Positions 1-64,000 of a DNA stretch of 64,000 nucleotides are shown in pieces. The translations under genes and the position numbers were made by a program. Positions within the stretch are counted from its first letter, which is position 1. The number at the start of each line of letters is the position of its first letter. The stretch is from Tenacibaculum sp. 190130A14a (GTDB lineage Bacteria > Bacteroidota > Bacteroidia > Flavobacteriales > Flavobacteriaceae), in the NCBI RefSeq assembly GCF_964048965.1, contig NZ_OZ040189.1:806001-870000 (forward strand), read 5' to 3'. The notes beneath the pieces were generated by a model. It did no database searches and was not told where the DNA came from. It worked only from the letters and a program-made list of their open reading frames with translations.

Positions 1-378
1 TTGAATTCAGAAACGAAATCATTGTCTTCATTTGTGTATAATAAAAACTATACGGATAATGAAGGGAAGAGGATGCGTGACATCATGGATTATACACTTA
101 CAAACTTTAATAGAAAAATAGATTTAGAGGAAATAGCTGAGGTAGCAAACATGACTTCTAATGCGTTTTGTAGGTATTTTAAACAAAGAACTAATAAAAC
201 ATATTTTAGTTTTTTAAATGAGTTAAGAATTGAAAAAGCTTGTAAATTATTACAAGATAAAGATTTTCTAATCACTGAAATATCTGAAAAATCTGGGTTT
301 AAGAACATCTCTAATTTTAACAGAAAGTTTAAAGAGTTGAAAGGAGTAACTCCTTCTGCTTATAGAATTATTCATTAA
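1..378 (+). CDS. AraC-family transcriptional regulator, C-terminal part (cut by window edge)
   Basis: This is the DNA-binding end of an AraC/XylS-type regulator. The reading frame is open to base 1, so the N-terminal sensing domain lies outside the window; the TTG at base 1 should not be read as a start. Visible residues 25-125 form the double helix-turn-helix: the first helix pair sits around IDLEEIAEVANMT and FCRYFKQ, and the second around ITEISEKSGFKNISNFNRKFK, followed by the family-typical G-TPSAYR ending. Members bind promoter DNA and usually respond to a small ligand through the missing domain. The next gene starts 100 bases downstream on the same strand. Ligand and targets cannot be told from this fragment. 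Confidence 0.9.
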   Translation: MNSETKSLSSFVYNKNYTDNEGKRMRDIMDYTLTNFNRKIDLEEIAEVANMTSNAFCRYFKQRTNKTYFSFLNELRIEKACKLLQDKDFLITEISEKSGFKNISNFNRKFKELKGVTPSAYRIIH

Positions 379-478
379 TTTAGATTAAATGTTACATTTT
401 AAGCATAGTTTTTTCGATTTTAACAGTAAATCTTATTTAGCTTGGTTATATTTGACGGCTATTTATCAAGTTGGATAT

Positions 479-1456
479 ATGAAAAAAATTGTTGGAGTAT
501 TATTTTTATTATTTTTCTCTTTGAAGGCTACTTCACAAGAGACATTACCTATTTATGCAGATTACTTATCTGATAACGTTTATTTACTACATCCTGCGGC
601 CGCAGGAATAGGGGAGTGTGGAAAAATTCGTTTTACAGCGCGTCAGCAATGGTTCGGTGTAGATGACGCTCCTAGTTTACAAACATTAAGTTATCATGCC
701 AAAGCTGGAAATGAATCAAATTCTGGATATGGTTTTATTTTATTTAATGATAGTAACGGATACCATTCTCAAATTGGATTTCAGGGTACTTATGCATATC
801 ACTTAAATATGGGAAATGATAATTTGTTCAATCAATTATCATTTGGATTATCAATGTCGGTAGTTCAAAACCAGGTAGATCAAAGAACATTCTCTGGAGA
901 TAGAGCAGATGTAATTAGCCAGGTTATTGAAAGTGATTTTTATTTTAATGCCGATTTCGGTATGGCGTATCACTATAAAGGATTTGCGTCTTATTTTACA
1001 GTAAAGAATTTATTTTTAGCCGCAAAAGGTAATTTGAATCCGAATTTTGAGTCGTTAAACCTGAGAAATTATATTCTTGGAGCAAGTTACTTTTTTGGAG
1101 AAGAAGATGTATTACAATATGAGCCATCCTTAATGTTTCAGTATAAAGAGTTAACTGGAGAAAAGATTGCTGATATTAACTTTAAAGTATATAAGAAAAT
1201 TAGAAACACACAGTTTTGGGCAGCGTTGTCATACAGATCTAGTTTTGATGGAAGTGTATTTGGAGAAGCACAATATTTTACGCCAATTGTAGGTGTTAAT
1301 TTTGATAGATTTATGGTTGCTTATACTTATACGCAACAAACTGGTGATATCGTGTTTTCTAATGGAGGATTCCACCAAATATCTTTAGGTATGAATATTT
1401 TATGTAGAAAGAGAAGAGCTTCTGCTTGTCCTAATATTAACGGAGGATTATTCTAA
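479..1456 (+). CDS. PorP/SprF-family outer-membrane protein
   Basis: This is a type IX secretion-associated membrane protein of the PorP/SprF family. The ATG at 479 is chosen because it opens a clean signal peptide (MKKIVGVLFLLFFSLKATSQ) ending in an SQ cleavage region. An in-frame start 90 bases upstream would put about 30 unrelated residues in front of it. The mature part (about 305 residues) begins with the family hallmark of an Asn followed by HPAAAG and continues as alternating beta-strands. Family members anchor SprB-like adhesins or take part in PorK/N-type complexes. No partner SprB-type adhesin gene lies beside it, so which PorP paralogue this is remains open. Its stop overlaps the murI stop tail to tail by three bases. 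Confidence 0.85.
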   Translation: MKKIVGVLFLLFFSLKATSQETLPIYADYLSDNVYLLHPAAAGIGECGKIRFTARQQWFGVDDAPSLQTLSYHAKAGNESNSGYGFILFNDSNGYHSQIGFQGTYAYHLNMGNDNLFNQLSFGLSMSVVQNQVDQRTFSGDRADVISQVIESDFYFNADFGMAYHYKGFASYFTVKNLFLAAKGNLNPNFESLNLRNYILGASYFFGEEDVLQYEPSLMFQYKELTGEKIADINFKVYKKIRNTQFWAALSYRSSFDGSVFGEAQYFTPIVGVNFDRFMVAYTYTQQTGDIVFSNGGFHQISLGMNILCRKRRASACPNINGGLF

Positions 1457-2253
1457 AACGATAACTCATTAACTATTAAACTAGGATTAATAGTTTTTAA
1501 AATATTTTCTAAAACAGCTTTGTTTTTATTTATGTAGAATAAATGCGAAGCTGTTTTTGTTTTGGTAGTATTCAGTAAATGGTGTTGTTCTAATACGTTT
1601 TGAGTTTGCTTAGCAACAGCTTCTCCAGAGTCAATTAATTGTACTGAATTTCCAGTAATTCTTTTAATGGCATCTATTAAATACGGATAATGCGTACATC
1701 CTAAAACGATACAGTCTGCTTTTTTATGTAACATAGGGTTTATGTACTTTTTTAATAAAAGATCCATCTGAGGGGTGTTTATAAGGCCTCTTTCTATAAG
1801 GTCAACTAAACCCTCTCCAACCTGTTCAATGATAGTAATATTATTATCTAAAAGAGAAGATGTTTTTTCAAAAAGTTCACTGTTTAACGTTCCTTTGGTA
1901 GCTAGAATACCTATAACATTGGTTTGTGTTTGTAGGGACGCAGGTTTTATAGCAGGTTCAATACCAATGAAGGGAACATCATAATGTTCGCGTAAATATT
2001 TAATGGCATTGGTGGTAGCAGTATTACAGGCTACAACAATAATCTTTGCGTTTTTGTTTAATAAGAACTCTGTATTTTTTTTTGAAAGATGAATTATTTC
2101 CTCTTTAGATTTTTGACCGTACGGAGCATTGATACTATCTGCTAAATAGATAGTATGCTCATTAGGTAATAAGGTGTAAATTTCTTTCCAAATAGAAGTT
2201 CCCCCAATACCCGAATCAAAAATACCTATAGGTGAGTTCGTTATTTTGTTCAT
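1453..2253 (-). CDS. murI: Glutamate racemase
   Basis: The enzyme converts L-glutamate to D-glutamate for peptidoglycan. The 266 residues have normal family length. The substrate loop GIFDSGIGGTS is at residues 10-20, PYGQKS follows near 44, and the two catalytic cysteines are in VACNTAT (Cys76) and VLGCTHYPY (Cys186). It is the last gene of a leftward envelope block (uppS, bamA, two OmpH genes, murI). A strong hairpin terminator stands only 14 bases before its start codon, so how much transcription reaches it from ompH is a real question. The ATG at 2253 is the only sensible start. Confidence 0.96.
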   Translation of the reverse strand: MNKITNSPIGIFDSGIGGTSIWKEIYTLLPNEHTIYLADSINAPYGQKSKEEIIHLSKKNTEFLLNKNAKIIVVACNTATTNAIKYLREHYDVPFIGIEPAIKPASLQTQTNVIGILATKGTLNSELFEKTSSLLDNNITIIEQVGEGLVDLIERGLINTPQMDLLLKKYINPMLHKKADCIVLGCTHYPYLIDAIKRITGNSVQLIDSGEAVAKQTQNVLEQHHLLNTTKTKTASHLFYINKNKAVLENILKTINPSLIVNELSF

Positions 2254-2267
2254 GTTATAGCAAAAAT

Positions 2268-2296
2268 AAAAATCCTGCTAAACTAGCAGGATTTTT
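2268..2296 (-). terminator. Intrinsic terminator between ompH and murI
   Basis: There is a perfect 13-bp stem (2268-2280 paired with 2284-2296) with a 3-base loop AAC. A/T tracts at the ends give a U-run in the leftward transcript. It lies after the ompH stop (2319) and before the murI start (2253). Confidence 0.85.
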
Positions 2297-2318
2297 AAGA
2301 TATATTTTTTTGAAAAAA

Positions 2319-2828
2319 TTAGAAACCTAATTTAGCTTTTACAGCGTTGTAAATATCTTCTCCTTTATCGTAAACGATTAATCCCTTACCTGGAGCAGCA
2401 TCTAATACATAAACAATTCCTTTCTCTGAAGCAACATCTTTGATAGCTTTTTCAGCTTTCTCTAAGATAGGAATAGTTTTTTCTTGGTATTTTTTTTGCA
2501 TTTCTTGAGCTGCAGCTTGTCTAGCTTGCTCAATTTTTTGTCTATCTAATTGAACTTCTTGAGCTCTTTTTTGATTTACTTCTTGAGTTTGGCTTTTTCC
2601 TTCAGCTTCATACTTCTTTACTTTAGCCTCTAATTTTTTAAACATTCCTTCAATCTCGTCTTGATAAGTCTTGTTTAATTTTTCTAAATCAGCTTTCATT
2701 GCTTTAGTTGCAGGCATTTCAGCTAATAATTTATCAGTGTTAATATGTGCTATTTTTTGTGCATTCGCAACACCACCCAAACCAACTGTAAAAATTGCAA
2801 CTAATAATAACGTTTTTAAATGTTTCAT
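2319..2828 (-). CDS. OmpH/Skp-family periplasmic chaperone
   Basis: This is a Skp-like holdase that escorts unfolded outer-membrane proteins to the BAM complex. Residues 1-23 are a signal peptide ending in VANAQ. The mature protein starts with the family motif KIAHINTDKLL, continues as a long Lys/Glu/Gln-rich coiled coil (about residues 45-125), and ends with a beta segment (GIVYVLDAAPGKGLIVY). At 169 residues it has normal length for the family. It is the second of two adjacent OmpH-like genes directly downstream of bamA, a standard arrangement. The gene ends in a strong terminator. Confidence 0.92.
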   Translation of the reverse strand: MKHLKTLLLVAIFTVGLGGVANAQKIAHINTDKLLAEMPATKAMKADLEKLNKTYQDEIEGMFKKLEAKVKKYEAEGKSQTQEVNQKRAQEVQLDRQKIEQARQAAAQEMQKKYQEKTIPILEKAEKAIKDVASEKGIVYVLDAAPGKGLIVYDKGEDIYNAVKAKLGF

Positions 2829-2867
2829 TCTTTGTTGTTTTAATTAAATAATTGTTTTTATTCTTGA

Positions 2868-3698
2868 TTAATTGTCTTTTTTAGCTTCTTCTTGCTCTTT
2901 CCTCTTTTTTGCCTCTTCTTCAGCTTTCTTTTTAGCTTCTTCTTGTGCTTTCTTTAAAGCTGCCCTTTTCTCTAATAATAATTTTCTTTTATCAGCTCTT
3001 TCTTTTAAGCGAGCTTTTCTAGTTTCTTCTATTTGTTTAATACGAGCTAAACGTGCTTCTTCTTTTTTCTTCCTAGCCTCATCCTTTTTTGCTTGTTTAG
3101 CCTGTTGTGCTTCTGATAAATTATTATTTTTTAATAACTCTTTCTTAGCAGCTATTTTATCTTTCTTTTCTTGTTTACGTTGATCAATATTGATCATTTT
3201 TACAACAAGGTCGCTAATATCGTGTTTTTTATTTGAATACAACATTACCAATTCACTTGATTTGTCAAAGACAAAATCATACTTCTTTCTTGAAGCAATG
3301 GTCTGTACAGCATTGTATACTTGATCCTGAACTGGCTTTATTAATTGCTTTCTTAAATTATACATGTCTCCGTTAGGACCAAAGTATAAAGATTCTAATC
3401 TTCTTAACGATTCTTGTTTGATTGTAATATCCTCTTCACGCTCATCAATTAAATCTTTTGTTAAGATTGCTTTTTCATTGGTTAGATCGGTTTTTAAAAC
3501 TTCTATCTTTCGTGCTTCATCATCTAACCTTTTTCTCCACTTTTCTACCTTGTCATTCAACGTGTTTTGCGCTGTAATATACTCAGGTATATTTTGAAGA
3601 ATGTATTCCATGTCTATGTATGCAATACGCTGGTTTTTTTGACCAAAACTAACAATGCTAGTAAATAAAAGAACGATTAATAAAATGTTTTTTTTCAT
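2868..3698 (-). CDS. OmpH/Skp-family chaperone with long charged C-terminal tail
   Basis: This is the first of two OmpH-like genes after bamA. The ATG at 3698 is preferred over an upstream start because MKKNILLIVLLFTSIVSFGQ is then a proper signal peptide. Residues about 24-165 are an ordinary Skp/OmpH domain (RIAYIDMEYIL at the front, YDFVFDKSSELVMLY at the end). Unusually, about 100 further residues follow, almost entirely Lys, Glu, Arg, Ala and Gln, and predict as one long charged helix. Typical Skp proteins stop at about 160-190 residues, while this one has about 276. The tail may extend the jellyfish arms or bind peptidoglycan or lipid surfaces; that is inference. Confidence 0.88.
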   Translation of the reverse strand: MKKNILLIVLLFTSIVSFGQKNQRIAYIDMEYILQNIPEYITAQNTLNDKVEKWRKRLDDEARKIEVLKTDLTNEKAILTKDLIDEREEDITIKQESLRRLESLYFGPNGDMYNLRKQLIKPVQDQVYNAVQTIASRKKYDFVFDKSSELVMLYSNKKHDISDLVVKMINIDQRKQEKKDKIAAKKELLKNNNLSEAQQAKQAKKDEARKKKEEARLARIKQIEETRKARLKERADKRKLLLEKRAALKKAQEEAKKKAEEEAKKRKEQEEAKKDN

Positions 3699-3746
3699 CT
3701 TGTATAATGTGTTTAGAAAAAACCGTGCCAAAAACCAGACACATTA

Positions 3747-3754
3747 CAAATGTA
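3747..3754 (-). promoter_or_regulatory. Promoter box for the first ompH gene
   Basis: Read leftward, TACATTTG fits the Bacteroidota -7 consensus TAnnTTTG. A TTG (minus strand of 3776-3778) stands 21 bases upstream. It lies between bamA and ompH, suggesting the chaperones can be transcribed independently of bamA. Confidence 0.5.
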
Positions 3755-3761
3755 AGGTTTT

Positions 3762-6323
3762 TTAGAACTGTCTACCAATAATAAAATGTGTTTGCCATCC
3801 AGACTTTGTTGGGTTTAAAGATTGGTCTACTAAAGGTAACGGATCGAAACCATGAGCAAAGTCAATTCCTAATAATCCAAAGGCAGGCATAAATATACGA
3901 ATACCTACTCCAGCCGAACGCTTAAGCTTAAACGGATTAAATTCACTAAAATTGTCATAAGAATTACCTGCTTCTAAAAATCCTAATGTATAAATAGATG
4001 CAGAAGGTTTATCAGTTATAGAATAACGTAATTCTAATTGGAATTTATTGTAAATAGCTCCACCGTCTAAATCAGATAAACTATTGTTTTCGTATCCTCT
4101 TAATCCTACAACTTCACGACCATCTAATTGCCCTTGTGCAATACCATCTCCTCCAACAAAATATCTTTCTACAGGAGTTAATCCTAATTTATCGTTGTAT
4201 GACCCTAAGTAACCCACTTCGAAATTAGACATTAATACTAATTTGTTAGCAAGTGAGGTATACCATTTACCTTTTGCAGATAATTTGTAGTATTCTAACC
4301 ACTGGTATTTGTTAGCTAAATAATCATTTCTTATTTCATCAGTAGGGTTATCTGGTTCTGTAAAATCTTTTCCGTTTACTAATGAGTAAGGGAATGTAGC
4401 TTTTGCTCTAATAGTAAATTCAGAACCATATGTTGGGAAAATTAAACTAGGACCTGCTGAATTACGTGTTAATGCAATGTTATAAGCTAAGTTGTTAAGA
4501 TTTCCTTGACTCAAGATGTCGTTAGAAGAACCAACTCTATATTGATAGTTATCTAAACTAATTCTTTGGTAACTGATACTTTGCGAAAGTGTAAAATAAT
4601 CATCAGGCCACTGCAACCTTTTACCTAATCCAATAGAGGCACCAATAATGTTTAATCCTTGATCTTTTAATACTCTATTCGTTTGGAAATCAAATCTAAA
4701 TTGGTTAGAGTAATATAAAGAGAACGATAATGATTGTGGTCGTTTACCACCTAACCAAGGTTCTGTAAAAGATATACTATAGGTTTCGTAAGTTCTAGCA
4801 GCTTGTAATCTTAAAGATAAGCTTTGCCCATCTCCCATAGGTAAAGGTTTGTAGGCATCTTTATTAAAAATATTTCTAATAGAGAAGTTATTGAATGATA
4901 AACCTAAGGTACCAATAAATGATCCACCACCATAACCTCCTTGAAGCTCAATTTGACTACCTCCTTTTTCGGTAACTGTAAATTCAATATCAGCGGTTTT
5001 ATCTTGATAGTTTGGTTTAACATCTGGAGTAACGTTCGTGTCAAAGAATCCTAACTGACCAATTTCACGAATAGATCTGATAATATTTTGACGACTGAAT
5101 AAATCTCCAGGTTTTACTCTTAGTTCTCTAAAAATAACGTGATCGTTTGTCTTTTCATTACCAACAACAGTAACTTTCTTAATGGTTGCAGGTTCATCTT
5201 CACGAATACGAATTTCTACTGTAATAGAATCGTTTTTTACTTGTGTTTCAACAGCATTTACTTGAGAGAATAAGTATCCGTTGTTATGATAAAGTGTTTG
5301 AATATCTTGAGAATCAGGAGTACCATCACCAGAAATTCTTTCTTTTAACACTTTTCCATTATAAATATCACCTTTGTCTATACGCAAGAAGGCATGAAGT
5401 TGTTCATCTGTATATTGTTTATTACCAATAAACTTAATATCAGCAAAACGATATTGTCTACCTTCTTCTACTTCAATTTCTAAATTGATAGTATTATCAT
5501 CATTCCAAGTAAGGTTATCAGAAATAATACGAGCATCTCTATATCCTTTCTCACTATACTTTTCTAAAATGCTTTCTAAATCTTCTTTGTAGTCATCTAA
5601 AATATATTTAGAAGCTTTCCAGAAACGTCCAAGCATTTTACGCTTTGTATTCTTCATTAAACCTCTTAAAGCACCATCTGAAAAGGCTTCGTTACCAGTA
5701 AAACTAATCTTCTTAATTTTAATACGATTTCCTTTATCAATAAATATTTTCATACTTACCGTATTGATATCAGTAGTGTCTTTTTCGGTATTTAAAGTAA
5801 CTTTTGTTTTTAAGAAACCTTTATCTGTATATTTCTTTTTAATAAAGTTTCTTGTGGTTACAATTAAGTTATCAGTAACCATAGTACCTTTTTTAAGGTC
5901 TGTTTCTTTCTTTAAGTCTTTTGCTTTAGATTTACTAACACCTTTAATAATTACATCTGTAAGTTGAGGAAGTTCTGTTACATTAAATTGAAGGTATACA
6001 GTGTTTTCGTCTCTTTTAGAAAGATAAACATCTACTTCACTAAATTGCTTACTTTCATAAAGCTTTTTTATCGCACTGGTTAACTTATCACCAGGTAATT
6101 TGATAGTTTGACCAATAATTAAACCGGTATATACTCTTACAGTTTGTTCACTAAATTTTTGTAATCCAGTAACCGTAATTCCTCCTAAAATGTAGTCCTT
6201 ACCCTTTTCATAAGATATAACATTGGTTTTAGTACTGTCTTTAGGAGTTATATCTTGTGCTTGTTGCTTACTTACCGTAAATACGGTTAATATAAATGCA
6301 ATTAAAAACGAATATCTATTCAT
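3762..6323 (-). CDS. bamA: Outer membrane protein assembly factor BamA
   Basis: This is the central Omp85 component of the beta-barrel assembly machine. The ATG at 6323 opens a signal-like segment (MNRYSFLIAFILTVFTVS) and overlaps the uppS stop by eight bases, indicating translational coupling. The longer upstream start would overlap uppS more and adds no signal. Residues about 50-450 hold repeated POTRA units (recurring KKITVTG- and GNK-type strand starts). Residues about 460-850 form the barrel, including the EVVGLRGYENNSL segment that resembles the conserved VRGF/Y loop of Omp85 proteins, and the chain ends in an aromatic residue (IIGRQF). The length of about 853 residues is normal for Bacteroidota BamA. 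The two Skp-like chaperones downstream fit the same pathway. Confidence 0.96.
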   Translation of the reverse strand: MNRYSFLIAFILTVFTVSKQQAQDITPKDSTKTNVISYEKGKDYILGGITVTGLQKFSEQTVRVYTGLIIGQTIKLPGDKLTSAIKKLYESKQFSEVDVYLSKRDENTVYLQFNVTELPQLTDVIIKGVSKSKAKDLKKETDLKKGTMVTDNLIVTTRNFIKKKYTDKGFLKTKVTLNTEKDTTDINTVSMKIFIDKGNRIKIKKISFTGNEAFSDGALRGLMKNTKRKMLGRFWKASKYILDDYKEDLESILEKYSEKGYRDARIISDNLTWNDDNTINLEIEVEEGRQYRFADIKFIGNKQYTDEQLHAFLRIDKGDIYNGKVLKERISGDGTPDSQDIQTLYHNNGYLFSQVNAVETQVKNDSITVEIRIREDEPATIKKVTVVGNEKTNDHVIFRELRVKPGDLFSRQNIIRSIREIGQLGFFDTNVTPDVKPNYQDKTADIEFTVTEKGGSQIELQGGYGGGSFIGTLGLSFNNFSIRNIFNKDAYKPLPMGDGQSLSLRLQAARTYETYSISFTEPWLGGKRPQSLSFSLYYSNQFRFDFQTNRVLKDQGLNIIGASIGLGKRLQWPDDYFTLSQSISYQRISLDNYQYRVGSSNDILSQGNLNNLAYNIALTRNSAGPSLIFPTYGSEFTIRAKATFPYSLVNGKDFTEPDNPTDEIRNDYLANKYQWLEYYKLSAKGKWYTSLANKLVLMSNFEVGYLGSYNDKLGLTPVERYFVGGDGIAQGQLDGREVVGLRGYENNSLSDLDGGAIYNKFQLELRYSITDKPSASIYTLGFLEAGNSYDNFSEFNPFKLKRSAGVGIRIFMPAFGLLGIDFAHGFDPLPLVDQSLNPTKSGWQTHFIIGRQF

Positions 6324-7068
6324 TACTTTCAATCTGTTCACTGGTTTTTCCAAATCTTCTTTCTCTGTTTTGATAATCTAATATTGCGCTATAAAGATGT
6401 TCTTTTCTAAAATCTGGCCATAAAACTTCAGTAAAATAAAGTTCAGCATATGCCATTTGCCATAATAAGAAATTACTTATTCTTTGTTCACCACTTGTAC
6501 GTATCATTAAATCAACGTCGGGCAAATTAAATGTATATAAATGACTATTTATAATTTTATCGTCTATTTTTTCGATATCTAATTCGTTATTAACAACTTT
6601 TTTAGATATGTTTTTGATAGCATTAACAATTTCTTCTCTTCCACCATAACTTAAAGCAAAAGTTAATGTGATGGTAGAATTGTTTTGGGTAGCATCAATT
6701 ACTTCAGCTAAAACTTTTCTCGCTTTTTGAGGTAATCTTTCAATGTTACCAATGCTATTTATTTTAATTCCATTTTTTTGAAATTCAGGAAGTTCTTTCT
6801 TTAATGAATTCACTAAAAGACTCATTAAAGCGTCTACCTCAAGTTTAGGTCGATTCCAGTTTTCGGTAGAAAAAGCATATAAAGTAATATACTTCGTGCC
6901 TACATCAGATGCGCCAGCAACGGCTTCTCTTACTGCTGTTAAGGCATTTTTATGTCCAAATACTCGCTGCATTCCTTTACCTTTTGCCCATCTACCATTA
7001 CCATCCATGATAATGGCAATATGATTAGGTGTATTTTGTAAATTAATGCTTTGTAGTAGTTTTGACAT
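6316..7068 (-). CDS. uppS: Isoprenyl transferase (undecaprenyl diphosphate synthase)
   Basis: The enzyme makes the C55 lipid carrier for peptidoglycan and polysaccharide synthesis by cis-prenyl chain elongation. The catalytic motif IIMDGNGRWA is at residues 19-28 with Asp22. The family blocks GTKYITLYAFSTENWNRP and DLMIRTSGEQRISNFLLWQ and the closing WPDF are all present. Length is 250 residues, normal for the family. It precedes bamA with an eight-base overlap, and its start is only a few bases after the DUF6089 gene, so the three are probably co-transcribed. Confidence 0.96.
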   Translation of the reverse strand: MSKLLQSINLQNTPNHIAIIMDGNGRWAKGKGMQRVFGHKNALTAVREAVAGASDVGTKYITLYAFSTENWNRPKLEVDALMSLLVNSLKKELPEFQKNGIKINSIGNIERLPQKARKVLAEVIDATQNNSTITLTFALSYGGREEIVNAIKNISKKVVNNELDIEKIDDKIINSHLYTFNLPDVDLMIRTSGEQRISNFLLWQMAYAELYFTEVLWPDFRKEHLYSAILDYQNRERRFGKTSEQIESNE

Positions 7069-7072
7069 ATGT

Positions 7073-7753
7073 TTATTTTGTTAATCCGTTGTAACAAGCA
7101 GGTCTTCCAAAGGTATAAACAATTGATATTCCAGAAAAGAAATACCAGTCATTTCCGTTTCCTTCAAAGTTTAATGATTGAACTGCACTAGTGCTATAAT
7201 CTAATTGATCAGTAAAAGTGTATCTAGCTCCAGTTTCTACTGCAAAGGCAAGATCACTAGTTAATCGTCCTTTAATTCCTATACCTACAGGTAGTGCATA
7301 AGAAAAAGAGTTTTTTACCTCAATAGTATTGGTGTTAACAAGGCGATTAAAACTTTTATGATTGATTGTAGCAATTTGAGCTAATATATAAGGGGTAAAT
7401 GAAGTTCTATATTCTGCTATATTATATTCATAGAAATTGAATTCAACACCTGCTGCAAATTCGTGTATTGTGTTTGTGAAACTTCGTCCAGATTGTTGTC
7501 TAAATGCATTTTCAGCATCCTTATCGTTTCCAGAAATAGGAATAAGATTATAGTTAGCTCTTAAGGCAATTCGAGGGTTTAAATTGTATTTGTAAACAAT
7601 ACCTCCCGCAAATTCATTAGGATATATATAATTGGTTCTTCCGATGTCTCCAACATAATTAGAACCTCCAAGAAATAATCCAATTTCATGACTTTGCCCC
7701 TGTACAAAGCCTATCGAACTTAACAATAATATAAATAATATACGTTTTCCCAT
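7073..7753 (-). CDS. DUF6089-family outer-membrane beta-barrel protein
   Basis: This is a secreted protein of a family found in Bacteroidota, with no assigned function. The ATG at 7753 gives a signal peptide (MGKRILFILLLSSIGFVQGQ). The mature chain opens with EIGLFLGGSNYVGDIG, typical of this family, and consists of amphipathic beta-strands, so an 8-10 strand outer-membrane barrel is likely. It is placed directly before uppS and bamA, a common arrangement in flavobacteria. A role in the cell envelope is inferred from context only. Confidence 0.8.
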   Translation of the reverse strand: MGKRILFILLLSSIGFVQGQSHEIGLFLGGSNYVGDIGRTNYIYPNEFAGGIVYKYNLNPRIALRANYNLIPISGNDKDAENAFRQQSGRSFTNTIHEFAAGVEFNFYEYNIAEYRTSFTPYILAQIATINHKSFNRLVNTNTIEVKNSFSYALPVGIGIKGRLTSDLAFAVETGARYTFTDQLDYSTSAVQSLNFEGNGNDWYFFSGISIVYTFGRPACYNGLTK

Positions 7754-7768
7754 TATAATAATAGCGTG

Positions 7769-7776
7769 CAAATATA
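7769..7776 (-). promoter_or_regulatory. Promoter box for the DUF6089-uppS-bamA operon
   Basis: Read leftward, TATATTTG is an exact TAnnTTTG -7 match. A TTTA (minus strand of 7794-7797) stands 17 bases upstream in place of the usual TTG. It is placed 15 bases before the ATG at 7753. Confidence 0.5.
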
Positions 7777-7794
7777 GATAATTGAATTTGCTTT

Positions 7795-7831
7795 AAAAAG
7801 TTAATGATATGTCTTTTTTGATTAACTTTTT
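7795..7831 (-). terminator. Probable terminator downstream of nadK
   Basis: Two 11-base arms (7795-7805 and 7821-7831, AAAAAGTTAAT and its complement) flank a 15-base loop, with T/A tracts at both ends. It lies 30 bases after the nadK stop, between nadK and the next operon. Confidence 0.5.
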
Positions 7832-7861
7832 TTTCTGCGTTTTATTGTAAGGCGATTTTGA

Positions 7862-8758
7862 TTAAATAGATTCATTTCTTGTGTCCTCACCCCATAAGAG
7901 TTTGCTTCTTAGAGTTTTTAGGTAAGATTGCTTGTTTAGCTGTATACTTTTTATAGTGAAGCTAGCTTTTTTTATTTTAACCTTGGTCTCTTGGGATACC
8001 GTAGTAATCCTAGAATCGAGGGAGATTAAAAAATCTTTTTCTCGAGCGCTTACTTCTAATTCAATTGAAGTATTATCTGGAATTACCATTGGTCTAGCGT
8101 TTAAATTATGTGGAGCTATTGGGGTAATCACAAAATTGTTCGCATTAGGTAAGATTACTGGACCATCGCAGCTTAAAGAATATCCTGTAGATCCTGTTGG
8201 GGTCGCGATTATTAATCCATCCGCCCAATAATTAGTAAGATATTCATTATTAAGATAGGTTCTCACTCCAATCATGGAAGTAGTGTTTCTTCTAGCGATG
8301 GTAACTTCGTTTAAGGCAAAGTTTAATTCAGAAAATTCATGAGTTTTAGGACTGGTTTCGATTTCCAATAAGGTTCTTTCCTGAATTCGATACTCTTTAT
8401 TAGCTAGTTGTTCAATAGCTTCTACGATTTGATCTTTTTGAACAGTCGCTAAAAAACCTAAACGACCAGTATTTATTCCCATAACAGGAATGTTTAAGTT
8501 ACGTATATAGGTAACTGCTCTTAAAATAGTTCCATCACCACCAATAGTAAACATACATTCAAAATCGTCGGTTAAATCTTTAAAATCAGAAAATACTGAG
8601 TAACTACCATTTAAAGAATTGTTTTCTTGTAAAAGTTTGTGAAAACTACTTTCAAAAAATACTTCTGTATTGTGTTTTTCTAAACAAGTTAAAAGTATTT
8701 GTATTTCTTTCTCGGCAGTTATGGTATATGATTGTCCGTATATGGCTACTTTCTTCAC
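7862..8758 (-). CDS. nadK: NAD kinase
   Basis: The enzyme phosphorylates NAD+ to NADP+. The nucleotide-binding motif GGDGTILR is at residues 73-80, NTGRLGFLA follows near 95-103, and the conserved TPTGSTGYSLS loop is near residue 187. The 298 residues match the family. The start codon is GTG at 8758; no better ATG lies nearby and the sequence MKKVAIYGQ aligns with the expected N terminus. The next gene upstream (CBS protein) ends 34 bases away on the same strand, so the two may be co-transcribed. Confidence 0.95.
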   Translation of the reverse strand: MKKVAIYGQSYTITAEKEIQILLTCLEKHNTEVFFESSFHKLLQENNSLNGSYSVFSDFKDLTDDFECMFTIGGDGTILRAVTYIRNLNIPVMGINTGRLGFLATVQKDQIVEAIEQLANKEYRIQERTLLEIETSPKTHEFSELNFALNEVTIARRNTTSMIGVRTYLNNEYLTNYWADGLIIATPTGSTGYSLSCDGPVILPNANNFVITPIAPHNLNARPMVIPDNTSIELEVSAREKDFLISLDSRITTVSQETKVKIKKASFTIKSIQLNKQSYLKTLRSKLLWGEDTRNESI

Positions 8759-8792
8759 GTAATAAAAAATTTGATTAGCTGGTAAGTGTTGC

Positions 8793-9452
8793 TTACATGT
8801 CTAAATATCTTCTCAAATATTCAGCTCTGTCTTTAAGTTCTTCAAGGTAAGTGTCATCTTCGTGTTGTGTAACAACATTGTAATTATATCTACGAAATGT
8901 TTGAATGATTTCATTTACCTCTTCAGAAGTTACTTTTAGCGTAACTTGAACGTTGTCTTGGTTTTGAGATGAGATATATAATCCTAATAACTGGGCATTG
9001 TTAGCTTCAACAATTTGAGCTATTTGGCTCATAGAATAGTCATTTCTGTTTTTTTCTATAATTAAAGTCTCACTTTCATTATGTAAAAATGGGCTATCAG
9101 CAAAAGCATCTAGAATATCACTTAACTCATAGTAACCAATATAATTCATGTCTTTGTTTAAAACAGGAATTAGGTTACAATCATTATCAGCAAATAAAAC
9201 GATTAAGTCCAGCAAAGTAGCCTTTTCATTAGTGTGAAAATGATCTAATAAATAGGCATATTCTTTTAGAGATTGGTCATTCTCCTCAATCGTTTGTATA
9301 TCACTTTCAGGTAAGCACCCAATAAGTTTTCCATTTTCTACAATGGGTATATGCGTAATCGGGAGATCTTTACACATTTGTTGTGCACTTTTTACTGTAT
9401 TACTTAGTTCAAGTGCTTTAATTTCTTTTAGTATGAAATCATTAATATTCAT
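8793..9452 (-). CDS. CBS-domain protein
   Basis: The 219-residue soluble protein has two CBS motifs in the first 125 residues (around MCKDLPITHIPIVENGKLIGCL and FADNDCNLIPVLNKDMNYIGYYE). A C-terminal region (about 130-205) resembles an ACT-like sensory fold (AQLLGLYISSQ, VQVTLKVTSEEVNEIIQTFRRY). CBS pairs typically bind adenosine nucleotides and regulate a partner. No catalytic domain is attached. It is divergent from pdxJ with only 59 bases between the start codons, and sits upstream of nadK, so a nucleotide-sensing role is plausible but unproven. Confidence 0.82.
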   Translation of the reverse strand: MNINDFILKEIKALELSNTVKSAQQMCKDLPITHIPIVENGKLIGCLPESDIQTIEENDQSLKEYAYLLDHFHTNEKATLLDLIVLFADNDCNLIPVLNKDMNYIGYYELSDILDAFADSPFLHNESETLIIEKNRNDYSMSQIAQIVEANNAQLLGLYISSQNQDNVQVTLKVTSEEVNEIIQTFRRYNYNVVTQHEDDTYLEELKDRAEYLRRYLDM

Positions 9453-9486
9453 TACTACGAATATAGTTTAAAATCTTGGAATGCGT

Positions 9487-9494
9487 TACCTTTG
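9487..9494 (+). promoter_or_regulatory. Promoter box for pdxJ
   Basis: TACCTTTG is an exact TAnnTTTG match, 17 bases before the pdxJ ATG. A TTTA at 9467-9470, about 17 bases upstream, is a weak -33 candidate. Confidence 0.5.
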
Positions 9495-9511
9495 TGGTCT
9501 AATTTTATGAC

Positions 9512-10225
9512 ATGACAAAATTAAGCGTAAATATTAATAAAATTGCAACCTTACGTAATTCAAGAGGAGGAAATGTACCTAACTTATTACAAGTAGCAAA
9601 AGATGTTCAGGAGTTTGGAGCAGAAGGAATCACGATTCATCCAAGACCAGACGAACGCCATATACGTTATCAAGATGCTTATGACTTAAAACCAATTGTT
9701 ACTACAGAATATAATATAGAAGGAAATCCTATTAAGCAATTCATGGATTTAGTTTTAGAGGTGAATCCTACACAAGTAACGTTAGTGCCAGATGGAGAAG
9801 ATGTATTAACGTCAAATGCTGGTTGGGATACGGTTACCCATCAATCCTATTTAAAGGAAGTAATTGCAGAGTTTAAAAAAGCAGGAATTAGAACTTCTAT
9901 ATTTATTGATACCGATTTAAAATTGATTGAAGCAGCAGCAAAAACTGGAACAGATAGAATAGAATTGTATACAGAGAGTTTTGCGTCTGAATTTGAAAAA
10001 GGAAATAAGGAGGCAGTAAAACCTTATACAGAAGCAGCTGTATTGGCTCATGAATTAGGTTTGGGGATTAATGCTGGTCATGATTTAAATCTTGAAAACA
10101 TTCAATTCTTTAAACAAAACATACCAAATTTAGCAGAGGTTTCAATAGGGCATGCATTGATTTCTGAAAGTATTTATTTAGGAATTGAAAATGTCGTAAA
10201 CATGTATTTACACAGATTACAATAG
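9512..10225 (+). CDS. pdxJ: Pyridoxine 5'-phosphate synthase
   Basis: The enzyme condenses 1-deoxy-D-xylulose 5-phosphate with 3-amino-2-oxopropyl phosphate to give pyridoxine 5'-phosphate (vitamin B6, DXP-dependent route). The N terminus [17 protein letters not shown], the [12 protein letters not shown] block near residues 40-51, and the [12 protein letters not shown] and [11 protein letters not shown] phosphate-binding segments near the C terminus are all diagnostic. The 237 residues are the normal length. The following hydrolase gene starts three bases after its stop, so the two are likely an operon. Confidence 0.96.
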
Positions 10226-10228
10226 CTT

Positions 10229-10999
10229 ATGCAAATTCTCCACTCACGTATTGTAGGTAGCGGTCACCCATTACTAATTCTTCATGGGTATTTTGGAATG
10301 GGTGATAATTGGAAAACTCATGCAAACAATCTTGCTGAAGAAGGTTTTGAAGTGCATTTAATAGATCAGAGAAACCATGGTCGTAGTTTTCATGCAGATG
10401 CTTTCGATTATGAATTATTAGTTGAAGATTTACATAGTTATATTGTACATCATCAACTTAAAAATGTTGATTTGTTAGGACATTCCATGGGAGGTAAAAC
10501 CGTTATGTTATTTGCAACAGAATATCCTGAATTGATTAATAAATTAATAGTTGCAGATATTTCTCCAAGGATGTATCCACCACATCATCATGATATTTTA
10601 GCTGCCTTAAATTCGATAGATTTTGAAGTTCAGAACTCCAGAAAATTGGTCGATGAAAAACTGGCTGAATTGATACCTGAAGTAGGAATACGTCAGTTTT
10701 TATTGAAAAGTGTATACCGAAAAGATAAAACAGAATTGGCTTTTCGTTTTAATTTGAAATCTTTAACAGAGAATAATAGTGAAGTAGGAGAATCGTTACC
10801 GTCTTTTACTATTTTTGAAGGAGAAACACTATTTTTAAAAGGAGCGAATTCTGGATATATTTCAGAAGAAGATGTTCCTTTAATTAAAGCGCATTTCCCT
10901 GAAGCTGTAATAACTGTAGTAGCTAACTCTGGACATTGGTTACATGCAGAAAACCCTAAAGGTTTTTACGATGCTTTAATAGCATTTTATAACCAATAG
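10229..10999 (+). CDS. Alpha/beta hydrolase (YbfF-like esterase)
   Basis: A serine hydrolase of the alpha/beta fold. The oxyanion-side motif HGYFGMGDNW is at residues 19-28, the nucleophile elbow GHSMGGK near residue 85 provides the Ser, and the His of NSGHWLHAENP near residue 232 completes the triad. The similarity is to the YbfF esterase group (acyl-CoA or ester hydrolases) rather than to a pathway-specific enzyme. No signal peptide is present, so it acts in the cytoplasm. It is co-directional with pdxJ with a three-base gap. The physiological substrate is unknown. Confidence 0.85.
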   Translation: MQILHSRIVGSGHPLLILHGYFGMGDNWKTHANNLAEEGFEVHLIDQRNHGRSFHADAFDYELLVEDLHSYIVHHQLKNVDLLGHSMGGKTVMLFATEYPELINKLIVADISPRMYPPHHHDILAALNSIDFEVQNSRKLVDEKLAELIPEVGIRQFLLKSVYRKDKTELAFRFNLKSLTENNSEVGESLPSFTIFEGETLFLKGANSGYISEEDVPLIKAHFPEAVITVVANSGHWLHAENPKGFYDALIAFYNQ

Positions 11000-11028
11000 G
11001 GCAGGGGAATAGGTTGTTAGATTGAATT

Positions 11029-11475
11029 TTACTTAAGAATAAATTTTTCTCCTTTTTTAGCAGTCTTTACTTTTTTCATATAGATATTAAAAAAGGAAGG
11101 AATACTTTCTTTAGAGCCATAAATGATTCGATGTTTGACTTTTGTAAAAGTTAGTATGGTTATTTCAAAGCTGGGATACCCGGTAATTAATGCTGGTTGG
11201 TTTAATGACCAATGCCAATCATATTTACCTCCGAAGTTTCTTCGAGCTACTTCAAAAATGTAGCATCCAATACGATGAATAATATTGGTTAGTTCTTGTT
11301 CATTCATAACCTGTTGGTTATTATGTAAATGATTTAAGATTTCGTCGTCAAGAACAAGTAAACTTTCTACACTATAATCTAGCGAATTGTTTAAGGCTTG
11401 GTTAAAGTTATTCACAAGGTGGTTGGCGTTTACTGTAATATAAGATATAAAGTCATCTTGAATTTCTTTTTTCAT
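11029..11475 (-). CDS. Unrecognised soluble protein, 148 aa
   Basis: I do not recognise this protein. It has no signal peptide or membrane segment. The N-terminal two thirds predicts as helices (ISYITVNANHLVNNFN, EQELTNIIHRIGCYIFEVARR), followed by a beta-rich part with aromatics (GGKYDWHWSL, PSFEITILTF) and a basic tail. A helical module leading into GGxxxW is seen in several small immunity-type families, but I cannot place it and no toxin gene is adjacent. It borders the accessory patch at 11-12.6 kb. Confidence 0.65.
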   Translation of the reverse strand: MKKEIQDDFISYITVNANHLVNNFNQALNNSLDYSVESLLVLDDEILNHLHNNQQVMNEQELTNIIHRIGCYIFEVARRNFGGKYDWHWSLNQPALITGYPSFEITILTFTKVKHRIIYGSKESIPSFFNIYMKKVKTAKKGEKFILK

Positions 11476-11576
11476 GTTTGGTGATTTTACAGAATGTAAT
11501 TCTTAACGAGAAGAAAGTAACTCGGTTATAAGTTAACTTCCTTACAGGAAAAGTATAGTTGAAATTTGATTTTGAG

Positions 11577-11634
11577 ATATATAATTCTAAACTGGTGTAG
11601 TGCTACTGGTGTAGTGCTACAGAAAATTATATAT
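11577..11634. repeat. Inverted repeat enclosing a 14-bp tandem duplication
   Basis: Ten-base arms (ATATATAATT at 11577-11586 and its complement at 11625-11634) enclose two exact copies of ACTGGTGTAGTGCT (11591-11604 and 11605-11618). Each copy contains the near-palindrome GTAG-TG-CTAC. The intergenic stretch 11476-11755 holds nothing else that I can see. Confidence 0.7.
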
Positions 11635-11755
11635 GTATTGAGAGAGACATTAGCTTTTCTTTAATAAGAATGGAGAGAAATAGAGTTAATTAAAGAATAT
11701 AGGCTATAAAATGTATGGGTAGGTTTAGCATTTTGTTAGTTTCTTTTTCATTTTT

Positions 11756-12016
11756 TCATAACAAGTCGTTTTTGTTTATTTGGTTAATTAAATTATTAAT
11801 CTTTAGATGTACTGATTGTTGTTCTTTTAAATGCTTGTTGAAAACTATAATTATTGCCTTGGCAATCATTAAGTTATTTCTCTTTCCAGAATAAACTTTT
11901 TGAATCGTTTCTAAAGAAAAATGATGACCTTTTTGAATTAGATATTCTTTCACTTTTTCCCTGTATTTAGGAGGTTTAATTTTTTCTAATTCACTTCGTT
12001 GTGTGGTTGTTATCAT
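11756..12016 (-). CDS. Small putative DNA-binding protein, 86 aa
   Basis: An unrecognised 86-residue basic protein. Residues about 18-50 (YREKVKEYLIQKGHHFSLETIQKVYSGKR) look like a short helix-turn-helix of the kind used by flavobacterial regulators in which a KVYSGKR-type element follows the recognition helix. The rest is helical with many Lys and Asn. It is divergently oriented from the HTH gene at 12161, with a shared 144-base region that carries an inverted repeat. A role in regulating its own or its neighbour's promoter is inferred from this arrangement. Confidence 0.6.
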   Translation of the reverse strand: MITTTQRSELEKIKPPKYREKVKEYLIQKGHHFSLETIQKVYSGKRNNLMIAKAIIIVFNKHLKEQQSVHLKINNLINQINKNDLL

Positions 12017-12069
12017 AAAAACTCTAGCTAATTTTTATAAAACACGTTACAATTCATCTATATTTGTAC

Positions 12070-12100
12070 GTGTCTTGTACTTATAACACTACAAAGACAC
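12070..12100. promoter_or_regulatory. Candidate operator between two divergent HTH-type genes
   Basis: Seven-base perfect arms GTGTCTT (12070-12076) and AAGACAC (12094-12100) are spaced by 17 bases, extended by GTA/TAC on the inner side with a one-base slip. A TATATTTG box at 12059-12066 directly abuts the left arm and would drive the rightward gene. Confidence 0.45.
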
Positions 12101-12160
12101 AAACAAAATTCTTAAAAAGAAACAAAAATATAAATAAATTAGAAAAATGTTATTTTTTTA

Positions 12161-12550
12161 ATGAGTGATTTTATTGATGAAACATACAAGAGAGTTGAAG
12201 AGATTATTAATTATAACCGGTTAAATATAAGGTCTTTTGAAGAAAAGATTAATGTTTCTAACAACTCTATTGGTACCGCTATAAGAAGAAAGTCAGCTTT
12301 TAAAAGCAATGTGTTAAACAAAATTCTACACGCCTTTCCAGAAGTAGACCCAACATGGTTATTAACTGGAAAAGGAACCATGTTCTTAAAAAATGAAAAT
12401 GGAGAAATAAACGATACTCCTATTGAATATAGAAAACTAGAATTTAAAGATAAAATTAAAGCGGTACTGCTAGAACTCTTCTTAGAGGAAGATGTTGTAG
12501 TTAAAGAAGTAATAAAAAAGGAAATTAAAGGTTACTTAAAAGAAAAGTAA
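12161..12550 (+). CDS. Helix-turn-helix (phage-repressor-like) regulator
   Basis: The 129-residue protein has an N-terminal XRE/CI-type helix-turn-helix (about residues 8-65: IINYNRLNIRSFEEKINVSNNSIGTA followed by LNKILHAFPEVDP). It ends that domain with the WLLTGKGTMFL motif typical of Bacteroidota repressor-like proteins. The C-terminal third is a Lys/Glu-rich helix (KAVLLELFLEEDVVVKEVIKKEI) likely used for oligomerisation; there is no peptidase domain. It is divergent from the small protein at 11756-12016, and an inverted repeat between them may be its operator. Such genes are often domesticated phage or accessory regulators. No other phage genes are present. Confidence 0.8.
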   Translation: MSDFIDETYKRVEEIINYNRLNIRSFEEKINVSNNSIGTAIRRKSAFKSNVLNKILHAFPEVDPTWLLTGKGTMFLKNENGEINDTPIEYRKLEFKDKIKAVLLELFLEEDVVVKEVIKKEIKGYLKEK

Positions 12551-12563
12551 TATTCAACTATAA

Positions 12564-12592
12564 AAAAGCCTCGAGACATTCTCAAGGCTTTT
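12564..12592. terminator. Bidirectional terminator between the HTH gene and sppA
   Basis: Twelve-base arms (12564-12575 and 12581-12592, AAAAGCCT plus CGAG/CTCA with one mismatch) are joined by a 5-base loop, with A and T tracts on both sides. It lies between two convergent stops (12550 and 12599). Confidence 0.8.
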
Positions 12593-12598
12593 GTTTTA

Positions 12599-14344
12599 TT
12601 ACTTAATCTCTAAGATAAAAGGAAGTCTAGCCTGTATTCCTTTTAAATTTCTCATTTGATTAATGTTGTTGTATAATCTAAAGTTTTCTTCACCAAGAGC
12701 TTCTTTAATAATTTCATCTCTTGAAACTTTACCAAAAGGAGATAATTTAAAAGCGTCTTTAATGTCTTTATGATAGTTTGGGTAATTTCTTACACGATAA
12801 TTTTCAACCTCTGCTAATTCAGCAGCCGCTTTAACAGCAGTATCTAGTCCACCCAGTTCATCAACTAAACCATTAGCAATGGCCTCTGTTCCAGACCAAA
12901 CTCTACCTTGTGCAATTTCGTTAACCTGCTCAAAAGTCATGTTTCTTCCTTCTGAAACTCTGTTTACAAAAGTTTTGTAAATATCTTCAACTCCTTCTTT
13001 AGTAACATCATAAAACTGTTGAGTCATAGGTTCAAATATACTATAGCTAGGGCTATTATTTGTTGCAACTTGCTCAGCATTAATACCCATATTGTTTGCT
13101 AATTCATGAACGTTAGGGATGGCTCCAAAAACACCGATAGACCCTGTAATAGTTGTAGGTTCTGCGATAATTTTATTAGCATTACAAGCAATATAATACC
13201 CACCAGAAGCCGCAACATTACCCATAGAAACAACAATAGGTTTCTCTTTTTTGGTTAACTCTAACTCACGCCAAATAAGTTCAGAAGTTAAGGCACTTCC
13301 TCCAGGAGAATTTACACGTAAAACAATCGCTTTAATGTTATCGTCTTTTCTAGCTTTACGAATAGCTTTATTAATTAGCCCTTGACCGATTCGGTTTTCA
13401 TCACCTTCACCATAAATAATTTCTCCTTGAGCGTAAATAACAGCAATTTTGTTTTTAGCAGTTGAAGAAATACGTCCTTTACCAGATTTAATGTACGCTT
13501 CAATCGAAATTGTATTTGCTTCTGCATCTGCTGCATTATCCAATTTCTCTAAGTACTCATCCATATAAATAACACCATCAACTAAATTGTTTTCTTTTGC
13601 TAGTTCAGGAGTTCTTGCATTTAAACTATCAGCAATTGCATTTAAATTTTCAGTAGAAATATTTCTAGTCTCACTAATATCTTTAGTAATTTGTGACCAA
13701 ATAGACTTTAAGAATGAAGTAGTTTGCTCTCTGTTGGCTTCACTCATTTTATTCGATAAAAATGGCTCAACTGCACTTTTGTATTTTCCATGACGAATAA
13801 CTTCCATTTTTACACCATACTTATCTTCAAAATCTTTATAATATAAAATCTCAGTTGATAATCCTTTGAAGTCTACCATTCCTGCAGGGTTTAAGAATAC
13901 ACTATCTGCAACAGAACTTAAATAGTAATTTTTTTGAGTATAAAAATCATTGTAAGCATATACAAACTTTCCACTCTCTTTAAACTCTGCTAACTTTTTT
14001 CTAACTGCTTGAGTTTGTGCAATACCAGCACTTACTATGGTAGATTGAATACTAATCCCTTTTATTTTAGAGTCTGTTTTAGCATTCTCAATAGCATTTA
14101 AAACTTTATTTAACGCTAGTTTTTCATCTGTTAACTCCAACGCTTCAGCAATAGGATTGTCTTCCTTTGGAGCATAATCTTTAAGAGCAGTAGATAAGTC
14201 GATTTCTAAAATAGAATTATTTTCAACAATTACTTCATCTCCGCTTCCCGCAATTGCAGCGATACCAATAAAGAGTAAGAAAATTAAAAATAGGGCAATA
14301 AAAAAACCTAAAATAGACGCCAATAAGTTTCTTAAAAATTTCAT
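12599..14344 (-). CDS. sppA: Signal peptide peptidase SppA, long (67K) form
   Basis: A membrane-bound serine protease that degrades cleaved signal peptides. It has one N-terminal transmembrane helix (residues 8-32) and two tandem SppA domains, making the 581-residue long type. The general base lysine is in HGKYKSAVEPF (Lys189) in the first domain, and the nucleophile serine is in GNVAASGGYYIA (Ser380) in the second, matching the split Lys/Ser dyad of E. coli SppA. VNSPGGSALTSELIW (about 345-358) is the conserved second-domain strand. The gene stands alone, read leftward, with a terminator at its end and DUF6146 about 57 bases upstream. Confidence 0.95.
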   Translation of the reverse strand: MKFLRNLLASILGFFIALFLIFLLFIGIAAIAGSGDEVIVENNSILEIDLSTALKDYAPKEDNPIAEALELTDEKLALNKVLNAIENAKTDSKIKGISIQSTIVSAGIAQTQAVRKKLAEFKESGKFVYAYNDFYTQKNYYLSSVADSVFLNPAGMVDFKGLSTEILYYKDFEDKYGVKMEVIRHGKYKSAVEPFLSNKMSEANREQTTSFLKSIWSQITKDISETRNISTENLNAIADSLNARTPELAKENNLVDGVIYMDEYLEKLDNAADAEANTISIEAYIKSGKGRISSTAKNKIAVIYAQGEIIYGEGDENRIGQGLINKAIRKARKDDNIKAIVLRVNSPGGSALTSELIWRELELTKKEKPIVVSMGNVAASGGYYIACNANKIIAEPTTITGSIGVFGAIPNVHELANNMGINAEQVATNNSPSYSIFEPMTQQFYDVTKEGVEDIYKTFVNRVSEGRNMTFEQVNEIAQGRVWSGTEAIANGLVDELGGLDTAVKAAAELAEVENYRVRNYPNYHKDIKDAFKLSPFGKVSRDEIIKEALGEENFRLYNNINQMRNLKGIQARLPFILEIK

Positions 14345-14400
14345 ATGTGTTTTATTTTTAGCGGCAAATATACATTATTTAAAGAATTTCGTATTTACCA

Positions 14401-14829
14401 CTATCGATTCACATTTGTAAAATTACCTAATCGCATATTGTACTTTTGTTGTGCAAACATGAAATAATTAAAAAGTTTATAATTTACCTCATACCCATAA
14501 TTAATACCTGGTCTATAATCAATAATAGTTTCGTAAATAGCAGGATCAAAACGTGATGGTGTCTGTGCGCGGTAATTCCAAATAGGAACCATTAAGCGAT
14601 TACGGTTTTCTAAGAACGACTGACTATGAAAACCAACAGGCCTCGCTATTGAATTTAAATACCCCGTAAACCCAGGGTCAATTATAATAATTTCATACTC
14701 TAAACTGTCATTTTTAATAACAACAGGTTCTTCTTTTTCAGTTGAAGTAGATGCGCTAGGAGTTGAGCCACAAGCCCATAAAAAAACTCCTAAAATAAAT
14801 AAGGATAATATATGTGGTAATCTTTTCAT
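14401..14829 (-). CDS. DUF6146-family lipoprotein
   Basis: A 142-residue lipoprotein with signal LFILGVFLWAC, the lipidated Cys being at residue 20. The mature part starts with a Ser/Thr/Glu-rich linker and a conserved core (YEIIIIDPGFTGYLNS, NYRAQTPSRFDP, YDIYETIIDYRPGINYGY-like strand pattern) characteristic of the flavobacterial DUF6146 family. It has no known function. It is located just upstream of sppA on the same strand. Outer-membrane, periplasm-facing anchoring is expected because no lipoprotein export signal is evident. Confidence 0.75.
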   Translation of the reverse strand: MKRLPHILSLFILGVFLWACGSTPSASTSTEKEEPVVIKNDSLEYEIIIIDPGFTGYLNSIARPVGFHSQSFLENRNRLMVPIWNYRAQTPSRFDPAIYETIIDYRPGINYGYEVNYKLFNYFMFAQQKYNMRLGNFTNVNR

Positions 14830-14930
14830 AATCAGTAAATTTTAATAGATATAAAATTGCAAAAATTATTCCGTTTTTCATTGATTTTTAACTTGTTTAA
14901 CAGTAATTTTCAGCATTAAACAAAGAAAAA

Positions 14931-15491
14931 ATGAAGAAAAGATGTTTTTGGGTTAGTGAAGATCCCTTATATATAGAATATCATGATAATGAATGGGGAG
15001 TACCAGTATATGATGATGATCGTTTGTTTGAGTTTCTAATATTAGAAACATTTCAGGCAGGATTGAGTTGGATAACCGTACTCAAAAAGAGAGAGAATTT
15101 TAGAGAAGCCTTTGATCATTTCGATTACAAAAAAATAAAAGGGTATGGAGAAAACAAATTTGAAGAACTTCTACAAAACGCGGGAATTATAAGAAATAAG
15201 TTAAAGATAAAAGCGACTATAAGTAATGCGGCAGCTTATATAAAAATACAAGAGGAATTTGGATCATTTTCATCATACATTTGGGGCTTTGTAAATGGAA
15301 AGCCTATAAAGAATGCATTCTCTAAAAGAGAAGATGTGCCAGCAACTACGGCTTTATCTGATCAAATTTCTAAAGACTTAAAAAAGAGGGGATTTAAATT
15401 TGTTGGATCTACAGTGATTTATGCATTTATGCAGGCAGTAGGTATGGTAAATGATCACACAACAGACTGTTTCCGATATAACGAAGTTTAA
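14931..15491 (+). CDS. tag: DNA-3-methyladenine glycosylase I
   Basis: A base-excision repair enzyme that removes 3-methyladenine from alkylated DNA. The zinc ligands of the Tag family are all present: Cys5 (KKRCFW), His18 (YHDNEWG), His176 and Cys180 (DHTTDC). The block FQAGLSWITVLKKRENFR (about residues 42-59) is diagnostic. The 186 residues match the family. It forms a rightward pair with the DPP III gene, which begins 47 bases downstream. Confidence 0.95.
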   Translation: MKKRCFWVSEDPLYIEYHDNEWGVPVYDDDRLFEFLILETFQAGLSWITVLKKRENFREAFDHFDYKKIKGYGENKFEELLQNAGIIRNKLKIKATISNAAAYIKIQEEFGSFSSYIWGFVNGKPIKNAFSKREDVPATTALSDQISKDLKKRGFKFVGSTVIYAFMQAVGMVNDHTTDCFRYNEV

Positions 15492-15538
15492 TTTGTACCT
15501 TTAGGCTCCCAAAACAAATCAATTTAAATATTTATACA

Positions 15539-17584
15539 ATGAAATTAAGATATATGCTTTGTGCTGCAGTGGCAACAAGCTTATTGGTCTCTTGTGTTGT
15601 AGAGGTTAAAAAAGACCCTAAAGCAGAAACGAAAACAGAGGCAAAAACAGAAAAAACTTTTGAATATGAAGTAGAACAGTTTGCTGATATTAAAGTATTG
15701 CGCTACCAAATTCCTGGGTTTGATCAATTAACATTGAAAGAAAAGAAGTTAGTATACTACTTAACGCAAGCTGGTCTAGCAGGGCGAGATATTATGTGGG
15801 ATCAAAACTATCGTCATAATCTTGAAATTAGAAAAGCTTTAGAGAAAGTAAACGATGAATTTAAAGGAGCCAGAGATACTGAAGACTTTAAAAAGTTTAC
15901 AACCTATTTAAAACGTGTATGGTTTTCAAATGGAATTCATCATCATTATTCAAATGATAAAATTAAAGCTGAATTTTCTAAAGAGTATTTAGAAAACCTA
16001 CTAAAAGAGACTAGCACAACGTTGTCTGGAGAAGCCTTAGAAGTAATTTTTAATAATAAAGACAGTAAAAAAGTAAACAAAAAAGCAGGGGTAGATAACG
16101 TATTAGCATCGGCAGTAAACTTTTATGGTCCAGATATTACAAGTGAAGATGTAGATACATTTTATAAAACTGCATACAAAGGACCAGAAGGAAAGCCAGT
16201 AGAAGCAGGATTGAACTCTAAGCTTGTTCGTGAAGATGGAAAACTTGTTGAAAAAGTGTGGAAGTCTGGTGGAATGTATGGAGCCGCAATCGATAAAATT
16301 GTGTATTGGTTAGAAAAAGCACAGGGAGTTGCAGAAAATGAAAAGCAAGCAAAAGCTCTTGGGTTGTTAGTGGAATATTACAAAACAGGAAGTTTAGATA
16401 CTTGGGATCAATATGCTATTGCTTGGGTAGAATCTACTGAAGGAAATATTGATTGGATTAACGGATTTATTGAAGTATACAACGATCCAAAAGGATACCG
16501 TGGTTCTTATGAGACAATTGTTGAAATTAAAGATTTTGATATGTCTAAGAAAATGAAGGTATTATCAGATAATGCACAATGGTTCGAAGATAACTCTCCC
16601 TTAGATCAAGCGCACAAAAAAGAAAACGTAGTAGGAGTTTCTTATAAAACGGTAAACGTAGCAGGAGAAGCAGGAGATGCTTCACCAAGTACACCTATTG
16701 GAGTAAACTTACCAAATAACAACTGGATTCGTCAAGAGCATGGATCAAAATCAGTATCGCTAGGAAATATTATTGGGTCATACAACAATGCCGGTGGAAC
16801 AGGAAGATTAAAGGAGTTTGCTCATGATCAAGAAGAGATTGATTTAGAAATTAAATATGGAAAGTTAGCTGATAAATTGCATACAGCATTACATGAAGTA
16901 ATTGGTCATGCATCGGGTAAAATTAATGAAGGAATCGGGCAACCAAAAGAAACCTTGAAAAATTATGCATCTACAATGGAAGAGGGTAGAGCAGATTTAG
17001 TTGGTTTATATTATTTAATGGACCCTAAATTACAAGAATTAGGACTGGTTGAAGATTGGCAAAAAGTTGGAAAAGCAGCTTATGATGGATATATTAGAAA
17101 TGGGTTAATGACACAGTTAATCCGTATCAATTTAGGAGATGATATTGAAGAGGATCATATGGTAAACCGTCAATGGGTATCTGCTTGGGCTTTTGAGCAA
17201 GGAAAGAAAGACAATGTAATTGAAAAAGTGGTAAAGGATGGTAAAACATTTTTCGTAGTAAACGATTACATGAAATTACGTGATATCTTCGGACGATTAT
17301 TAAAAGAAACACAAAGAATCAAATCAGAAGGAGATTTTGAAGCTGCAAAAGCTTTAGTAGAAGGATATGGTGTAAAAGTAGATCAAGCTATTCATAAAGA
17401 AGTATTAGATCGTAATAAGCAATTTACATCGGCTCCATATAGTGGGTTTGTAAATCCAGTTTTAGAACCTGTAGTTGATGCAGAAGGAAACATTACAGAT
17501 GTTAAAGTAGCACAGCCTAAAACTTTTGAGGAACAAATGAAGTTTTATGCTAAAAACTATAGTTTCTTACCAGCAAAGAACTAA
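15539..17584 (+). CDS. Dipeptidyl-peptidase III (M49), lipoprotein form
   Basis: A zinc metallopeptidase that removes dipeptides from the N terminus of oligopeptides. The M49 zinc motif HEVIGH is at residues 452-457, followed about 25 residues later by the third ligand region MEEGRADLVG, which aligns with the EECRAE motif. A lipoprotein signal is clear (LLVSC with Cys near residue 19), so this enzyme works on the cell surface or in the periplasm, unlike the cytosolic eukaryotic DPP III. Length is 681 residues. Flavobacterial members are sometimes mislabelled as dihydrofolate reductase; nothing here supports that. A terminator follows. Confidence 0.9.
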   Translation: MKLRYMLCAAVATSLLVSCVVEVKKDPKAETKTEAKTEKTFEYEVEQFADIKVLRYQIPGFDQLTLKEKKLVYYLTQAGLAGRDIMWDQNYRHNLEIRKALEKVNDEFKGARDTEDFKKFTTYLKRVWFSNGIHHHYSNDKIKAEFSKEYLENLLKETSTTLSGEALEVIFNNKDSKKVNKKAGVDNVLASAVNFYGPDITSEDVDTFYKTAYKGPEGKPVEAGLNSKLVREDGKLVEKVWKSGGMYGAAIDKIVYWLEKAQGVAENEKQAKALGLLVEYYKTGSLDTWDQYAIAWVESTEGNIDWINGFIEVYNDPKGYRGSYETIVEIKDFDMSKKMKVLSDNAQWFEDNSPLDQAHKKENVVGVSYKTVNVAGEAGDASPSTPIGVNLPNNNWIRQEHGSKSVSLGNIIGSYNNAGGTGRLKEFAHDQEEIDLEIKYGKLADKLHTALHEVIGHASGKINEGIGQPKETLKNYASTMEEGRADLVGLYYLMDPKLQELGLVEDWQKVGKAAYDGYIRNGLMTQLIRINLGDDIEEDHMVNRQWVSAWAFEQGKKDNVIEKVVKDGKTFFVVNDYMKLRDIFGRLLKETQRIKSEGDFEAAKALVEGYGVKVDQAIHKEVLDRNKQFTSAPYSGFVNPVLEPVVDAEGNITDVKVAQPKTFEEQMKFYAKNYSFLPAKN

Positions 17585-17605
17585 GATTGATAAAAAGTAA
17601 GAATT

Positions 17606-17636
17606 AAAAACCGATACTTTTAAAGTGTCGGTTTTT
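17606..17636 (+). terminator. Terminator after the DPP III gene
   Basis: Arms 17606-17620 and 17622-17636 pair along 15 bases with one G-T wobble, with a single-base centre and a run of T at the 3' end. It is positioned 22 bases after the stop. Confidence 0.8.
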
Positions 17637-17664
17637 TGTATTTTTAAAGCAGAAAGTGAGTAGT

Positions 17665-18585
17665 ATGGCAAAAAAGATAAAAGATCCAGGGTTAGGACAT
17701 AACTCCAAGAAAAATATCAAGGGGATTGTAAATAAAGATGGGAGTTCTAATGTGATTCATCTTAATAAAAAGTTCAATTTAGATGATTTATATACCTTCT
17801 TTATAGAGTTAACTTGGTGGCAGTTTTTCCTTTTTGTGTTATTAGGATATACCTTACTTAATATTGTGTTTGGTTTTGTGTATATGGCCATAGGTATAGA
17901 AGAAATCACTCCTTCGAGAGGTAATTTTATCGATGATTTTTTAAATGGATTCTTTTTTAGTGCACAAACATTAACAACAGTGGGGTACGGTGGAATTGCA
18001 CCGCAAGGAGTAACAGCCAATATGATAGCTGCGTTTGAAGCTATGATAGGATTACTTAGTTTTTCATTTATTACGGGGCTATTGTACGGTCGATTTTCAA
18101 AAGCGAAAGCAGCAATTCACTTTAGTGATAATGTAATTTTAAGAGATTTTAAAGAACACAGAGCAATCATGTTTCGTTTAATGAATAGTAGAAAAACGGT
18201 AATGATAGAGCCAGAAATTACGGTAACACTTTCTATAAATGAGAAAAATAAAGAAGGAGAATATAAAAGAGAGTTTTATCGATTAAAGCTAGAACGCGAT
18301 AAGATTATGTATTTACCAACGGTTTGGACCATTGTGCATGAAGTTGATGATAAAAGTCCATTATTCAAATATTCAGATAAAGAAATAGAAAATCTAGAAG
18401 CAAAATTGTATGTGCTTATTCAGTATCATGAAGAATCATTTGGACAAAAAGTATATCAAATGACTTCCTATGATTTTGCAGAACTGCAATCTGGAGTGAA
18501 ATACACTCCGTCTTTTAGTTTTGATAATGAAGGGTACACTATTTTAGATCACGATAAGCTAAATGAAGTGATACCGATGGATTAA
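17665..18585 (+). CDS. Inward-rectifier-type potassium channel (KirBac-like)
   Basis: An integral-membrane potassium channel. Residues about 53-78 and 120-142 are the two transmembrane helices, and between them is a pore helix with the filter TLTTVGYGG (about 102-110). The C-terminal half (about 145-300) is the beta-rich cytoplasmic domain of Kir channels, with RLMNSRKTVMIEPEITVTL as the conserved start and FAELQSGVKY near the end. I chose the ATG at 17665; a GTG nine bases upstream is also possible. The gene is tail to tail with a small membrane-protein gene. The gating ligand is unknown, although family members respond to lipids or pH. Confidence 0.9.
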   Translation: MAKKIKDPGLGHNSKKNIKGIVNKDGSSNVIHLNKKFNLDDLYTFFIELTWWQFFLFVLLGYTLLNIVFGFVYMAIGIEEITPSRGNFIDDFLNGFFFSAQTLTTVGYGGIAPQGVTANMIAAFEAMIGLLSFSFITGLLYGRFSKAKAAIHFSDNVILRDFKEHRAIMFRLMNSRKTVMIEPEITVTLSINEKNKEGEYKREFYRLKLERDKIMYLPTVWTIVHEVDDKSPLFKYSDKEIENLEAKLYVLIQYHEESFGQKVYQMTSYDFAELQSGVKYTPSFSFDNEGYTILDHDKLNEVIPMD

Positions 18586-18586
18586 T

Positions 18587-18802
18587 TTACCCCTTGATTA
18601 AAAACTTCGAAAGAAATAAGAAACCAATAACAGCAATTATACCAATAGCTACATATAATGCTCCGTTTTGATAATGTTTCTTGTTGTTTTTAGCATCTTT
18701 CTTATAACTAAAAAGCATCATAGCAACAAAAGCAATTACAAATAAACTAGCAAAAATAATTCTTCCAGTAGTAAACATCTTAGCAGCAATAAGCGTAAAC
18801 AT
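18587..18802 (-). CDS. Small two-helix membrane protein, 71 aa
   Basis: An unrecognised 71-residue protein with two transmembrane helices (about 12-32 and 47-66) separated by a very basic loop (YKKDAKNNKKHYQ). The positive-inside rule puts the loop in the cytoplasm. Similar tiny proteins occur throughout flavobacteria without a function. Its stop is one base from that of the potassium channel on the other strand. Confidence 0.7.
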   Translation of the reverse strand: MFTLIAAKMFTTGRIIFASLFVIAFVAMMLFSYKKDAKNNKKHYQNGALYVAIGIIAVIGFLFLSKFLIKG

Positions 18803-18929
18803 AATATTTTATATTTTTAAGCAAAATTACATAGAATCTGTGAGATATTGGTAGAAATACTATTTGTAAATTGTAGGCTATTCTGAATATGTTTTTAGAT
18901 TGTTATTAACCTTATTTAATTTTATTTAA

Positions 18930-19652
18930 ATGAAAAAAGCTATTGTTTTTGGTGCAACTTCAGGAATAGGAAAAGCCCTAACCGAACTTTTGGTAAAAGA
19001 CAACTATATGGTTGCAATAACAGGTCGTCGGTTAGAAAAGCTAGAAGCCTTAAAGAAAGCTTATCCAACACAAATTTTGGTAAAGCAAAATGATATTCAA
19101 CAAGTAGCGGATGTAGAAAAAGTGTTTCATGAGATTGTCGAAACATTTAAAGAAGTAGATTTGATTATTCAATCTTCAGGAGTAGGTTTTGTAAACTCTA
19201 AGCTAATTTGGGAAAAGGAAAATGAAACCATTCAAACCAATGTAGTTGGTGTAACAAAGCTATATGATTTGGCATACAATCTATTTCGTAAACAAGAATT
19301 CGGGCATTTGGTAGGAATTTCATCAATAGCATCTTTGAGAGGTAATAGAGCAGCACCTGCATATTTTGCTTCAAAGGCGTATCAAAAAGCCTATTTGGAA
19401 AGTTTATACATTAAAACAAAATCTATCAAATCTAGAAAGGTGTTTATTACCGATATTCGACCTGGTTTTGTAGATACAGCAATGGCGCTAGGAGACGGAA
19501 TTTTTTGGATGGTTCCATTAGAAAAAGCTACAAAACAAATTTATTCAGCAATAAAAAAAAGAAGGAGGGTAGCCTATATTTCAAAAAGATGGAGGCTCAT
19601 TGCATGGGTGTTAAAATTAGTACCTTCTTGGATGTTAAAACTAGCAACATAA
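18930..19652 (+). CDS. Short-chain dehydrogenase/reductase
   Basis: An NAD(P)-dependent oxidoreductase of the classical SDR family. The cofactor motif is GATSGIGKALTELL (residues 8-21). The Arg pair in TGRRLEKLE suggests NADP(H). The active site is Ser in VGISSIASLRG with Tyr and Lys in YFASKAYQK; note that the usual YxxxK spacing is read here as Y-F-A-S-K. Length is 240 residues. The HAD hydrolase gene follows after four bases and the NTP pyrophosphohydrolase soon after, giving a three-gene operon. Substrate unknown. Confidence 0.88.
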   Translation: MKKAIVFGATSGIGKALTELLVKDNYMVAITGRRLEKLEALKKAYPTQILVKQNDIQQVADVEKVFHEIVETFKEVDLIIQSSGVGFVNSKLIWEKENETIQTNVVGVTKLYDLAYNLFRKQEFGHLVGISSIASLRGNRAAPAYFASKAYQKAYLESLYIKTKSIKSRKVFITDIRPGFVDTAMALGDGIFWMVPLEKATKQIYSAIKKRRRVAYISKRWRLIAWVLKLVPSWMLKLAT

Positions 19653-19656
19653 TTTT

Positions 19657-20337
19657 ATGAGAAAGAAAAATCTAATCGTTTTTGATATAGATGATACGCT
19701 AACAAAAAGCGAAAATCAGCATCAAACAGCATTCGTAGAGGCAATGCTTGGTATAGGAATAACTGAAATAAATAAAGATTGGAAGTCGTATAAAAACATG
19801 ACAGATAGTTATATTCTAAAGAAAAATTTCGAACGTAACTTTCATAAAGAATTTAATTTTTCTGCAATGCCTCAATTTGAGGAAAAAATGACAGCACATT
19901 TATGCTCTTTACCTGAAACAGAAGAAATAGCTGGTGCGGGAGCGATTATCAATTTTTTTATGAAAGAAACTGATTATGCTATTTGTTTTGCAACAGGGTC
20001 ATTATTAGAACCGGCATTAATAAAGTTGCAACAAGCCAAGATTAACTTTATACCAGATGTAATTGAAACGGCAAGTAGTTTTTATACAAGAGAAGAAATT
20101 GTAACCTCTGCTATTACAAAAGCAAGCAATTATTTTGGTGTGGAGAATTTCGAAAATATTATTTCCGTAGGAGATGGTATTTGGGATTTACGAACAGCTA
20201 AAAATCTAAACTTACATTTTTTAGGAATTAGAAATAAAAATTTATCAGATTTTAAAGAAGAAGGTATAAAAAGTCATATTGAAGATTGGAGTTCATTTGA
20301 TTTTAAAAAAGTACAAACAGAATTAGGAATTATATAA
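19657..20337 (+). CDS. HAD-superfamily hydrolase
   Basis: A phosphatase-like enzyme of the haloacid dehalogenase superfamily. Motif I is VFDIDDTLTKSE (residues 8-19), with the nucleophile and acid in DIDDT. Motif II is the Thr/Ser of FATGSLLE near 112-119, and motif IV is the acidic VGDGIWDLRTA near residue 173. A helical cap lies between motifs I and II, as in phosphoglycolate phosphatase-like subfamily I members. It is in a tight rightward operon with an SDR and a MazG-like gene. A house-cleaning role on nucleotides or sugar phosphates is possible but not shown. Confidence 0.85.
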   Translation: MRKKNLIVFDIDDTLTKSENQHQTAFVEAMLGIGITEINKDWKSYKNMTDSYILKKNFERNFHKEFNFSAMPQFEEKMTAHLCSLPETEEIAGAGAIINFFMKETDYAICFATGSLLEPALIKLQQAKINFIPDVIETASSFYTREEIVTSAITKASNYFGVENFENIISVGDGIWDLRTAKNLNLHFLGIRNKNLSDFKEEGIKSHIEDWSSFDFKKVQTELGII

Positions 20338-20349
20338 TATAACACAGGA

Positions 20350-20736
20350 ATGAAAAGTAAAATAAACGCAGTACACGAGTTTCATACAGCATTCGGATTA
20401 GGAATTAAAAACGAACCAACAGCGAGTATTGGTAAAGATAGAAATACACTTCGTTTTAATTTAATGAAAGAAGAAAATGAAGAGTATTTTGAAGCAGCTC
20501 AAAATAATGATTTGGTTGAGGTAGCAGATGCCTTGGGAGATATGTTATATATTTTATGTGGTACAATTATAGAGCATGGAATGCAACATAAAATAGAAGA
20601 GGTTTTTAATGAGATTCAACGAAGTAATATGAGTAAGTTAGGTGAAGACGGAAAACCAATTTACAGAGAAGATGGAAAGGTCTTAAAAGGACCTAATTAC
20701 TTTAAGCCAAATATTAAAGAAATCTTAGAAAACTAA
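20350..20736 (+). CDS. MazG-like nucleoside triphosphate pyrophosphohydrolase
   Basis: An all-alpha NTP pyrophosphatase of about 128 residues. The metal-binding pattern is seen in LMKEENEEYFEA (residues about 38-49) and VADALGDMLYILCG (about 58-71), giving the EExxE and ExxD arrangement of the superfamily. The C-terminal part (EIQRSNMSKLGEDGKPIYREDGKV) is typical of the phage/Bacteroidota subgroup that resembles HisE and MazG. It likely cleans up non-canonical nucleotides. It is the last gene of the operon, with a terminator overlapping its stop. Confidence 0.85.
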   Translation: MKSKINAVHEFHTAFGLGIKNEPTASIGKDRNTLRFNLMKEENEEYFEAAQNNDLVEVADALGDMLYILCGTIIEHGMQHKIEEVFNEIQRSNMSKLGEDGKPIYREDGKVLKGPNYFKPNIKEILEN

Positions 20737-20761
20737 AAAGTCAGCATATAGCTGACTTTTT
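20735..20761. terminator. Bidirectional terminator
   Basis: Eleven-base perfect arms (AAAAAGTCAGC at 20735-20745 and its complement at 20751-20761) enclose a 5-base loop, between convergent genes ending at 20736 and 20761. Confidence 0.85.
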
Positions 20762-21636
20762 TATTTTTCTAGTATTCTTTCTAATTCTGATGACAGTGTT
20801 TTTACACTGTTTACCATTTTTAATATTTTTCCATCCTCATCAACTATTAAGTGAGAAGGATATTGTTTAACCTTTAACTTTTTAGCCATATAGTCTTTTT
20901 GCATAGGGATGGTTGAAAACTTAAATGGTTTGGTTTTTAAAAACTCAGCTAGTTTATCTTTTTCATCAAAAGCCAAACTGATAAATTCAATATTTTCATC
21001 TTTATATTTATCTACTAAGTCATTTAACTCAGGAAACTCTTCAACACAAATTTTACAAGTAATAAACCAGCACTTTAATACTAACATTTTTCCTTTTGTA
21101 TCAGCTTTATTGTGCGACTTACCGTTGATGTCTACAAAGTCATATGTTGGAAGTTTTTTTCCTTCCATTTTGTAGTAGCTATTCGCCATAGAAGCTTTTC
21201 CTTGAATCGATTTTTTAATTTTTGGATCAGCGTCACTGTTTAAAGGAGTTAACTTATAGTAGTCTTTTCCTTCTTGTTGCATTTTTACAGGGATATAAGC
21301 TCCCGTTCTTAATAATGCTAAGAAAATACTTTTCTTTACTTCCTCTCCTTTTTCATCTAAACCACTAAATGAAGACATTAAATCTACATTGTTTTTGGTG
21401 TAGTTGTTCCAGTCAGCATAGCTTTTTTGAATTGCTTCTTCTTCACCAGAAGGTTTTGCAGTGTTTGTTTTACTTGCTGTGGTGTTTTCCTTTTTACTTT
21501 TCTTGGCAGTTTTCTTTTTAGCAGTCTTTGTTTTTGAGTTGTTTGTTGCAGGAACAATATTTAAATTGTTCAAAGCAAACGTGGTAGCTCCAAAACTTAA
21601 AATAGTTGCTAATAATGCCGGAATTAGGTTTTTCAT
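20761..21636 (-). CDS. TlpA-like thioredoxin-fold protein, exported
   Basis: An exported protein with a redoxin/TlpA domain. Residues 1-25 form a signal peptide; the segment that follows (about 30-65) is a Lys/Thr/Ser/Ala-rich low-complexity linker. The middle part (about 65-155) is unassigned. The thioredoxin fold starts at LPTYDFVDINGKSHN and carries the active site CWFITCKIC near residue 193, i.e. Cys-Lys-Ile-Cys preceded by another Cys. The cis-Pro region is KQYPSHLIVDEDG. It probably reduces or shuffles periplasmic disulfides; substrate unknown. It is convergent with the MazG-like gene. Confidence 0.85.
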   Translation of the reverse strand: MKNLIPALLATILSFGATTFALNNLNIVPATNNSKTKTAKKKTAKKSKKENTTASKTNTAKPSGEEEAIQKSYADWNNYTKNNVDLMSSFSGLDEKGEEVKKSIFLALLRTGAYIPVKMQQEGKDYYKLTPLNSDADPKIKKSIQGKASMANSYYKMEGKKLPTYDFVDINGKSHNKADTKGKMLVLKCWFITCKICVEEFPELNDLVDKYKDENIEFISLAFDEKDKLAEFLKTKPFKFSTIPMQKDYMAKKLKVKQYPSHLIVDEDGKILKMVNSVKTLSSELERILEK

Positions 21637-21703
21637 ATTTCCCCTATTTGTTATGAAAAAGTGTTTTTTAGTACTACTAATATAGTGTTTTTTAACATAA
21701 AAA

Positions 21704-22753
21704 CTAAATTTTCACACGCCATCCGTGGTTGTCGTTACTTTTGTTGTATTGAATATTTAACAGTTTTTCTTTAAAAAGAGAAGCATAAGAATTTTTTAAA
21801 ACAGGTAATTCAAAAGCATCTGAATTGTGTTTGAATCCTTTAATTGGATTAATTACGGCAGCAGTACCTGAACCAAAAATTTCCTTCAATTCTCCATTGT
21901 TTGCTGCCTCTTTGATTTCAGCAACTGAAACACGTCTTACTTCTACGTCAATATTATTGTCTTCTGCTAATTGAATAATAGATTTTCTAGTAATTCCATC
22001 TAAAATTCGATCGTTGTTAGGAGCAGTGATTAACTTGTCGCCAACTCTAAAGAATATATTCATTGTACCTGCCTCTTCAAGATACTCATGCGTACTCGCA
22101 TCTGTCCAAATAATTTGTTGGTATCCTTCTTTGTGAGCTAGACTTGTCGGATAAAATTGAGCAGCATAGTTTCCAGCAGCTTTAGCATAACCAACACCAC
22201 CATCAGCAGCTCTACTATATTTTTCTGCCATAATTACACGTACATCTCCAGCATAATATGATTGAGCAGGAGAGCAGATAATAATAAATTTATATTCTTC
22301 AGCAGGAGAAGCAGCGATAGCTCCTTCAGTAGCTATAATAAATGGTCTTATGTATAAAGAGTTACCAAAACCTTTTTTAATCCAATCATTGTCAATTTTA
22401 AGTAACTGTTTTAACCCGTCTATAAATACATTTTCAGGTACAGGGGGCATAGCTAAACGTTCACCAGATTTGTTTAAACGTTTAAAATTTTCATCAGGTC
22501 TAAATAAGAAAACATCGTCATTATCGTCTTTAAAAGCTTTCATACCCTCAAAAACTGCTTGTCCATAATGAAAAACTCTTGCAGAAGGCTCAAAGCTAAT
22601 AGGTGCGTAAGGCATTATACTTGGTGTTTGCCATGCTCCGTCTTTAAAATCACAAACCAGCATATGATCTGTAAAAACCCTTCCGAAATTTAAATTATTA
22701 AAATCGACAGTGTCAATTTTAGATTGTTGTATTAGTTGTGTGTTAATGTTCAT
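21704..22753 (-). CDS. ilvE: Branched-chain-amino-acid aminotransferase
   Basis: A PLP enzyme of fold type IV that interconverts Leu, Ile and Val with their 2-oxo acids. The family signature includes FEPSARVFHYGQAVFEGMKA (about residues 51-70). The PLP lysine sits in GVGYAKAAGNYA near residue 193, and the signature segment EAGTMNIFF continues to ITAPNNDRILDGITR. Length is 349 residues, typical of the long eukaryote-like form. The gene stands alone, divergent from a DUF4920 lipoprotein gene. Confidence 0.96.
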   Translation of the reverse strand: MNINTQLIQQSKIDTVDFNNLNFGRVFTDHMLVCDFKDGAWQTPSIMPYAPISFEPSARVFHYGQAVFEGMKAFKDDNDDVFLFRPDENFKRLNKSGERLAMPPVPENVFIDGLKQLLKIDNDWIKKGFGNSLYIRPFIIATEGAIAASPAEEYKFIIICSPAQSYYAGDVRVIMAEKYSRAADGGVGYAKAAGNYAAQFYPTSLAHKEGYQQIIWTDASTHEYLEEAGTMNIFFRVGDKLITAPNNDRILDGITRKSIIQLAEDNNIDVEVRRVSVAEIKEAANNGELKEIFGSGTAAVINPIKGFKHNSDAFELPVLKNSYASLFKEKLLNIQYNKSNDNHGWRVKI

Positions 22754-22840
22754 AAAAATTGCATTTAAGAAGCGCTACGAAGGTACAAAAAGTACATTGA
22801 TAATTAGTGTATTATTGGTTAAAGCTATTTGATTATTAGC

Positions 22841-22848
22841 TATCTTTG
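22841..22848 (+). promoter_or_regulatory. Promoter box for the DUF4920 gene
   Basis: TATCTTTG is an exact TAnnTTTG match 28 bases before the ATG at 22877. A TTG at 22815-22817 lies 23 bases upstream, slightly farther than usual. Confidence 0.5.
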
Positions 22849-22876
22849 TTGTATTGTTTTAACTAAATTATTGATA

Positions 22877-23398
22877 ATGAAAAAACTACTGTTTTATAGT
22901 CTGTCTTTAATGTTTTTACTTACAGGATGTAAAGTCGAAAAAAATGAAGAGAAAGAAAAGAAAGAGGAAGTAAAAGCAATTGAGCTCGTTTCTTTTGGAA
23001 AGGAAATTTCTGCCGATCATGCTATTAGTAAAGAAGATATGGCTAAGAAATTTGAAACGATGAATGTTGGTGATACCCTTGATGTAAAATTTATGGGTGA
23101 AATAGGAGAGGTATGTCAGAAAAAAGGATGCTGGATTAAAGTTCCTTTAGATGAGAAAAAAACATCTTTTGTAAAGTTTAAAGATTATGCATTCTTTATG
23201 CCTTTTAACTCTGCAAAAAGCAAGGTGATTTTAAATGGAAAAGCATTTAAAAGCGAAGTTTCTGTAGAAGAATTACAACACTATGCTAAAGATGCTGGAA
23301 AATCTGAAGAAGAAATAGCAAAAATTACAGAACCGAAAGTAACGTATTCTTTCTTAGCTGATGGAGTATTGTTGGAGGCAAAAGCAGATGAAGAATAA
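22877..23398 (+). CDS. DUF4920 lipoprotein
   Basis: A 173-residue lipoprotein. The ATG at 22877 is chosen because MKKLLFYSLSLMFLLTGC is a textbook lipoprotein signal; a start 48 bases upstream would spoil it. After a Glu/Lys linker comes the DUF4920 domain, marked by FMGEIGEVCQKKGCWIKV and KFKDYAFFMPF. The Cys-x-x-x-Gly-Cys-Trp pair may bind a metal or form a disulfide. Members are widespread in Bacteroidota with no fixed function. It overlaps the next gene, a haem-binding lipoprotein, by 11 bases, so the two are translationally coupled and may form an envelope redox or metal pair (inference). Confidence 0.8.
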   Translation: MKKLLFYSLSLMFLLTGCKVEKNEEKEKKEEVKAIELVSFGKEISADHAISKEDMAKKFETMNVGDTLDVKFMGEIGEVCQKKGCWIKVPLDEKKTSFVKFKDYAFFMPFNSAKSKVILNGKAFKSEVSVEELQHYAKDAGKSEEEIAKITEPKVTYSFLADGVLLEAKADEE

Positions 23399-23831
23399 AT
23401 TTTTATTGGGACTTTTTTTAAGTTTGATGATTGGTTGTCAATCAAAAAAAGAAACAAAAGAAATAAAGATTGTAAAAAAGATTCCGTCAAATTTTCAGAT
23501 GTATAAAACATCTGAAATGGCGGAGCTTATGAGGAATATGTTGGCAAAGAACAAGGAAGTTCGAGAGCAGATCATTGACGGGAAAGAAATTGGTGATTTT
23601 AATAAAGAGTATATTAAAATACATACAGCAAAGTTGACCGATAGTACTGATTATGATGAAACTTTTTTAACATTTGCAAAGCATTTTGAACAAACACATA
23701 GAGCTTTGTTTGAAGTAAGCAAAGAAGAAAGAAAAGAGCAATATAACAATGCTATTGAATCTTGTATTGCATGTCATCAAGTCAAGTGTAGAGGACCAAT
23801 TCCGCGAATTGAGAAATTATTGATTAAATAA
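23388..23831 (+). CDS. Small c-type haem-binding lipoprotein
   Basis: A 147-residue lipoprotein beginning at the ATG at 23388 (signal LFLSLMIGC). The only cysteines after the lipidation site are in CIACHQVKC near the C terminus, where CIACH is a standard covalent haem-c site. A Met or His upstream would be the axial ligand. The chain before it is helical (MAELMRNMLAKNKEVREQI), which suggests a cytochrome c'-like four-helix bundle with the haem near the end. It overlaps the DUF4920 gene by 11 bases and mnmD follows two bases after its stop. An electron-transfer role is inferred from the motif alone. Confidence 0.8.
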   Translation: MKNKFLLGLFLSLMIGCQSKKETKEIKIVKKIPSNFQMYKTSEMAELMRNMLAKNKEVREQIIDGKEIGDFNKEYIKIHTAKLTDSTDYDETFLTFAKHFEQTHRALFEVSKEERKEQYNNAIESCIACHQVKCRGPIPRIEKLLIK

Positions 23832-23832
23832 T

Positions 23833-24492
23833 TTGAAGCGAGAAATAATCATAACATCCGATGGTTCTACAACCATTCATTTACCCGACTGGAACGAGCA
23901 GTATCATTCGAAACATGGTGCTATTCAAGAAGCGTATCATGTATTTATTAAGAGTGGATTAGAAGTAGTAACGAACAATAAAGTTGCTATTTTAGAAATC
24001 GGGTTTGGAACCGGTTTAAATTGTTTTATTACTTTTTTAGAAGCAAAGAAACCAATTGAATATGTAGGAGTTGAGGCCTATCCAGTAGCACAAGATGAGG
24101 TTGAGAAGCTCAATTATGTAGCTGAATTAGACGCAAAAGAGCATCAAGGTGTTTTTGATAAGATTCATAAAGTTTCTTGGGAAGAAAGACATCAAATTAC
24201 TACAGATTTTCAACTAACAAAAAGAGAGCAGTTCTTTAAAGATATTGATGATAAAGAAATGTTTGATTTGATTTATTTCGATGCTTTTGGAGCTAGGGTA
24301 CAACCTGAACTTTGGACTGAAGAAATCTTTAAGAAAATGTATGAGGCATTAGTTCCTAACGGAATTTTAGTAACCTATGCTGCCAAAGGGAGTGTACGCA
24401 GAGCCATGCAAGCAGTTGGGTTTTCGGTAGAAAGATTACCAGGGCCTCCGGGTAAACGCGAAATGCTACGAGCTACTAAACCTGAATTGTAA
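23833..24492 (+). CDS. mnmD: tRNA 5-methylaminomethyl-2-thiouridine methyltransferase MnmD
   Basis: A SAM-dependent methyltransferase completing mnm5s2U at the wobble position of certain tRNAs; in E. coli this is the N-terminal half of MnmC. Here it is free-standing, without the oxidase half, as in other Bacteroidota. The family signature SKHGAIQEAYHVFIKSGL lies near residues 26-43, the SAM motif I is ILEIGFGTGLN (about 54-64), and DLIYFDAFGARVQPELWT is the catalytic region. The start is TTG at 23833, two bases after the previous stop; no ATG lies close. The C-terminal RLPGPPGKREMLRA is diagnostic. Confidence 0.92.
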   Translation: MKREIIITSDGSTTIHLPDWNEQYHSKHGAIQEAYHVFIKSGLEVVTNNKVAILEIGFGTGLNCFITFLEAKKPIEYVGVEAYPVAQDEVEKLNYVAELDAKEHQGVFDKIHKVSWEERHQITTDFQLTKREQFFKDIDDKEMFDLIYFDAFGARVQPELWTEEIFKKMYEALVPNGILVTYAAKGSVRRAMQAVGFSVERLPGPPGKREMLRATKPEL

Positions 24493-24517
24493 GCTAACTT
24501 TTTATACTTAAAGAAAA

Positions 24518-25252
24518 TTATAACTCTTGTTGAATAGTTCCCGTAATTTCTAAATTGTTTTTTTGAACGAAAGCAATTAATCTTAAACGAGTTTCGTTGT
24601 TAAACTTTTTAGGAATTTCAATAGAAATGTTTCCGGGGGATGAAGATAGTGGGGTAGTTAACTGATTTAAAACAATATTGCTATTCGTAATTTCTCTATT
24701 TCTATTTTCTCCGCTTTTTACAAGTGTAGATTTTCGTTCTAAAACTAGCGCAAACACAATATTCTTGTTTTCAATATTTCCTGTTACTGCGTAGTTAACT
24801 TTTATTGTGTGCTTTGTTTTTTGTACTTCAGGTAAAGAAATTGTATTTGAGGCAATGTTAGAAGTATATCCTCGGAGAATTCTTTGAACACGTGCTTGAT
24901 TAGAACCTACAAAATGCTCATTTCCGTTTACAACCAATTGTGGAGTATATACTCTGTTTTTTCTGAATTTTTTACCATAGGCATATTGAATTTTGGTAAA
25001 TTCTTTTGAGCTAAAAGGATCATTCCAGCCAATATAATTCCAATAATCAACATGGTATGACAGAATAGAGATGTTCTTATCTTGTGTTTCTTTTTTAATT
25101 TCTTCTAGAAGCGCATCTGCTGGCGGACAACTACTACAACCCTGAGAAGTAAATAATTGTAAAACTAAATAGGGTGTTTGAGTTTTTGTGGTAGTGGTTT
25201 GAGCATAAAGAGAAAAGTGAAACATTACAGCTAAAAAAAGAAATCTCGTCAT
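24518..25252 (-). CDS. DUF1223 secreted protein
   Basis: A thioredoxin-like family of exported proteins with no confirmed activity. The signal peptide is residues 1-18 (MTRFLFLAVMFHFSLYAQ). The conserved front VLQLFTSQGCSSCPPADALL carries a CxxC (Cys-Ser-Ser-Cys), followed by SYHVDYWNYIGWNDPFSS, both hallmarks of DUF1223. The second half is a beta-rich domain (about 150-240). The CxxC suggests redox or metal chemistry in the periplasm. It is convergent with mnmD and not part of a visible operon. Confidence 0.85.
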   Translation of the reverse strand: MTRFLFLAVMFHFSLYAQTTTTKTQTPYLVLQLFTSQGCSSCPPADALLEEIKKETQDKNISILSYHVDYWNYIGWNDPFSSKEFTKIQYAYGKKFRKNRVYTPQLVVNGNEHFVGSNQARVQRILRGYTSNIASNTISLPEVQKTKHTIKVNYAVTGNIENKNIVFALVLERKSTLVKSGENRNREITNSNIVLNQLTTPLSSSPGNISIEIPKKFNNETRLRLIAFVQKNNLEITGTIQQEL

Positions 25253-25357
25253 AAAAATAAGGTTTGTTGATTTAGGCGGATTAAAAAGGAAAACCTTACT
25301 TTTTTAATTCTTTTCAGAATAGAATATCTATCTTCGAAGCGTAAAATACTTGTAGAA

Positions 25358-25489
25358 ATGAAGTTCGAAAAAAGATTTGGTAATAGAAAACGCACTAATC
25401 CTAAAAAAGGATTGTTTTTAGTACTTCTATTAATTATTGTACTGTATTTATTTTTTAATGCTGAAAAGTTTTTAGAAAAGATCTTATAA
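25358..25489 (+). CDS. Small single-pass membrane protein, 43 aa
   Basis: A short ORF with a strongly basic N terminus (KRFGNRKRTNPKK, residues 5-17), one transmembrane helix (about 18-34) and a charged end (AEKFLEKIL). The stop codon abuts the trmN6 start directly (TAA then ATG), so the two are coupled. Its unassigned gap position, clean topology and tight fit to trmN6 argue that it is real. Function unknown. Confidence 0.6.
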   Translation: MKFEKRFGNRKRTNPKKGLFLVLLLIIVLYLFFNAEKFLEKIL

Positions 25490-26209
25490 ATGAAACCATT
25501 TCAATTTAAAGAGTTTGTGGTACATCAAGATAAAACTGCAATGAAGGTAGGTACCGATGGAGTTTTATTAGGAGCTTGGTGTGAGTTAGGTGAATATCCG
25601 GATGCAATGTTAGACATAGGTTCTGGTACAGGTGTAATTGGATTAATGTTAGCACAGCGAAGTGATGCTATGACAATTGATGCCGTAGAGGTGGATGAAA
25701 ATGCTTATGAGCAAACTGTAGAAAATTTTGAGCGATCAGATTGGGGAGATCGATTGTTTTGTTACAATGCCTCTTTTGATGAATTTGCAGAGGAAATGGC
25801 AGAAGAGGAAGAACAGTATGATGTGATTGTTTCTAATCCACCATTCTATACAGATACCTTTGAATCGGAGGATGAAGCTAGAAATAAAGCAAGATTTACT
25901 TCTTCATTATCTTTTGAATCTTTAATTAACGGAGTTTCTAAATTGTTATCTGAAAACGGGGTATTTTCAGTAATCATTCCATTTAAAGAAGAAAGTAATT
26001 TTATTGAATTGGCTAAAAAGCACAATCTGTTTGCTAAAAAAATATGCAGAGTTCGAGGTAATGAAACTTCTGAGATTAAAAGAAGTTTATTAGCATTTAC
26101 TTTTACCGAAACTTCGGTTGCGGAAGAGGAATTAATCATTGAAAAAGAAAGGCACCAGTATACTGATGCCTATATTAATCTTACCAAAGAGTTTTACTTG
26201 AAAATGTAA
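25490..26209 (+). CDS. trmN6: tRNA1(Val) adenine-N6 methyltransferase (TrmN6/YfiC type)
   Basis: A SAM-dependent methyltransferase that makes m6A37 in tRNA1(Val) in E. coli. The N terminus FKEFVVHQDKTAMKVGTDGVLLG (residues 6-28) and SAM motif I MLDIGSGTGVIGL (about 42-54) are typical. The catalytic NPPF motif occurs in IVSNPPFYTD (Asn at 117), marking an amino methyltransferase acting on exocyclic nitrogen. Length is 239 residues. The TAA of the small membrane-protein gene abuts its ATG. The exact tRNA target is inferred from the family. Confidence 0.9.
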   Translation: MKPFQFKEFVVHQDKTAMKVGTDGVLLGAWCELGEYPDAMLDIGSGTGVIGLMLAQRSDAMTIDAVEVDENAYEQTVENFERSDWGDRLFCYNASFDEFAEEMAEEEEQYDVIVSNPPFYTDTFESEDEARNKARFTSSLSFESLINGVSKLLSENGVFSVIIPFKEESNFIELAKKHNLFAKKICRVRGNETSEIKRSLLAFTFTETSVAEEELIIEKERHQYTDAYINLTKEFYLKM

Positions 26210-26248
26210 TGTTTTGTTGTTAGTTTTTAGAAACTGTTTGCAAAATCG

Positions 26249-27166
26249 TTATTGAGAGCAATTTCCATCTATTATATCTTGTCTAGTTGGATTGTATGCA
26301 TTGTAATCAATATATAAATCAAAATCTTCACCATTACCTGCTAAATTTTCTATTGCGCAAAGGTTTTTTAAGTTACGATTGTTTCTTATGAAACAAGTGT
26401 TTTTAACAGAACTTAAATTATTTAAACCGTTAAGGTTTTCTAAACTATTATTCTCACTAATATCTAGAAGATTACTAAGAGAATTGACAACTGATAATCC
26501 GTCAATGTTTTTTAAACTCTCATTTCGTATTATTGATATGCTACGAGCGCTAAATGAGTTTATATTTTTTAATCCATCAACATTAAGTAGTGATTTATTA
26601 TTTAATATCTCTAGTACACCTTTATAGTTTTCAAGATTGCTTAACCCATCGATATTAACCAAATTATCGTTTGAAACTATTAATGAAACCCAAAGACCAT
26701 CTTTTTCATTATCATCAACAATAGATTTTATATTTTTTAATTCATCAATGTGTGTAATTTTATCTGCATCCATTATCGATAAAAATTGAGTGGATCTGAT
26801 GTTGTTTAATCCTTCAAGTGAATTTAGATTAATAGTGCCTTGAATATTTAAGCCTCCATTAATTTGAGTCAAACTTTCTAATCCTTTTAAAGAAGTTATA
26901 TCACAATCTGACAATACACCAATAACTAAAGTACCATTAATAATTGTATAGCCCTTTTTTGCAAAAGTATTAAGTTCATGCTGATTTTTAAGATAAACAT
27001 TTCCATCATGTATAATATCTGTAGGTGCAGTTGGCTCCGTGCCATCACCTAAATCATCTTCACTGTTGCTTGTACAACTTATTAATACTAAAAAGGAGAA
27101 TACAAATGATAAATAACTAATAAAATTTGTTTGAGAAAATACTAAGGAGTTTTTTGTTTTTTTCAT
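26249..27166 (-). CDS. Lipoprotein with receptor-L-like leucine-rich repeats
   Basis: A surface or periplasmic lipoprotein of about 305 residues. I use the ATG at 27166, since the upstream in-frame codon is TTG. The signal ends LVLISC, with the lipidated Cys near residue 31. From about residue 70 it carries repeated units of 22-28 residues built around LxxLxGLxxLxxIxG (for example LKGLESLTQINGGL and NLEGLNNLSSVKN-like blocks), the pattern of receptor-L-domain / BspA-like repeats that form a parallel beta-helix ladder. A Cys pair lies near the C terminus (LCAIENL and DGNC). No T9SS C-terminal domain follows. A binding role is inferred. Confidence 0.75.
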   Translation of the reverse strand: MKKTKNSLVFSQTNFISYLSFVFSFLVLISCTSNSEDDLGDGTEPTAPTDIIHDGNVYLKNQHELNTFAKKGYTIINGTLVIGVLSDCDITSLKGLESLTQINGGLNIQGTINLNSLEGLNNIRSTQFLSIMDADKITHIDELKNIKSIVDDNEKDGLWVSLIVSNDNLVNIDGLSNLENYKGVLEILNNKSLLNVDGLKNINSFSARSISIIRNESLKNIDGLSVVNSLSNLLDISENNSLENLNGLNNLSSVKNTCFIRNNRNLKNLCAIENLAGNGEDFDLYIDYNAYNPTRQDIIDGNCSQ

Positions 27167-27264
27167 AATCAATGTTTGTTTTTTCAATGCTTTTTTTTGT
27201 TAAAAATAATTCCCCAAACTTACTAATAAATTTGAGGAATTGATATAAGTTTTTTTAAGATAAA

Positions 27265-28635
27265 TTATCCTTTTACACTTTCTGGGTTATAACCTAAATA
27301 AGGAACTTTTTTCTCTACAAAAGTAATTCCGTAGTCTTCTAATTCTTTTAAGATTGGCTCGTATACCTCTTTGGTAATAGGTAATTGCACTCCTGGAGTG
27401 GTAATTTCACCATTTAAAATTCTTACAGCTGCCATTGCTACAGGTAAACCAACGGTTTTTGCCATAGCAGTATAGGTTTGATCATCACCTTTAATAACCA
27501 TACTACTTTCTATCTGGCGCTTTTCCTCTTTGTACTGGTAACCAAATTTGTGATGCATTACAATCATGTCTTTATCATCAGCTTCTAATGTCCATTTCTC
27601 AGACAATATTTTCTGTAAAATCTGAGCAGGAGTAGCGTTCTTTAATTCCACTTTTTTAGTTGGGTCAAATAAATCTAACTCTAAGAACTTATCCCACATA
27701 ATATCATCCTGATCAATTTTTAAATACGAACGGAACTTTAATTCTACTGAATCAGATGGAGAATAGGCTAAGAAAAGATTGGTGAAATCGCGATAGCTCA
27801 TGTTTTCAGAATCCTCAATCGTATAAGTATCATCGGTCATTCCTAATTGAACAAAAGCATTCCATGCTCTAGAAAAACCAACTTTTCTAATCGTTCCACG
27901 ATACATGGTTGGAATATCATCTAAACCATAAACACTTGTATATGATAAAGAATCACGGTTTGCATATGCTTCAAACTTTCCATGACCTTCAATATCTAAA
28001 AACTCAGTTCTTCTAAATAATTTATGATATGGAATGTATTTGTATGTGTTTTCTTGTCTAAACATGGCAGCACCACCTTGTCCTGCTAAAACCACATTTC
28101 TTGGATTCCAAGTAAACTTATAGTTCCATAAATTGGTATCACTTTCTGGAGCTACTAAACCACCACAAAAAGATTCGAATAATAACATTTTAGCACCATG
28201 ATCATGAATTCTATCAATAATTTGCATAGCACTCATATGATCAATACCTGGGTCTAAACCAATCTCGTTCATGAATACCAATCCTTTTTCTTTTGCAGCT
28301 TCATCTAAAGCTTGCATCTCCTTAGAAATATAAGAGGCAGTTACCATGTGTTTACCATAGGTAACACAATCTTTAGCAACTTCAATATGAAAACGAGCTG
28401 GTAACATCGATATCACGATATCTGCGTTTTGGATAGCTTCAACACGCTGCTCTTCATTAAAAACATCTAATTGAACAGCAGTTGCGTTTGGGTGATTGTT
28501 AATTTTTGCTTGTGCGTTTTCAACAGAAACATCACCAATAGTTATATGTAAGTTTTCGTTTGATGACTTATCTAGTAAGTATTTTATTAGAGAAGAGCTC
28601 GATCTACCTGCACCTATAATTAATATTTTTCTCAT
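27265..28635 (-). CDS. Saccharopine dehydrogenase-family protein
   Basis: An NAD(P)-dependent enzyme of the saccharopine dehydrogenase/reductase (LYS9-like) family, 456 residues. The Rossmann start ILIIGAGRSSSSLIKYLL is at residues 4-21. The conserved catalytic-domain segment MNEIGLDPGIDHMSAM is near residue 122, with SFCGGLVAPESDTN downstream. The C-terminal half is the substrate domain. In lysine catabolism the family splits or makes saccharopine. No lysine-ketoglutarate reductase partner is adjacent, so the physiological substrate remains open. It is divergent from DUF423. Confidence 0.88.
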   Translation of the reverse strand: MRKILIIGAGRSSSSLIKYLLDKSSNENLHITIGDVSVENAQAKINNHPNATAVQLDVFNEEQRVEAIQNADIVISMLPARFHIEVAKDCVTYGKHMVTASYISKEMQALDEAAKEKGLVFMNEIGLDPGIDHMSAMQIIDRIHDHGAKMLLFESFCGGLVAPESDTNLWNYKFTWNPRNVVLAGQGGAAMFRQENTYKYIPYHKLFRRTEFLDIEGHGKFEAYANRDSLSYTSVYGLDDIPTMYRGTIRKVGFSRAWNAFVQLGMTDDTYTIEDSENMSYRDFTNLFLAYSPSDSVELKFRSYLKIDQDDIMWDKFLELDLFDPTKKVELKNATPAQILQKILSEKWTLEADDKDMIVMHHKFGYQYKEEKRQIESSMVIKGDDQTYTAMAKTVGLPVAMAAVRILNGEITTPGVQLPITKEVYEPILKELEDYGITFVEKKVPYLGYNPESVKG

Positions 28636-28714
28636 TTATAATGTACTTTTGTTATCTAATGTTTGAGGCGACAATATCGCTAAAAAAGTTTAAAATTAAA
28701 CAAAAATAGATAAA

Positions 28715-29098
28715 ATGTATAAAAATTTAACAATCGCATCCATCTTAGGAGTAATCGCAATAACTCTAGGAGCCTTTGGAGCACATGCATTAAAATCAAA
28801 ATTGAGCCCAGAAGCTATGCAAAGTTTTGAAACGGCTGTGAGATACCAGTTTTTTCATGTGTTACTTTTACTTTTTGTAAACATGTTTGCAGGTTTTTCA
28901 GAAAAACAAAAAAGAACCATAAGTACATTTTTGATAGGGGGTATTCTATTGTTTTCAGGTTCTATTTATGCTATTTACCTTGGAGGAGTGCCTGCCAAAA
29001 GTATTTGGTTTATAACGCCTTTAGGAGGAGTTTTGTTAATTGTAGGGTGGATTTTACTATGTTTACGTTTCGTCGAAAAAGTTATCAAAAAAGAATAG
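28715..29098 (+). CDS. DUF423 membrane protein
   Basis: A 127-residue inner-membrane protein with four transmembrane helices (about 4-24, 43-63, 71-89, 95-118). GAFGAHALK near residue 21 and RYQFFHVLLLL near 44 are the signatures of the YgdD/DUF423 family, which is broadly conserved without a firm function. It lies 84 bases upstream of pckA on the same strand but a separate promoter box precedes pckA. Confidence 0.9.
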   Translation: MYKNLTIASILGVIAITLGAFGAHALKSKLSPEAMQSFETAVRYQFFHVLLLLFVNMFAGFSEKQKRTISTFLIGGILLFSGSIYAIYLGGVPAKSIWFITPLGGVLLIVGWILLCLRFVEKVIKKE

Positions 29099-29143
29099 TT
29101 AATAAAATTTTTCTATGATTAATGAGTTTAGACAAAAAGAACT

Positions 29144-29151
29144 ATTTTTGT
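29144..29151 (+). promoter_or_regulatory. Promoter box for pckA
   Basis: TATTTTTG fits TAnnTTTG exactly, 31 bases before the pckA ATG. No convincing TTG is found at the expected -33 spacing. Confidence 0.4.
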
Positions 29152-29182
29152 CGAAAATAAAACACAACTAAAATATTTTAAG

Positions 29183-30793
29183 ATGACAAATCTTGATGCG
29201 AAAACGATTTCGATAGACAATCTTGGTATAACAGATGCTACCGTGCGTTATCAATTGACTTCAGACGAGTTACATGATATTACAATTGAAAAAGGACAAG
29301 GAGAAGAATCTAGTTTTGGAGCAATAGCTGTTAAAACTGGAGAGTTCACAGGACGTTCTCCAATGGACCGTTTCATCGTTAAAGATGATATCACGAAGGA
29401 TGAAATATGGTGGGGAGATATCAACATTCCATTTGATTCAGACAAATTTGACAAATTATACGATAAAGTAACTGCTTATCTTTCTGGTAAGGAGATTTTT
29501 GTACGTGATAGTTATGCATGTGCAGACGAAGACTATAAATTAAACATTAGAGTAGTAAACGAATATCCATGGAGTAACATGTTTGCTTATAACATGTTCT
29601 TACGTCCAACTGCAGAAGAATTGAAAGGTTTTTCTCCAGAATGGACCGTAGTAAATGCTCCAGGTTTTATGGCTGATCCAGCAGTTGATGGAACACGCCA
29701 ACACAACTTTGCTATCTTAAACTTTAGTAAAAAAGTAGCTTTAATTGGTGGTACAGGATATACAGGAGAAATTAAAAAAGGAATTTTCTCTGCGTTAAAC
29801 TTTATCTTACCAGTATTCAAAAATACCTTACCAATGCACTGTTCTGCAAACGTTGGTAAAGAAGGAGATACAGCTATTTTCTTCGGGTTATCAGGAACAG
29901 GAAAAACTACGTTATCTACAGATCCAAATCGTAGTTTAATTGGAGATGACGAGCATGGTTGGACTTCTGAGAATTCAGTATTCAACTTCGAAGGAGGTTG
30001 TTATGCGAAAGTAATTGACTTATCTCAAGAAAAAGAGCCAGAAATTTATGGTGCGATCAAGAGAGGAGCAATTTTAGAGAATATTGTAATGGATGGAGAA
30101 AAGAACGTAGATTTCAACGATACATCTATTACTCAAAATACACGTGTAAGTTATCCTATTTACCATATTGAGAATATTCAAACGCCATCTATAGGAAAGA
30201 ATCCAAAGAATATTTTCTTCTTAACAGCAGATGCATTTGGAGTATTGCCTCCGATCTCAAGATTAACACCTGGGCAAGCAGCATATCACTTTATTTCAGG
30301 TTATACTGCAAAAGTAGCAGGTACTGAGGCAGGAGTTACTGAGCCACAACCAAGTTTCTCAGCTTGTTTTGGAGCACCATTTATGCCGTTACACCCAACT
30401 CGTTATGCAGAAATGTTAAGTGAGAAAATGAAAGAAACTGGTGTAAATGTATGGTTAGTAAACACAGGATGGTTTGCAGGACCTTATGGAGTAGGAGATA
30501 GAATGAAATTAAAGTACACGCGTGCTATGATTAATGCAGCGTTAACTGGAGGGTTACCTCAAGAGATTACTCATGAGAACTATCACATTCACTCTGTATT
30601 TGGTTTAGCACAACCAAGACAATGTCCTGGAATACCTTCAGAATTATTAAGCCAACGTCAAGCTTGGAATAATGACGAAGAGTATTATAAAACAGCACAT
30701 AAGTTAGCGGATTCATTTAGAGAGAACTTCAAGAAGTTTGAAGAATATGCAAACGAAGAGATTTTAGCAGGAGGACCACCAAGCGCTAAATAA
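29183..30793 (+). CDS. pckA: Phosphoenolpyruvate carboxykinase (ATP)
   Basis: The gluconeogenic enzyme converting oxaloacetate and ATP to PEP, CO2 and ADP. The kinase P-loop GLSGTGKTTLS begins at residue 235, followed by LIGDDEHGW (metal-binding Asp). FTGRSPMDRFIVKD is the conserved front block, and the closing loop MPLHPTRYAEML is at about 395. The 536 residues match the ATP-dependent type. In flavobacteria it also replenishes PEP/OAA balance during growth on amino acids or peptides. A strong terminator follows, and the gene appears monocistronic. Confidence 0.97.
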   Translation: MTNLDAKTISIDNLGITDATVRYQLTSDELHDITIEKGQGEESSFGAIAVKTGEFTGRSPMDRFIVKDDITKDEIWWGDINIPFDSDKFDKLYDKVTAYLSGKEIFVRDSYACADEDYKLNIRVVNEYPWSNMFAYNMFLRPTAEELKGFSPEWTVVNAPGFMADPAVDGTRQHNFAILNFSKKVALIGGTGYTGEIKKGIFSALNFILPVFKNTLPMHCSANVGKEGDTAIFFGLSGTGKTTLSTDPNRSLIGDDEHGWTSENSVFNFEGGCYAKVIDLSQEKEPEIYGAIKRGAILENIVMDGEKNVDFNDTSITQNTRVSYPIYHIENIQTPSIGKNPKNIFFLTADAFGVLPPISRLTPGQAAYHFISGYTAKVAGTEAGVTEPQPSFSACFGAPFMPLHPTRYAEMLSEKMKETGVNVWLVNTGWFAGPYGVGDRMKLKYTRAMINAALTGGLPQEITHENYHIHSVFGLAQPRQCPGIPSELLSQRQAWNNDEEYYKTAHKLADSFRENFKKFEEYANEEILAGGPPSAK

Positions 30794-30804
30794 GAGATAA
30801 AACT

Positions 30805-30828
30805 AAAAGCATCCAATTGGATGCTTTT
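30805..30828 (+). terminator. Terminator after pckA
   Basis: A 24-base perfect palindrome (AAAAGCATCCAA and its complement, 30805-30816 / 30817-30828) is followed by T residues, 11 bases after the stop. Confidence 0.85.
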
Positions 30829-30875
30829 TTTATGCAGAAATACTACCTATTTTAGCAGTCTTAATTTTGAATCAT

Positions 30876-32498
30876 ATGAAAGTACAAGGAAATATAGTTG
30901 ATATAGAAAACAAACGAATTTTTAAAGGAGAAGTTGAAATAGCCAATGGAAAGATAGTGGCTGTTAGAGAAGCAGATCATTCTATAGAGAATTATATATT
31001 ACCTGGTTTTGTAGATGCACATATTCACATAGAAAGCTCTATGCTAGTACCTTCAGAATTTGCCAAAATAGCAGTAACACACGGTACAGTAGCTACAGTT
31101 TCAGATCCGCATGAAATTGCCAATGTATTAGGAGTAAAAGGAGTTGACTTTATGATAGAAAACGGAAAGAAAGTTCCGTTAAAATTTAACTTTGGAGCAC
31201 CTTCTTGTGTACCAGCAACTTCTTTTGAAAGTGCGGGAGCGGTAATTGATTCTGATGATATCAAGAAGATGATGGAGAATCCGGATATTAAATATTTGGC
31301 AGAGATGATGAATTATCCGGGAGTTATTTATCAAGATGAAGAAGTATTAAAAAAGATAGCTTGGGCTAAACATTACAACAAACCTGTTGATGGTCATGCA
31401 CCAGGAGTTAGAGGAGAAGATTTAGACAAATATATTGCTGCAGGTATTTATACCGATCACGAATGTTTTACCTATGCAGAAGCCTTAGAAAAGTTACAAA
31501 AAGGAATGAAGGTAATTGTTCGTGAAGGAAGTGCTGCTAAAAACTTTGAAGCATTGATAGATTTACTTCCTGAGCACTATGAAAATATGATGTTCTGTTC
31601 AGATGATAAGCATCCAGATGATTTGTTAGTTGGACATTTAAACGAACTTTGTGAAAGAGCAGTAGCCAAAGGAATGGATGTATTCAAAGTATTGCAGGCG
31701 GCTTGTATAAATCCTGTTAAACATTATAATTTAGATGTAGGATTATTAAAAGAAGGAGATGAGGCCGATTTTATTGTAGTAGAAGACTTAGAAAAATTCA
31801 ACGTAATCAAAACCTATATTGATGGAGAGTTGGTTGCTGAGAATGGAAAATCGTTTGTTAAGCATGTAGATTTTGAAGTATTGAATAATTTTGATACCGA
31901 TAAAAAGGAGGTAAACGAGTTTGAATTTTATTCTGCATCAGAGAAAATCAGAGTAATTGAAGCTTTAGATGGAGAGTTGGTAACCAATGAAATTGAAGTA
32001 GATTCTTTAATTAAAGATGGAAACCTAGTTTCTAATACTGAAAATGATGTGTTAAAAATGACGGTGGTAAATCGTTACAAAAATGCAGAGCCTTCTATAG
32101 CATTTATAAAAAACTTCGGATTAAAAGAAGGGGCTATTGCAAGTTCTGTAGGACATGATTCTCATAATATCATTGCTGTTGGAGTTTCAGACGAAGCCAT
32201 TTGTAAAGCAGTAAACTTGTTAATTGAAAACAAAGGTGGAATTTGTGCCGTATCGAATACAGAAGAAAAAGTGGTTGCTTTACCTGTAGCAGGAATTATG
32301 AGTGATAAACCAGCAGAAGAAATAGGAAAGGCATATGCAGCATTGGATGCGATGGCGAAAGCTATGGGAAGTTCTTTAAGAGCGCCTTATATGACCTTGT
32401 CTTTTATGGCACTATTGGTAATACCAGCATTAAAGTTATCAGACAAAGGATTATTTAACGGAAGTACATTTCAGTTTACTTCTGTTGAAGTAAAATAA
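30876..32498 (+). CDS. ade: Adenine deaminase
   Basis: A purine-salvage metal-dependent amidohydrolase converting adenine to hypoxanthine. The metal site HIHIES is seen in [14 protein letters not shown], with further ligands in HAPG ([10 protein letters not shown]) and [10 protein letters not shown]. The C-terminal domain, with [13 protein letters not shown], is characteristic of bacterial Ade rather than eukaryote-like adenosine deaminases. I start at the ATG at 30876; an upstream in-frame TTG adds three residues only. Length is 540 residues. The gene is convergent with the unusual cluster at 32.6-39 kb, separated from it by a hairpin. Confidence 0.95.
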
Positions 32499-32516
32499 TG
32501 GTTTTAATATATGAAA

Positions 32517-32546
32517 TATGCGCTTCTTAACTAAAAGAAGCGCATA
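32517..32546. terminator. Hairpin between ade and the AidA/PixA cluster
   Basis: Twelve-base perfect arms (TATGCGCTTCTT at 32517-32528 and its complement at 32535-32546) enclose a 6-base loop. There is no T-run, so it may be a stability hairpin rather than a strong intrinsic terminator. It lies between convergent stops at 32498 and 32582. Confidence 0.6.
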
Positions 32547-32581
32547 CTATATAAACTCATATTCACTTAGAATATAGTAAC

Positions 32582-32758
32582 CTATTTAATATTTGGGTTA
32601 GGTCCTAACCAAACTTTTTGAGGATAATTAGGATTCACACCTACATTTCCTTTAAAACCTTGGTTTCTTAAAAATTCAACAAATTCTTCTGTTGTTTTTG
32701 GCTCCGATACGATTACTTCATAATCAACAGAGACTTCTTTTTTGTCTAAAGTTTTCAT
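32582..32758 (-). CDS. Small unrecognised protein, 58 aa, last gene of the AidA/PixA cluster
   Basis: A 58-codon ORF, too short for most ORF callers. It has a charged beta/alpha front (EVSVDYEVIVSEPKTTEEFVEFL, split by position about residue 20) and a Gly/Pro/Asn-rich end (GVNPNYPQKVWLGPNPN). No signal peptide or membrane helix is visible. It is 30 bases after the preceding cluster gene on the same strand and ends the series before a hairpin, so I infer co-transcription. The short linear tail could be a peptide or assembly element, but I do not recognise it. Confidence 0.6.
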   Translation of the reverse strand: MKTLDKKEVSVDYEVIVSEPKTTEEFVEFLRNQGFKGNVGVNPNYPQKVWLGPNPNIK

Positions 32759-32788
32759 AAGATTAGTTTTATTTAGGTTTATAAATAG

Positions 32789-33097
32789 TTACCATTTAAC
32801 AACAGTTTCTTTGTTTTTATAAACAACTTGACCATACTCGGTAATTTCAAATGTACATTCTATTGAAGAATTGAAGTAGTTGGTAGTAAGCTCTCCACTA
32901 TATTCTTGTATCCCTGTATTTTTCCATAAAGTTTGTTGAGGATTTTCAGGGTTCATTGTTCCATTTCCTAATTCTAATCCATCAAAATTTGATGAAGTAG
33001 TAATGATATTCGTTGTGGTGTCGATACTGTATGAGATTTCAAGACCTCCCATTCTTTTGACACCTTTAATTGGTGATGTTGCTGTATTGTTTGACAT
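32789..33097 (-). CDS. Small beta-rich unrecognised protein, 102 aa
   Basis: I do not recognise this protein. It lacks a signal peptide and transmembrane segments. The sequence is rich in Thr, Asn, Ser and Gly and alternates in a way that predicts beta-strands (GLEISYSIDT, SSIECTFEITEY, GQVVYKNKETVV). The composition resembles that of the neighbouring GH64-like and DUF1842-like proteins. It lies 44 bases after the GH64-like gene on the same strand. Part of the same operon by spacing; role unknown. Confidence 0.7.
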   Translation of the reverse strand: MSNNTATSPIKGVKRMGGLEISYSIDTTTNIITTSSNFDGLELGNGTMNPENPQQTLWKNTGIQEYSGELTTNYFNSSIECTFEITEYGQVVYKNKETVVKW

Positions 33098-33141
33098 TTT
33101 GAATCTGTTTTAGTTATTATTGAATTGTTTTTTGGTAAGTA

Positions 33142-34467
33142 TTATGCTAAAGTAGCTACATCAAAAAATGATACTTCCAGTGTATTTACTTTTGCAGGAT
33201 CTAAAGAAATCTGCACCGCAGAGAAACGATCTGAATACGCAAAGTTGTATGCTTGCGATAATGTTTGTAAAGTAGCTGCGTACTCATTATAGTAGGCATC
33301 GTTACTCTGTAAATTTCCAAATAGTTCTGTGTTTGGTATTTTGCTAAACCAATCACTACTTTTCATAGCTCCAGCTTCTGTACCACTGATAGAAGTTGTA
33401 GAACCAATTGCTCCAATATTGAATCCAGCTAATAAATCACCAGTAATCCATCCGTATACATCATTTGCTGGACTTTGTTTAGCAGCTCCGTTTAAAGAGA
33501 ACATAGCATTGGCACCATAGATTCCATCAGGATTAATTAAATCACCTTTTTTATATACTATAGTTACAGTACTTCCTCCAACAGTTCCACTTAAGGTAAT
33601 ATCTAAACTATCATCAATAGAAGCTGTTAAGTTGTAATCTTGAGCACTTTGTGGACCTGATGTTGGTACGTTAGGTCCTACACCATTAAAATGTCCTGCA
33701 ATAGTTGCAATGGTACCCTTTCCTAAACCGTTAATACTAACTGCTCCTGCTTTAGGAGATGTTCCGAAATTATCGTTTAAATACGTTAAATACGACTCAA
33801 ATAAATGGTATGGTGTAATAGGTACTCCGCCAATTGGAGGGTATGAAGATGGACCAATAATTCTTGCAAATCCAGATCCTGGTTGGTTTGAATGTTGTGT
33901 GAAATCTCCAGGAACTAAAGCAGGTTTTGCATTGGCTAATCCAGACTTTGGAGTCTGTGTTAACCCATTTAGAGCGTTGTAAACTTGGCTTGAAGTAACG
34001 CCAGGTTCTAAACCATAATCTGTTTGTACAGGAATTAAACCATCTAATGAAGTTTCTAACTTCATAGGAATACTCCAATAATCGATACTTGTTAAATCAG
34101 CCACATCAGTAGCAGCTCCATTAAACGTAAGTTCCATTTTGTCGTATCTTAAAAAGAAGTTTGGATCGGTAATGTTTTGCGCAGGTTCGTAGTAGGCATT
34201 TTGTACCTTCCAAGCTTGTCCGTAACAAACATAAATTCTTCCACTAAAGTTCGTTACTTGAACTCCTTCTTTTAATTCTTCATAAGAATACCAGTTTCCA
34301 GTACCAGCTTCAGTGTTTAATGGTTTAATATCAACTTCAAGAGGTTCAAATTCTCCAGCTTTATAACTGATGTTAAACGCATCGTCTGTACTTCCAGAAA
34401 CAAAACCGATGTAAATGTTTTCTTCGGTTACTTCCCCTTTGTTAAATTTTATAGTTAAAACGCTCAT
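33142..34467 (-). CDS. GH64/thaumatin-like protein without a signal peptide
   Basis: A 441-residue protein that I match, by eye, to the GH64 beta-1,3-glucanase / thaumatin-like fold. RIYVCYGQAW (77-86), then FFLRYDKMELTFNG (104-117) and SIDYWSIPMKLE (127-138) follow the family order, and Glu112 and Asp129 sit where the two catalytic acids are in Streptomyces GH64 enzymes. FARIIGPSSYPP and a C-terminal YAATLQTLSQAYNFAYSDRF block also fit. Unlike secreted glucanases it starts MSVLTIKFNK with no signal peptide and ends without a T9SS domain, so it stays in the cytoplasm or leaves by another route. It sits between a DUF1842-like gene and small unknown genes. Glucanase activity is not established. 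Confidence 0.65.
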   Translation of the reverse strand: MSVLTIKFNKGEVTEENIYIGFVSGSTDDAFNISYKAGEFEPLEVDIKPLNTEAGTGNWYSYEELKEGVQVTNFSGRIYVCYGQAWKVQNAYYEPAQNITDPNFFLRYDKMELTFNGAATDVADLTSIDYWSIPMKLETSLDGLIPVQTDYGLEPGVTSSQVYNALNGLTQTPKSGLANAKPALVPGDFTQHSNQPGSGFARIIGPSSYPPIGGVPITPYHLFESYLTYLNDNFGTSPKAGAVSINGLGKGTIATIAGHFNGVGPNVPTSGPQSAQDYNLTASIDDSLDITLSGTVGGSTVTIVYKKGDLINPDGIYGANAMFSLNGAAKQSPANDVYGWITGDLLAGFNIGAIGSTTSISGTEAGAMKSSDWFSKIPNTELFGNLQSNDAYYNEYAATLQTLSQAYNFAYSDRFSAVQISLDPAKVNTLEVSFFDVATLA

Positions 34468-34478
34468 AGTATGTAGTA

Positions 34479-34489
34479 GTTTGGTTAGT
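34479..34489 (-). promoter_or_regulatory. Repeated leader motif before the GH64-like gene
   Basis: Read leftward, ACTAACCAAAC occurs here, 11 bases before the start codon at 34467. The identical 11-mer precedes the DUF1842-like gene (34969-34979), and a near copy (ACTAACCAAC, 35651-35660) lies in the AidA/PixA leader. It could be an mRNA leader element, such as an initiation enhancer in a genus without Shine-Dalgarno sites. Confidence 0.4.
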
Positions 34490-34505
34490 TAAGTTAGTTG
34501 AGAGA

Positions 34506-34539
34506 AATAAGCTCTTTGAAATAAAGCAAAGAGCTTATT
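34506..34539 (-). other. Intercistronic hairpin between the DUF1842-like and GH64-like genes
   Basis: Thirteen-base perfect arms (34506-34518 and 34527-34539) surround an 8-base loop. The leftward transcript has only a short U stretch after it, so partial termination or mRNA stabilisation is more likely than full termination. Confidence 0.6.
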
Positions 34540-34552
34540 GAATTAGTTGAGT

Positions 34553-34951
34553 TTATAGGTTAAAAGTATCTCCGTTTATAGGAAGGTTTTCATAGTTTTT
34601 ACCTCTAAAAGTGATTCCACCTGAACCTTTCCAATCTGAATTTAAAGCCATATGAGCTTCAAAAGGAAGTACTATTCCGCTAAATTTGTTCTGTGGAGGA
34701 AAGTTTCCTCTAATACTGATCAACCTAACAACATCATTAAGTCCAGAAGCATGAGTAACTCCTGTTACTTGACCTGAGTAAACTTCCTCATCTCCATTGC
34801 TTATAGTTAGTTTTACTGTTCCATCAACCGTATTTTCTTCTGGATGAATTAAAAGAGAGAACCTTAATAATGGTGATAAAGGATTAGCAACTTTTCCCAT
34901 AGTTCCTTTGAAATAAACTGTTTGTGCTGTTTTGTTTGCTGTTGTAGCCAT
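34553..34951 (-). CDS. DUF1842-like protein
   Basis: A 132-residue soluble protein with no signal peptide. Its beta-strand layout matches what I know of DUF1842: TVYFKGTMGKV, LLRFSLLIHPEENTVDGTVKLT near residues 28-49, and a closing FEAHMALNSDWKGSGG plus FRGKNYENLPI. The family has no assigned function; I recall it near AidA/PixA-type genes in Burkholderia and relatives. Here it is directly downstream of the AidA/PixA gene (39 bases). The ATG at 34951 is clear. Family assignment is by recognition only, not by a search. Confidence 0.6.
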   Translation of the reverse strand: MATTANKTAQTVYFKGTMGKVANPLSPLLRFSLLIHPEENTVDGTVKLTISNGDEEVYSGQVTGVTHASGLNDVVRLISIRGNFPPQNKFSGIVLPFEAHMALNSDWKGSGGITFRGKNYENLPINGDTFNL

Positions 34952-34968
34952 AATAAATTTGTTTTAAA

Positions 34969-34979
34969 GTTTGGTTAGT
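34969..34979 (-). promoter_or_regulatory. Repeated leader motif before the DUF1842-like gene
   Basis: An exact second copy of the 11-mer ACTAACCAAAC (leftward), 17 bases before the start codon at 34951; see the copy at 34479-34489. Confidence 0.4.
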
Positions 34980-34990
34980 ATTTTGTTGTT

Positions 34991-35569
34991 TTAAGCCAAT
35001 TGAGGTTTTTTAAGAGATTCAGCTTTTGCAGCTTTATAATCTTCTTCATTCGTTAATACTTTTACAAATGGATCCCAAGAATAGAACCCTAAACTAGTTC
35101 CTTCTTTATTCATGATTTGAAAAACAACATTGTATTGTGTTATTCCTGTATTTATAACATGAGAAACATAATCTCTTTGTTGTACAATTTGATACCCATA
35201 TTGATTTGGCTGAGTATAAATGTGTCTAGTTGTCATTACTGCTTCAGGAGGAGTTAAAGAAATTGGATTAGGTTGCGCTCCTGGGTTAACCCCTGCAATA
35301 ATTGCGTTAAATTGTAAACCAGAGCCAGGACAAGTAAGTTCCCATTGAATAGTGTCTCCTATTCTGGCGTCTATAGTTAATTCTGAATTTGCTCTAATTC
35401 TTTCGTCTGAGTCAATAAAACCTTGAGCTGTAATCATGTATACATAAGCATCTGAATCTCCGTAAGACCCTAAAGATGTTGCTGATTGTGGTGAGTTACC
35501 ACCTTGAAGGTTATTGCTTAAAATAGTTTCAACGTCAATAACGCTTAAAATGTTAATTGTATTTGGCAT
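34991..35569 (-). CDS. AidA/PixA inclusion-body-family protein
   Basis: A 192-residue protein of the AidA/PixA family, named after Xenorhabdus/Photorhabdus PixA (cytoplasmic methionine-rich inclusion protein) and the quorum-regulated AidA of Burkholderia. The family start INILSVIDVETIL (residues 5-17), the YMITAQGF segment, GDTIQWELTCPG near 73-84, and the closing YNVVFQIM with FYSWDPFVKV are typical. There is no signal peptide. It heads a leftward series: DUF1842-like, GH64-like and two small proteins. Its long upstream region carries direct repeats shared with the gene at 38781-39263. Whether it forms inclusions here is unknown. Confidence 0.78.
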   Translation of the reverse strand: MPNTINILSVIDVETILSNNLQGGNSPQSATSLGSYGDSDAYVYMITAQGFIDSDERIRANSELTIDARIGDTIQWELTCPGSGLQFNAIIAGVNPGAQPNPISLTPPEAVMTTRHIYTQPNQYGYQIVQQRDYVSHVINTGITQYNVVFQIMNKEGTSLGFYSWDPFVKVLTNEEDYKAAKAESLKKPQLA

Positions 35570-35579
35570 AGTTAATAGT

Positions 35580-35700
35580 TTTAAGGTTCCTACTCGTAAG
35601 GCTTTTCGGATTCCGCCTCGTTTTTTTTAGTGGGGACTGCTCCACAAAAGGTTGGTTAGTTGAAATAAGTATGCTAGCGATTATTTCTGAAGTAAAACTA
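35580..35700 (-). promoter_or_regulatory. Structured leader and weak promoter box of the AidA/PixA gene
   Basis: The 5' region has small hairpins: AGGC/GCCT arms (35599-35602 / 35615-35618) and GTGG/CCAC arms (35630-35633 / 35642-35645). A TAGTTTTA box, one base off TAnnTTTG, lies on the minus strand of 35693-35700. The leader would be about 115 bases, long for this genome. Confidence 0.35.
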
Positions 35701-35704
35701 CAGT

Positions 35705-35780
35705 AGAATAAGAGGTGAAAAGATTAAAATGGAATAAGAGCGGATTTCTTTTCCATAAAAAAAGGAATTGTTGGAATATG
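35705..35780 (-). promoter_or_regulatory. Direct-repeat element upstream of the AidA/PixA gene
   Basis: On the plus strand GAATAAGAG occurs exactly at 35706-35714 and 35732-35740, and TGGAATATG at 35772-35780. The GGAAT units at 35731 and 35773 are 42 bases (twice 21) apart. The block ATGGAATAAGAGCGGAT is nearly identical to one upstream of the gene at 38781-39263. It is a candidate site for the neighbouring LytTR regulator. Confidence 0.5.
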
Positions 35781-35794
35781 GTAGTTTAGTTATT

Positions 35795-35831
35795 AGTTGT
35801 GAGTTGTGAGTTGTGAGTTGTGAGTTGTGAG
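35795..35831. repeat. 7-bp tandem repeat (AGTTGTG)x5
   Basis: Five exact head-to-tail copies of AGTTGTG plus two bases. It is a short microsatellite-like tract upstream of the AidA/PixA promoter region and is prone to slippage. Confidence 0.9.
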
Positions 35832-35855
35832 AATTTAATATGTAGTTGTGTTATT

Positions 35856-36005
35856 CGATGTCACTTTGAGTGAAATTGTAAGAAGCGAAGCGAATTAAGT
35901 AAGAATGGTTCTCGATACAATTTTTCTTCCATTGCATTCAGAAAAACCACTCGAACTGACAGATCAGGTTATTACGAGCGGAACAAAGTGGAGTGAAGTA
36001 ATCTT
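35856..36005. repeat. Dispersed flavobacterial repeat, copy 1
   Basis: This is the first of two related copies in one gap. It runs from CGATGTCACTTTGAGTG through AAGCGAAGCGAATTA and CATTGCATTCAGAAAAACCA to GAACAAAGTGGAGTGAAGTA. Short inverted pieces (CACTTNGAGTG, ACTCGAAC) make it REP-like. It is non-coding. The stretch 35570-36218 holds no gene that I can see. Confidence 0.75.
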
Positions 36006-36025
36006 ATCAAAGATAAGTTAGTTTT

Positions 36026-36200
36026 CGGTGTCACTTCGAGTGAAATTATAAGAAGCGAGGCGAATTATAATTTAGTATCGAGAAGAGAAGAAGCAAAAAT
36101 AGTTCTCGGTACAATTTTTCCTCCATTGCATTCAGAAAAACTACTCGAACTGACAGTTGAGGTCATTACGAACTGAACAAAGTGGAGTGAAGTAATCTTT
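36026..36200. repeat. Dispersed flavobacterial repeat, copy 2
   Basis: Starts CGGTGTCACTTCGAGTGAAAT and follows copy 1 along its length, apart from about 25 extra bases (including GTATCGAGAAG) in the middle. It ends GAGTGAAGTAATCTT. It lies directly after the response-regulator stop codon (36219, leftward), so it may also contribute to its 3' end. Confidence 0.75.
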
Positions 36201-36218
36201 TTATTTGGGGCTACGAAT

Positions 36219-36965
36219 TTACTTTAGTGTACGGAATCGTTTAATGATATCCTTATAACGTTCGCTAAGCGTTACCGTATGGTTTTCTTGTAGTACAATT
36301 AAATTGTCGGTAGGAACAATCTCGGTAATCTTTTCAATGTTTACAATGAAGTTTCTGTGAGTTCTAGAGAATTTGGTATTGTCTAATAATTGTAAAATCT
36401 TTTTCAAAGAAATCAAAATAACAAACTTCTCACTAGAGGTAATAATATTGCAATACTTTTCTTCTACCTCAATATAAATAATGTCAGAAAGCAGTACTTT
36501 TTTTAAGGATTTCCCTTTTTTAATAAACAAGTAATCATTGCTAATAACAGTATCCTCTTCTTCCGTAATAAATACATCCTCTTGCTCGTAAAACTTCTCC
36601 ACAGCCATTTCTATGGCATATAAAACCTCTAATTCATTAAAAGGCTTCATTAAAAAACTAAAAGGTTGGGTAAGTTTGGCGCGTTCAAATATTTTACGGT
36701 CGGTACTACTGGTTAAAAACACAAATGGTTTCGAAGCTTCTGGTACCGTATTAATGGTTTCTGCAAAAGTAATTCCATCAGGTACTCCATCTAGGAAGAT
36801 ATCAATAATTACAATATCTACTTTTACCTTGTAAAATAACCCCAAAGCATCTTTAAAATTACGGGCAATCCCAGATACCGTATAGTTATTGTCTGCTAGT
36901 ACTTTAACTAATCGATCGCTTTCTTGAGGGGTATCCTCAATTATTAAAATATTTACATTATCCAT
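36219..36965 (-). CDS. LytTR-family response regulator
   Basis: A two-component response regulator of 248 residues. The receiver domain (about 5-125) has the acidic pair ED at 10-11, the phosphoacceptor Asp55 (IIDIFLDG), Thr in LTSSTDR and Lys in FLMKPFNE. The C-terminal LytTR DNA-binding domain (about 145-245) shows KKVLLSDIIYIEVEEKYC and FSRTHRNFIVNIEKI. The ATG at 36965 overlaps the histidine-kinase stop by eight bases, so kinase and regulator are made as a pair. LytTR proteins bind imperfect direct repeats about 21 bp apart. Such a pattern lies upstream of the nearby gene at 38781-39263 and, less regularly, upstream of the AidA/PixA gene. Confidence 0.93.
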   Translation of the reverse strand: MDNVNILIIEDTPQESDRLVKVLADNNYTVSGIARNFKDALGLFYKVKVDIVIIDIFLDGVPDGITFAETINTVPEASKPFVFLTSSTDRKIFERAKLTQPFSFLMKPFNELEVLYAIEMAVEKFYEQEDVFITEEEDTVISNDYLFIKKGKSLKKVLLSDIIYIEVEEKYCNIITSSEKFVILISLKKILQLLDNTKFSRTHRNFIVNIEKITEIVPTDNLIVLQENHTVTLSERYKDIIKRFRTLK

Positions 36966-38709
36966 TAAGAGGTGTTTTAGGTAAAGATACAATCATTTTA
37001 GTACCTTTTCCTAATTCACTTTCAATATCAAATTTTCCGTGATTCTTTTTTATCATCGATTTACATAATTGCAACCCTAAACCGGTTCCAATCACATCTT
37101 CATGCTCTTTTTTATTTAAAAGAACAGAGTCTTCTAATAATTTTAAACGGGTTTCTTCGCTCATTCCTAATCCGGTATCTTCAATAACCAAATCGCAATA
37201 ATCTTCAGAAGAATTTCTAGAATATATTTTAATACTTCCGTTGGGTTTAGAGAATTTAATGGCGTTGTCTAACAAATTTCTCAATACAATTTTAAGAGAT
37301 TCTTGATCGGCGTATATGACTTCTTTTTTAGAAACGGTATTTTCAAAAGACAATTCTTTTTCTAGTAGTAAAGGTTGGTAATTGTATGAAACGTGTTCTG
37401 CTATAATAAACAAACGATGTTTGTCTATATAAAAATACTGTTGTTCGGTTTGTAGTAAAGCCCAATTTAGAAGATTGTCTAATAACCCATAGGCACCATT
37501 TACAATACTACTGTTCTTTTGTAATAAGTTCTCTAGGGCAGTTAGGTTTTTAGATTCTAAATTATCAATAAGTACTTTGTTACTCGATTTTAAAGCATTT
37601 ACGGAAGAACGTAAATCATGACTTACAATAGAAAAAAGTTTGTCTTTGGTTGTGTTGAGTTCATCTAAAGTCTCTTTTTGAGAAGCAATAATTTTATTTG
37701 ATTTAACCTTTTCTCTATAAAAATAAACAGCAATGCCTAATAGGATTAATAAACCGATAGCAGAATATAAGAAGATCTTACGTTGGGTTTCTTTCAATTC
37801 ATTTTGTACCTGTAAAATATCAACCTCATTTTGTTTTTGCTGTACAGCAAATTCTTTTTCTTTTTGACCCAATTCATAAATTCTTGCTTTATTATATATT
37901 GAGTCTACCCAAATTTCCATTTCTTTTCTATATTTTAAAGCATCTTGAAAATTTTTGCGATTTTCTTCAAAAACAGCCATATTTTTAGCAGTTTTTCTTT
38001 TAATATCAAATAAGTCTTTTTTTTGATTAAATTGAATGTTGTTCAATTTCTTTGATAATTTATAAGCTTTCTTGAAATAATTATAAGCTTTGATATCTTT
38101 TGATTTTGAATAATATAAATTGGCAATATTATTAGAATTATCAATGAGTTTTAATGTGTCTTTTATGTTATTATCAAGTTTTTTAAAGTAAAAATCAGCT
38201 TTGTTATATTCATCTAATAAAAAATGACACAGAGCAAGATTGTTATAAATAGAGTTTTTATCAAAGTAAAGTACTTTTTCTTCTGGTAATTTGGAAAGGG
38301 GAATCAAGTATTCTATAGCTTTGGTATAATCAGATATTGACATATATATATAAGCTAAATAAAATTCTTTAATATTGTAAAACTTAAAATCTTTTGAGAC
38401 CAAAAGCAAATGTTTTTCTGCTTCATTAAAAATTCCTTTGTTAGTTAAACTTATTCCTTTAAAATAGTGATATAATTCAACGGATTTTTTGTTTTTAGAA
38501 GATTTTATAACTTGATTTTCAGTATATATTAATGTAGAATCCCACTGTTTTTTTGAGAAAAATGTTGCAGCTTTTCTTAGATTTGGAGAGCTTTTAAATT
38601 GGTTTGAATATTCAAGTACTTTTGTATAGAGAAGACTATCTTTTTTTTGGGAGTAAACGAAGCAAAAAGTAGATATATAAAAAAAAAATAAAAGTAATTT
38701 TTGACGCAT
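36958..38709 (-). CDS. TPR-containing sensor histidine kinase
   Basis: A membrane histidine kinase of 583 residues. It has an N-terminal signal or anchor (1-20), a periplasmic tetratricopeptide-like helical region (about 45-270, repeats such as AEKHLLLVSKDF and KAYNYFKKAYKLSKK), a coiled stretch, one transmembrane helix (about 312-331), and the transmitter. The phosphorylated His364 lies in FSIVSHDLRSS. The ATPase N-box is NLLDNAIKFSKPNG (about 478-491), with VIEDTGLGMS and the G-rich GTGLGLQLCK after it. It is paired with the LytTR regulator by an eight-base overlap. The TPR sensor domain suggests protein or peptide ligands, which are unknown. Confidence 0.93.
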   Translation of the reverse strand: MRQKLLLFFFYISTFCFVYSQKKDSLLYTKVLEYSNQFKSSPNLRKAATFFSKKQWDSTLIYTENQVIKSSKNKKSVELYHYFKGISLTNKGIFNEAEKHLLLVSKDFKFYNIKEFYLAYIYMSISDYTKAIEYLIPLSKLPEEKVLYFDKNSIYNNLALCHFLLDEYNKADFYFKKLDNNIKDTLKLIDNSNNIANLYYSKSKDIKAYNYFKKAYKLSKKLNNIQFNQKKDLFDIKRKTAKNMAVFEENRKNFQDALKYRKEMEIWVDSIYNKARIYELGQKEKEFAVQQKQNEVDILQVQNELKETQRKIFLYSAIGLLILLGIAVYFYREKVKSNKIIASQKETLDELNTTKDKLFSIVSHDLRSSVNALKSSNKVLIDNLESKNLTALENLLQKNSSIVNGAYGLLDNLLNWALLQTEQQYFYIDKHRLFIIAEHVSYNYQPLLLEKELSFENTVSKKEVIYADQESLKIVLRNLLDNAIKFSKPNGSIKIYSRNSSEDYCDLVIEDTGLGMSEETRLKLLEDSVLLNKKEHEDVIGTGLGLQLCKSMIKKNHGKFDIESELGKGTKMIVSLPKTPLNG

Positions 38710-38741
38710 ATCTGGTTTAATAAATTACTCACAAATTAAAA

Positions 38742-38777
38742 AAAAAAACGTTCTGATTTCAATCAGAACGTTTTTTT
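38742..38777. terminator. Terminator between the 160-aa gene and the kinase
   Basis: Seventeen-base perfect arms (38742-38758 and 38761-38777, AAAAAAACGTTCTGATT and its complement) with long A and T tracts. It ends the leftward transcript of the gene at 38781-39263 and isolates the kinase gene. Confidence 0.9.
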
Positions 38778-38780
38778 GTT

Positions 38781-39263
38781 TTATTTATTTTTTATTTCTT
38801 CTTCAGGCGGTTTACTAAAAGATACTTCAGTACCTTTTGAGGTTTCGGTACCATCTCCGTTAACCATTATGTGGATTGAAGTGTTAATAGAGTCATATAG
38901 ATGAACAGATGGATGTTTAGTACCTGTCAATATTCTTCCATCACCATTTTGAACACTTATGGTCCATTTATATAGATTTGAAGGTATTTCGGTATGTTCA
39001 TAGTTAAATTCTACAATAAAAGCAGATTCCGAATCGTCATAATATAAACTAGGTGTTCCAGTATATCCTGAGTCTATACCAACTACAATAGTTAAGTCAT
39101 AAGGCATTCTATTGGGGTCATAACCAATAGGGTTCATGTAAGCACTTAATGGTTTAGCAACAAGTATTTGATTTCCTTTGGCATCAGTGCCAAAATGAAA
39201 ATCACTGCTAGGAGAAGTAGTATTTTCTTTAGTTGCCGTACTTGGTATTAATGTTTTTCCCAT
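38781..39263 (-). CDS. Unrecognised beta-rich protein, 160 aa
   Basis: A 160-residue protein with no signal peptide or membrane helix that I do not recognise. It opens with a Ser/Thr-rich stretch (KTLIPSTATKENTTSPSS), then beta-rich segments (YDLTIVVGIDSGY, SAFIVEFNYEHTEI, LYKWTISVQNGDG, TSIHIMVNGDG) and a charged tail. The composition and the shared upstream repeat link it to the AidA/PixA group on the far side of the kinase-regulator pair. It is transcribed alone, between its own upstream region and a strong terminator. Confidence 0.7.
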   Translation of the reverse strand: MGKTLIPSTATKENTTSPSSDFHFGTDAKGNQILVAKPLSAYMNPIGYDPNRMPYDLTIVVGIDSGYTGTPSLYYDDSESAFIVEFNYEHTEIPSNLYKWTISVQNGDGRILTGTKHPSVHLYDSINTSIHIMVNGDGTETSKGTEVSFSKPPEEEIKNK

Positions 39264-39332
39264 AATAATATGTTTTTTGAATGATTAGACAACCGAAAAG
39301 TAGTAAATAAAAAATGGCTAGGTATTAATTTA

Positions 39333-39384
39333 TGAATAAGAGTGAAAATAAATGGAACAAGAGCAGATATTTGTGGAATATGAT
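39333..39384 (-). promoter_or_regulatory. 21-bp-period direct repeats upstream of the 160-aa gene
   Basis: On the plus strand TGAATAAGAG (39333), GGAACAAGAG (39354) and GGAATATGAT (39375) start exactly 21 bases apart. The block ATGGAACAAGAGCAGAT is nearly the same as one upstream of the AidA/PixA gene. Known LytTR sites are 9-bp direct repeats with 12-13 bp spacers, which this fits. Confidence 0.5.
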
Positions 39385-40127
39385 TAAAATCGGATAGCTA
39401 ATTTTTTCAACAAACGCAACACTTCTACATACAACCAAATTAAGGTGATCAATAATCCCCAAGTAGCCAGCCATTCACGTTCTTTAGGACATCGACCTAC
39501 TTGTTTGTCAATATAATAAAAGTCTAAGAGTAAGCTAAACGAAGCCACGAAAGCTGCAATAACGTTAAAACCTATGGCAAACCACGAAGTTCCCCATAAA
39601 TAAGGAACGTCAATTTTTAAGAACCATAAAATCCACCCAATAAAATAGAACATAAAAATACTTACAGTTGCCGTAATAATAATGGCTCTAAATTCTTTGG
39701 TAACCTTAATTATTCGCCATTTATATAAGCTAAGCATTACAAAAAAAGTAATGATGGTTACTCCAATAGCTTGAAAGGGTAGGTTTGGAAAATGTTGATG
39801 AGCTATAGCACTAATGCCCCCTAAGAAAAAGCCTTTAGCCAAAGCATATACAGGTAATACATATTTAGCAGCACTATGTTTAAAGGAGATAAATAAACTA
39901 CAAGCAATGGCAACAAATCCACCAATAGCCGTATACCATTTGGTATTCACACCACTAAAAAATAAATGCCAAGTATAACTTGCAGTTAAAGCAACCAAGC
40001 TGAGCATACAAAGAGATTTTAGTAAAATACCTCCAATAGACATGTTGGTTTTTGAGTAGTACCTTGATTTTTTCCAGAAGTATCGATTAAAAGCCGGATT
40101 AGATGTTCGTAAACCAAAAACGCCCAT
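39384..40127 (-). CDS. Bax inhibitor-1/YccA-family membrane protein
   Basis: A seven-helix membrane protein of the BI-1/YccA superfamily. The sequence has transmembrane segments near residues 35-52, 60-80, 84-104, 107-127, 135-155, 160-180 and 185-205. GVFGLRTSNPAFNRYFW is the conserved cytoplasmic front. I choose the ATG at 40127, since the upstream in-frame start is TTG and adds two residues. YccA relatives modulate FtsH protease and BI-1 relatives leak calcium; which applies here is unknown. It is divergent from ruvC, which starts 47 bases away. Confidence 0.82.
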   Translation of the reverse strand: MGVFGLRTSNPAFNRYFWKKSRYYSKTNMSIGGILLKSLCMLSLVALTASYTWHLFFSGVNTKWYTAIGGFVAIACSLFISFKHSAAKYVLPVYALAKGFFLGGISAIAHQHFPNLPFQAIGVTIITFFVMLSLYKWRIIKVTKEFRAIIITATVSIFMFYFIGWILWFLKIDVPYLWGTSWFAIGFNVIAAFVASFSLLLDFYYIDKQVGRCPKEREWLATWGLLITLIWLYVEVLRLLKKLAIRF

Positions 40128-40173
40128 AAACAATTTAAATGATTAGTTTTGTGTTTGTACAAAGTACGAAAAT

Positions 40174-40725
40174 TTGAAGACAGAAAAAATCATATTAGGT
40201 ATTGACCCAGGAACCTCTATTATGGGGTTTGGAATTATTAAGATCATCGGAAAGAAGATGGAATTTGTTCAAATGAATGAGCTACTTCTAAAAAAGTACG
40301 ATGACCATTATTTAAAGTTAAAAATCATTTTTGAAAGAACCATTGAATTGATTGATACATACAATCCAGATGAAATTGCTTTAGAAGCGCCGTTTTATGG
40401 AAAAAATGTACAATCGATGTTGAAGTTAGGTCGTGCACAGGGAGTGGCGATGGCAGCCGGATTATCCAGACAAATTCCAGTAACCGAATATGCGCCTAAG
40501 AAAATAAAAATGGCGATTACAGGAAAAGGAACTTCTAGTAAAGAGCAAGTAGCTTTAATGCTAAAATCTTTATTGAACCTGAAAGAACTTCCGAAGAATT
40601 TAGATGCTACAGATGGTTTAGCAGCTGCGGTTTGTCATTATTATAACTCAGGAACCAAAATAGGAGGGAAGAACTATACTGGTTGGGCAGCCTTTGTAAA
40701 ACAGAATCCTAAAAAGATAGGGTAA
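40174..40725 (+). CDS. ruvC: Crossover junction endodeoxyribonuclease RuvC
   Basis: The Holliday-junction resolvase. The RNase-H-like catalytic acids are visible: Asp11 (ILGIDPGT), Glu71 (IALEAPFYG) and Asp144/Asp147 (NLDATDGLAAAVCHY), with His154. The length of 183 residues is normal. The start codon is TTG at 40174; the frame and the position of Asp11 fit other RuvC starts. ruvA/B are not adjacent, which is usual in this group. DUF3667 begins six bases downstream. Confidence 0.95.
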   Translation: MKTEKIILGIDPGTSIMGFGIIKIIGKKMEFVQMNELLLKKYDDHYLKLKIIFERTIELIDTYNPDEIALEAPFYGKNVQSMLKLGRAQGVAMAAGLSRQIPVTEYAPKKIKMAITGKGTSSKEQVALMLKSLLNLKELPKNLDATDGLAAAVCHYYNSGTKIGGKNYTGWAAFVKQNPKKIG

Positions 40726-40731
40726 TTCATT

Positions 40732-41451
40732 ATGGAAGCTATTTGTAAAAATTGCGAATCGAAAATAGAAGGGAACTACTGCAATCATTGTGGACAGAGA
40801 ACTGCTATAGATAAAGTTTCTTTCAAAGAAACGTTCCAAGACTTAGCAAATGCTTTCTTCTCTGTAGATGCACCGTTTTACTTAACATTTAAAGAACTCT
40901 TTTTAAATCCAGGAAAACTCTTTAGGGCATTTTTAGAAGGTAAACGAAAAACCTATTACAAACCAGTATCTTTTTTTGTACTTACCATGATTGTGTATTT
41001 GCTAACAAGATCGCTTATAAATTATGATCCCATGACTACGGCAGGTGTTAAAGTAGATGGACATATTTTAGCCAAAGCTGGTAAATACATGGTAAAGAAT
41101 ATCAACAATATCATGTTTGTTTTTGTGTTCTCTCTAGGGGTGTTTTTAAAAGCTTTTTTCTATAAAAAATATAGTTTAGCAGAGTATACTGCGATAGCGT
41201 TTTATCTAATTGGTGTATATACCATATTCGGAACCATAACGATGTTTTATTTAAAGTATAAAGGACCTAATTACAAAGTAGTTCCAATGATACTTTTTTT
41301 GATGTACTTGATATATGCTTTGATTTCTTTTTTTCAGAAAAATAAAATTGTTGTGTTAATCAAAACTATATTTGTGTTTTTATTATCATTTAGTACCTAT
41401 ACCTTACTAGGGTTTTTTATGTCCTTATTGATCGTTTGGCTTAGAAATTAA
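40732..41451 (+). CDS. DUF3667 zinc-ribbon membrane protein
   Basis: A 239-residue protein with an N-terminal zinc ribbon, CKNCESKIEGNYCNHCGQR (residues 4-22, four Cys in CxxC pairs), followed by about five transmembrane helices (about 78-98, 118-138, 152-172, 178-198, 208-235). This is the DUF3667 layout common in Bacteroidota. The ribbon suggests a cytosolic protein- or nucleic-acid-binding role next to a membrane domain. Located between ruvC and hemW with spacers of only six and two bases, so all three are probably one operon. Confidence 0.85.
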   Translation: MEAICKNCESKIEGNYCNHCGQRTAIDKVSFKETFQDLANAFFSVDAPFYLTFKELFLNPGKLFRAFLEGKRKTYYKPVSFFVLTMIVYLLTRSLINYDPMTTAGVKVDGHILAKAGKYMVKNINNIMFVFVFSLGVFLKAFFYKKYSLAEYTAIAFYLIGVYTIFGTITMFYLKYKGPNYKVVPMILFLMYLIYALISFFQKNKIVVLIKTIFVFLLSFSTYTLLGFFMSLLIVWLRN

Positions 41452-41453
41452 TC

Positions 41454-42608
41454 ATGGCAGGAATTTATATACACATACCTTTTTGCAAGCAAGCTTGCTA
41501 TTATTGCGATTTTCATTTTTCAACATCATTGAAGAAGTATGATGAGATGCTTTCTGCAATAAAATTCGAGTTAATTTTAAGGAAAGATGAATTGAAGGAT
41601 GAAGTTGTTGAAACGATCTATTTTGGAGGAGGAACTCCGAGCTTATTGGCTGCTGAAGATGTAGAGTTTTTACTAAACATCATAAAAATAAATTACACAG
41701 TTTTAGAAGACCCGGAAATTACGCTTGAAGCAAATCCAGATGATTTATCTAAAGAACAACTCATTAAACTATCTAAAACTCCTATAAATAGATTAAGCAT
41801 CGGAATTCAATCTTTTTTTGAAGAAGATTTAAAATTAATGAATCGTGCGCACAATGCAGAAGAAGCAAAGAACTGTTTATTAGTAGCAACTCAATACTTC
41901 GACAATATAACGATTGATTTGATATACGGAGTTCCGAATATGACTAACAAGCGATGGAAGGAAAACTTACAAATAGCTTTTGATTTTGGGATTCATCATA
42001 TTTCGAGTTATGCGTTAACGGTAGAACCTAAAACAGCTTTAGAATCTTTTATAAATAATGGAAAAATACCTTCGCCAGATGAAACTGTAGCCAAAGAACA
42101 TTTTGATATTCTGGTGGAAGAAACAGCAAAAAACGGATTTGTACATTATGAGATTTCTAATTTTGGAAAGCCTAATTACTTTTCAAAACACAATACCTCT
42201 TATTGGTTGAATAAAAAATACGTAGGAATAGGTCCTTCTGCACATTCCTTTAACAAAACACATAGAAGTTGGAACGTAGCTAATAATGCTAAGTATATAA
42301 AAGTCTTAAAAGAAGGAACACTTCCTTTAGAAGTAGAAGAATTAACCAAAGAAGATCGGTTTAACGAATATTTAATGACGGGTTTACGAACCATATGGGG
42401 AGTGTCCTTAAATCAAGTTGCTGAAGAGTTTGGTGCCGAATTCAAAGAAACCTTACTTAAAAATGCCAATCGATTTATTCAAGAAGGATTATTAACTGTC
42501 ACTTCGAGTGATTTTGATGAAAATCAAAAATGTATCGAGAAGTTAAAAACAACTCCAAAAGGAAAATTTTTAGCTGACGGATTGGCTTCTGAATTGTTTA
42601 TAATTTAA
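41454..42608 (+). CDS. hemW: Radical SAM haem chaperone HemW
   Basis: A radical-SAM protein, formerly called oxygen-independent coproporphyrinogen oxidase-like, that delivers haem to respiratory proteins. The [4Fe-4S] motif CKQACYYC (Cys11, Cys15, Cys18) follows IYIHIPF. The GGGTPS loop and the SIGIQSF segment bind SAM. The C-terminal HemW domain ends LADGLASELFII. Residues about 348-363 are encoded by DNA that matches a dispersed flavobacterial repeat, just before TTPKGKFLADG, an apparent small in-frame insertion. The gene is in a tight row with ruvC and DUF3667. Confidence 0.94.
   Translation: MAGIYIHIPFCKQACYYCDFHFSTSLKKYDEMLSAIKFELILRKDELKDEVVETIYFGGGTPSLLAAEDVEFLLNIIKINYTVLEDPEITLEANPDDLSKEQLIKLSKTPINRLSIGIQSFFEEDLKLMNRAHNAEEAKNCLLVATQYFDNITIDLIYGVPNMTNKRWKENLQIAFDFGIHHISSYALTVEPKTALESFINNGKIPSPDETVAKEHFDILVEETAKNGFVHYEISNFGKPNYFSKHNTSYWLNKKYVGIGPSAHSFNKTHRSWNVANNAKYIKVLKEGTLPLEVEELTKEDRFNEYLMTGLRTIWGVSLNQVAEEFGAEFKETLLKNANRFIQEGLLTVTSSDFDENQKCIEKLKTTPKGKFLADGLASELFII
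42497..42542. repeat. Dispersed repeat fragment inside hemW
   Basis: TGTCACTTCGAGTG at the left and GTATCGAGAAG at the right flank an inner near-inverted pair (ATTTTGAT / ATCAAAAAT). The same end sequences occur in the repeats at 35856-36200. The fragment is in frame and codes for about 15 residues. Confidence 0.65.
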
Positions 42609-42609
42609 G

Positions 42610-42617
42610 TACCTTTG
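42610..42617 (+). promoter_or_regulatory. Promoter box immediately before the cyclase-family gene
   Basis: TACCTTTG is an exact TAnnTTTG match that ends only three bases before the ATG at 42621. Transcripts would be leaderless or nearly so. Confidence 0.45.
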
Positions 42618-42620
42618 GGT

Positions 42621-43373
42621 ATGCAAGCAACTATCCATCATAATTCTCGTAAATACACTATAGATTTAACCGAACCATTAGATATTTCCATAGCCATTGA
42701 TACTTCTAAACAGCATATTAATGCGTGGTATTTAGATGACCCTGAAATAGTTCCTGTAGCTTCAGGAGATTGGGTTGGGAGTGTTGCTGAAGGAGCAGAT
42801 GTGAATTTTAATAATATATCATTTAATCCACATTCTCATATTACACATACCGAATGTGTAGGGCATATTACGGAAGAAGTATATTCAATAAATAAGCATT
42901 TAAACACGTTTTTCTTTTTAGCAGAAGTAGTTACCATAGCTCCAGAACAATTGGAAAATGGAGATTTTGTAATTTCTAAAAAGCAATTGCAACATAATTT
43001 AGGAAACAAGAAAAGAGATGCAATTGTTATTCGTACAATTCCGAATCTTTTAGATAAAAAAGAGATGAGGTATTCTAATACCAATCCTCCATACATGTTG
43101 GAAGAGGCAGCAGTGTATTTAAAAGAGAAAGGAATAAAACACTTGCTTATAGACCTACCTTCAGTCGATAAAGAAAAAGACGATGGTAAATTGTTGTCTC
43201 ACAATGCTTTTTGGAATACTCAAGGAGTGCTGCGTTTTGATGCTACCATTACTGAGTTCATATATGTGCCCAATAATGTGGTAGATGGAACTTATTTTTT
43301 AAATTTGATGGTAGCACCTTTTGAAAACGATGCAACTCCTAGTAAACCAATTTTGTATAAAATCGAAATGTAG
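42621..43373 (+). CDS. Cyclase-family (kynurenine formamidase-like) metal hydrolase
   Basis: A 250-residue enzyme of the Cyclase/KynB superfamily. The metal-binding stretch is FNPHSHITHTECVGH (around residues 72-86), with its His residues replacing the usual HxGTHxDxPxH pattern; KHLLIDLPSVDKEKDDG and TQGVLRFDATITEF follow, both typical of the superfamily. I use the ATG at 42621; the in-frame TTG six bases upstream is part of a promoter box. Family enzymes hydrolyse formyl-kynurenine or related amides and esters. No tryptophan pathway gene is nearby, so the substrate stays open. Confidence 0.8.
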   Translation: MQATIHHNSRKYTIDLTEPLDISIAIDTSKQHINAWYLDDPEIVPVASGDWVGSVAEGADVNFNNISFNPHSHITHTECVGHITEEVYSINKHLNTFFFLAEVVTIAPEQLENGDFVISKKQLQHNLGNKKRDAIVIRTIPNLLDKKEMRYSNTNPPYMLEEAAVYLKEKGIKHLLIDLPSVDKEKDDGKLLSHNAFWNTQGVLRFDATITEFIYVPNNVVDGTYFLNLMVAPFENDATPSKPILYKIEM

Positions 43374-43586
43374 TAGGTTTAGCGATTTGATAAAAATTTA
43401 CTCTTGCGACGACCTTTAATCAAGGTTTGTTATTTACATTTTTTATAAATGTTTCTTTTTAGGGACCTCTATCTGTTTGGCGAGATTTACTTTATGTTTC
43501 ATTTATACTTCAAAGATATAACAGCATAGGAATAAATTCAGCAACTAAAAGTCAAAGTGTCGTTTTGTATCGATGAATGGAATTTG

Positions 43587-43605
43587 AATACCTATTAAAG
43601 GTATT
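43587..43605. repeat. Short inverted repeat in the 43.4-43.9 kb gap
   Basis: AATACCT (43587-43593) and its complement AGGTATT (43599-43605) are separated by five bases. Apart from this, the small ORF at 43741 and its terminator, I see nothing in the 540-base gap. Confidence 0.5.
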
Positions 43606-43740
43606 GCTGTTTCGTTATTTAAAATACTGATATAAAGGTGTTTTTTTATTTAGATTCAATATGAAATAAACGTTAAGGATTGATTTTTTGTAAAACCTGT
43701 TTCTTTTTTTTATAGTTTTACCACTCAATTAAATAGACAA

Positions 43741-43818
43741 ATGACAAATTATACTACATGTAAGCAATGGAAATCTACTGTAAGATACAGGAGATATCGG
43801 GCTATGTATGTATTATAA
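43741..43818 (+). CDS. Isolated 25-aa basic peptide ORF
   Basis: A 25-codon ORF with strong own-unit features. The peptide is very basic and Tyr-rich (its second half reads STVRYRRYRAMYVL). A TATAGTTT box at 43711 with TTG at 43688-43690 lies upstream, and a strong terminator starts 30 bases after the stop. No coding gene lies in the 540-base gap, so a short transcript with this peptide is the simplest reading. It may be a tiny RNA-binding or ribosome-associated protein, or the transcript may be a small RNA. Function unknown. Confidence 0.4.
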   Translation: MTNYTTCKQWKSTVRYRRYRAMYVL

Positions 43819-43847
43819 TTATTTTTAAATAAAATATAACTATTACG

Positions 43848-43875
43848 AAAAGTCCGACTTCATAGTCGGACTTTT
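43848..43875 (+). terminator. Strong terminator without an annotated gene upstream
   Basis: Twelve-base perfect arms (AAAAGTCCGACT at 43848-43859 and its complement at 43864-43875) with a 4-base loop and T-run. It ends the short unit at 43741-43818 just before the MFS gene. Confidence 0.9.
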
Positions 43876-43914
43876 TATTTTTATAAAAAAAGAAAACAAC
43901 TAAACTTAGAAACT

Positions 43915-45126
43915 ATGAAAAAACTGTATTTAAATTATTTAAACACATTTAAAGGCCTCTCAACAGAGGTATGGTGGTTGGCGCTTATTACATTAATAAA
44001 CAGAGCAGGAACAATGGTGATTCCTTTCTTGTCTTTGTACTTAACAAAAAGCCTAGATTTTAGTTTAAAAGATGTTGGATGGATTATGACTTGCTTTGGA
44101 TTAGGGTCGGTAATTGGGTCTTGGCTTGGAGGAAAGCTAACAGATAAAATTGGCTTTTATAAAGTGATGAAGGTAAGCTTATTCTTAACCGGATTATTAT
44201 TTATAGCATTACAATTTGTAACAACTTTTGTTGGTTTTTGCATCGGTATTTTTTTAGTAATGTTAGTGGCAGATACTTTTAGACCAGCAATGTTTGTTGC
44301 TTTGAGTAACTATAGCAAACCAGAAAATAAAACAAGGTCGGTAACCTTAATACGTTTGGCTATTAATCTTGGTTTTTCGGCGGGTCCAGCAGTTGGAGGA
44401 TTAATTATTACCTCTTTAGGTTATAATGGACTCTTTTGGGTAGATGGAATCACTTGTATTTTAGCTACATTTCTACTGATGAACGTATTGCATCCAAAGA
44501 AAGCAAAAATAGTAGATGAGGTAAAAGTAGAAAACCCGGTGTCTATCTTTTCTGATAAGGCGTTCTGGGTATTTTTTGTGAGTATGTTTGTTTTTGGATT
44601 CATATTCTTACAATATTTTTCAACGATGCCTTTGTATTATAAGGATACGCATCATTTAACAGAGTTGGAAATAGGTTTGTTAATGGGAATGAATGGATTT
44701 ATCATTTTTGCATTAGAAATGCCCTTAATTAAATGGTTAGAGGATAGTAAGTATTCAAAAGAGTTTTTAATATTTATAGGACTCCTGTTAACTGGAATTA
44801 GCTTTTTTGTACTACTATTAACTAATTGGGTAGGTGTACTAATTGTTGGGATGTTGTTTATGACAATTGGAGAAATGATTGCATTTCCTTTTTCAAATGC
44901 TTTTGTAATGGATAGAGCAAAGAGGGGAAAACAGGGAGAGTATATGGCTTATTATAGTATTGCATTTTCCATTTCGCATATATTCGGACATAATTCTGGA
45001 ATGCAAATGGTAGATAAGATTGGCTTTAATAGTACATGGAGTATTATGGCTATATTATCAATTGTAGGTTTGGTATTTCTATTATTGTTAATGAGTTTAA
45101 TTAAAAAAGAAGGAATCAAAGGATGA
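43915..45126 (+). CDS. MFS transporter
   Basis: A 403-residue major-facilitator protein with 12 predicted transmembrane helices. The loop 2-3 signature GSWLGGKLTDKIGFYKVM near residues 68-85 is the classical MFS motif A, and the N-terminal half shows RPAMFVALSNYSKPENKTRS. It resembles the drug/H+ antiporter-like groups (MdtG/YceL type) rather than sugar carriers. Its stop overlaps the start of a VOC gene in ATGA, linking export and a small lyase/dioxygenase-like protein. Substrate unknown. Confidence 0.85.
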   Translation: MKKLYLNYLNTFKGLSTEVWWLALITLINRAGTMVIPFLSLYLTKSLDFSLKDVGWIMTCFGLGSVIGSWLGGKLTDKIGFYKVMKVSLFLTGLLFIALQFVTTFVGFCIGIFLVMLVADTFRPAMFVALSNYSKPENKTRSVTLIRLAINLGFSAGPAVGGLIITSLGYNGLFWVDGITCILATFLLMNVLHPKKAKIVDEVKVENPVSIFSDKAFWVFFVSMFVFGFIFLQYFSTMPLYYKDTHHLTELEIGLLMGMNGFIIFALEMPLIKWLEDSKYSKEFLIFIGLLLTGISFFVLLLTNWVGVLIVGMLFMTIGEMIAFPFSNAFVMDRAKRGKQGEYMAYYSIAFSISHIFGHNSGMQMVDKIGFNSTWSIMAILSIVGLVFLLLLMSLIKKEGIKG

Positions 45127-45500
45127 ATTTAAATCAAGTTACAATTCCATCAGTAGATGTGAATAGATCTGTAGAGTTTTATAAAAAACTAGGCTTGCAT
45201 CTTATTGTAGATGCAAGTCCTAGATATGTTCGATTTGAACTTCCAGAAGGCCAAAGTACTTTATCTATTCATCAAGTAGAAACATTACCCAAAGGAGAAG
45301 GGATTGTATTGTATTTTGAAAATGACAATTTAGATGAACTTGTCAATCAATTACAAGATAAGGGCGTAAATTTTATTCATTTGCCAAAAGATCAAACTTG
45401 GTTATGGAGAGAAGCTCGTTTGGAGGACCCTGATGGAAATAAATTAATCTTATTTAAGGCAGGGGAACATAGAAAAAATCCTCCTTGGCGAATTAATTAG
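45123..45500 (+). CDS. VOC-family (glyoxalase/bleomycin-resistance-like) protein
   Basis: A 125-residue vicinal-oxygen-chelate protein with paired beta-alpha-beta-beta-beta units. VTIPSVDVNRSVEFYKKLGLHLI opens the first, and WREARLEDPDGNKLILFK closes the second with the metal-ligand Glu/His region. The single-domain length suggests a dimer. It overlaps the MFS gene by four bases (ATGA), so the pair may deal with one small toxic molecule, for example by modification and efflux. This is inference. Confidence 0.85.
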   Translation: MNLNQVTIPSVDVNRSVEFYKKLGLHLIVDASPRYVRFELPEGQSTLSIHQVETLPKGEGIVLYFENDNLDELVNQLQDKGVNFIHLPKDQTWLWREARLEDPDGNKLILFKAGEHRKNPPWRIN

Positions 45501-45510
45501 CTGGAAGTTT

Positions 45511-45518
45511 TATCTTTG
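45511..45518 (+). promoter_or_regulatory. Promoter box before the 108-aa MazG-like gene
   Basis: TATCTTTG is an exact TAnnTTTG match, 24 bases before the ATG at 45543; TTG at 45485-45487 is 23 bases upstream. Confidence 0.45.
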
Positions 45519-45542
45519 AACTCCAAATTAGAATAGATTACA

Positions 45543-45869
45543 ATGAATATACAAGACGCACAAAAGCAAGTTGACGATTGGATTAAGAATCACGGAGTTC
45601 GTTATTTTAATGAGCTAACAAATATGGCTCAATTAACGGAAGAAGTTGGGGAAGTAGCACGTATTATTGCACGCCGATATGGAGAGCAAAGTGAAAAGGA
45701 AAGTGATAAACAAAAGGATTTAGGAGAAGAACTGGCGGATGTAGTTTTTGTTGTTTTATGTTTGGCAAATCAAACTGGTGTAAACCTACAAGAAGCCTTT
45801 GATAAAAAGCTGGATTTTAAAACAAAAAGAGATCACGATCGTCATCATAATAATGAAAAATTAAAATAA
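45543..45869 (+). CDS. MazG-like nucleotide pyrophosphohydrolase
   Basis: A 108-residue all-alpha NTP pyrophosphatase of the MazG/RS21-C6 type. NMAQLTEEVGEVARIIARRYG (about residues 27-47) and LGEELADVVFVVLCLANQTG (about 60-79) give the EExxE and ExxD metal-binding pattern. It likely hydrolyses non-canonical dNTPs. It ends TAATG with the next ATG overlapping by one base, so the small membrane-protein gene is co-translated. Confidence 0.9.
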   Translation: MNIQDAQKQVDDWIKNHGVRYFNELTNMAQLTEEVGEVARIIARRYGEQSEKESDKQKDLGEELADVVFVVLCLANQTGVNLQEAFDKKLDFKTKRDHDRHHNNEKLK

Positions 45870-46117
45870 TGAGTTTAGCGAATAATATTAAAAAAGGATT
45901 TTTCTGGATCAATGTTTTAAAAATCGGAATGGTGTTTTTACTCGTTGTAGCTGCGTTCTCATTATTTTTTAAAACAGGAGGAGCTATTTTTTCTGGTGAT
46001 TTTGAAACAGTTTATAATGTACATTTTGCAAATAACCAATGGGTGCGATTTTGGCTTAGTAAGATTGTTATAAGTTTGTTATATGCAATGTATACCGTGA
46101 ATAAAAAAATGAAGTAA
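45869..46117 (+). CDS. Small two-helix membrane protein, 82 aa
   Basis: An 82-residue protein with two transmembrane helices (about 15-36 and 61-77) joined by a periplasmic-looking loop (GDFETVYNVHFANNQW). It has no recognised domain. Its ATG overlaps the stop of the MazG-like gene by one base, and a terminator follows. Similar proteins sit after MazG-like genes in other flavobacteria as I recall, but no function is known. Confidence 0.7.
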   Translation: MSLANNIKKGFFWINVLKIGMVFLLVVAAFSLFFKTGGAIFSGDFETVYNVHFANNQWVRFWLSKIVISLLYAMYTVNKKMK

Positions 46118-46120
46118 AAT

Positions 46121-46149
46121 AAAAAACTCAGCAATTTGCTGAGTTTTTT
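46121..46149. terminator. Bidirectional terminator
   Basis: Arms AAAACTCAGCAA (46123-46134) and its complement (46136-46147) pair with a one-base centre, with A and T tracts beyond. It lies between convergent stops at 46117 and 46167. Confidence 0.85.
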
Positions 46150-46166
46150 TATTTTTTGATTCTATC

Positions 46167-47993
46167 TTATTTCAATCGTGTTAAACTTAAATCATTGTTG
46201 TATCTAACTAAATACAATCCTTGATTCGAATAAGTTCCTGACTTTTTACGATATTCAAACTTATTTTCTAGTCTAAAAGAAGTACCATCTTTAAAAGTTC
46301 TACTTAACTTTTCTCCAGAAGCCAAACGCATAATAATATCGTATGTAATATCAAACCCTTTAACGGCATATTCAGAAGGTAGAGAATTGTTCTTTTCTAA
46401 GTATTTTTCATTAAAAACATTCACTTCTTTCGAGTTGATGTCAGCAAACATATTGGTGACATAAGTAAAATGAATTTGGGCTAATTTATTGTTGTCAATT
46501 TTGTTATAACCCTTATTTTTATTCACTGCAAAAACTTGAACGCTTACGTCATCAGGAAAACCAATAGCACTGTTTAAGGCATCAGCAACAGCAACGTTGT
46601 CATCTGAAGTCATAATAAACCAAGCTTTTTTATTGTCTTTTAGGTTTTCTATAAAACGGTCTTTTTTAATATATCCTTCTTCAGGTTTTAGTATATGAAC
46701 TGTTTTGATCGAATCATGTCTTCGTAATCCATAACTGATTTTATCTACCATTGCATTTGATACTTTTTTCCCATCTCCAATTACAAAAATAGTTTCATTG
46801 TTGTAGTTGTCTTTTAAATACGATAGTAAATACTCTGTATATAAGTTGCTATCTGGAGCGGTTTTCACCAACTTAGATGATGAAAAGTCTTTTTGACTAT
46901 TTGAAAAGTGAGGGAAAATAATAGGATTGTCTACCTCTCTAGCAAGTTCAATGGCTTCTTCTGAATAAAAAGGACCAATGATTGCATCCATATCGTCTAA
47001 TTGATCAGATGTAATAATACTTTCAATATTTTTTCCTTTTCTACCAGTGTCTAAAATTAATGTATTAACAGTAATTCCCTGATTACTTAAAGAGTCAATT
47101 GCTATTTCTGCTCCTAAATAAAAGTCAGTAACCATATTCGCAAGTCTGTTTCTTTTGAATATTTCTTTATTAGCAATAGTATCGTACTCATTTGCTCTAA
47201 AAGGAAGCAATAAAGCAACGTTAACGGAAGCATCTGTTGTAATAGAGTCTCTATAAAACTTATATTCAACTTGCTCTGTCTCTTCGTCTTTTGGTCTTAT
47301 TTTAATTAGTTGACCTACTTTTAAAACATTGTCTTTGATTTCTGGGTACTCCGGATTTAAATACATTAAATCCTCTTTTGAAATGTTGTAAAAACGAGTA
47401 AGACTAAAAATGGTCTCTTTACTTTGTACTTCGTGAGTAACATATTTTTTCAAGATTTCATTTTTATCTACAACAATAGTTCTTGTGTTGGCCTTTACTT
47501 TTAATACTTGTCCAACTGACAGTTTATTAAAAACTAAATCAGGAAATTCTGGATTTAGTTTTAATAGTTCATCTTTTGAGATATTGTACTCTTTAGTAAT
47601 ACGATATACCGTTTCTCCTTGCTGTACAGTATGTGTTTCGTAATCGGTAGTAACTACAGTATATACGTCGTCGTTTTTAGTAGCCTCTTCAGTAGTTTCT
47701 TCTTCTGTAGGAGTAGATCCTTCCACTATCTCTTCTTCTGAAGTTGTTTCTACAGGAGAGTTTGTACTATTAATCGTTTTGTTAGGAATAATAATAACGG
47801 TATTTGTAGGAGGAGTTGCGCTTACATCTGGATTTAAGCGAAGTAAATCATCTTCACTCATATTCAAACGATTGGCAATGTCTTCAATAGTTTCTCCCTT
47901 TTGAACTTTATAAGAAACATAGCGTTTCTGTTGTCCACAAGAAACAGCAATTGTCAATCCGAAAAGAAATACTAATAACTTTATTTTTTTCAT
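46167..47993 (-). CDS. LysM lipoprotein with periplasmic-binding (PBP1-like) domain
   Basis: A 608-residue lipoprotein (LTIAVSC signal, lipidated Cys near 19). It has three LysM peptidoglycan-binding repeats: YKVQKGETIEDIANRLNM (about 27), HTVQQGETVYRITKEYN (about 121) and HEVQSKETIFSLTRFYN (about 186), each followed by LxxLNP. A Glu/Thr-rich linker separates the first two. The C-terminal part (about 250-600) resembles type 1 periplasmic ligand-binding proteins (VALLLPFRANEY, IIGPFYSEEAIELA). The combination suggests a wall-anchored protein rather than an ABC transporter subunit. It is downstream of guaA on the same strand with a 21-base gap. Confidence 0.85.
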   Translation of the reverse strand: MKKIKLLVFLFGLTIAVSCGQQKRYVSYKVQKGETIEDIANRLNMSEDDLLRLNPDVSATPPTNTVIIIPNKTINSTNSPVETTSEEEIVEGSTPTEEETTEEATKNDDVYTVVTTDYETHTVQQGETVYRITKEYNISKDELLKLNPEFPDLVFNKLSVGQVLKVKANTRTIVVDKNEILKKYVTHEVQSKETIFSLTRFYNISKEDLMYLNPEYPEIKDNVLKVGQLIKIRPKDEETEQVEYKFYRDSITTDASVNVALLLPFRANEYDTIANKEIFKRNRLANMVTDFYLGAEIAIDSLSNQGITVNTLILDTGRKGKNIESIITSDQLDDMDAIIGPFYSEEAIELAREVDNPIIFPHFSNSQKDFSSSKLVKTAPDSNLYTEYLLSYLKDNYNNETIFVIGDGKKVSNAMVDKISYGLRRHDSIKTVHILKPEEGYIKKDRFIENLKDNKKAWFIMTSDDNVAVADALNSAIGFPDDVSVQVFAVNKNKGYNKIDNNKLAQIHFTYVTNMFADINSKEVNVFNEKYLEKNNSLPSEYAVKGFDITYDIIMRLASGEKLSRTFKDGTSFRLENKFEYRKKSGTYSNQGLYLVRYNNDLSLTRLK

Positions 47994-48014
47994 GTATACA
48001 CTTTTAAAAAGATG

Positions 48015-49550
48015 TTATTCCCACTCAATGGTTGCTGGTGGTTTAGAGCTTATATCATATACAACTCTGTTTACACCTTTTACATTGTTTATTATTTTAT
48101 TTGATATTTTTTGTAAAAACTCATAAGGTAAATTTACCCAATCAGCTGTCATACCATCCGTACTTTCTACAGCACGCAATGCAACTACTTTTTCGTAGGT
48201 TCTTTCATCACCCATTACTCCAACAGAGTTCACCGGTAATAAAATGGCACCTGCTTGCCAAACTTTATTATAAAGTCCGTGTTCTTTTAATCCGTTGATG
48301 AAAATCGCATCAACTTCTTGCAAAATACGAACTTTTTCTGAGGTGATGTCACCTAGAATTCTAATAGCTAAACCTGGTCCTGGAAAAGGATGACGACCTA
48401 ATAATTCTTGATCAATACCCATTGATTTTCCAACACGACGAACTTCATCTTTAAAAATCATTCGTAAAGGCTCCACTACTTTTAACTTCATGAAATCTGG
48501 TAATCCCCCCACATTATGATGACTTTTAATAGTTGCTGAAGGACCTCCATTTACCGAAACTGATTCGATAACATCTGGGTAAATAGTTCCTTGCGCTAAC
48601 CATTTAGCATCTTCTATTTGAGCTGCTTCATCATCAAAAACGTCAATAAAAACTTTACCAATTGCTTTACGTTTTGCTTCTGGGTCACTCAATCCAGCAA
48701 GTTCATTCAAGAAGCGTGCCGAAGCATCTACTCCTTTAACGTTAAGTCCCATACCTTCATATTGTTTTAATACGTCGGTAAATTCATTTTTACGAAGTAA
48801 TCCGTTATTTACAAAAATACAGTGTAAGTTGCTTCCGATAGCTTTGTGCAATAATACTGCTGCTACAGAAGAGTCTACACCTCCAGATAAACCTAAAACA
48901 ACTTTGTCATTACCAATTTGTTCCTTTAAGTTTTTAACAGTTTCGTCTACAAATGAATCTGGTGTCCAGTTCTGTTCAACCTTTGCTATATTAACTAAAA
49001 AATTGGCTAATAATTGTTTTCCGTCAGTAGAATGATACACTTCTGGGTGAAATTGAATGGCATAGGTAGTTTCACCTTCTATTTTATAAGCTGCATTTAC
49101 TACGTCGTGTGTACTTGCTAATAAAACACCATTAGTAGGTAGTTCTTTGATAGTATCTGAATGGCTCATCCATACTTGACTTCCTTCTGAAATATTTTGA
49201 AAAAAGGTTTCGTTTTCTTTTACAAAAGAAAGATTAGCTCTTCCATATTCTCTTGTGTTAGAAGGCGCTACTAAACCACCAGAAAAATGAGCTAAATATT
49301 GAGCACCATAACAAACAGCTAATAGTGGTTTTTTACCTCTTATTTCTGATAAGTCTGGATGAGGTGCTTCTTCAGAACGAACTGAAGATGGGCTTCCTGA
49401 TAAAATTACGGCTTTAAAGTTGTTTAAATTTTGAGGAATTTTATTGTAAGGATGTATCTCACAATAAATGTTTAATTCTCTTACTCGTCGCGCAATAAGT
49501 TGCGTGTATTGCGATCCGAAATCTAATATAAGTACGTTGTGTTGTTGCAT
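48015..49550 (-). CDS. guaA: GMP synthase (glutamine-hydrolysing)
   Basis: Converts XMP to GMP using glutamine and ATP. The N-terminal class I amidotransferase has the nucleophile Cys in [14 protein letters not shown] and the His/Glu pair in QFHPEVYHS. The ATP pyrophosphatase P-loop is [14 protein letters not shown] near residue 218. The C-terminal dimerisation part ends with [11 protein letters not shown]. Length is 511 residues. I start at the ATG at 49550; the in-frame TTG two codons upstream lies inside a promoter box. The LysM gene follows at 21 bases. Confidence 0.97.
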
Positions 49551-49553
49551 GCG

Positions 49554-49561
49554 CAAAAATA
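49554..49561 (-). promoter_or_regulatory. Promoter box immediately before guaA
   Basis: Read leftward, TATTTTTG is an exact TAnnTTTG match ending three bases before the guaA ATG (49550), so the guaA mRNA would be leaderless or nearly so. Confidence 0.45.
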
Positions 49562-49612
49562 GTACTTACAATTTAGATTTTTAGTATTTAAAAATAGAAT
49601 TTTTACAAGTTT

Positions 49613-50677
49613 TTAATAGCGATAAACAATGGCATTAATATTCATTCCAGCACCAACAGAAGCCAAAATAATAACATCTCCTTTTTGCACTTCTTGGTTT
49701 TCAATTTGATTTTTAAGAACTAAATCTAAAAGAGTAGGTACCGTTGCTACAGAGCTGTTTCCGAGTTTATGAATACTCATTGGCATAACACCTGTTGGAG
49801 GTTGTTTTTTATAAAGACGGTAAAAACGTTTGATAATAGCCTCATCCATTTTTTCATTTGCTTGATGAATGAATACTTTTTTAACTTCATCAATAGAAAC
49901 CCCACTCTTATCTACGGCGGCTTTCATGGCTTTGGGCACATTGGTGAGTGCAAATTCATAAATTTTACGCCCGTGCATTTTTATATAGCGTACATCTGGG
50001 TGTTCATTTTTATCGTAAGAATTTCCGAAGAATAAATAATAGGCTTCTTCTTTTGTAAAAGTTTGCGAAGCATGACTTATGATTCCGTTACTTGTTTCAT
50101 TAGAAGCCTCAACGATACAAGCCCCAGCACCATCACTGTAAATCATAGAGTCTCTATCATGTTTATCTATTACTCGTGATAATGTTTCAGCACCAATAAC
50201 GAGACATTTTTTAGCAATACCAGCTTTGATAAAAGCTTGTGCTTGTATAACACCTTCTACCCATCCAGGACAACCAAACAAAATATCATAAGCTACACAA
50301 TTAGGATTGCTAATTCCTAATCTGTATTTCACTCTTGTGGCTAAACTAGGTATAATGTCACTTTGTATAGCAGCACTTTTAACATCTCCGAAATTATGAG
50401 CAAGAATTATATAATCTAAATCTTCTGGATTAATTTGAGCATCGTCAATGGCTTTTTGAGCAGCAAAATAACCTAGGTCAGAAGCGTTGTATTTGGTTTC
50501 GGCATATCTGCGTTCTTCTATTCCAGTAATATCTTTAAATTTATCGATGATCACATCATTTGAATTTCCAAAATCAGAACCATCTGAGTTTAAAAATCGA
50601 TTGGAGTTAAATTTCGAATTCTCTTTTTTAATATTAGGAATATAAGAGCCAGTACCTGTAATTTTTGCTGAAACCAT
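49613..50677 (-). CDS. 3-oxoacyl-ACP synthase III-family protein
   Basis: A thiolase-fold condensing enzyme of 354 residues. The catalytic Cys is in DILFGCPGWVEG (near residue 125), with the His in KVFIHQANEKM and the Asn in KLGNSSVATVP completing the Cys-His-Asn triad of FabH-like proteins. MVSAKITGTGSYIPN is the family front. It is not in a fatty-acid operon and differs from the housekeeping FabH in spacing, so a priming role for a secondary lipid, polyene or similar product is possible. No such cluster is next to it; substrate unknown. Confidence 0.85.
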   Translation of the reverse strand: MVSAKITGTGSYIPNIKKENSKFNSNRFLNSDGSDFGNSNDVIIDKFKDITGIEERRYAETKYNASDLGYFAAQKAIDDAQINPEDLDYIILAHNFGDVKSAAIQSDIIPSLATRVKYRLGISNPNCVAYDILFGCPGWVEGVIQAQAFIKAGIAKKCLVIGAETLSRVIDKHDRDSMIYSDGAGACIVEASNETSNGIISHASQTFTKEEAYYLFFGNSYDKNEHPDVRYIKMHGRKIYEFALTNVPKAMKAAVDKSGVSIDEVKKVFIHQANEKMDEAIIKRFYRLYKKQPPTGVMPMSIHKLGNSSVATVPTLLDLVLKNQIENQEVQKGDVIILASVGAGMNINAIVYRY

Positions 50678-50826
50678 TTGTTAATTTAGGAAATTGATTG
50701 TAACAAATGAACGCTTTTTAATCGTAAAAAACTAAAAATGAATTACTTTTATGAGAGTAATAAATAGAGGTGTTCTTTTTTAATGAAAACTTAAAAATAA
50801 GTTGCTTAAATAAGAATACAATAACT

Positions 50827-51309
50827 CTATAAGTAAGAACTATCAAAAGAAAATGGTAGTAAAGACAACAAAGATTCAGTTTTTACAATTTTTCCAACCT
50901 CTCCCATAAATAAAACTTCCATAGGTTCTTTTTGGTTGATTTCGTATTCAGATAATGTTTGTCTACATGCTCCACAGGGTCCAACAGGCTTGTCAACTTT
51001 TGAATTAGTAGAAGCAGCGGTGATGGCAATTTTTTTTACTTTAATACCAGGGTATTCAGATCCAGCTTTCCAAATAGCTACTCTTTCAGCACACATTCCA
51101 GATGGATAAGCTGCATTTTCTTGATTATTTCCTAATATAACTTCACCATTATCTAATAGAAGGGCTGCGCCCACATTGAATTTAGAATAAGGTGCATATG
51201 CTTTTTGTCGAGCTTCCACAGCTTTATTCATTAACATCTGATCTTCTGATGATAATTGAGATACATCATCATATATAGTAGCTGAGGCAGTAAAGTCTAT
51301 TTTTTTCAT
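50827..51309 (-). CDS. cdd: Cytidine deaminase
   Basis: A zinc enzyme of pyrimidine salvage converting cytidine and deoxycytidine to uridine forms. The zinc and proton-shuttle motif is MCAERVAIWKA (Cys-Ala-Glu, near residue 72) with the second pair PCGACRQTLSEYE (near 110). Residues 38-60 (YAPYSKFNVGAALLLDNGEV) are diagnostic. Length is 160 residues, with about 25 extra N-terminal residues compared to the shortest forms. It is downstream of porV, behind a terminator, and transcribed leftward. Confidence 0.95.
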   Translation of the reverse strand: MKKIDFTASATIYDDVSQLSSEDQMLMNKAVEARQKAYAPYSKFNVGAALLLDNGEVILGNNQENAAYPSGMCAERVAIWKAGSEYPGIKVKKIAITAASTNSKVDKPVGPCGACRQTLSEYEINQKEPMEVLFMGEVGKIVKTESLLSLLPFSFDSSYL

Positions 51310-51329
51310 GACAAAATTTTAGTCAAAAA

Positions 51330-51350
51330 AAGCAGTCGATTTGACTGCTT
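51330..51350 (-). terminator. Terminator after porV
   Basis: Eight-base perfect arms (AAGCAGTC at 51330-51337 and its complement at 51343-51350) with a 5-base loop, followed on the leftward transcript by a U-run. It is located between porV and cdd. Confidence 0.75.
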
Positions 51351-51390
51351 GTATATTTTCGGTACGAATTTATTAAAAATAAACGAATTT

Positions 51391-52464
51391 CTAATAATCT
51401 TCGAAGATTTCTCCTAAATCAAACCCTAATGAAAAACGTAAAGTGTTTTCTAATGGGTTGTTAATTTGAGAAGTGTTAATTAAATATGATAAGTTCAATG
51501 TAAATGATCTAGCAGTAAAACCAGCACCCATTGTAAAGTATTGACGATTTCCTTTTTCTGAACTTTCGTGGAAATAACCCGTTCTTAAAGCAAAAGCATT
51601 GTTGTATAAGTACTCAGCACCTAAAGCCCATGTAACTTCTTGTAATTCTTCGCTGAAACTTCTATCTCCTAATGAAGTGAACATTCCTTCGAACCATCCT
51701 CTTGAAGAGTTACTACTACTAGAAGGAACAAGTAACTTAGCAAATTCTAGATTTAATCCTAAGATGTTCTTGTCATCAAATATAAAGTCAAATCCACCAC
51801 CTAACTTAGCATTTGTAGGAATAAAGTTTTCTTGACCAGGTGTATATTCTACTTTAGGTCCAATATTAGCAATATTAATACCTAAGCGGTAACGTCCATT
51901 AAAACTTCCATAATTTTGTTCGCTTGATTGGTAGTATGCAGATACATCAACACCAAAAGAGTTTACAGCTGTTAAGCTAGAGTTAACATCTAAGTTTGAG
52001 TTAATATACTTTAACCCAATACCCATAGAGAATTTTTCGCTTAATTTAAGAGAGTACACCCCTGTAATAGCAAATTCACTTGGATTATCAGAACCTGTAG
52101 ATACTCCATTTGCATCTGTTAAATCGATTTGACCTAACGAGAAATATTTAATGTTAACACCCCAAGCAGAATTTTCCTTGAAACGATTAATATAAGACAC
52201 GTCTCCAACAAAAATATCATCTGTTAAATTACGTAACCAAGGTGTGTAATTTAATCCAATACCTATTTTGCTTTTGTGAAAAGCAATTTTTGCAGGATTG
52301 TGAAAAATAGAGTTAACGTCTGAAGAGGTTGCAACTCCCACATCTCCCATACCTCCGGCACGTGCGTCGGTATTAACCAACAAGAAGGGGGTTGCTGTAG
52401 TTATTCTATCTTGAGCTTTTGTAACAAAAGCAACAAATAATAAGATGAAAGTTAATTTTCTCAT
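51391..52464 (-). CDS. porV: Type IX secretion outer-membrane protein PorV
   Basis: The outer-membrane barrel that receives T9SS cargo from the Sov/SprA translocon and passes it to the PorU sortase. The signal peptide is residues 1-17 (MRKLTFILLFVAFVTKA). The conserved front TTATPFLLVNTDARAGGMGDVGVATSSD-type region (residues about 22-48) and the barrel strand KIGIGLNYTPWLRNL match PorV/FadL-like proteins; the chain ends GFDLGEIFEDY. The length of 357 residues is normal. porU, which I remember next to porV in related genomes, is absent here. gldJ is divergent, 335 bases away. Confidence 0.9.
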   Translation of the reverse strand: MRKLTFILLFVAFVTKAQDRITTATPFLLVNTDARAGGMGDVGVATSSDVNSIFHNPAKIAFHKSKIGIGLNYTPWLRNLTDDIFVGDVSYINRFKENSAWGVNIKYFSLGQIDLTDANGVSTGSDNPSEFAITGVYSLKLSEKFSMGIGLKYINSNLDVNSSLTAVNSFGVDVSAYYQSSEQNYGSFNGRYRLGINIANIGPKVEYTPGQENFIPTNAKLGGGFDFIFDDKNILGLNLEFAKLLVPSSSSNSSRGWFEGMFTSLGDRSFSEELQEVTWALGAEYLYNNAFALRTGYFHESSEKGNRQYFTMGAGFTARSFTLNLSYLINTSQINNPLENTLRFSLGFDLGEIFEDY

Positions 52465-52486
52465 GTAAAAGTTGAATTTAGTTTGG

Positions 52487-52494
52487 CAAATATA
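52487..52494 (-). promoter_or_regulatory. Promoter box for porV
   Basis: Read leftward, TATATTTG is an exact TAnnTTTG match, 22 bases before the porV start. The rest of the porV-gldJ gap (52465-52798) holds only a small palindrome (TACCT-AAT-AGGTA, 52559-52571). Confidence 0.45.
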
Positions 52495-52798
52495 TAATTT
52501 TATTACAGTATTAATAAATCTAATTTATAATTTCAAAGTATCCTTTAAAATTTGCTAATACCTAATAGGTAACAGTTTAGTTCAAAAATACCCTAAATAA
52601 AATTCTTTTCTAAAAGAAATAACGCAACTTACTTGTAGTTATTTTAATCTTTTTATTAGTTTCGTAATACTAAAGTAAAAAAACTATCGTTTTTAGTTTG
52701 CATGTGAATTGTAAGGTGAATGATATTTTAGAGAGTTTATATTGTAAACTATGATAAATATTGTAAATTGCCACACCCTTAAAAATAGTAAAAGATAC

Positions 52799-54520
52799 AT
52801 GAGAAGTACATCAAAATTAGTTAGCGTATTAGTAATTGCAGGTTTAGCATTTGCTTCTTGTAAGAGTAGTAGCGGAAGAAGAGGAGGTAATAGTTCCTCA
52901 TTAACAGGTTGGAATTTTAATGATCCTAACTATGGTAATTTTATTAAAGGAAGTCATAAGCCTAATAAAGATGTTCCTCCTGGGATGGTACATATAGAAG
53001 GTGGAGCTTTTACAATGGGATTAGTTCAGGATGACGTAATGTTCGATTGGAATACTACCCCTAGAAAAATGCACGTGCGTTCATTTTATATGGATGAAAC
53101 GGAGGTTACCAATGCAGAATATGGATTATTCATGCAGTATACGAAAAAAGTATTCCCTGCTGAAGAACCTCAATTTAAAAATATTTATGAGTCTGTTTTA
53201 CCAGATACCTTAGTATGGAGAAAAGGTTTAGGTAATACAAATTTATTATCTGAAAGTTATTTAAGACACCCGTCTTATGCAGATTATCCTGTAGTAGGAG
53301 TTAGCTGGATACAAGCTAATAAATATTGTAAGTGGCGTACTAATGCAGTAAATCTTAAGATTTTAATGGATAAAGGTATTATTAAGAATATCTTTAAAGA
53401 AGATTCATTAAGTTTTTACGGTAAAGATAATTTTGATACAGATACTTACTTAACAGATCCATATGCAATTTTTGATGGAGACTCTACAATCTATAAAAAA
53501 GGGTTACCAGTTCCTAAAGTAAAAGGAGAACCAAAAGCTCCAAAAGGAACATTCTCAGGAAGACAAGTAACATCTTCAGATGGTATTTTATCTCAGAAAT
53601 TTAGATTACCAACCGAAGTAGAATGGGAGTATGCAGCAAAAGCATTATTTGAAAATAGAGAGTATAATAACATTAGAGGAAGAAAGAAGTATTCTTGGGA
53701 TGGAAAATATACGAGAGATAGAGATAAGAGAAGAAGAGGAGATCAGTTAGCAAACTTCAAGCAAGGAAAAGGAGACTATAGTGGTATTGCTGGATGGAGT
53801 AGTGATGGTGCTGATATTCCAAATGCTGTTAAGAGTTATCCTCCAAATGCTTTTGGTTTATTTGATATGTCTGGTAATGTTGCAGAATGGGTTTCTGATG
53901 TATATAGACCAATTATTGACAACGAAGCAAATGACTTTAACTATTTTAGAGGTAACATTTTTACTAAGAAATTAATCGATGAAAATGGTAAAGTAGTAAT
54001 CGTAGGAGATGAAATAGGTGAAGTAGAATACGATACTTTAGAAAACGGTAGAATAGTACCAAAAGCTTTACCAGGAAGTGTGAAGTATATTCCAATTACA
54101 AGAGAAGATACTTACATGAGAAGAAATTACAACTTAGCTAATAACTCTAGTTTAGGTGATGGAGATCAAGCTTCTTCTAAGTTCTATGATTTAGAGAAAG
54201 ATCAGTTAGACCAAGGAACAAGAATGTATAATGCTCCTGTAAAGCCAGAAGCGGAAAAGGATTCTTTAGGTAGAGTTATTGATAACTATAAATATGATGC
54301 TAAGAATAGAACTACGTTAATTAGTGATAGATCTAGAGTGTATAAAGGAGGTTCTTGGGCAGATAGAGAATATTGGTTAGATCCAGCTCAGAGACGTTAT
54401 TTCCCAGAGTACATGGCAACAAGCTTTATTGGTTTTAGATGTGCTACAGATAAAATGGGACCAATGATGTTGAATGAAAGAAAAACAGCAACTCCTAGAT
54501 ATGTAAAACAACGTAGATAA
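52799..54520 (+). CDS. gldJ: Gliding motility lipoprotein GldJ
   Basis: An outer-membrane lipoprotein required for gliding and type IX secretion in Flavobacterium johnsoniae. The ATG at 52799 gives a proper lipoprotein signal (MRSTSKLVSVLVIAGLAFAS, Cys near 21); a start 48 bases upstream would not. After a Ser/Gly/Arg linker comes a formylglycine-generating-enzyme/SUMF1-like domain: GMVHIEGGAFTMG (about 61), YMDETEVTNAEY, RLPTEVEWEYAAKA, NVAEWVSDVY and GSWADREYW to TSFIGFRCA. It has about 573 residues. Homologues lack FGE activity and act as a structural ring component with GldK. It is followed by murF after a palindromic terminator, as I recall in relatives. Confidence 0.92.
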   Translation: MRSTSKLVSVLVIAGLAFASCKSSSGRRGGNSSSLTGWNFNDPNYGNFIKGSHKPNKDVPPGMVHIEGGAFTMGLVQDDVMFDWNTTPRKMHVRSFYMDETEVTNAEYGLFMQYTKKVFPAEEPQFKNIYESVLPDTLVWRKGLGNTNLLSESYLRHPSYADYPVVGVSWIQANKYCKWRTNAVNLKILMDKGIIKNIFKEDSLSFYGKDNFDTDTYLTDPYAIFDGDSTIYKKGLPVPKVKGEPKAPKGTFSGRQVTSSDGILSQKFRLPTEVEWEYAAKALFENREYNNIRGRKKYSWDGKYTRDRDKRRRGDQLANFKQGKGDYSGIAGWSSDGADIPNAVKSYPPNAFGLFDMSGNVAEWVSDVYRPIIDNEANDFNYFRGNIFTKKLIDENGKVVIVGDEIGEVEYDTLENGRIVPKALPGSVKYIPITREDTYMRRNYNLANNSSLGDGDQASSKFYDLEKDQLDQGTRMYNAPVKPEAEKDSLGRVIDNYKYDAKNRTTLISDRSRVYKGGSWADREYWLDPAQRRYFPEYMATSFIGFRCATDKMGPMMLNERKTATPRYVKQRR

Positions 54521-54545
54521 GAGTTCAAGATTTAAGATAATATAG

Positions 54546-54577
54546 AATAACCTCATTGAAATTTCAATGAGGTTATT
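54546..54577 (+). terminator. Palindromic terminator after gldJ
   Basis: A 32-base perfect palindrome (16-base arms, AATAACCTCATTGAAA and its complement) is followed by T residues, between gldJ and murF. Confidence 0.85.
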
Positions 54578-54589
54578 TATTTTTACAAT

Positions 54590-55846
54590 ATGAATATAGA
54601 AGGATTATACGAGCTATTTAAGAAGAGTTGTTTAGTAGATACAGATACAAGAAATATTAGGAAAGGTAGTATTTTCTTTGCGTTGAAAGGAGCTAACTTT
54701 AATGGGAATAAGTTTGCTGAAGAAGCTTTAAATAAGGGAGCTAGTTATGCTGTTGTTGATGAAGAAGAGTATAAAAGAAAAGGGAATATTATACTAGTGG
54801 AAGATGTGTTAACTTCTTTACAGAAATTGGCAAACTATCATAGAAGACAATTAAAGTGTCCAATTATTGCATTAACTGGGAGTAATGGAAAAACCACTAC
54901 AAAAGAACTTATTAATGTAGTTCTCTCAAAAAAATATAAAGTAAACGCTACTAAAGGAAATTTGAACAATCATATTGGTGTTCCACTAACTTTATTATCT
55001 ATGACAGAGGATACTGAAGTGGGAGTAGTAGAAATGGGAGCTAATCATCATAAAGAAATAGCTTTATTAAGCGGAATTGCTGAACCAGATTTTGGTTATA
55101 TAACTAATTTTGGAAAAGCCCATTTAGAAGGTTTTGGATCTGTTGAAGGGGTTATTGAAGCTAAGTCAGAATTGTATGATTTTCTGATAGTAAACGATAA
55201 AAAAGTATTTGTTAATCCTTCCGATAAAATTCAAATGCAGAAAACAGAAAAGGCGAAACGAATTTTGTTTTCCTCAGATATTAGATTCGAAGAAGTGAAT
55301 CCTTTTGTGAAGTTATCTTATAACACGGTTCAAATTCAAAGTAACCTTATAGGTAAATACAACTATAATAATATTGCAGTGGCGATTACTATTGGAGTAC
55401 AATTTGACGTAGCAATGGATGATATAAAAGAAGCAATAGAATCGTATGCTCCTGATAATAATAGATCTCAAATTATCAAAAAGAATAGTAATAAAATTAT
55501 ATTAGACGCCTATAATGCGAATCCAACGAGTGTTCAAGCGGCAATAGAAAACTTTAAACTATTGAAAGATTCTTTTAAAGTGGTAATTTTAGGAGATATG
55601 TTTGAATTAGGTGAGAATAGTCATAAAGAACATCAATATATTGTTGATTTGATGGATGCTTGTGAGTTTGACGAATCGATTGTAGTAGGAGCAAATTTTT
55701 ATGATACCACAACGAATAGTCAACAGTTTATAAATTTTGAAAGTTTAAAAGAAAAACTTTTGACTAAAAAATATACTAATGCCACAATATTAGTAAAAGG
55801 TTCTAGAGGTATGGCGCTAGAAAGGGTTTTAGAGTATCTTAATTAA
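54590..55846 (+). CDS. murF: UDP-MurNAc-tripeptide-D-Ala-D-Ala ligase
   Basis: Adds D-Ala-D-Ala to the UDP-MurNAc-tripeptide precursor of peptidoglycan. DTDTRNIRKGSIFFALKG is the N-terminal nucleotide-binding motif, the ATP P-loop ALTGSNGKTTTKEL is near residue 96, and VVEMGANHHKEIA and YNANPTSVQAA follow in the usual order. The length of 418 residues fits MurF. It is downstream of gldJ on the same strand with a strong terminator between, and its stop overlaps that of the BadF-type kinase tail to tail by eight bases. Confidence 0.95.
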   Translation: MNIEGLYELFKKSCLVDTDTRNIRKGSIFFALKGANFNGNKFAEEALNKGASYAVVDEEEYKRKGNIILVEDVLTSLQKLANYHRRQLKCPIIALTGSNGKTTTKELINVVLSKKYKVNATKGNLNNHIGVPLTLLSMTEDTEVGVVEMGANHHKEIALLSGIAEPDFGYITNFGKAHLEGFGSVEGVIEAKSELYDFLIVNDKKVFVNPSDKIQMQKTEKAKRILFSSDIRFEEVNPFVKLSYNTVQIQSNLIGKYNYNNIAVAITIGVQFDVAMDDIKEAIESYAPDNNRSQIIKKNSNKIILDAYNANPTSVQAAIENFKLLKDSFKVVILGDMFELGENSHKEHQYIVDLMDACEFDESIVVGANFYDTTTNSQQFINFESLKEKLLTKKYTNATILVKGSRGMALERVLEYLN

Positions 55847-56690
55847 TGTTTTCCTTGTGGAAACTAACTAAGTTGTCAATTGGTCGTTGAATTACTTCTG
55901 TAATCTCTAAATCGTACTTGTTAGCTACTTTTTCTAGAATATCTCTAAAATAAAAAGCAATGGATCCGATAAAATATATAGGGGTTTCTTTTGTTTTTTG
56001 ATAAGGTAAAATACGGTGTTTAAAAAACTCAATAAAACCTTTGCGAATTAGCTTTTTAACGTACTTTTCATCTTTGTAGTCAAACATAAATTTAGCAAAA
56101 GAAGCTAAATACATGTTCGGATTCGTTTCTTTATATAAGTGGTGCTTGATATGATCAGCGTCTAAATTAAAAGCTTCTTTGAATTTTTTAGCAATAGTTT
56201 TAGGCATTTTTTCATAATAGAAATCACGAATAAGTTTTTTCCCGAAGTAATTACCACTTGCCTCATCCATTAAAATATATCCAAGTGATGGAACTAACAT
56301 TTCCATAGAGTTACCATTAAAATAGCAGCTGTTAGATCCTGTTCCAAGTATACAAACAATAGAAGGTGTTTTGCCTGCGCTTGCATATACTGCAGCAAGC
56401 ATATCTTCAGCTACATGAACTTCAGCGTTTGTAAATATGTTTTGAAGCAATTGAGTTAGTATTGCTGAAGGCTTTTCAGTTCCGCATCCTGCACCATAAA
56501 AATATATTTCAGTAACACTATCCTTAATGTTCATTAATTGAAACATATTAATAATTCTGTTCTTTAACTCATCTTGGGGTACTACAGCAGGATTTAATCC
56601 TAATGTACGAACTCTAAAAACTTCTTCCTTTTGGTTATTAATAGCTATCCAATCTGCTTTAGTAGAACCGCCGTCTGCAATTAGTATCAT
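55839..56690 (-). CDS. N-acetylglucosamine kinase-like protein (BadF/BadG ATPase family)
   Basis: A 283-residue ASKHA-fold kinase. The phosphate-1 motif ILIADGGSTKADW is at residues 2-14, the phosphate-2 motif CILGTGSNSCYF near 114-125, and the Gly-rich PIYFIGSIAFYFRDIL near the C terminus is the adenosine motif. The family contains N-acetylglucosamine kinases and 2-hydroxyacyl-CoA dehydratase activators; lacking the radical-enzyme partner, sugar kinase is the better guess. It would feed amino sugars back into UDP-GlcNAc for the wall, in line with the neighbouring murF. A strong promoter box lies upstream. Confidence 0.85.
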   Translation of the reverse strand: MILIADGGSTKADWIAINNQKEEVFRVRTLGLNPAVVPQDELKNRIINMFQLMNIKDSVTEIYFYGAGCGTEKPSAILTQLLQNIFTNAEVHVAEDMLAAVYASAGKTPSIVCILGTGSNSCYFNGNSMEMLVPSLGYILMDEASGNYFGKKLIRDFYYEKMPKTIAKKFKEAFNLDADHIKHHLYKETNPNMYLASFAKFMFDYKDEKYVKKLIRKGFIEFFKHRILPYQKTKETPIYFIGSIAFYFRDILEKVANKYDLEITEVIQRPIDNLVSFHKENIN

Positions 56691-56709
56691 CTTTACTCGT
56701 TATTTGAGC

Positions 56710-56717
56710 CAAATATA
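56710..56717 (-). promoter_or_regulatory. Promoter of the GlcNAc-kinase-like gene
   Basis: Read leftward, TATATTTG with a TTG (minus strand of 56738-56740) exactly 20 bases upstream is the best full -33/-7 match found in the window. It is placed 19 bases before the ATG. Confidence 0.6.
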
Positions 56718-56801
56718 GACGTTCTCTTTTTTACTTACAATAGGTGATAAAAACTCAATCGTTTTCGTTAGTGAATTAACTTTAATTTTAATAAAAAACC
56801 A

Positions 56802-56809
56802 TAAATTTG
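56802..56809 (+). promoter_or_regulatory. Promoter box for the CpsB-type phosphatase gene
   Basis: TAAATTTG is an exact TAnnTTTG match, 21 bases before the ATG; TTTA at 56781-56784 may serve as a weak -33 element. Confidence 0.45.
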
Positions 56810-56830
56810 TATTCCTTTTAAATTTTAAAT

Positions 56831-57568
56831 ATGCTTTTTTTTAAAAAGAAAGAAATACCTTTAAAAGAACTATTTCCGGATAAATTTATAGATATACATT
56901 CGCATTTACTTCCTGGAATAGATGATGGAGCAAAGAGTATGGAGAATACAGTAGAGCTAATTTCTAAAATGTATTCTTATGGTATTAAAAACTTTGTAAC
57001 GACACCACATGTTTTAGGTGATGTTTATCCAAATTCTTCTACTTTAATCAATGACAAATTACAAGAAGTAAAGAATGAACTTTTATCTAGAGGGTTGAAA
57101 GATATTCATATAAGAGCTGCTGCTGAATATATGATGGATGAACGTTTTGTTGGTTTGTTAAAGGATAATGACATTTTAACTATTAAGGATAATTATATTT
57201 TGGTGGAAATGTCATATTTCAGTGCTCCTTATAATTTATATGATATACTATTTGAAATTCAGTTAAAAGGTTATAAGCCAATATTAGCTCATCCGGAAAG
57301 GTATAATTTTTATCATGATGATTTTAATAACTATTATAAATTAAAGAAAGCAGGTTGTTTGTTTCAATTGAATTTATTGTCATTAACAGAACAGTACGGT
57401 AAAGGGGTTCAAAAAAGTGCTCAACGATTGATTAAAGAGAATTTATATGATTTTGTAGGAACAGATACGCATCACATGAAGCATTTGAGTTTATTGAAGA
57501 AAATTGGAACCCAAAAAATAAAGAAGCAAATAGCAGGATTATTGCATAACAATACAAAGTTGTTGTAA
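56831..57568 (+). CDS. CpsB/YwqE-type tyrosine-protein phosphatase (PHP fold)
   Basis: A metal-dependent phosphatase of the PHP fold that removes phosphates from polysaccharide co-polymerase tyrosine kinases. The metal ligands are in FIDIHSHLLPGIDDGA (residues 20-35), NFVTTPHV near 56, AHPERYNFY near 155 and FVGTDTHHM near 211. Length is 245 residues. It is convergent with the Wzc-type tyrosine kinase at 57602-59971, the expected substrate, with a shared terminator between. The opposite orientation of the phosphatase relative to kinase and exporter is uncommon but not rare. Confidence 0.88.
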   Translation: MLFFKKKEIPLKELFPDKFIDIHSHLLPGIDDGAKSMENTVELISKMYSYGIKNFVTTPHVLGDVYPNSSTLINDKLQEVKNELLSRGLKDIHIRAAAEYMMDERFVGLLKDNDILTIKDNYILVEMSYFSAPYNLYDILFEIQLKGYKPILAHPERYNFYHDDFNNYYKLKKAGCLFQLNLLSLTEQYGKGVQKSAQRLIKENLYDFVGTDTHHMKHLSLLKKIGTQKIKKQIAGLLHNNTKLL

Positions 57569-57569
57569 A

Positions 57570-57601
57570 AAAAAGGGGAAACTTTTAAGTTTCCCTTTTT
57601 T
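57570..57601. terminator. Bidirectional terminator between phosphatase and kinase
   Basis: Arms 57570-57584 (AAAAAGGGGAAACTT) and 57587-57601 pair with one G-T wobble around two bases, with A and T tracts on both sides. Confidence 0.85.
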
Positions 57602-59971
57602 TTAACTAAATATCTTTTTATACCATGGTCTGTCATCTTCTTCAGGAACTCCATAACCATATCCGTAACCATAACCATAACCATATCCGTATCCACGCTT
57701 TAAATCGGTATCATTTAAAACAATTGCAAGGTTAGGTAATTTCTTTTCATTGTATAATGTTTGAGGAACTACGAGCATACGTTTGTCTAGATAATTCGCT
57801 CTTGTAACATACATTACCATGTCTGCATATTTTGCAATAAGTAAAGTATCAGTTACCAAGTTTACTGGAGCGGTATCAATAATTACATAGTCGTATTTTT
57901 CCTTTAACTCATTAAAAAGAGTTTCAATCTTTCCACTCATTAATAATTCAGCTGGATTAGGAGGAATGGCTCCCGATGCTATAATATCTAAATCTTTAAT
58001 TTCAGGAATATTGAAAGTTAAAGATTCTAAGGTTGTTCCGTTATTAGCTAAATAATTAGTAATCCCTTTACGATCTGGAATCTCTAAGTATTCTGTAATC
58101 TTAGGGGCTCTTAAGTCCATTCCAGCTAAAACTACTTTTTTTCCTGATAATGTTAAAGAAGCTGCTAAATTGATTGAAGAGAATGACTTTCCTTCACCAC
58201 TTGTTGTGGAAGTAACAAAAATTGTTTTTCCTTTGTCATGTGATACATTAGATAAAACAAAGTCTAAATTAGTTCTAATCAATCTAAACGCTTCAGCTGA
58301 ACTAGATCTTGCATTAGAGTTAATTACTATTTTTTCTTTTACATGAGAATGAGGGATATCTCCTAAGAAAGGAATGTTTGTTAACTCTTCAATATCCTTT
58401 TTAGTATGAACTTTTGTGTCTAATAATTCTTTTAAATAAATGAAAGCAAAAGGAATTAGTAAGCCCAAAACTAGTGCAGCAAAGTATACCATTCTTTTTT
58501 TCGGACTTATAGGACTTCCATAACCAAATGCTGAGTCAATTATTTTTGCATTTGATATAGTGTTAGCTGTTAAAGTAATTGCTGTTTGTTCTTTTTTCTT
58601 TAATAAATAAGCATACAACCCAGCTATAATTTCTTGTTGCCTGTAAATATCGAAAAACTCCTTTTCTTTTGTAGGGATTGAAGATATTTTACTATTGTAA
58701 ATATTATTTTCTCTTTTAAGGTTGTTTACAGCAATTTGCTGAGAAGATATTGTGTTTTCAATACTTCTTCTTAAAGATGATTTAATACTTTGAATATCGT
58801 TGTTTAAATCAATTAAAATAACATTTTTATTACCTGCACTTTTACTTAATTCTTCTTTTTTAGATATTAGGTTGTTATAGTTATTGATATACTTGCTAAT
58901 ATTGGCATCGTCTAAACCTAAATTAGCTGGAAGATAGCCTTCAGTATCTAACTCTTTTAAAAGAGATTTAGCTAAATTTAAATTTGTAGTTGCTTCAATT
59001 AATTTTTGTCTCGTTTCAAGATTTGTTGAAAGGTTTAAATCTACTTCTGTGGTGATATTTGTAATTTTGTTCTCATTCTTGAACTTCTCAACTTTACTGT
59101 CAATTTGAGAAAGTTCTTCTGTTACACTACTAAGTCTATCTAAAATAAAGTTTCTCGTTTTTATAGAAACTTCCTTTTTATCGTTAATCGCATCTAAATT
59201 ATATTGATTCACCAACTCATTTAGAAAATCGATTGCTTTTTCTCTAATAGGAGAATTAAGAGAAAGTTTTAAAACACTTGATCTTCTATTCATTTGAGAT
59301 ATGACAAGGCGATTCTTGTAAGAACTAGCAATTAAGTCTACTGGTGTAATGGTTAACTTAAAAGTTTGGCCAACAGAATTTTTATTCAATAGGTTGGTTT
59401 TACTAATGGAAAAGCTACCTAATACATCGGTATAAATACTGTCATTAAAACTATGCTCGCCTAAAAGTTTTTGATTAACATCAAACAGTTTAAATTTATT
59501 TTCTGAAGCAATTTCTAGATTGTAATTAGCAAATAGCTTATCAACTTTAGTGCTGTCTTTGTTTAAATCTATAAATTTTAACTGCTGATCAGAGTAAACT
59601 TCTGATTCTTTAACTCTACCTTCTACAGAAAACGATTTGTTGAAATCAAGTTTTTTTACAACCGATGCAATTAATTGGCGGGATCTTAAAATCTCTACCT
59701 CATTTTCAATGTTTTTACCAGAGCCACCTATTCCTAAATCTTCAAAAGCAGCAAGTTCTTCCGATATTCCACTTTTCTTGTCATTTTTGATTAAAATGGT
59801 AGTATGAACACTATAAATAGGTGTGGAATACCTTAAATATAAGTAGGCAGCACTCAACATTAAAATAACTCCAAGTACAAACCATTTCCAATGAAATAGA
59901 TACTTCTCTAATTCAGCTCGGATATTGAAATTTTCATTGTTTTCAATATATGATGAATGCTTTTTTTCCAT
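57602..59971 (-). CDS. Wzc-type polysaccharide co-polymerase / tyrosine autokinase
   Basis: An inner-membrane protein controlling chain length and export of a surface polysaccharide. The Wzz-like N-terminal part has transmembrane helices near 32-51 and 490-510, with a long periplasmic coiled coil between (about 260-460). The cytoplasmic BY-kinase domain carries Walker A TSTTSGEGKS near residue 590, Walker A' GMDLRAPK and Walker B YVIIDTAPV. The C-terminal tyrosine cluster is a Gly-Tyr alternating run (about eight Tyr, near 759-774), encoded by a 6-bp repeat in DNA. The Wza-like gene is five bases upstream, and the CpsB-type phosphatase is convergent. Confidence 0.93.
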   Translation of the reverse strand: MEKKHSSYIENNENFNIRAELEKYLFHWKWFVLGVILMLSAAYLYLRYSTPIYSVHTTILIKNDKKSGISEELAAFEDLGIGGSGKNIENEVEILRSRQLIASVVKKLDFNKSFSVEGRVKESEVYSDQQLKFIDLNKDSTKVDKLFANYNLEIASENKFKLFDVNQKLLGEHSFNDSIYTDVLGSFSISKTNLLNKNSVGQTFKLTITPVDLIASSYKNRLVISQMNRRSSVLKLSLNSPIREKAIDFLNELVNQYNLDAINDKKEVSIKTRNFILDRLSSVTEELSQIDSKVEKFKNENKITNITTEVDLNLSTNLETRQKLIEATTNLNLAKSLLKELDTEGYLPANLGLDDANISKYINNYNNLISKKEELSKSAGNKNVILIDLNNDIQSIKSSLRRSIENTISSQQIAVNNLKRENNIYNSKISSIPTKEKEFFDIYRQQEIIAGLYAYLLKKKEQTAITLTANTISNAKIIDSAFGYGSPISPKKRMVYFAALVLGLLIPFAFIYLKELLDTKVHTKKDIEELTNIPFLGDIPHSHVKEKIVINSNARSSSAEAFRLIRTNLDFVLSNVSHDKGKTIFVTSTTSGEGKSFSSINLAASLTLSGKKVVLAGMDLRAPKITEYLEIPDRKGITNYLANNGTTLESLTFNIPEIKDLDIIASGAIPPNPAELLMSGKIETLFNELKEKYDYVIIDTAPVNLVTDTLLIAKYADMVMYVTRANYLDKRMLVVPQTLYNEKKLPNLAIVLNDTDLKRGYGYGYGYGYGYGYGVPEEDDRPWYKKIFS

Positions 59972-59976
59972 AAAAA

Positions 59977-60720
59977 TTATCTAGTTAGAATAGTAATTAG
60001 AGAAATTAATATTGATCCTACAGAGATAAACAACCCCGTGTTTTGATTGTACGAAGCACCTTGAGATTTTGCTTTATTTGGCTCAATATAAACTATGTCG
60101 TTTTGTTGCAAGTAATACGCTGGGGAACTAAATATTTTATCTGATTTAAGATCTAAAGAATAAGTGGTGATTTTATTATCCACTTCTCGTTTTACCTCTA
60201 TGTTTCTAATACCAGAAATATTTAAATCTCCAGCAAAACCTATTGCTTCAATAATTGTTACTTTTTCATTAGGGATAATATAATTTCCAGGACTTTTAAC
60301 ATCTCCTAAAACAGTAATAGTAAAATTAGATATTCTAATGTTTACTGTTGGGTTTTTGATATAATCTGGATCAAGTTTTTCTTTAAAGTATTTAAGAGCT
60401 TCGCTTCGTGTAAGTCCTCCTAACTTGATTTGACCTAATAAAGGGAATTCGATGTTCCCATTATTATCAATAAGATAATCAACTGGTTTGGCGGTTTCTG
60501 AACTTCCTTGAATTAAATTAAAAGGCTTAGACGCAACTGGATCTAAAGATGATATTGAAATATTTAAAATGTCTCCTGGTTTAAAAACAGTTTCATAAGC
60601 CTTAACCTCTTGAGTCGGGGTTTTGTCATTTTGAAAGTAAACAATTTTCTTTTTAGAAACACATGAAGTAAATATTAAGGTATATATTACAAAAAAGAGT
60701 GTTTTTTTAATTTTTTGCAT
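59977..60720 (-). CDS. Wza-like polysaccharide export lipoprotein
   Basis: An outer-membrane polysaccharide export protein, short Bacteroidota form. The lipoprotein signal ends LIFTSC (Cys near residue 20). The Poly_export domain (YETVFKPGDILNISISSLDP, about 42-61) and an SLBB-like domain (TVLGDVKSPGNYIIPNEKVTIIEAIGF, about 131-157) follow. The chain ends with a hydrophobic segment (TGLFISVGSILISLITIL), which may be a C-terminal membrane-spanning helix like the one in Wza. Length is 247 residues, compared with about 380 in E. coli Wza. It sits between the dehydratase and the kinase, reading leftward, with short spacers. Confidence 0.88.
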   Translation of the reverse strand: MQKIKKTLFFVIYTLIFTSCVSKKKIVYFQNDKTPTQEVKAYETVFKPGDILNISISSLDPVASKPFNLIQGSSETAKPVDYLIDNNGNIEFPLLGQIKLGGLTRSEALKYFKEKLDPDYIKNPTVNIRISNFTITVLGDVKSPGNYIIPNEKVTIIEAIGFAGDLNISGIRNIEVKREVDNKITTYSLDLKSDKIFSSPAYYLQQNDIVYIEPNKAKSQGASYNQNTGLFISVGSILISLITILTR

Positions 60721-60742
60721 TGATATTTTTTTTGCGAAAGTA

Positions 60743-62653
60743 CTAATTTAATTTTTCTTTGATTGCATCTAATTCTTGATAAATAGAGTTTTTAGAAATG
60801 TACTCCGGGACAATTTCTTTCATCAAAGAAACTGTATTTAAGTTGTTTATATTGTTATATGATGAGCAAAGCTTTTGTATTTTTCTTGAAATATACTCAT
60901 TATCAATATCTTGAGTCTTAGCGATCATGATTTTTTCATGATATGTAGGAGTGGTATTTTCACCATTTGCTAAAAGTTCTTCGTATAATTTTTCTCCAGG
61001 CCTTAATCCAGTTATTTTAATATCAATGTCATCTGGATAAGAAAGTCCTGATAAATGAATCATTCTTTTAGCAATATCATATATTTTAACTGATTTCCCC
61101 ATGTCAAAAATATATATTTCACCTCCGTTACCCATCGTTCCCGCTTCCAGTACTAAACGACATGCTTCGGGAATGGTCATAAAATAACGAGTAATTTCTT
61201 TATGAGTTACTGTTAAAGGACCTCCGTTTTCAATTTGTTTCTTAAATAAAGGGATAACCGATCCGTTAGAACCTAAAACATTTCCAAAACGAGTTGTAGT
61301 AAATTTGGTAGTATGTTCTTTGTTATTACTAAGACAAGTAATATACATTTCAGCAATTCGTTTTGTAGCTCCCATTACGTTAGTTGGATTCACGGCTTTG
61401 TCTGTTGAAACCATTACAAATCGTTCCACCTTATGTTTGATTGCTAAATCAGCTATATTTTTAGTTCCTAGGACATTGATTTTGACAGCCTCATAGGGTG
61501 ATTTTTCCATTAAAGGAACATGTTTGTATGCAGCGGCGTGAAAAACTTTTTGAGGTTTAAACTCTTCAAAAATTTCATTCATACGGTTTACATCTCTAAC
61601 GTCTGCTACAAAAGCCGTGAAGTTTGTGATACCATTTTGAACTAATTCTTGCTCGATTTCATACAGTGGAGATTCAGCTTGATCAACTAAAATAAGATGG
61701 TGTAGGTTGTATGAACTGAGCTGTCTTGAAATTTCAGATCCAATAGATCCCGCAGCTCCAGTAACCATTACCGTTTTGTTATTGACTTCTCTACTTACTA
61801 TAGGGTTGTCAATTGATATTGGTTTTCTGTTTAATAAATCTTCAATCTTAACTTGTTTAATCTGTGTAGCCTCTAAATCACCATCAATCCATTTAGAAAG
61901 TGGTGGAACTATTTTAACTTTTGTTCCTAAGCTTAATAATTTATCTGTTAGTACAAGTAGCTTTTCAGATTTAATATTTTGAATTGAAATGATAATTTCA
62001 TCGACGTCTTTTGTCTCTATAAAATTTTTGGTTAATCTATTCCCGTCGTAGATTTTTATTCGATCAATTTTTTTTCCTTGTTTTTTAGGGTCATCATCAA
62101 TAAAACCTAATACTTCATATTTGTTTTTAGAATCTCTGTTTAAGGCACCATAGGTAATTAAACCAGAATCACCAGCTCCATAGATTAAAACGTTGGTAAT
62201 GCTATCTAATTCTGTAGAAATTATTTCATAAAAAGCTTTAAAAACAAATCGGCTAATGATAAGGAGTATAACCGAGGTAAGAAAATGAATAATTATAATC
62301 GACTTTGGAATCGTTATAGATGGAAAAATTTTAAAAGTACTATTTATTAGAACTGCAATAATTACTAATGAAGACATTAGTGACAATCCAATAAATACAT
62401 TAAATGCATCTCTAGTCCCAGTGTGTCTTATAATTCCTCTATAAGAACCTACACTTAAAAAACTAAATAGGGCTACCAAAGCTATAAATGGAAGTTGGTA
62501 GATTAGTTTTTCCGTATCAAAATTTAGCGAAGTGTTAAACCTGATAGTATAAGCAAGGATAAAAGAAAAGCATACTAAAATTATATCAATTATAAGTACA
62601 ACCCATCTTGAGGCGTATTTATCTAAAGCTTTTAAAACCCAATTCTTTAACAT
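60743..62653 (-). CDS. CapD/FlaA1-like membrane NDP-sugar 4,6-dehydratase
   Basis: A polysaccharide-biosynthesis enzyme of 636 residues with four transmembrane helices in the first 140 residues and two Rossmann-type units. The first (about 145-270) has VLIYGAGDSGLITYGAL. The second, catalytic, domain has VMVTGAAGSIGSEISRQL (about 294-311), the VSTDKAVNPTNVMGATKR active-site segment and ITGLRPGEKLYEELL near the end. These match UDP-GlcNAc 4,6-dehydratases such as WbpM/CapD that make the first sugar of many O-antigens or capsules. It is the first gene of the leftward set followed by Wza- and Wzc-like proteins. The window has no glycosyltransferases, so the main locus may lie elsewhere. Confidence 0.9.
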   Translation of the reverse strand: MLKNWVLKALDKYASRWVVLIIDIILVCFSFILAYTIRFNTSLNFDTEKLIYQLPFIALVALFSFLSVGSYRGIIRHTGTRDAFNVFIGLSLMSSLVIIAVLINSTFKIFPSITIPKSIIIIHFLTSVILLIISRFVFKAFYEIISTELDSITNVLIYGAGDSGLITYGALNRDSKNKYEVLGFIDDDPKKQGKKIDRIKIYDGNRLTKNFIETKDVDEIIISIQNIKSEKLLVLTDKLLSLGTKVKIVPPLSKWIDGDLEATQIKQVKIEDLLNRKPISIDNPIVSREVNNKTVMVTGAAGSIGSEISRQLSSYNLHHLILVDQAESPLYEIEQELVQNGITNFTAFVADVRDVNRMNEIFEEFKPQKVFHAAAYKHVPLMEKSPYEAVKINVLGTKNIADLAIKHKVERFVMVSTDKAVNPTNVMGATKRIAEMYITCLSNNKEHTTKFTTTRFGNVLGSNGSVIPLFKKQIENGGPLTVTHKEITRYFMTIPEACRLVLEAGTMGNGGEIYIFDMGKSVKIYDIAKRMIHLSGLSYPDDIDIKITGLRPGEKLYEELLANGENTTPTYHEKIMIAKTQDIDNEYISRKIQKLCSSYNNINNLNTVSLMKEIVPEYISKNSIYQELDAIKEKLN

Positions 62654-62725
62654 TTATGATTTCTTGTTTGGGGTAAAAGTACAAAAACTAAAAAAAACAG
62701 TATGCGGATGAATCAAAAAGAGTTT

Positions 62726-63241
62726 TTATATTCTTTTCATTTGCTGTTTCATCATTTGCATTTGCTCCTTTAGCATACCATGTTTGTCAAGTTTTTTAGC
62801 TTCATTCATTAACATAGTCGCTTCGCGTTTTCTACGTTTGGTCATAGCAATACCTGCTAATTGTAATTTAGCCATTGCTAAATCATGATCCATTGCCAAG
62901 CCTAGTTTTACCGCTTTTTTCAAGAACTTCTCTGCTTTGGTTATGTTTGTTTGAGATAACATAATACCATGTAAATAGTTATAATAACCTTCTTGCTTTT
63001 GGGTTAATGCCGCAGATGGATTTTTGATATATCCTAACCATTTTTGAGCTCCTTCAAAATCCTGCTTTCTTAATTTTAAGAACGCTAATAATATAAACTC
63101 ATTCTTAAAATATAATAAAATGAATATACCAGTTAGAAGTAAAATGGCAATTCCATTACCTATTTCTCCTTGAGTAAAACTATATACTGCCCAAGCTAAA
63201 GTTAATGCAGCTAAAACTAATTTTATATTCTTATTAAACAT
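62726..63241 (-). CDS. TPR-like membrane protein
   Basis: A 171-residue protein with two N-terminal transmembrane helices (about 7-22 and 30-50) and a cytoplasmic helical part that looks like two to three tetratricopeptide-like hairpins (FEGAQKWLGYIKNPS, YNYLHGIMLSQTNITKAEKFLKKAVKLGL split into blocks, LAMAKLQLAGIAMTKRRKREA). It ends in Met/Lys/Gln-rich residues. It is recognised as a common flavobacterial protein of unknown role. It has a TACTTTTG promoter box on the minus strand of 63265-63272. It is separate from both the polysaccharide block and the ccs gene. Confidence 0.7.
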   Translation of the reverse strand: MFNKNIKLVLAALTLAWAVYSFTQGEIGNGIAILLLTGIFILLYFKNEFILLAFLKLRKQDFEGAQKWLGYIKNPSAALTQKQEGYYNYLHGIMLSQTNITKAEKFLKKAVKLGLAMDHDLAMAKLQLAGIAMTKRRKREATMLMNEAKKLDKHGMLKEQMQMMKQQMKRI

Positions 63242-63264
63242 GTTTCAATTTTTTAAAAGCGGCA

Positions 63265-63272
63265 CAAAAGTA
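63265..63272 (-). promoter_or_regulatory. Promoter box for the TPR-like gene
   Basis: Read leftward, TACTTTTG is an exact TAnnTTTG match 23 bases before the ATG at 63241. Confidence 0.4.
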
Positions 63273-63294
63273 CATTTTTATACCTAATTGTTCG

Positions 63295-64000
63295 TTATTT
63301 TTGGTAAAACTTCTTGTATTTAAACCATGAGATGACCCCTAAAACAGTTACAAAAGTAATTGAATAGTATACAGAGTTTGGAGTAATTACTTTATCACCA
63401 CTTGCATAAGAGTGTAATCCTGCTAAATAGAAGTTTACACCGAAATAGGTCATCATAATTGAAGCAAAAGCAATTATAGACCATAAATGAAATGTGTATT
63501 TACCTCTTAAACCAGGTATTAATCTCATGTGTAATACAAAAGCGTATACCATAATTGAAATTAGAGCCCAAGTTTCTTTTGGATCCCATCCCCAATATCT
63601 ACCCCAACTTTCATTGGCCCACATACCTCCTAAAAAGTTACCAATGGTTAGCATAACCAACCCAACAGTTAATGCCATTTCGTTAATAACTGTTAGTTCT
63701 TTTAGGTGTAAATCCATTTTCTTCTTATTATTTTCATTGGTAAAAACAACCAAGAATAAAGCAAAAATTCCTAAGATCATTCCAAGAGCAAAAGGTCCAT
63801 AACTGGCTACAATGATAGATACATGAACATACAACCACCAAGAGTTTAAAACTGGTTGAAGGTTAGCAATTTCAGGATCCAACCAATTTTGGTTTGCAAA
63901 GAATAAAATGATTGCCGCTAAGAATGTAGTTGCTGCAATAGTTAATGAAGAGTTTTTACCCAGTATTAAACCAAATAACATGGTTGCTAATCCAACAAAA
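63295..64000 (-). CDS. CcsA-type cytochrome c biogenesis protein (C-terminal part, cut by window edge)
   Basis: The C-terminal part of a System II cytochrome c assembly protein that handles and attaches haem. The frame stays open to the window's right end, so the 5' part is missing; the ATG at 63981 is internal. The WWD haem-handling signature reads WGRYWGWDPKETWALI, with His residues nearby (HVSIIVASYG, HMRLIPG, FHLWSI) and six or more transmembrane helices. In Bacteroidota CcsA is often fused to a CcsB/ResB-like part, which would be outside the window. The haem-c lipoprotein at 23388-23831 would be a client of this machinery. Confidence 0.92.
   Translation of the reverse strand, partial: FVGLATMLFGLILGKNSSLTIAATTFLAAIILFFANQNWLDPEIANLQPVLNSWWLYVHVSIIVASYGPFALGMILGIFALFLVVFTNENNKKKMDLHLKELTVINEMALTVGLVMLTIGNFLGGMWANESWGRYWGWDPKETWALISIMVYAFVLHMRLIPGLRGKYTFHLWSIIAFASIMMTYFGVNFYLAGLHSYASGDKVITPNSVYYSITFVTVLGVISWFKYKKFYQK

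Follow-up and report, generated by a model that had tools for sequence, protein, structure and literature searches.

A LytTR regulatory module conserved in Flavobacteriaceae, its operator-like sites and its variable cytosolic cargo

Results

Organization of the locus

The locus described here (positions 32582-39263) lies within a stretch of 64,000 nucleotides of the genome of Tenacibaculum sp. 190130A14a (contig NZ_OZ040189.1, positions 806,001 to 870,000), referred to below as the window. It contains eight ORFs, all found where the original prediction had placed them, which are accompanied by an RNA leader, two candidate operators and a terminator-like hairpin:

39332..39382, minus strand: candidate LytTR operator of p160 (three 9-bp repeats, 12-bp spacers)
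38781..39263, minus strand: p160 (160 aa), divergent member of the SRGT-tail family, preceding the kinase; tail TETSKGTEVS
38742..38777, minus strand: terminator-like hairpin separating the p160 and kinase genes (16 pairs and a following T run)
36958..38709, minus strand: TPR sensor histidine kinase (HATPase_c and TPR_2; signal-like hydrophobic N-terminus)
36219..36965, minus strand: LytTR response regulator (LytTR E 1.2e-18; Response_reg E 2e-13)
35730..35780, minus strand: candidate LytTR operator of the PixA operon (half-sites 42 bp apart, middle repeat degenerate)
35583..35650, minus strand: DUF805 RNA, leader of PixA (RF03081, 62.1 bits against a cut-off of 51.1)
34991..35569, minus strand: PixA/AidA-family protein, 192 aa (PF12306, E 7e-21)
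34553..34951, minus strand: DUF1842 protein, 132 aa (PF08896, E 9e-10)
33142..34467, minus strand: GH64-like protein, 441 aa (PF16483, E 8.9e-10; PDB 3gd0, E 9.7e-5)
32789..33097, minus strand: 102-aa protein (7 database relatives, the named ones from Tenacibaculum)
32582..32758, minus strand: 58-aa ORF, a doubtful member (ORF only)

The five leftward genes (the cargo) lie on one strand with gaps of 30-85 nt between them, and are therefore likely to form one operon; a hairpin without a T run is located between the DUF1842 and GH64-like genes. The regulator probably starts at 36965, which would give an overlap of 8 nt with the end of the kinase gene. A terminator-like hairpin between the small-protein gene and the kinase gene was detected by a permissive scan in 17 of 41 loci compared, and is therefore not a general feature. 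A scan for sigma-70 promoters did no better than chance (32 hits, 31.7 expected). In the interval separating the regulator from the PixA promoter (window positions 35806-36215), a short tandem repeat (unit gttgtga) was seen by eye, as was a longer repeat in two diverged copies. The genome as a whole carries one PixA gene, two DUF1842 genes, two DUF805 RNAs and three related regulators.

Protein families and signal peptides

The names PixA/AidA, DUF1842 and GH64, assigned in the original prediction from the sequence alone, were borne out by HMM searches, in which all three proteins scored above the Pfam cut-offs. The PixA protein covers the full PF12306 model (75.6 bits, cut-off 21), the DUF1842 protein matches PF08896 with 39.2 bits (cut-off 23), and the GH64-like protein matches Glyco_hydro_64 with 38.8 bits (cut-off 27), the latter match being partial (residues 68-168 of 441). 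The regulator, with a receiver and a LytTR domain and a paired kinase, is above the cut-off for both LytTR and Response_reg, and the kinase for HATPase_c and TPR_2, with HisKA appearing only below the cut-off. No Pfam or NCBIfam family matched the 58-, 102- and 160-aa proteins, and Pfam gave no DUF1843 match in the DUF1842 protein of the window.

Signal peptides were assessed by a crude count of N-terminal hydrophobicity rather than by a dedicated predictor, and by this count the kinase alone among the proteins of the locus has a signal-like N-terminal stretch. In the cargo no signal peptide was seen, in agreement with the original prediction; the TPR region of the kinase would be periplasmic.

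The GH64-like protein is 87% identical to its counterpart in T. aiptasiae and has 277 database relatives. It can be aligned locally with a GH64 laminaripentaose-producing beta-1,3-glucanase (PDB 3gd0), Glu112 and Asp129 falling opposite a Glu and an Asp of that enzyme which we take to be its catalytic residues; unlike in the glucanase, no signal peptide was seen in the window protein, and the alignment covers about a quarter of its length. Among the best 120 of the 277 relatives, E112 and D129 are kept in 119 and a strongly hydrophobic N-terminal stretch was noted in four (crude check). The presumed catalytic pair, a Glu and an Asp, is retained in the GH64-like protein.

As for the remaining cargo, relatives of the 102-aa protein (whose predicted structure, at pLDDT 53, was set aside) that are 111 aa long follow DUF1842 in two loci (L059 and L062), and no relative of the 58-aa ORF was found in the loci compared. 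Neither the GH64-like protein nor the DUF1842 protein of locus L057 had a match in a plasmid collection. A 140-aa cargo protein of L057, guessed from its sequence to be lectin-like, found no support in Pfam.

The SRGT protein, kinase and regulator form a conserved unit

The comparison of loci supports the gene for the 160-aa protein (the SRGT gene), the TPR kinase gene and the LytTR regulator gene as a conserved unit. Among the loci fetched by searches for the regulator, the cargo, the RNA or the small protein, 41 contain a gene of the 160-aa family, and in all 41 it directly precedes the kinase gene, which is followed by the regulator gene (the copy in L136 is a fragment). The tail P-x-x-x-R-G-T is found in 39 of the 41 small proteins, with -V instead of -T once; that of the window p160 is degenerate (SKGT). 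A further draw, made with a profile of 20 small-protein rows including p160, revealed the family in 16 of 199 sampled Flavobacteriaceae genomes. Fourteen of these yielded 16 regions (the other two genomes were already in hand), and 15 of the regions contain an intact trio, the exception (L180) being a broken contig end. In its own genome p160 matches the profile at 4.7e-22, a value to be read in the light of p160 itself being one of the rows.

The family has 121 database relatives, and among the 120 listed the motif S-R/K-G-T occurs in 119, at 4-15 residues from the C-terminus; the sole listed relative without it is 112 aa long and lacks that end. No Pfam or NCBIfam model matched the members tested (from the window, L024, L041, L057 and L058). 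Structure prediction gave a beta-rich fold (pLDDT 80), for which no confident match was obtained in the PDB. The regulator was matched at E 1e-30 in 27 of 395 genomes of the phylum, and close orthologues (E below 1e-50) in 15 genomes from two genera.

These data alter the original prediction in two respects. The 160-aa product had been listed as an unknown, its fixed partnership with the kinase (41/41 loci) having been overlooked. The remark that such a system is not known from flavobacteria is not borne out, since the 160-aa family is present in 16/199 genomes and is followed there by kinase and regulator.

Two further SRGT-kinase-regulator modules were noticed in the genome of the window strain (L041, C1:1611001-1631000; L042, C1:2466001-2486000). 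One of them is followed by genes for a 378-aa protein led by a DUF805 RNA and for a linear amide hydrolase-like protein (by eye), and the other adjoins the second DUF1842 gene of this genome.

Linkage of the trio to the cargo

The same kinase and regulator adjoin PixA, GH64 or DUF1842 in Flavobacterium jejuense (L024) and Tenacibaculum agarivorans (L025), and a trio likewise lies beside one of these genes in L057, L059, L062, L124 and L174. The occurrence of the same regulator next to PixA, DUF1842 or GH64 in other species indicates that the arrangement at the window locus goes beyond chance. In the 395 genomes searched, a close regulator was present in 10/10 of those bearing DUF1842 (P 0.0004 within two genera). 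Eight of 14 PixA genomes have no close regulator, and the test of PixA with regulator within the two main genera (at least 27 genomes among the matches listed) gave P 0.07.

Many trios lack a recognised cargo in their vicinity, and GH64 is not beside most of them. Of 15 fetched PixA loci, seven have the RNA leader, and the kinase is adjacent only in the window and L054. PixA and DUF1842 genes therefore also occur away from the module, and the cargo is not always linked to it. The gene set outlined in the original prediction thus recurs in part: linkage between trio and cargo is repeated in other genomes, but scattered PixA and DUF1842 genes, named there as the finding that would speak against it, were also encountered.

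Two PixA genes look broken: one in genome G312 (C6:134963-135412) has a stop inside the match, and the other (L056:9337-9917) is split between two overlapping frames.

A DUF805 RNA leader

Searches with a covariance model revealed that a DUF805 RNA (RF03081, above its gathering score of 51.1) leads the PixA operon, a known Rfam RNA which the original prediction had missed. In relatives the RNA was identified through Rfam or through a fuzzy match with the core sequence. It stands before PixA-type genes in L024 (two), L025, L043-L045, L047, L048, L056 and L174, DUF1842 genes in L046, L048, L057, L060, L063 and L064, and a gene of the aegerolysin family in L024 (PF06355, E 3.5e-5). The core ends 13-32 nt ahead of the start codon.

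The RNA was detected in 69 of the 395 genomes (55 above the cut-off) and coincides with PixA in 11/14 and with DUF1842 in 9/10 genomes; within the two main genera these associations are not clearly above chance (P 0.06 and 0.10, respectively), and that of the regulator with the RNA gave P 0.21. A further 29 loci (L065-L093), 27 of which have a recognisable core, carry the RNA mostly before other genes (four DUF805-like by eye), and it is therefore a shared leader and not a marker of this cargo. Our literature search found no paper on the DUF805 RNA motif. DUF805-like RNAs with an extra hairpin-like insert before the core, which perhaps represent a variant class, were seen by eye at L165:4494-4525, L166:6757-6788, L046:1194-1227, L047:13133-13166 and L064:14591-14623.

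Candidate LytTR operators

Upstream of p160 there are three LytTR-type repeats, whose spacing agrees with the LytTR consensus given in PMC2766830, and a comparable site with a degenerate middle repeat precedes the PixA operon. These are the best and second-best triplets with a 21-bp period in the window. The p160 operator pattern gave two matches against 0.37 expected, the consensus being partly circular since both sites had been seen before it was written. Genome-wide this pattern alone performs weakly, with 28 matches against 17 for the control, although the top match is the p160 site; another pattern, modelled on the PixA site, hits no other place in the window genome when up to 3 mismatches are allowed.

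As a fairer test, a matrix built from the p160 and PixA sites only was run over 33 further loci. In eight of these (L025, L057, L059, L062, L063, L124, L166 and L174) the top-scoring site is located 40-330 nt upstream of an SRGT or cargo gene, against 0.59 expected. The nominal P of 6e-8 is too small, because the 330-nt limit and the inclusion of six RNA-led genes in the cargo list (among them that of L166) were set after the sites had been seen, and because the species are related. In the other 25 loci, including the diverged modules L041, L042, L054, L058, L061, L125 and L137, the best match lies elsewhere. For close orthologues, the matching repeats and the recurrence of the same neighbours in other species support the view that the module controls the cargo, in line with the original proposal that the cargo is controlled by the adjacent LytTR system.

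Leader peptides carrying the SRGT motif

Near two trios there are short ORFs in which a double-glycine leader is followed by the SRGT motif as the mature part. In T. agarivorans (L025) a single such ORF lies beside a transporter with a C39 peptidase. In genome G174 repeated ORFs of this kind lie directly upstream of the trio, at a contig end (L132:12987-13798), and another contig (L211:3-3768) ends in the same repeat, followed by an HlyD-like gene (by eye) and a C39 transporter. One mature peptide is identical at 12 of 14 positions to the tail of its own trio's protein.

When 68 genomes (28 carrying the module and 40 lacking it) were searched with a profile, full peptides turned up in G174 only, and no SRGT peptide gene with a double-glycine leader was found in the window genome. 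Its C39 genes are far from the window locus (C1:3138-3165 kb and 3697-3704 kb), with no linked exporter found, and such genes are only somewhat commoner with the module (22/28 genomes) than without it (23/40). The bare motif G-G...R-G-T is no more frequent in short ORFs than expected by chance (10, compared with 4-12 for scrambled motifs); the case for a peptide depends on the longer motif and on where it lies.

Discussion

The finding is broader than originally perceived: it comprises a conserved module, operator-like sites and a cytosolic cargo that varies among Flavobacteriaceae. In flavobacteria the cargo may correspond to the AidA/PixA and DUF1842 proteins known from Burkholderia and Chromobacterium; proteobacterial relatives of both families are reported to be under quorum-sensing or stationary-phase control (PMC9060813, PMC12114271, PMC12322963, PMC10197875). 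The AidA and BCAS0292 (Bnr1) genes of Burkholderia cenocepacia, also encoding PixA-family proteins, are described as a co-transcribed operon dependent on cell density and stationary phase, with AidA being required for virulence in C. elegans (PMC9060813). That operon is governed by CepR quorum sensing, whereas in the window the PixA gene has DUF1842 and GH64-like partners and is accompanied by a DUF805 RNA and a LytTR system. The DUF1842/DUF1843 genes of Chromobacterium subtsugae and Burkholderia thailandensis likewise encode DUF1842 proteins, for which induction by quorum sensing or during stationary phase has been reported (PMC12114271, PMC12322963), but the window protein has a different regulator and shows no DUF1843 match. 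A functional parallel, with no homology to the window proteins claimed, is offered by fungal cytoplasmic lectins, which are described as acting on predators after ingestion (PMC3355094).

On balance, we slightly favour the view that a self-regulating LytTR module switches on a small cytosolic cargo operon, which acts upon lysis or ingestion. The kinase would read an outside signal, perhaps one related to the SRGT motif, with its TPR region, and the regulator would then activate its own module and the cargo (PixA, DUF1842, the GH64-like and 102-aa proteins, and perhaps the 58-aa one). The DUF805 RNA might provide a second level of control, perhaps on translation, since it ends near the start codon. 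The cargo would stay in the cytoplasm and act once the cell has been lysed or eaten, a role that we infer from the control of the proteobacterial relatives together with the part played by AidA in virulence.

An extension of this view, to which we assign a rather low probability, is peptide quorum sensing or a kin-lysis alarm, in which the SRGT tail itself is the ligand sensed by the kinase and turns on the cargo; in some species it would be exported as a leader peptide, and in most it would be carried by a cytosolic protein freed by lysis. The C-terminal position of the motif in almost all listed relatives, the leader ORFs beside the trios of L025 and L132, the C39 transporters and the near-identity of one peptide to a tail all fit this reading. 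The module also resembles LytTR peptide systems such as streptococcal SilA-SilB (PMC2766830) in having direct-repeat operators for its LytTR regulator and, in two relatives, double-glycine peptides and a C39 exporter adjoining the trio. However, the window kinase has TPRs, neither the window nor most genomes contain such a peptide gene, and no signal peptide was seen in the tail-bearing proteins. Given the rarity of the peptides and the weak association with C39 genes, we do not classify the window locus as peptide quorum sensing. An equally improbable proposal is that the cargo forms stationary-phase inclusions or a protein reserve with no outward role; PixA, an inclusion-body protein in Xenorhabdus, is reported to increase as stationary phase approaches (PMC9060813), and DUF1842 proteins are reported to rise in that phase (PMC12322963). 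Storage would, however, leave unexplained both the GH64-like protein with its conserved presumed catalytic residues and the aegerolysin-family gene placed under a DUF805 RNA in L024.

We consider two other interpretations very unlikely. The locus might be a response operon in which the kinase senses beta-1,3-glucan and the GH64-like enzyme degrades it, as the family match and the aligned Glu and Asp would suggest, but an enzyme in which no signal peptide was seen, and whose gene is missing beside most trios, is poorly suited to such a role. Nor is there much to recommend the idea that regulator and cargo are unrelated neighbours brought together by chance: it would account for the varying cargo and for the PixA and DUF1842 genes located elsewhere, but it is at odds with the repeated linkage and the common operator-like sites in other species.

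The signalling version can be phrased for the family as a whole, though we regard it as speculative and more probably wrong than right by a wide measure. Flavobacteriaceae would possess a peptide-type LytTR signalling system whose pheromone, P-x-T-S-R-G-T-x-T, is mostly the lysis-freed C-terminus of a cytosolic beta protein and sometimes a leader-exported peptide, and which induces an arsenal against predators or competitors; this arsenal would be cytosolic and often RNA-led (PixA, DUF1842, GH64-like, aegerolysin and other proteins).

To conclude, the locus brings several poorly understood elements together in a unit that can be tested as a whole: the families PixA and DUF1842, an RNA known from Rfam, and a partner of the kinase whose C-terminal tail is conserved. 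The module would allow the roles of AidA/PixA-type proteins to be tested outside Burkholderia and Xenorhabdus and, should the tail prove to be the signal, would constitute a route of peptide signalling in Bacteroidota.
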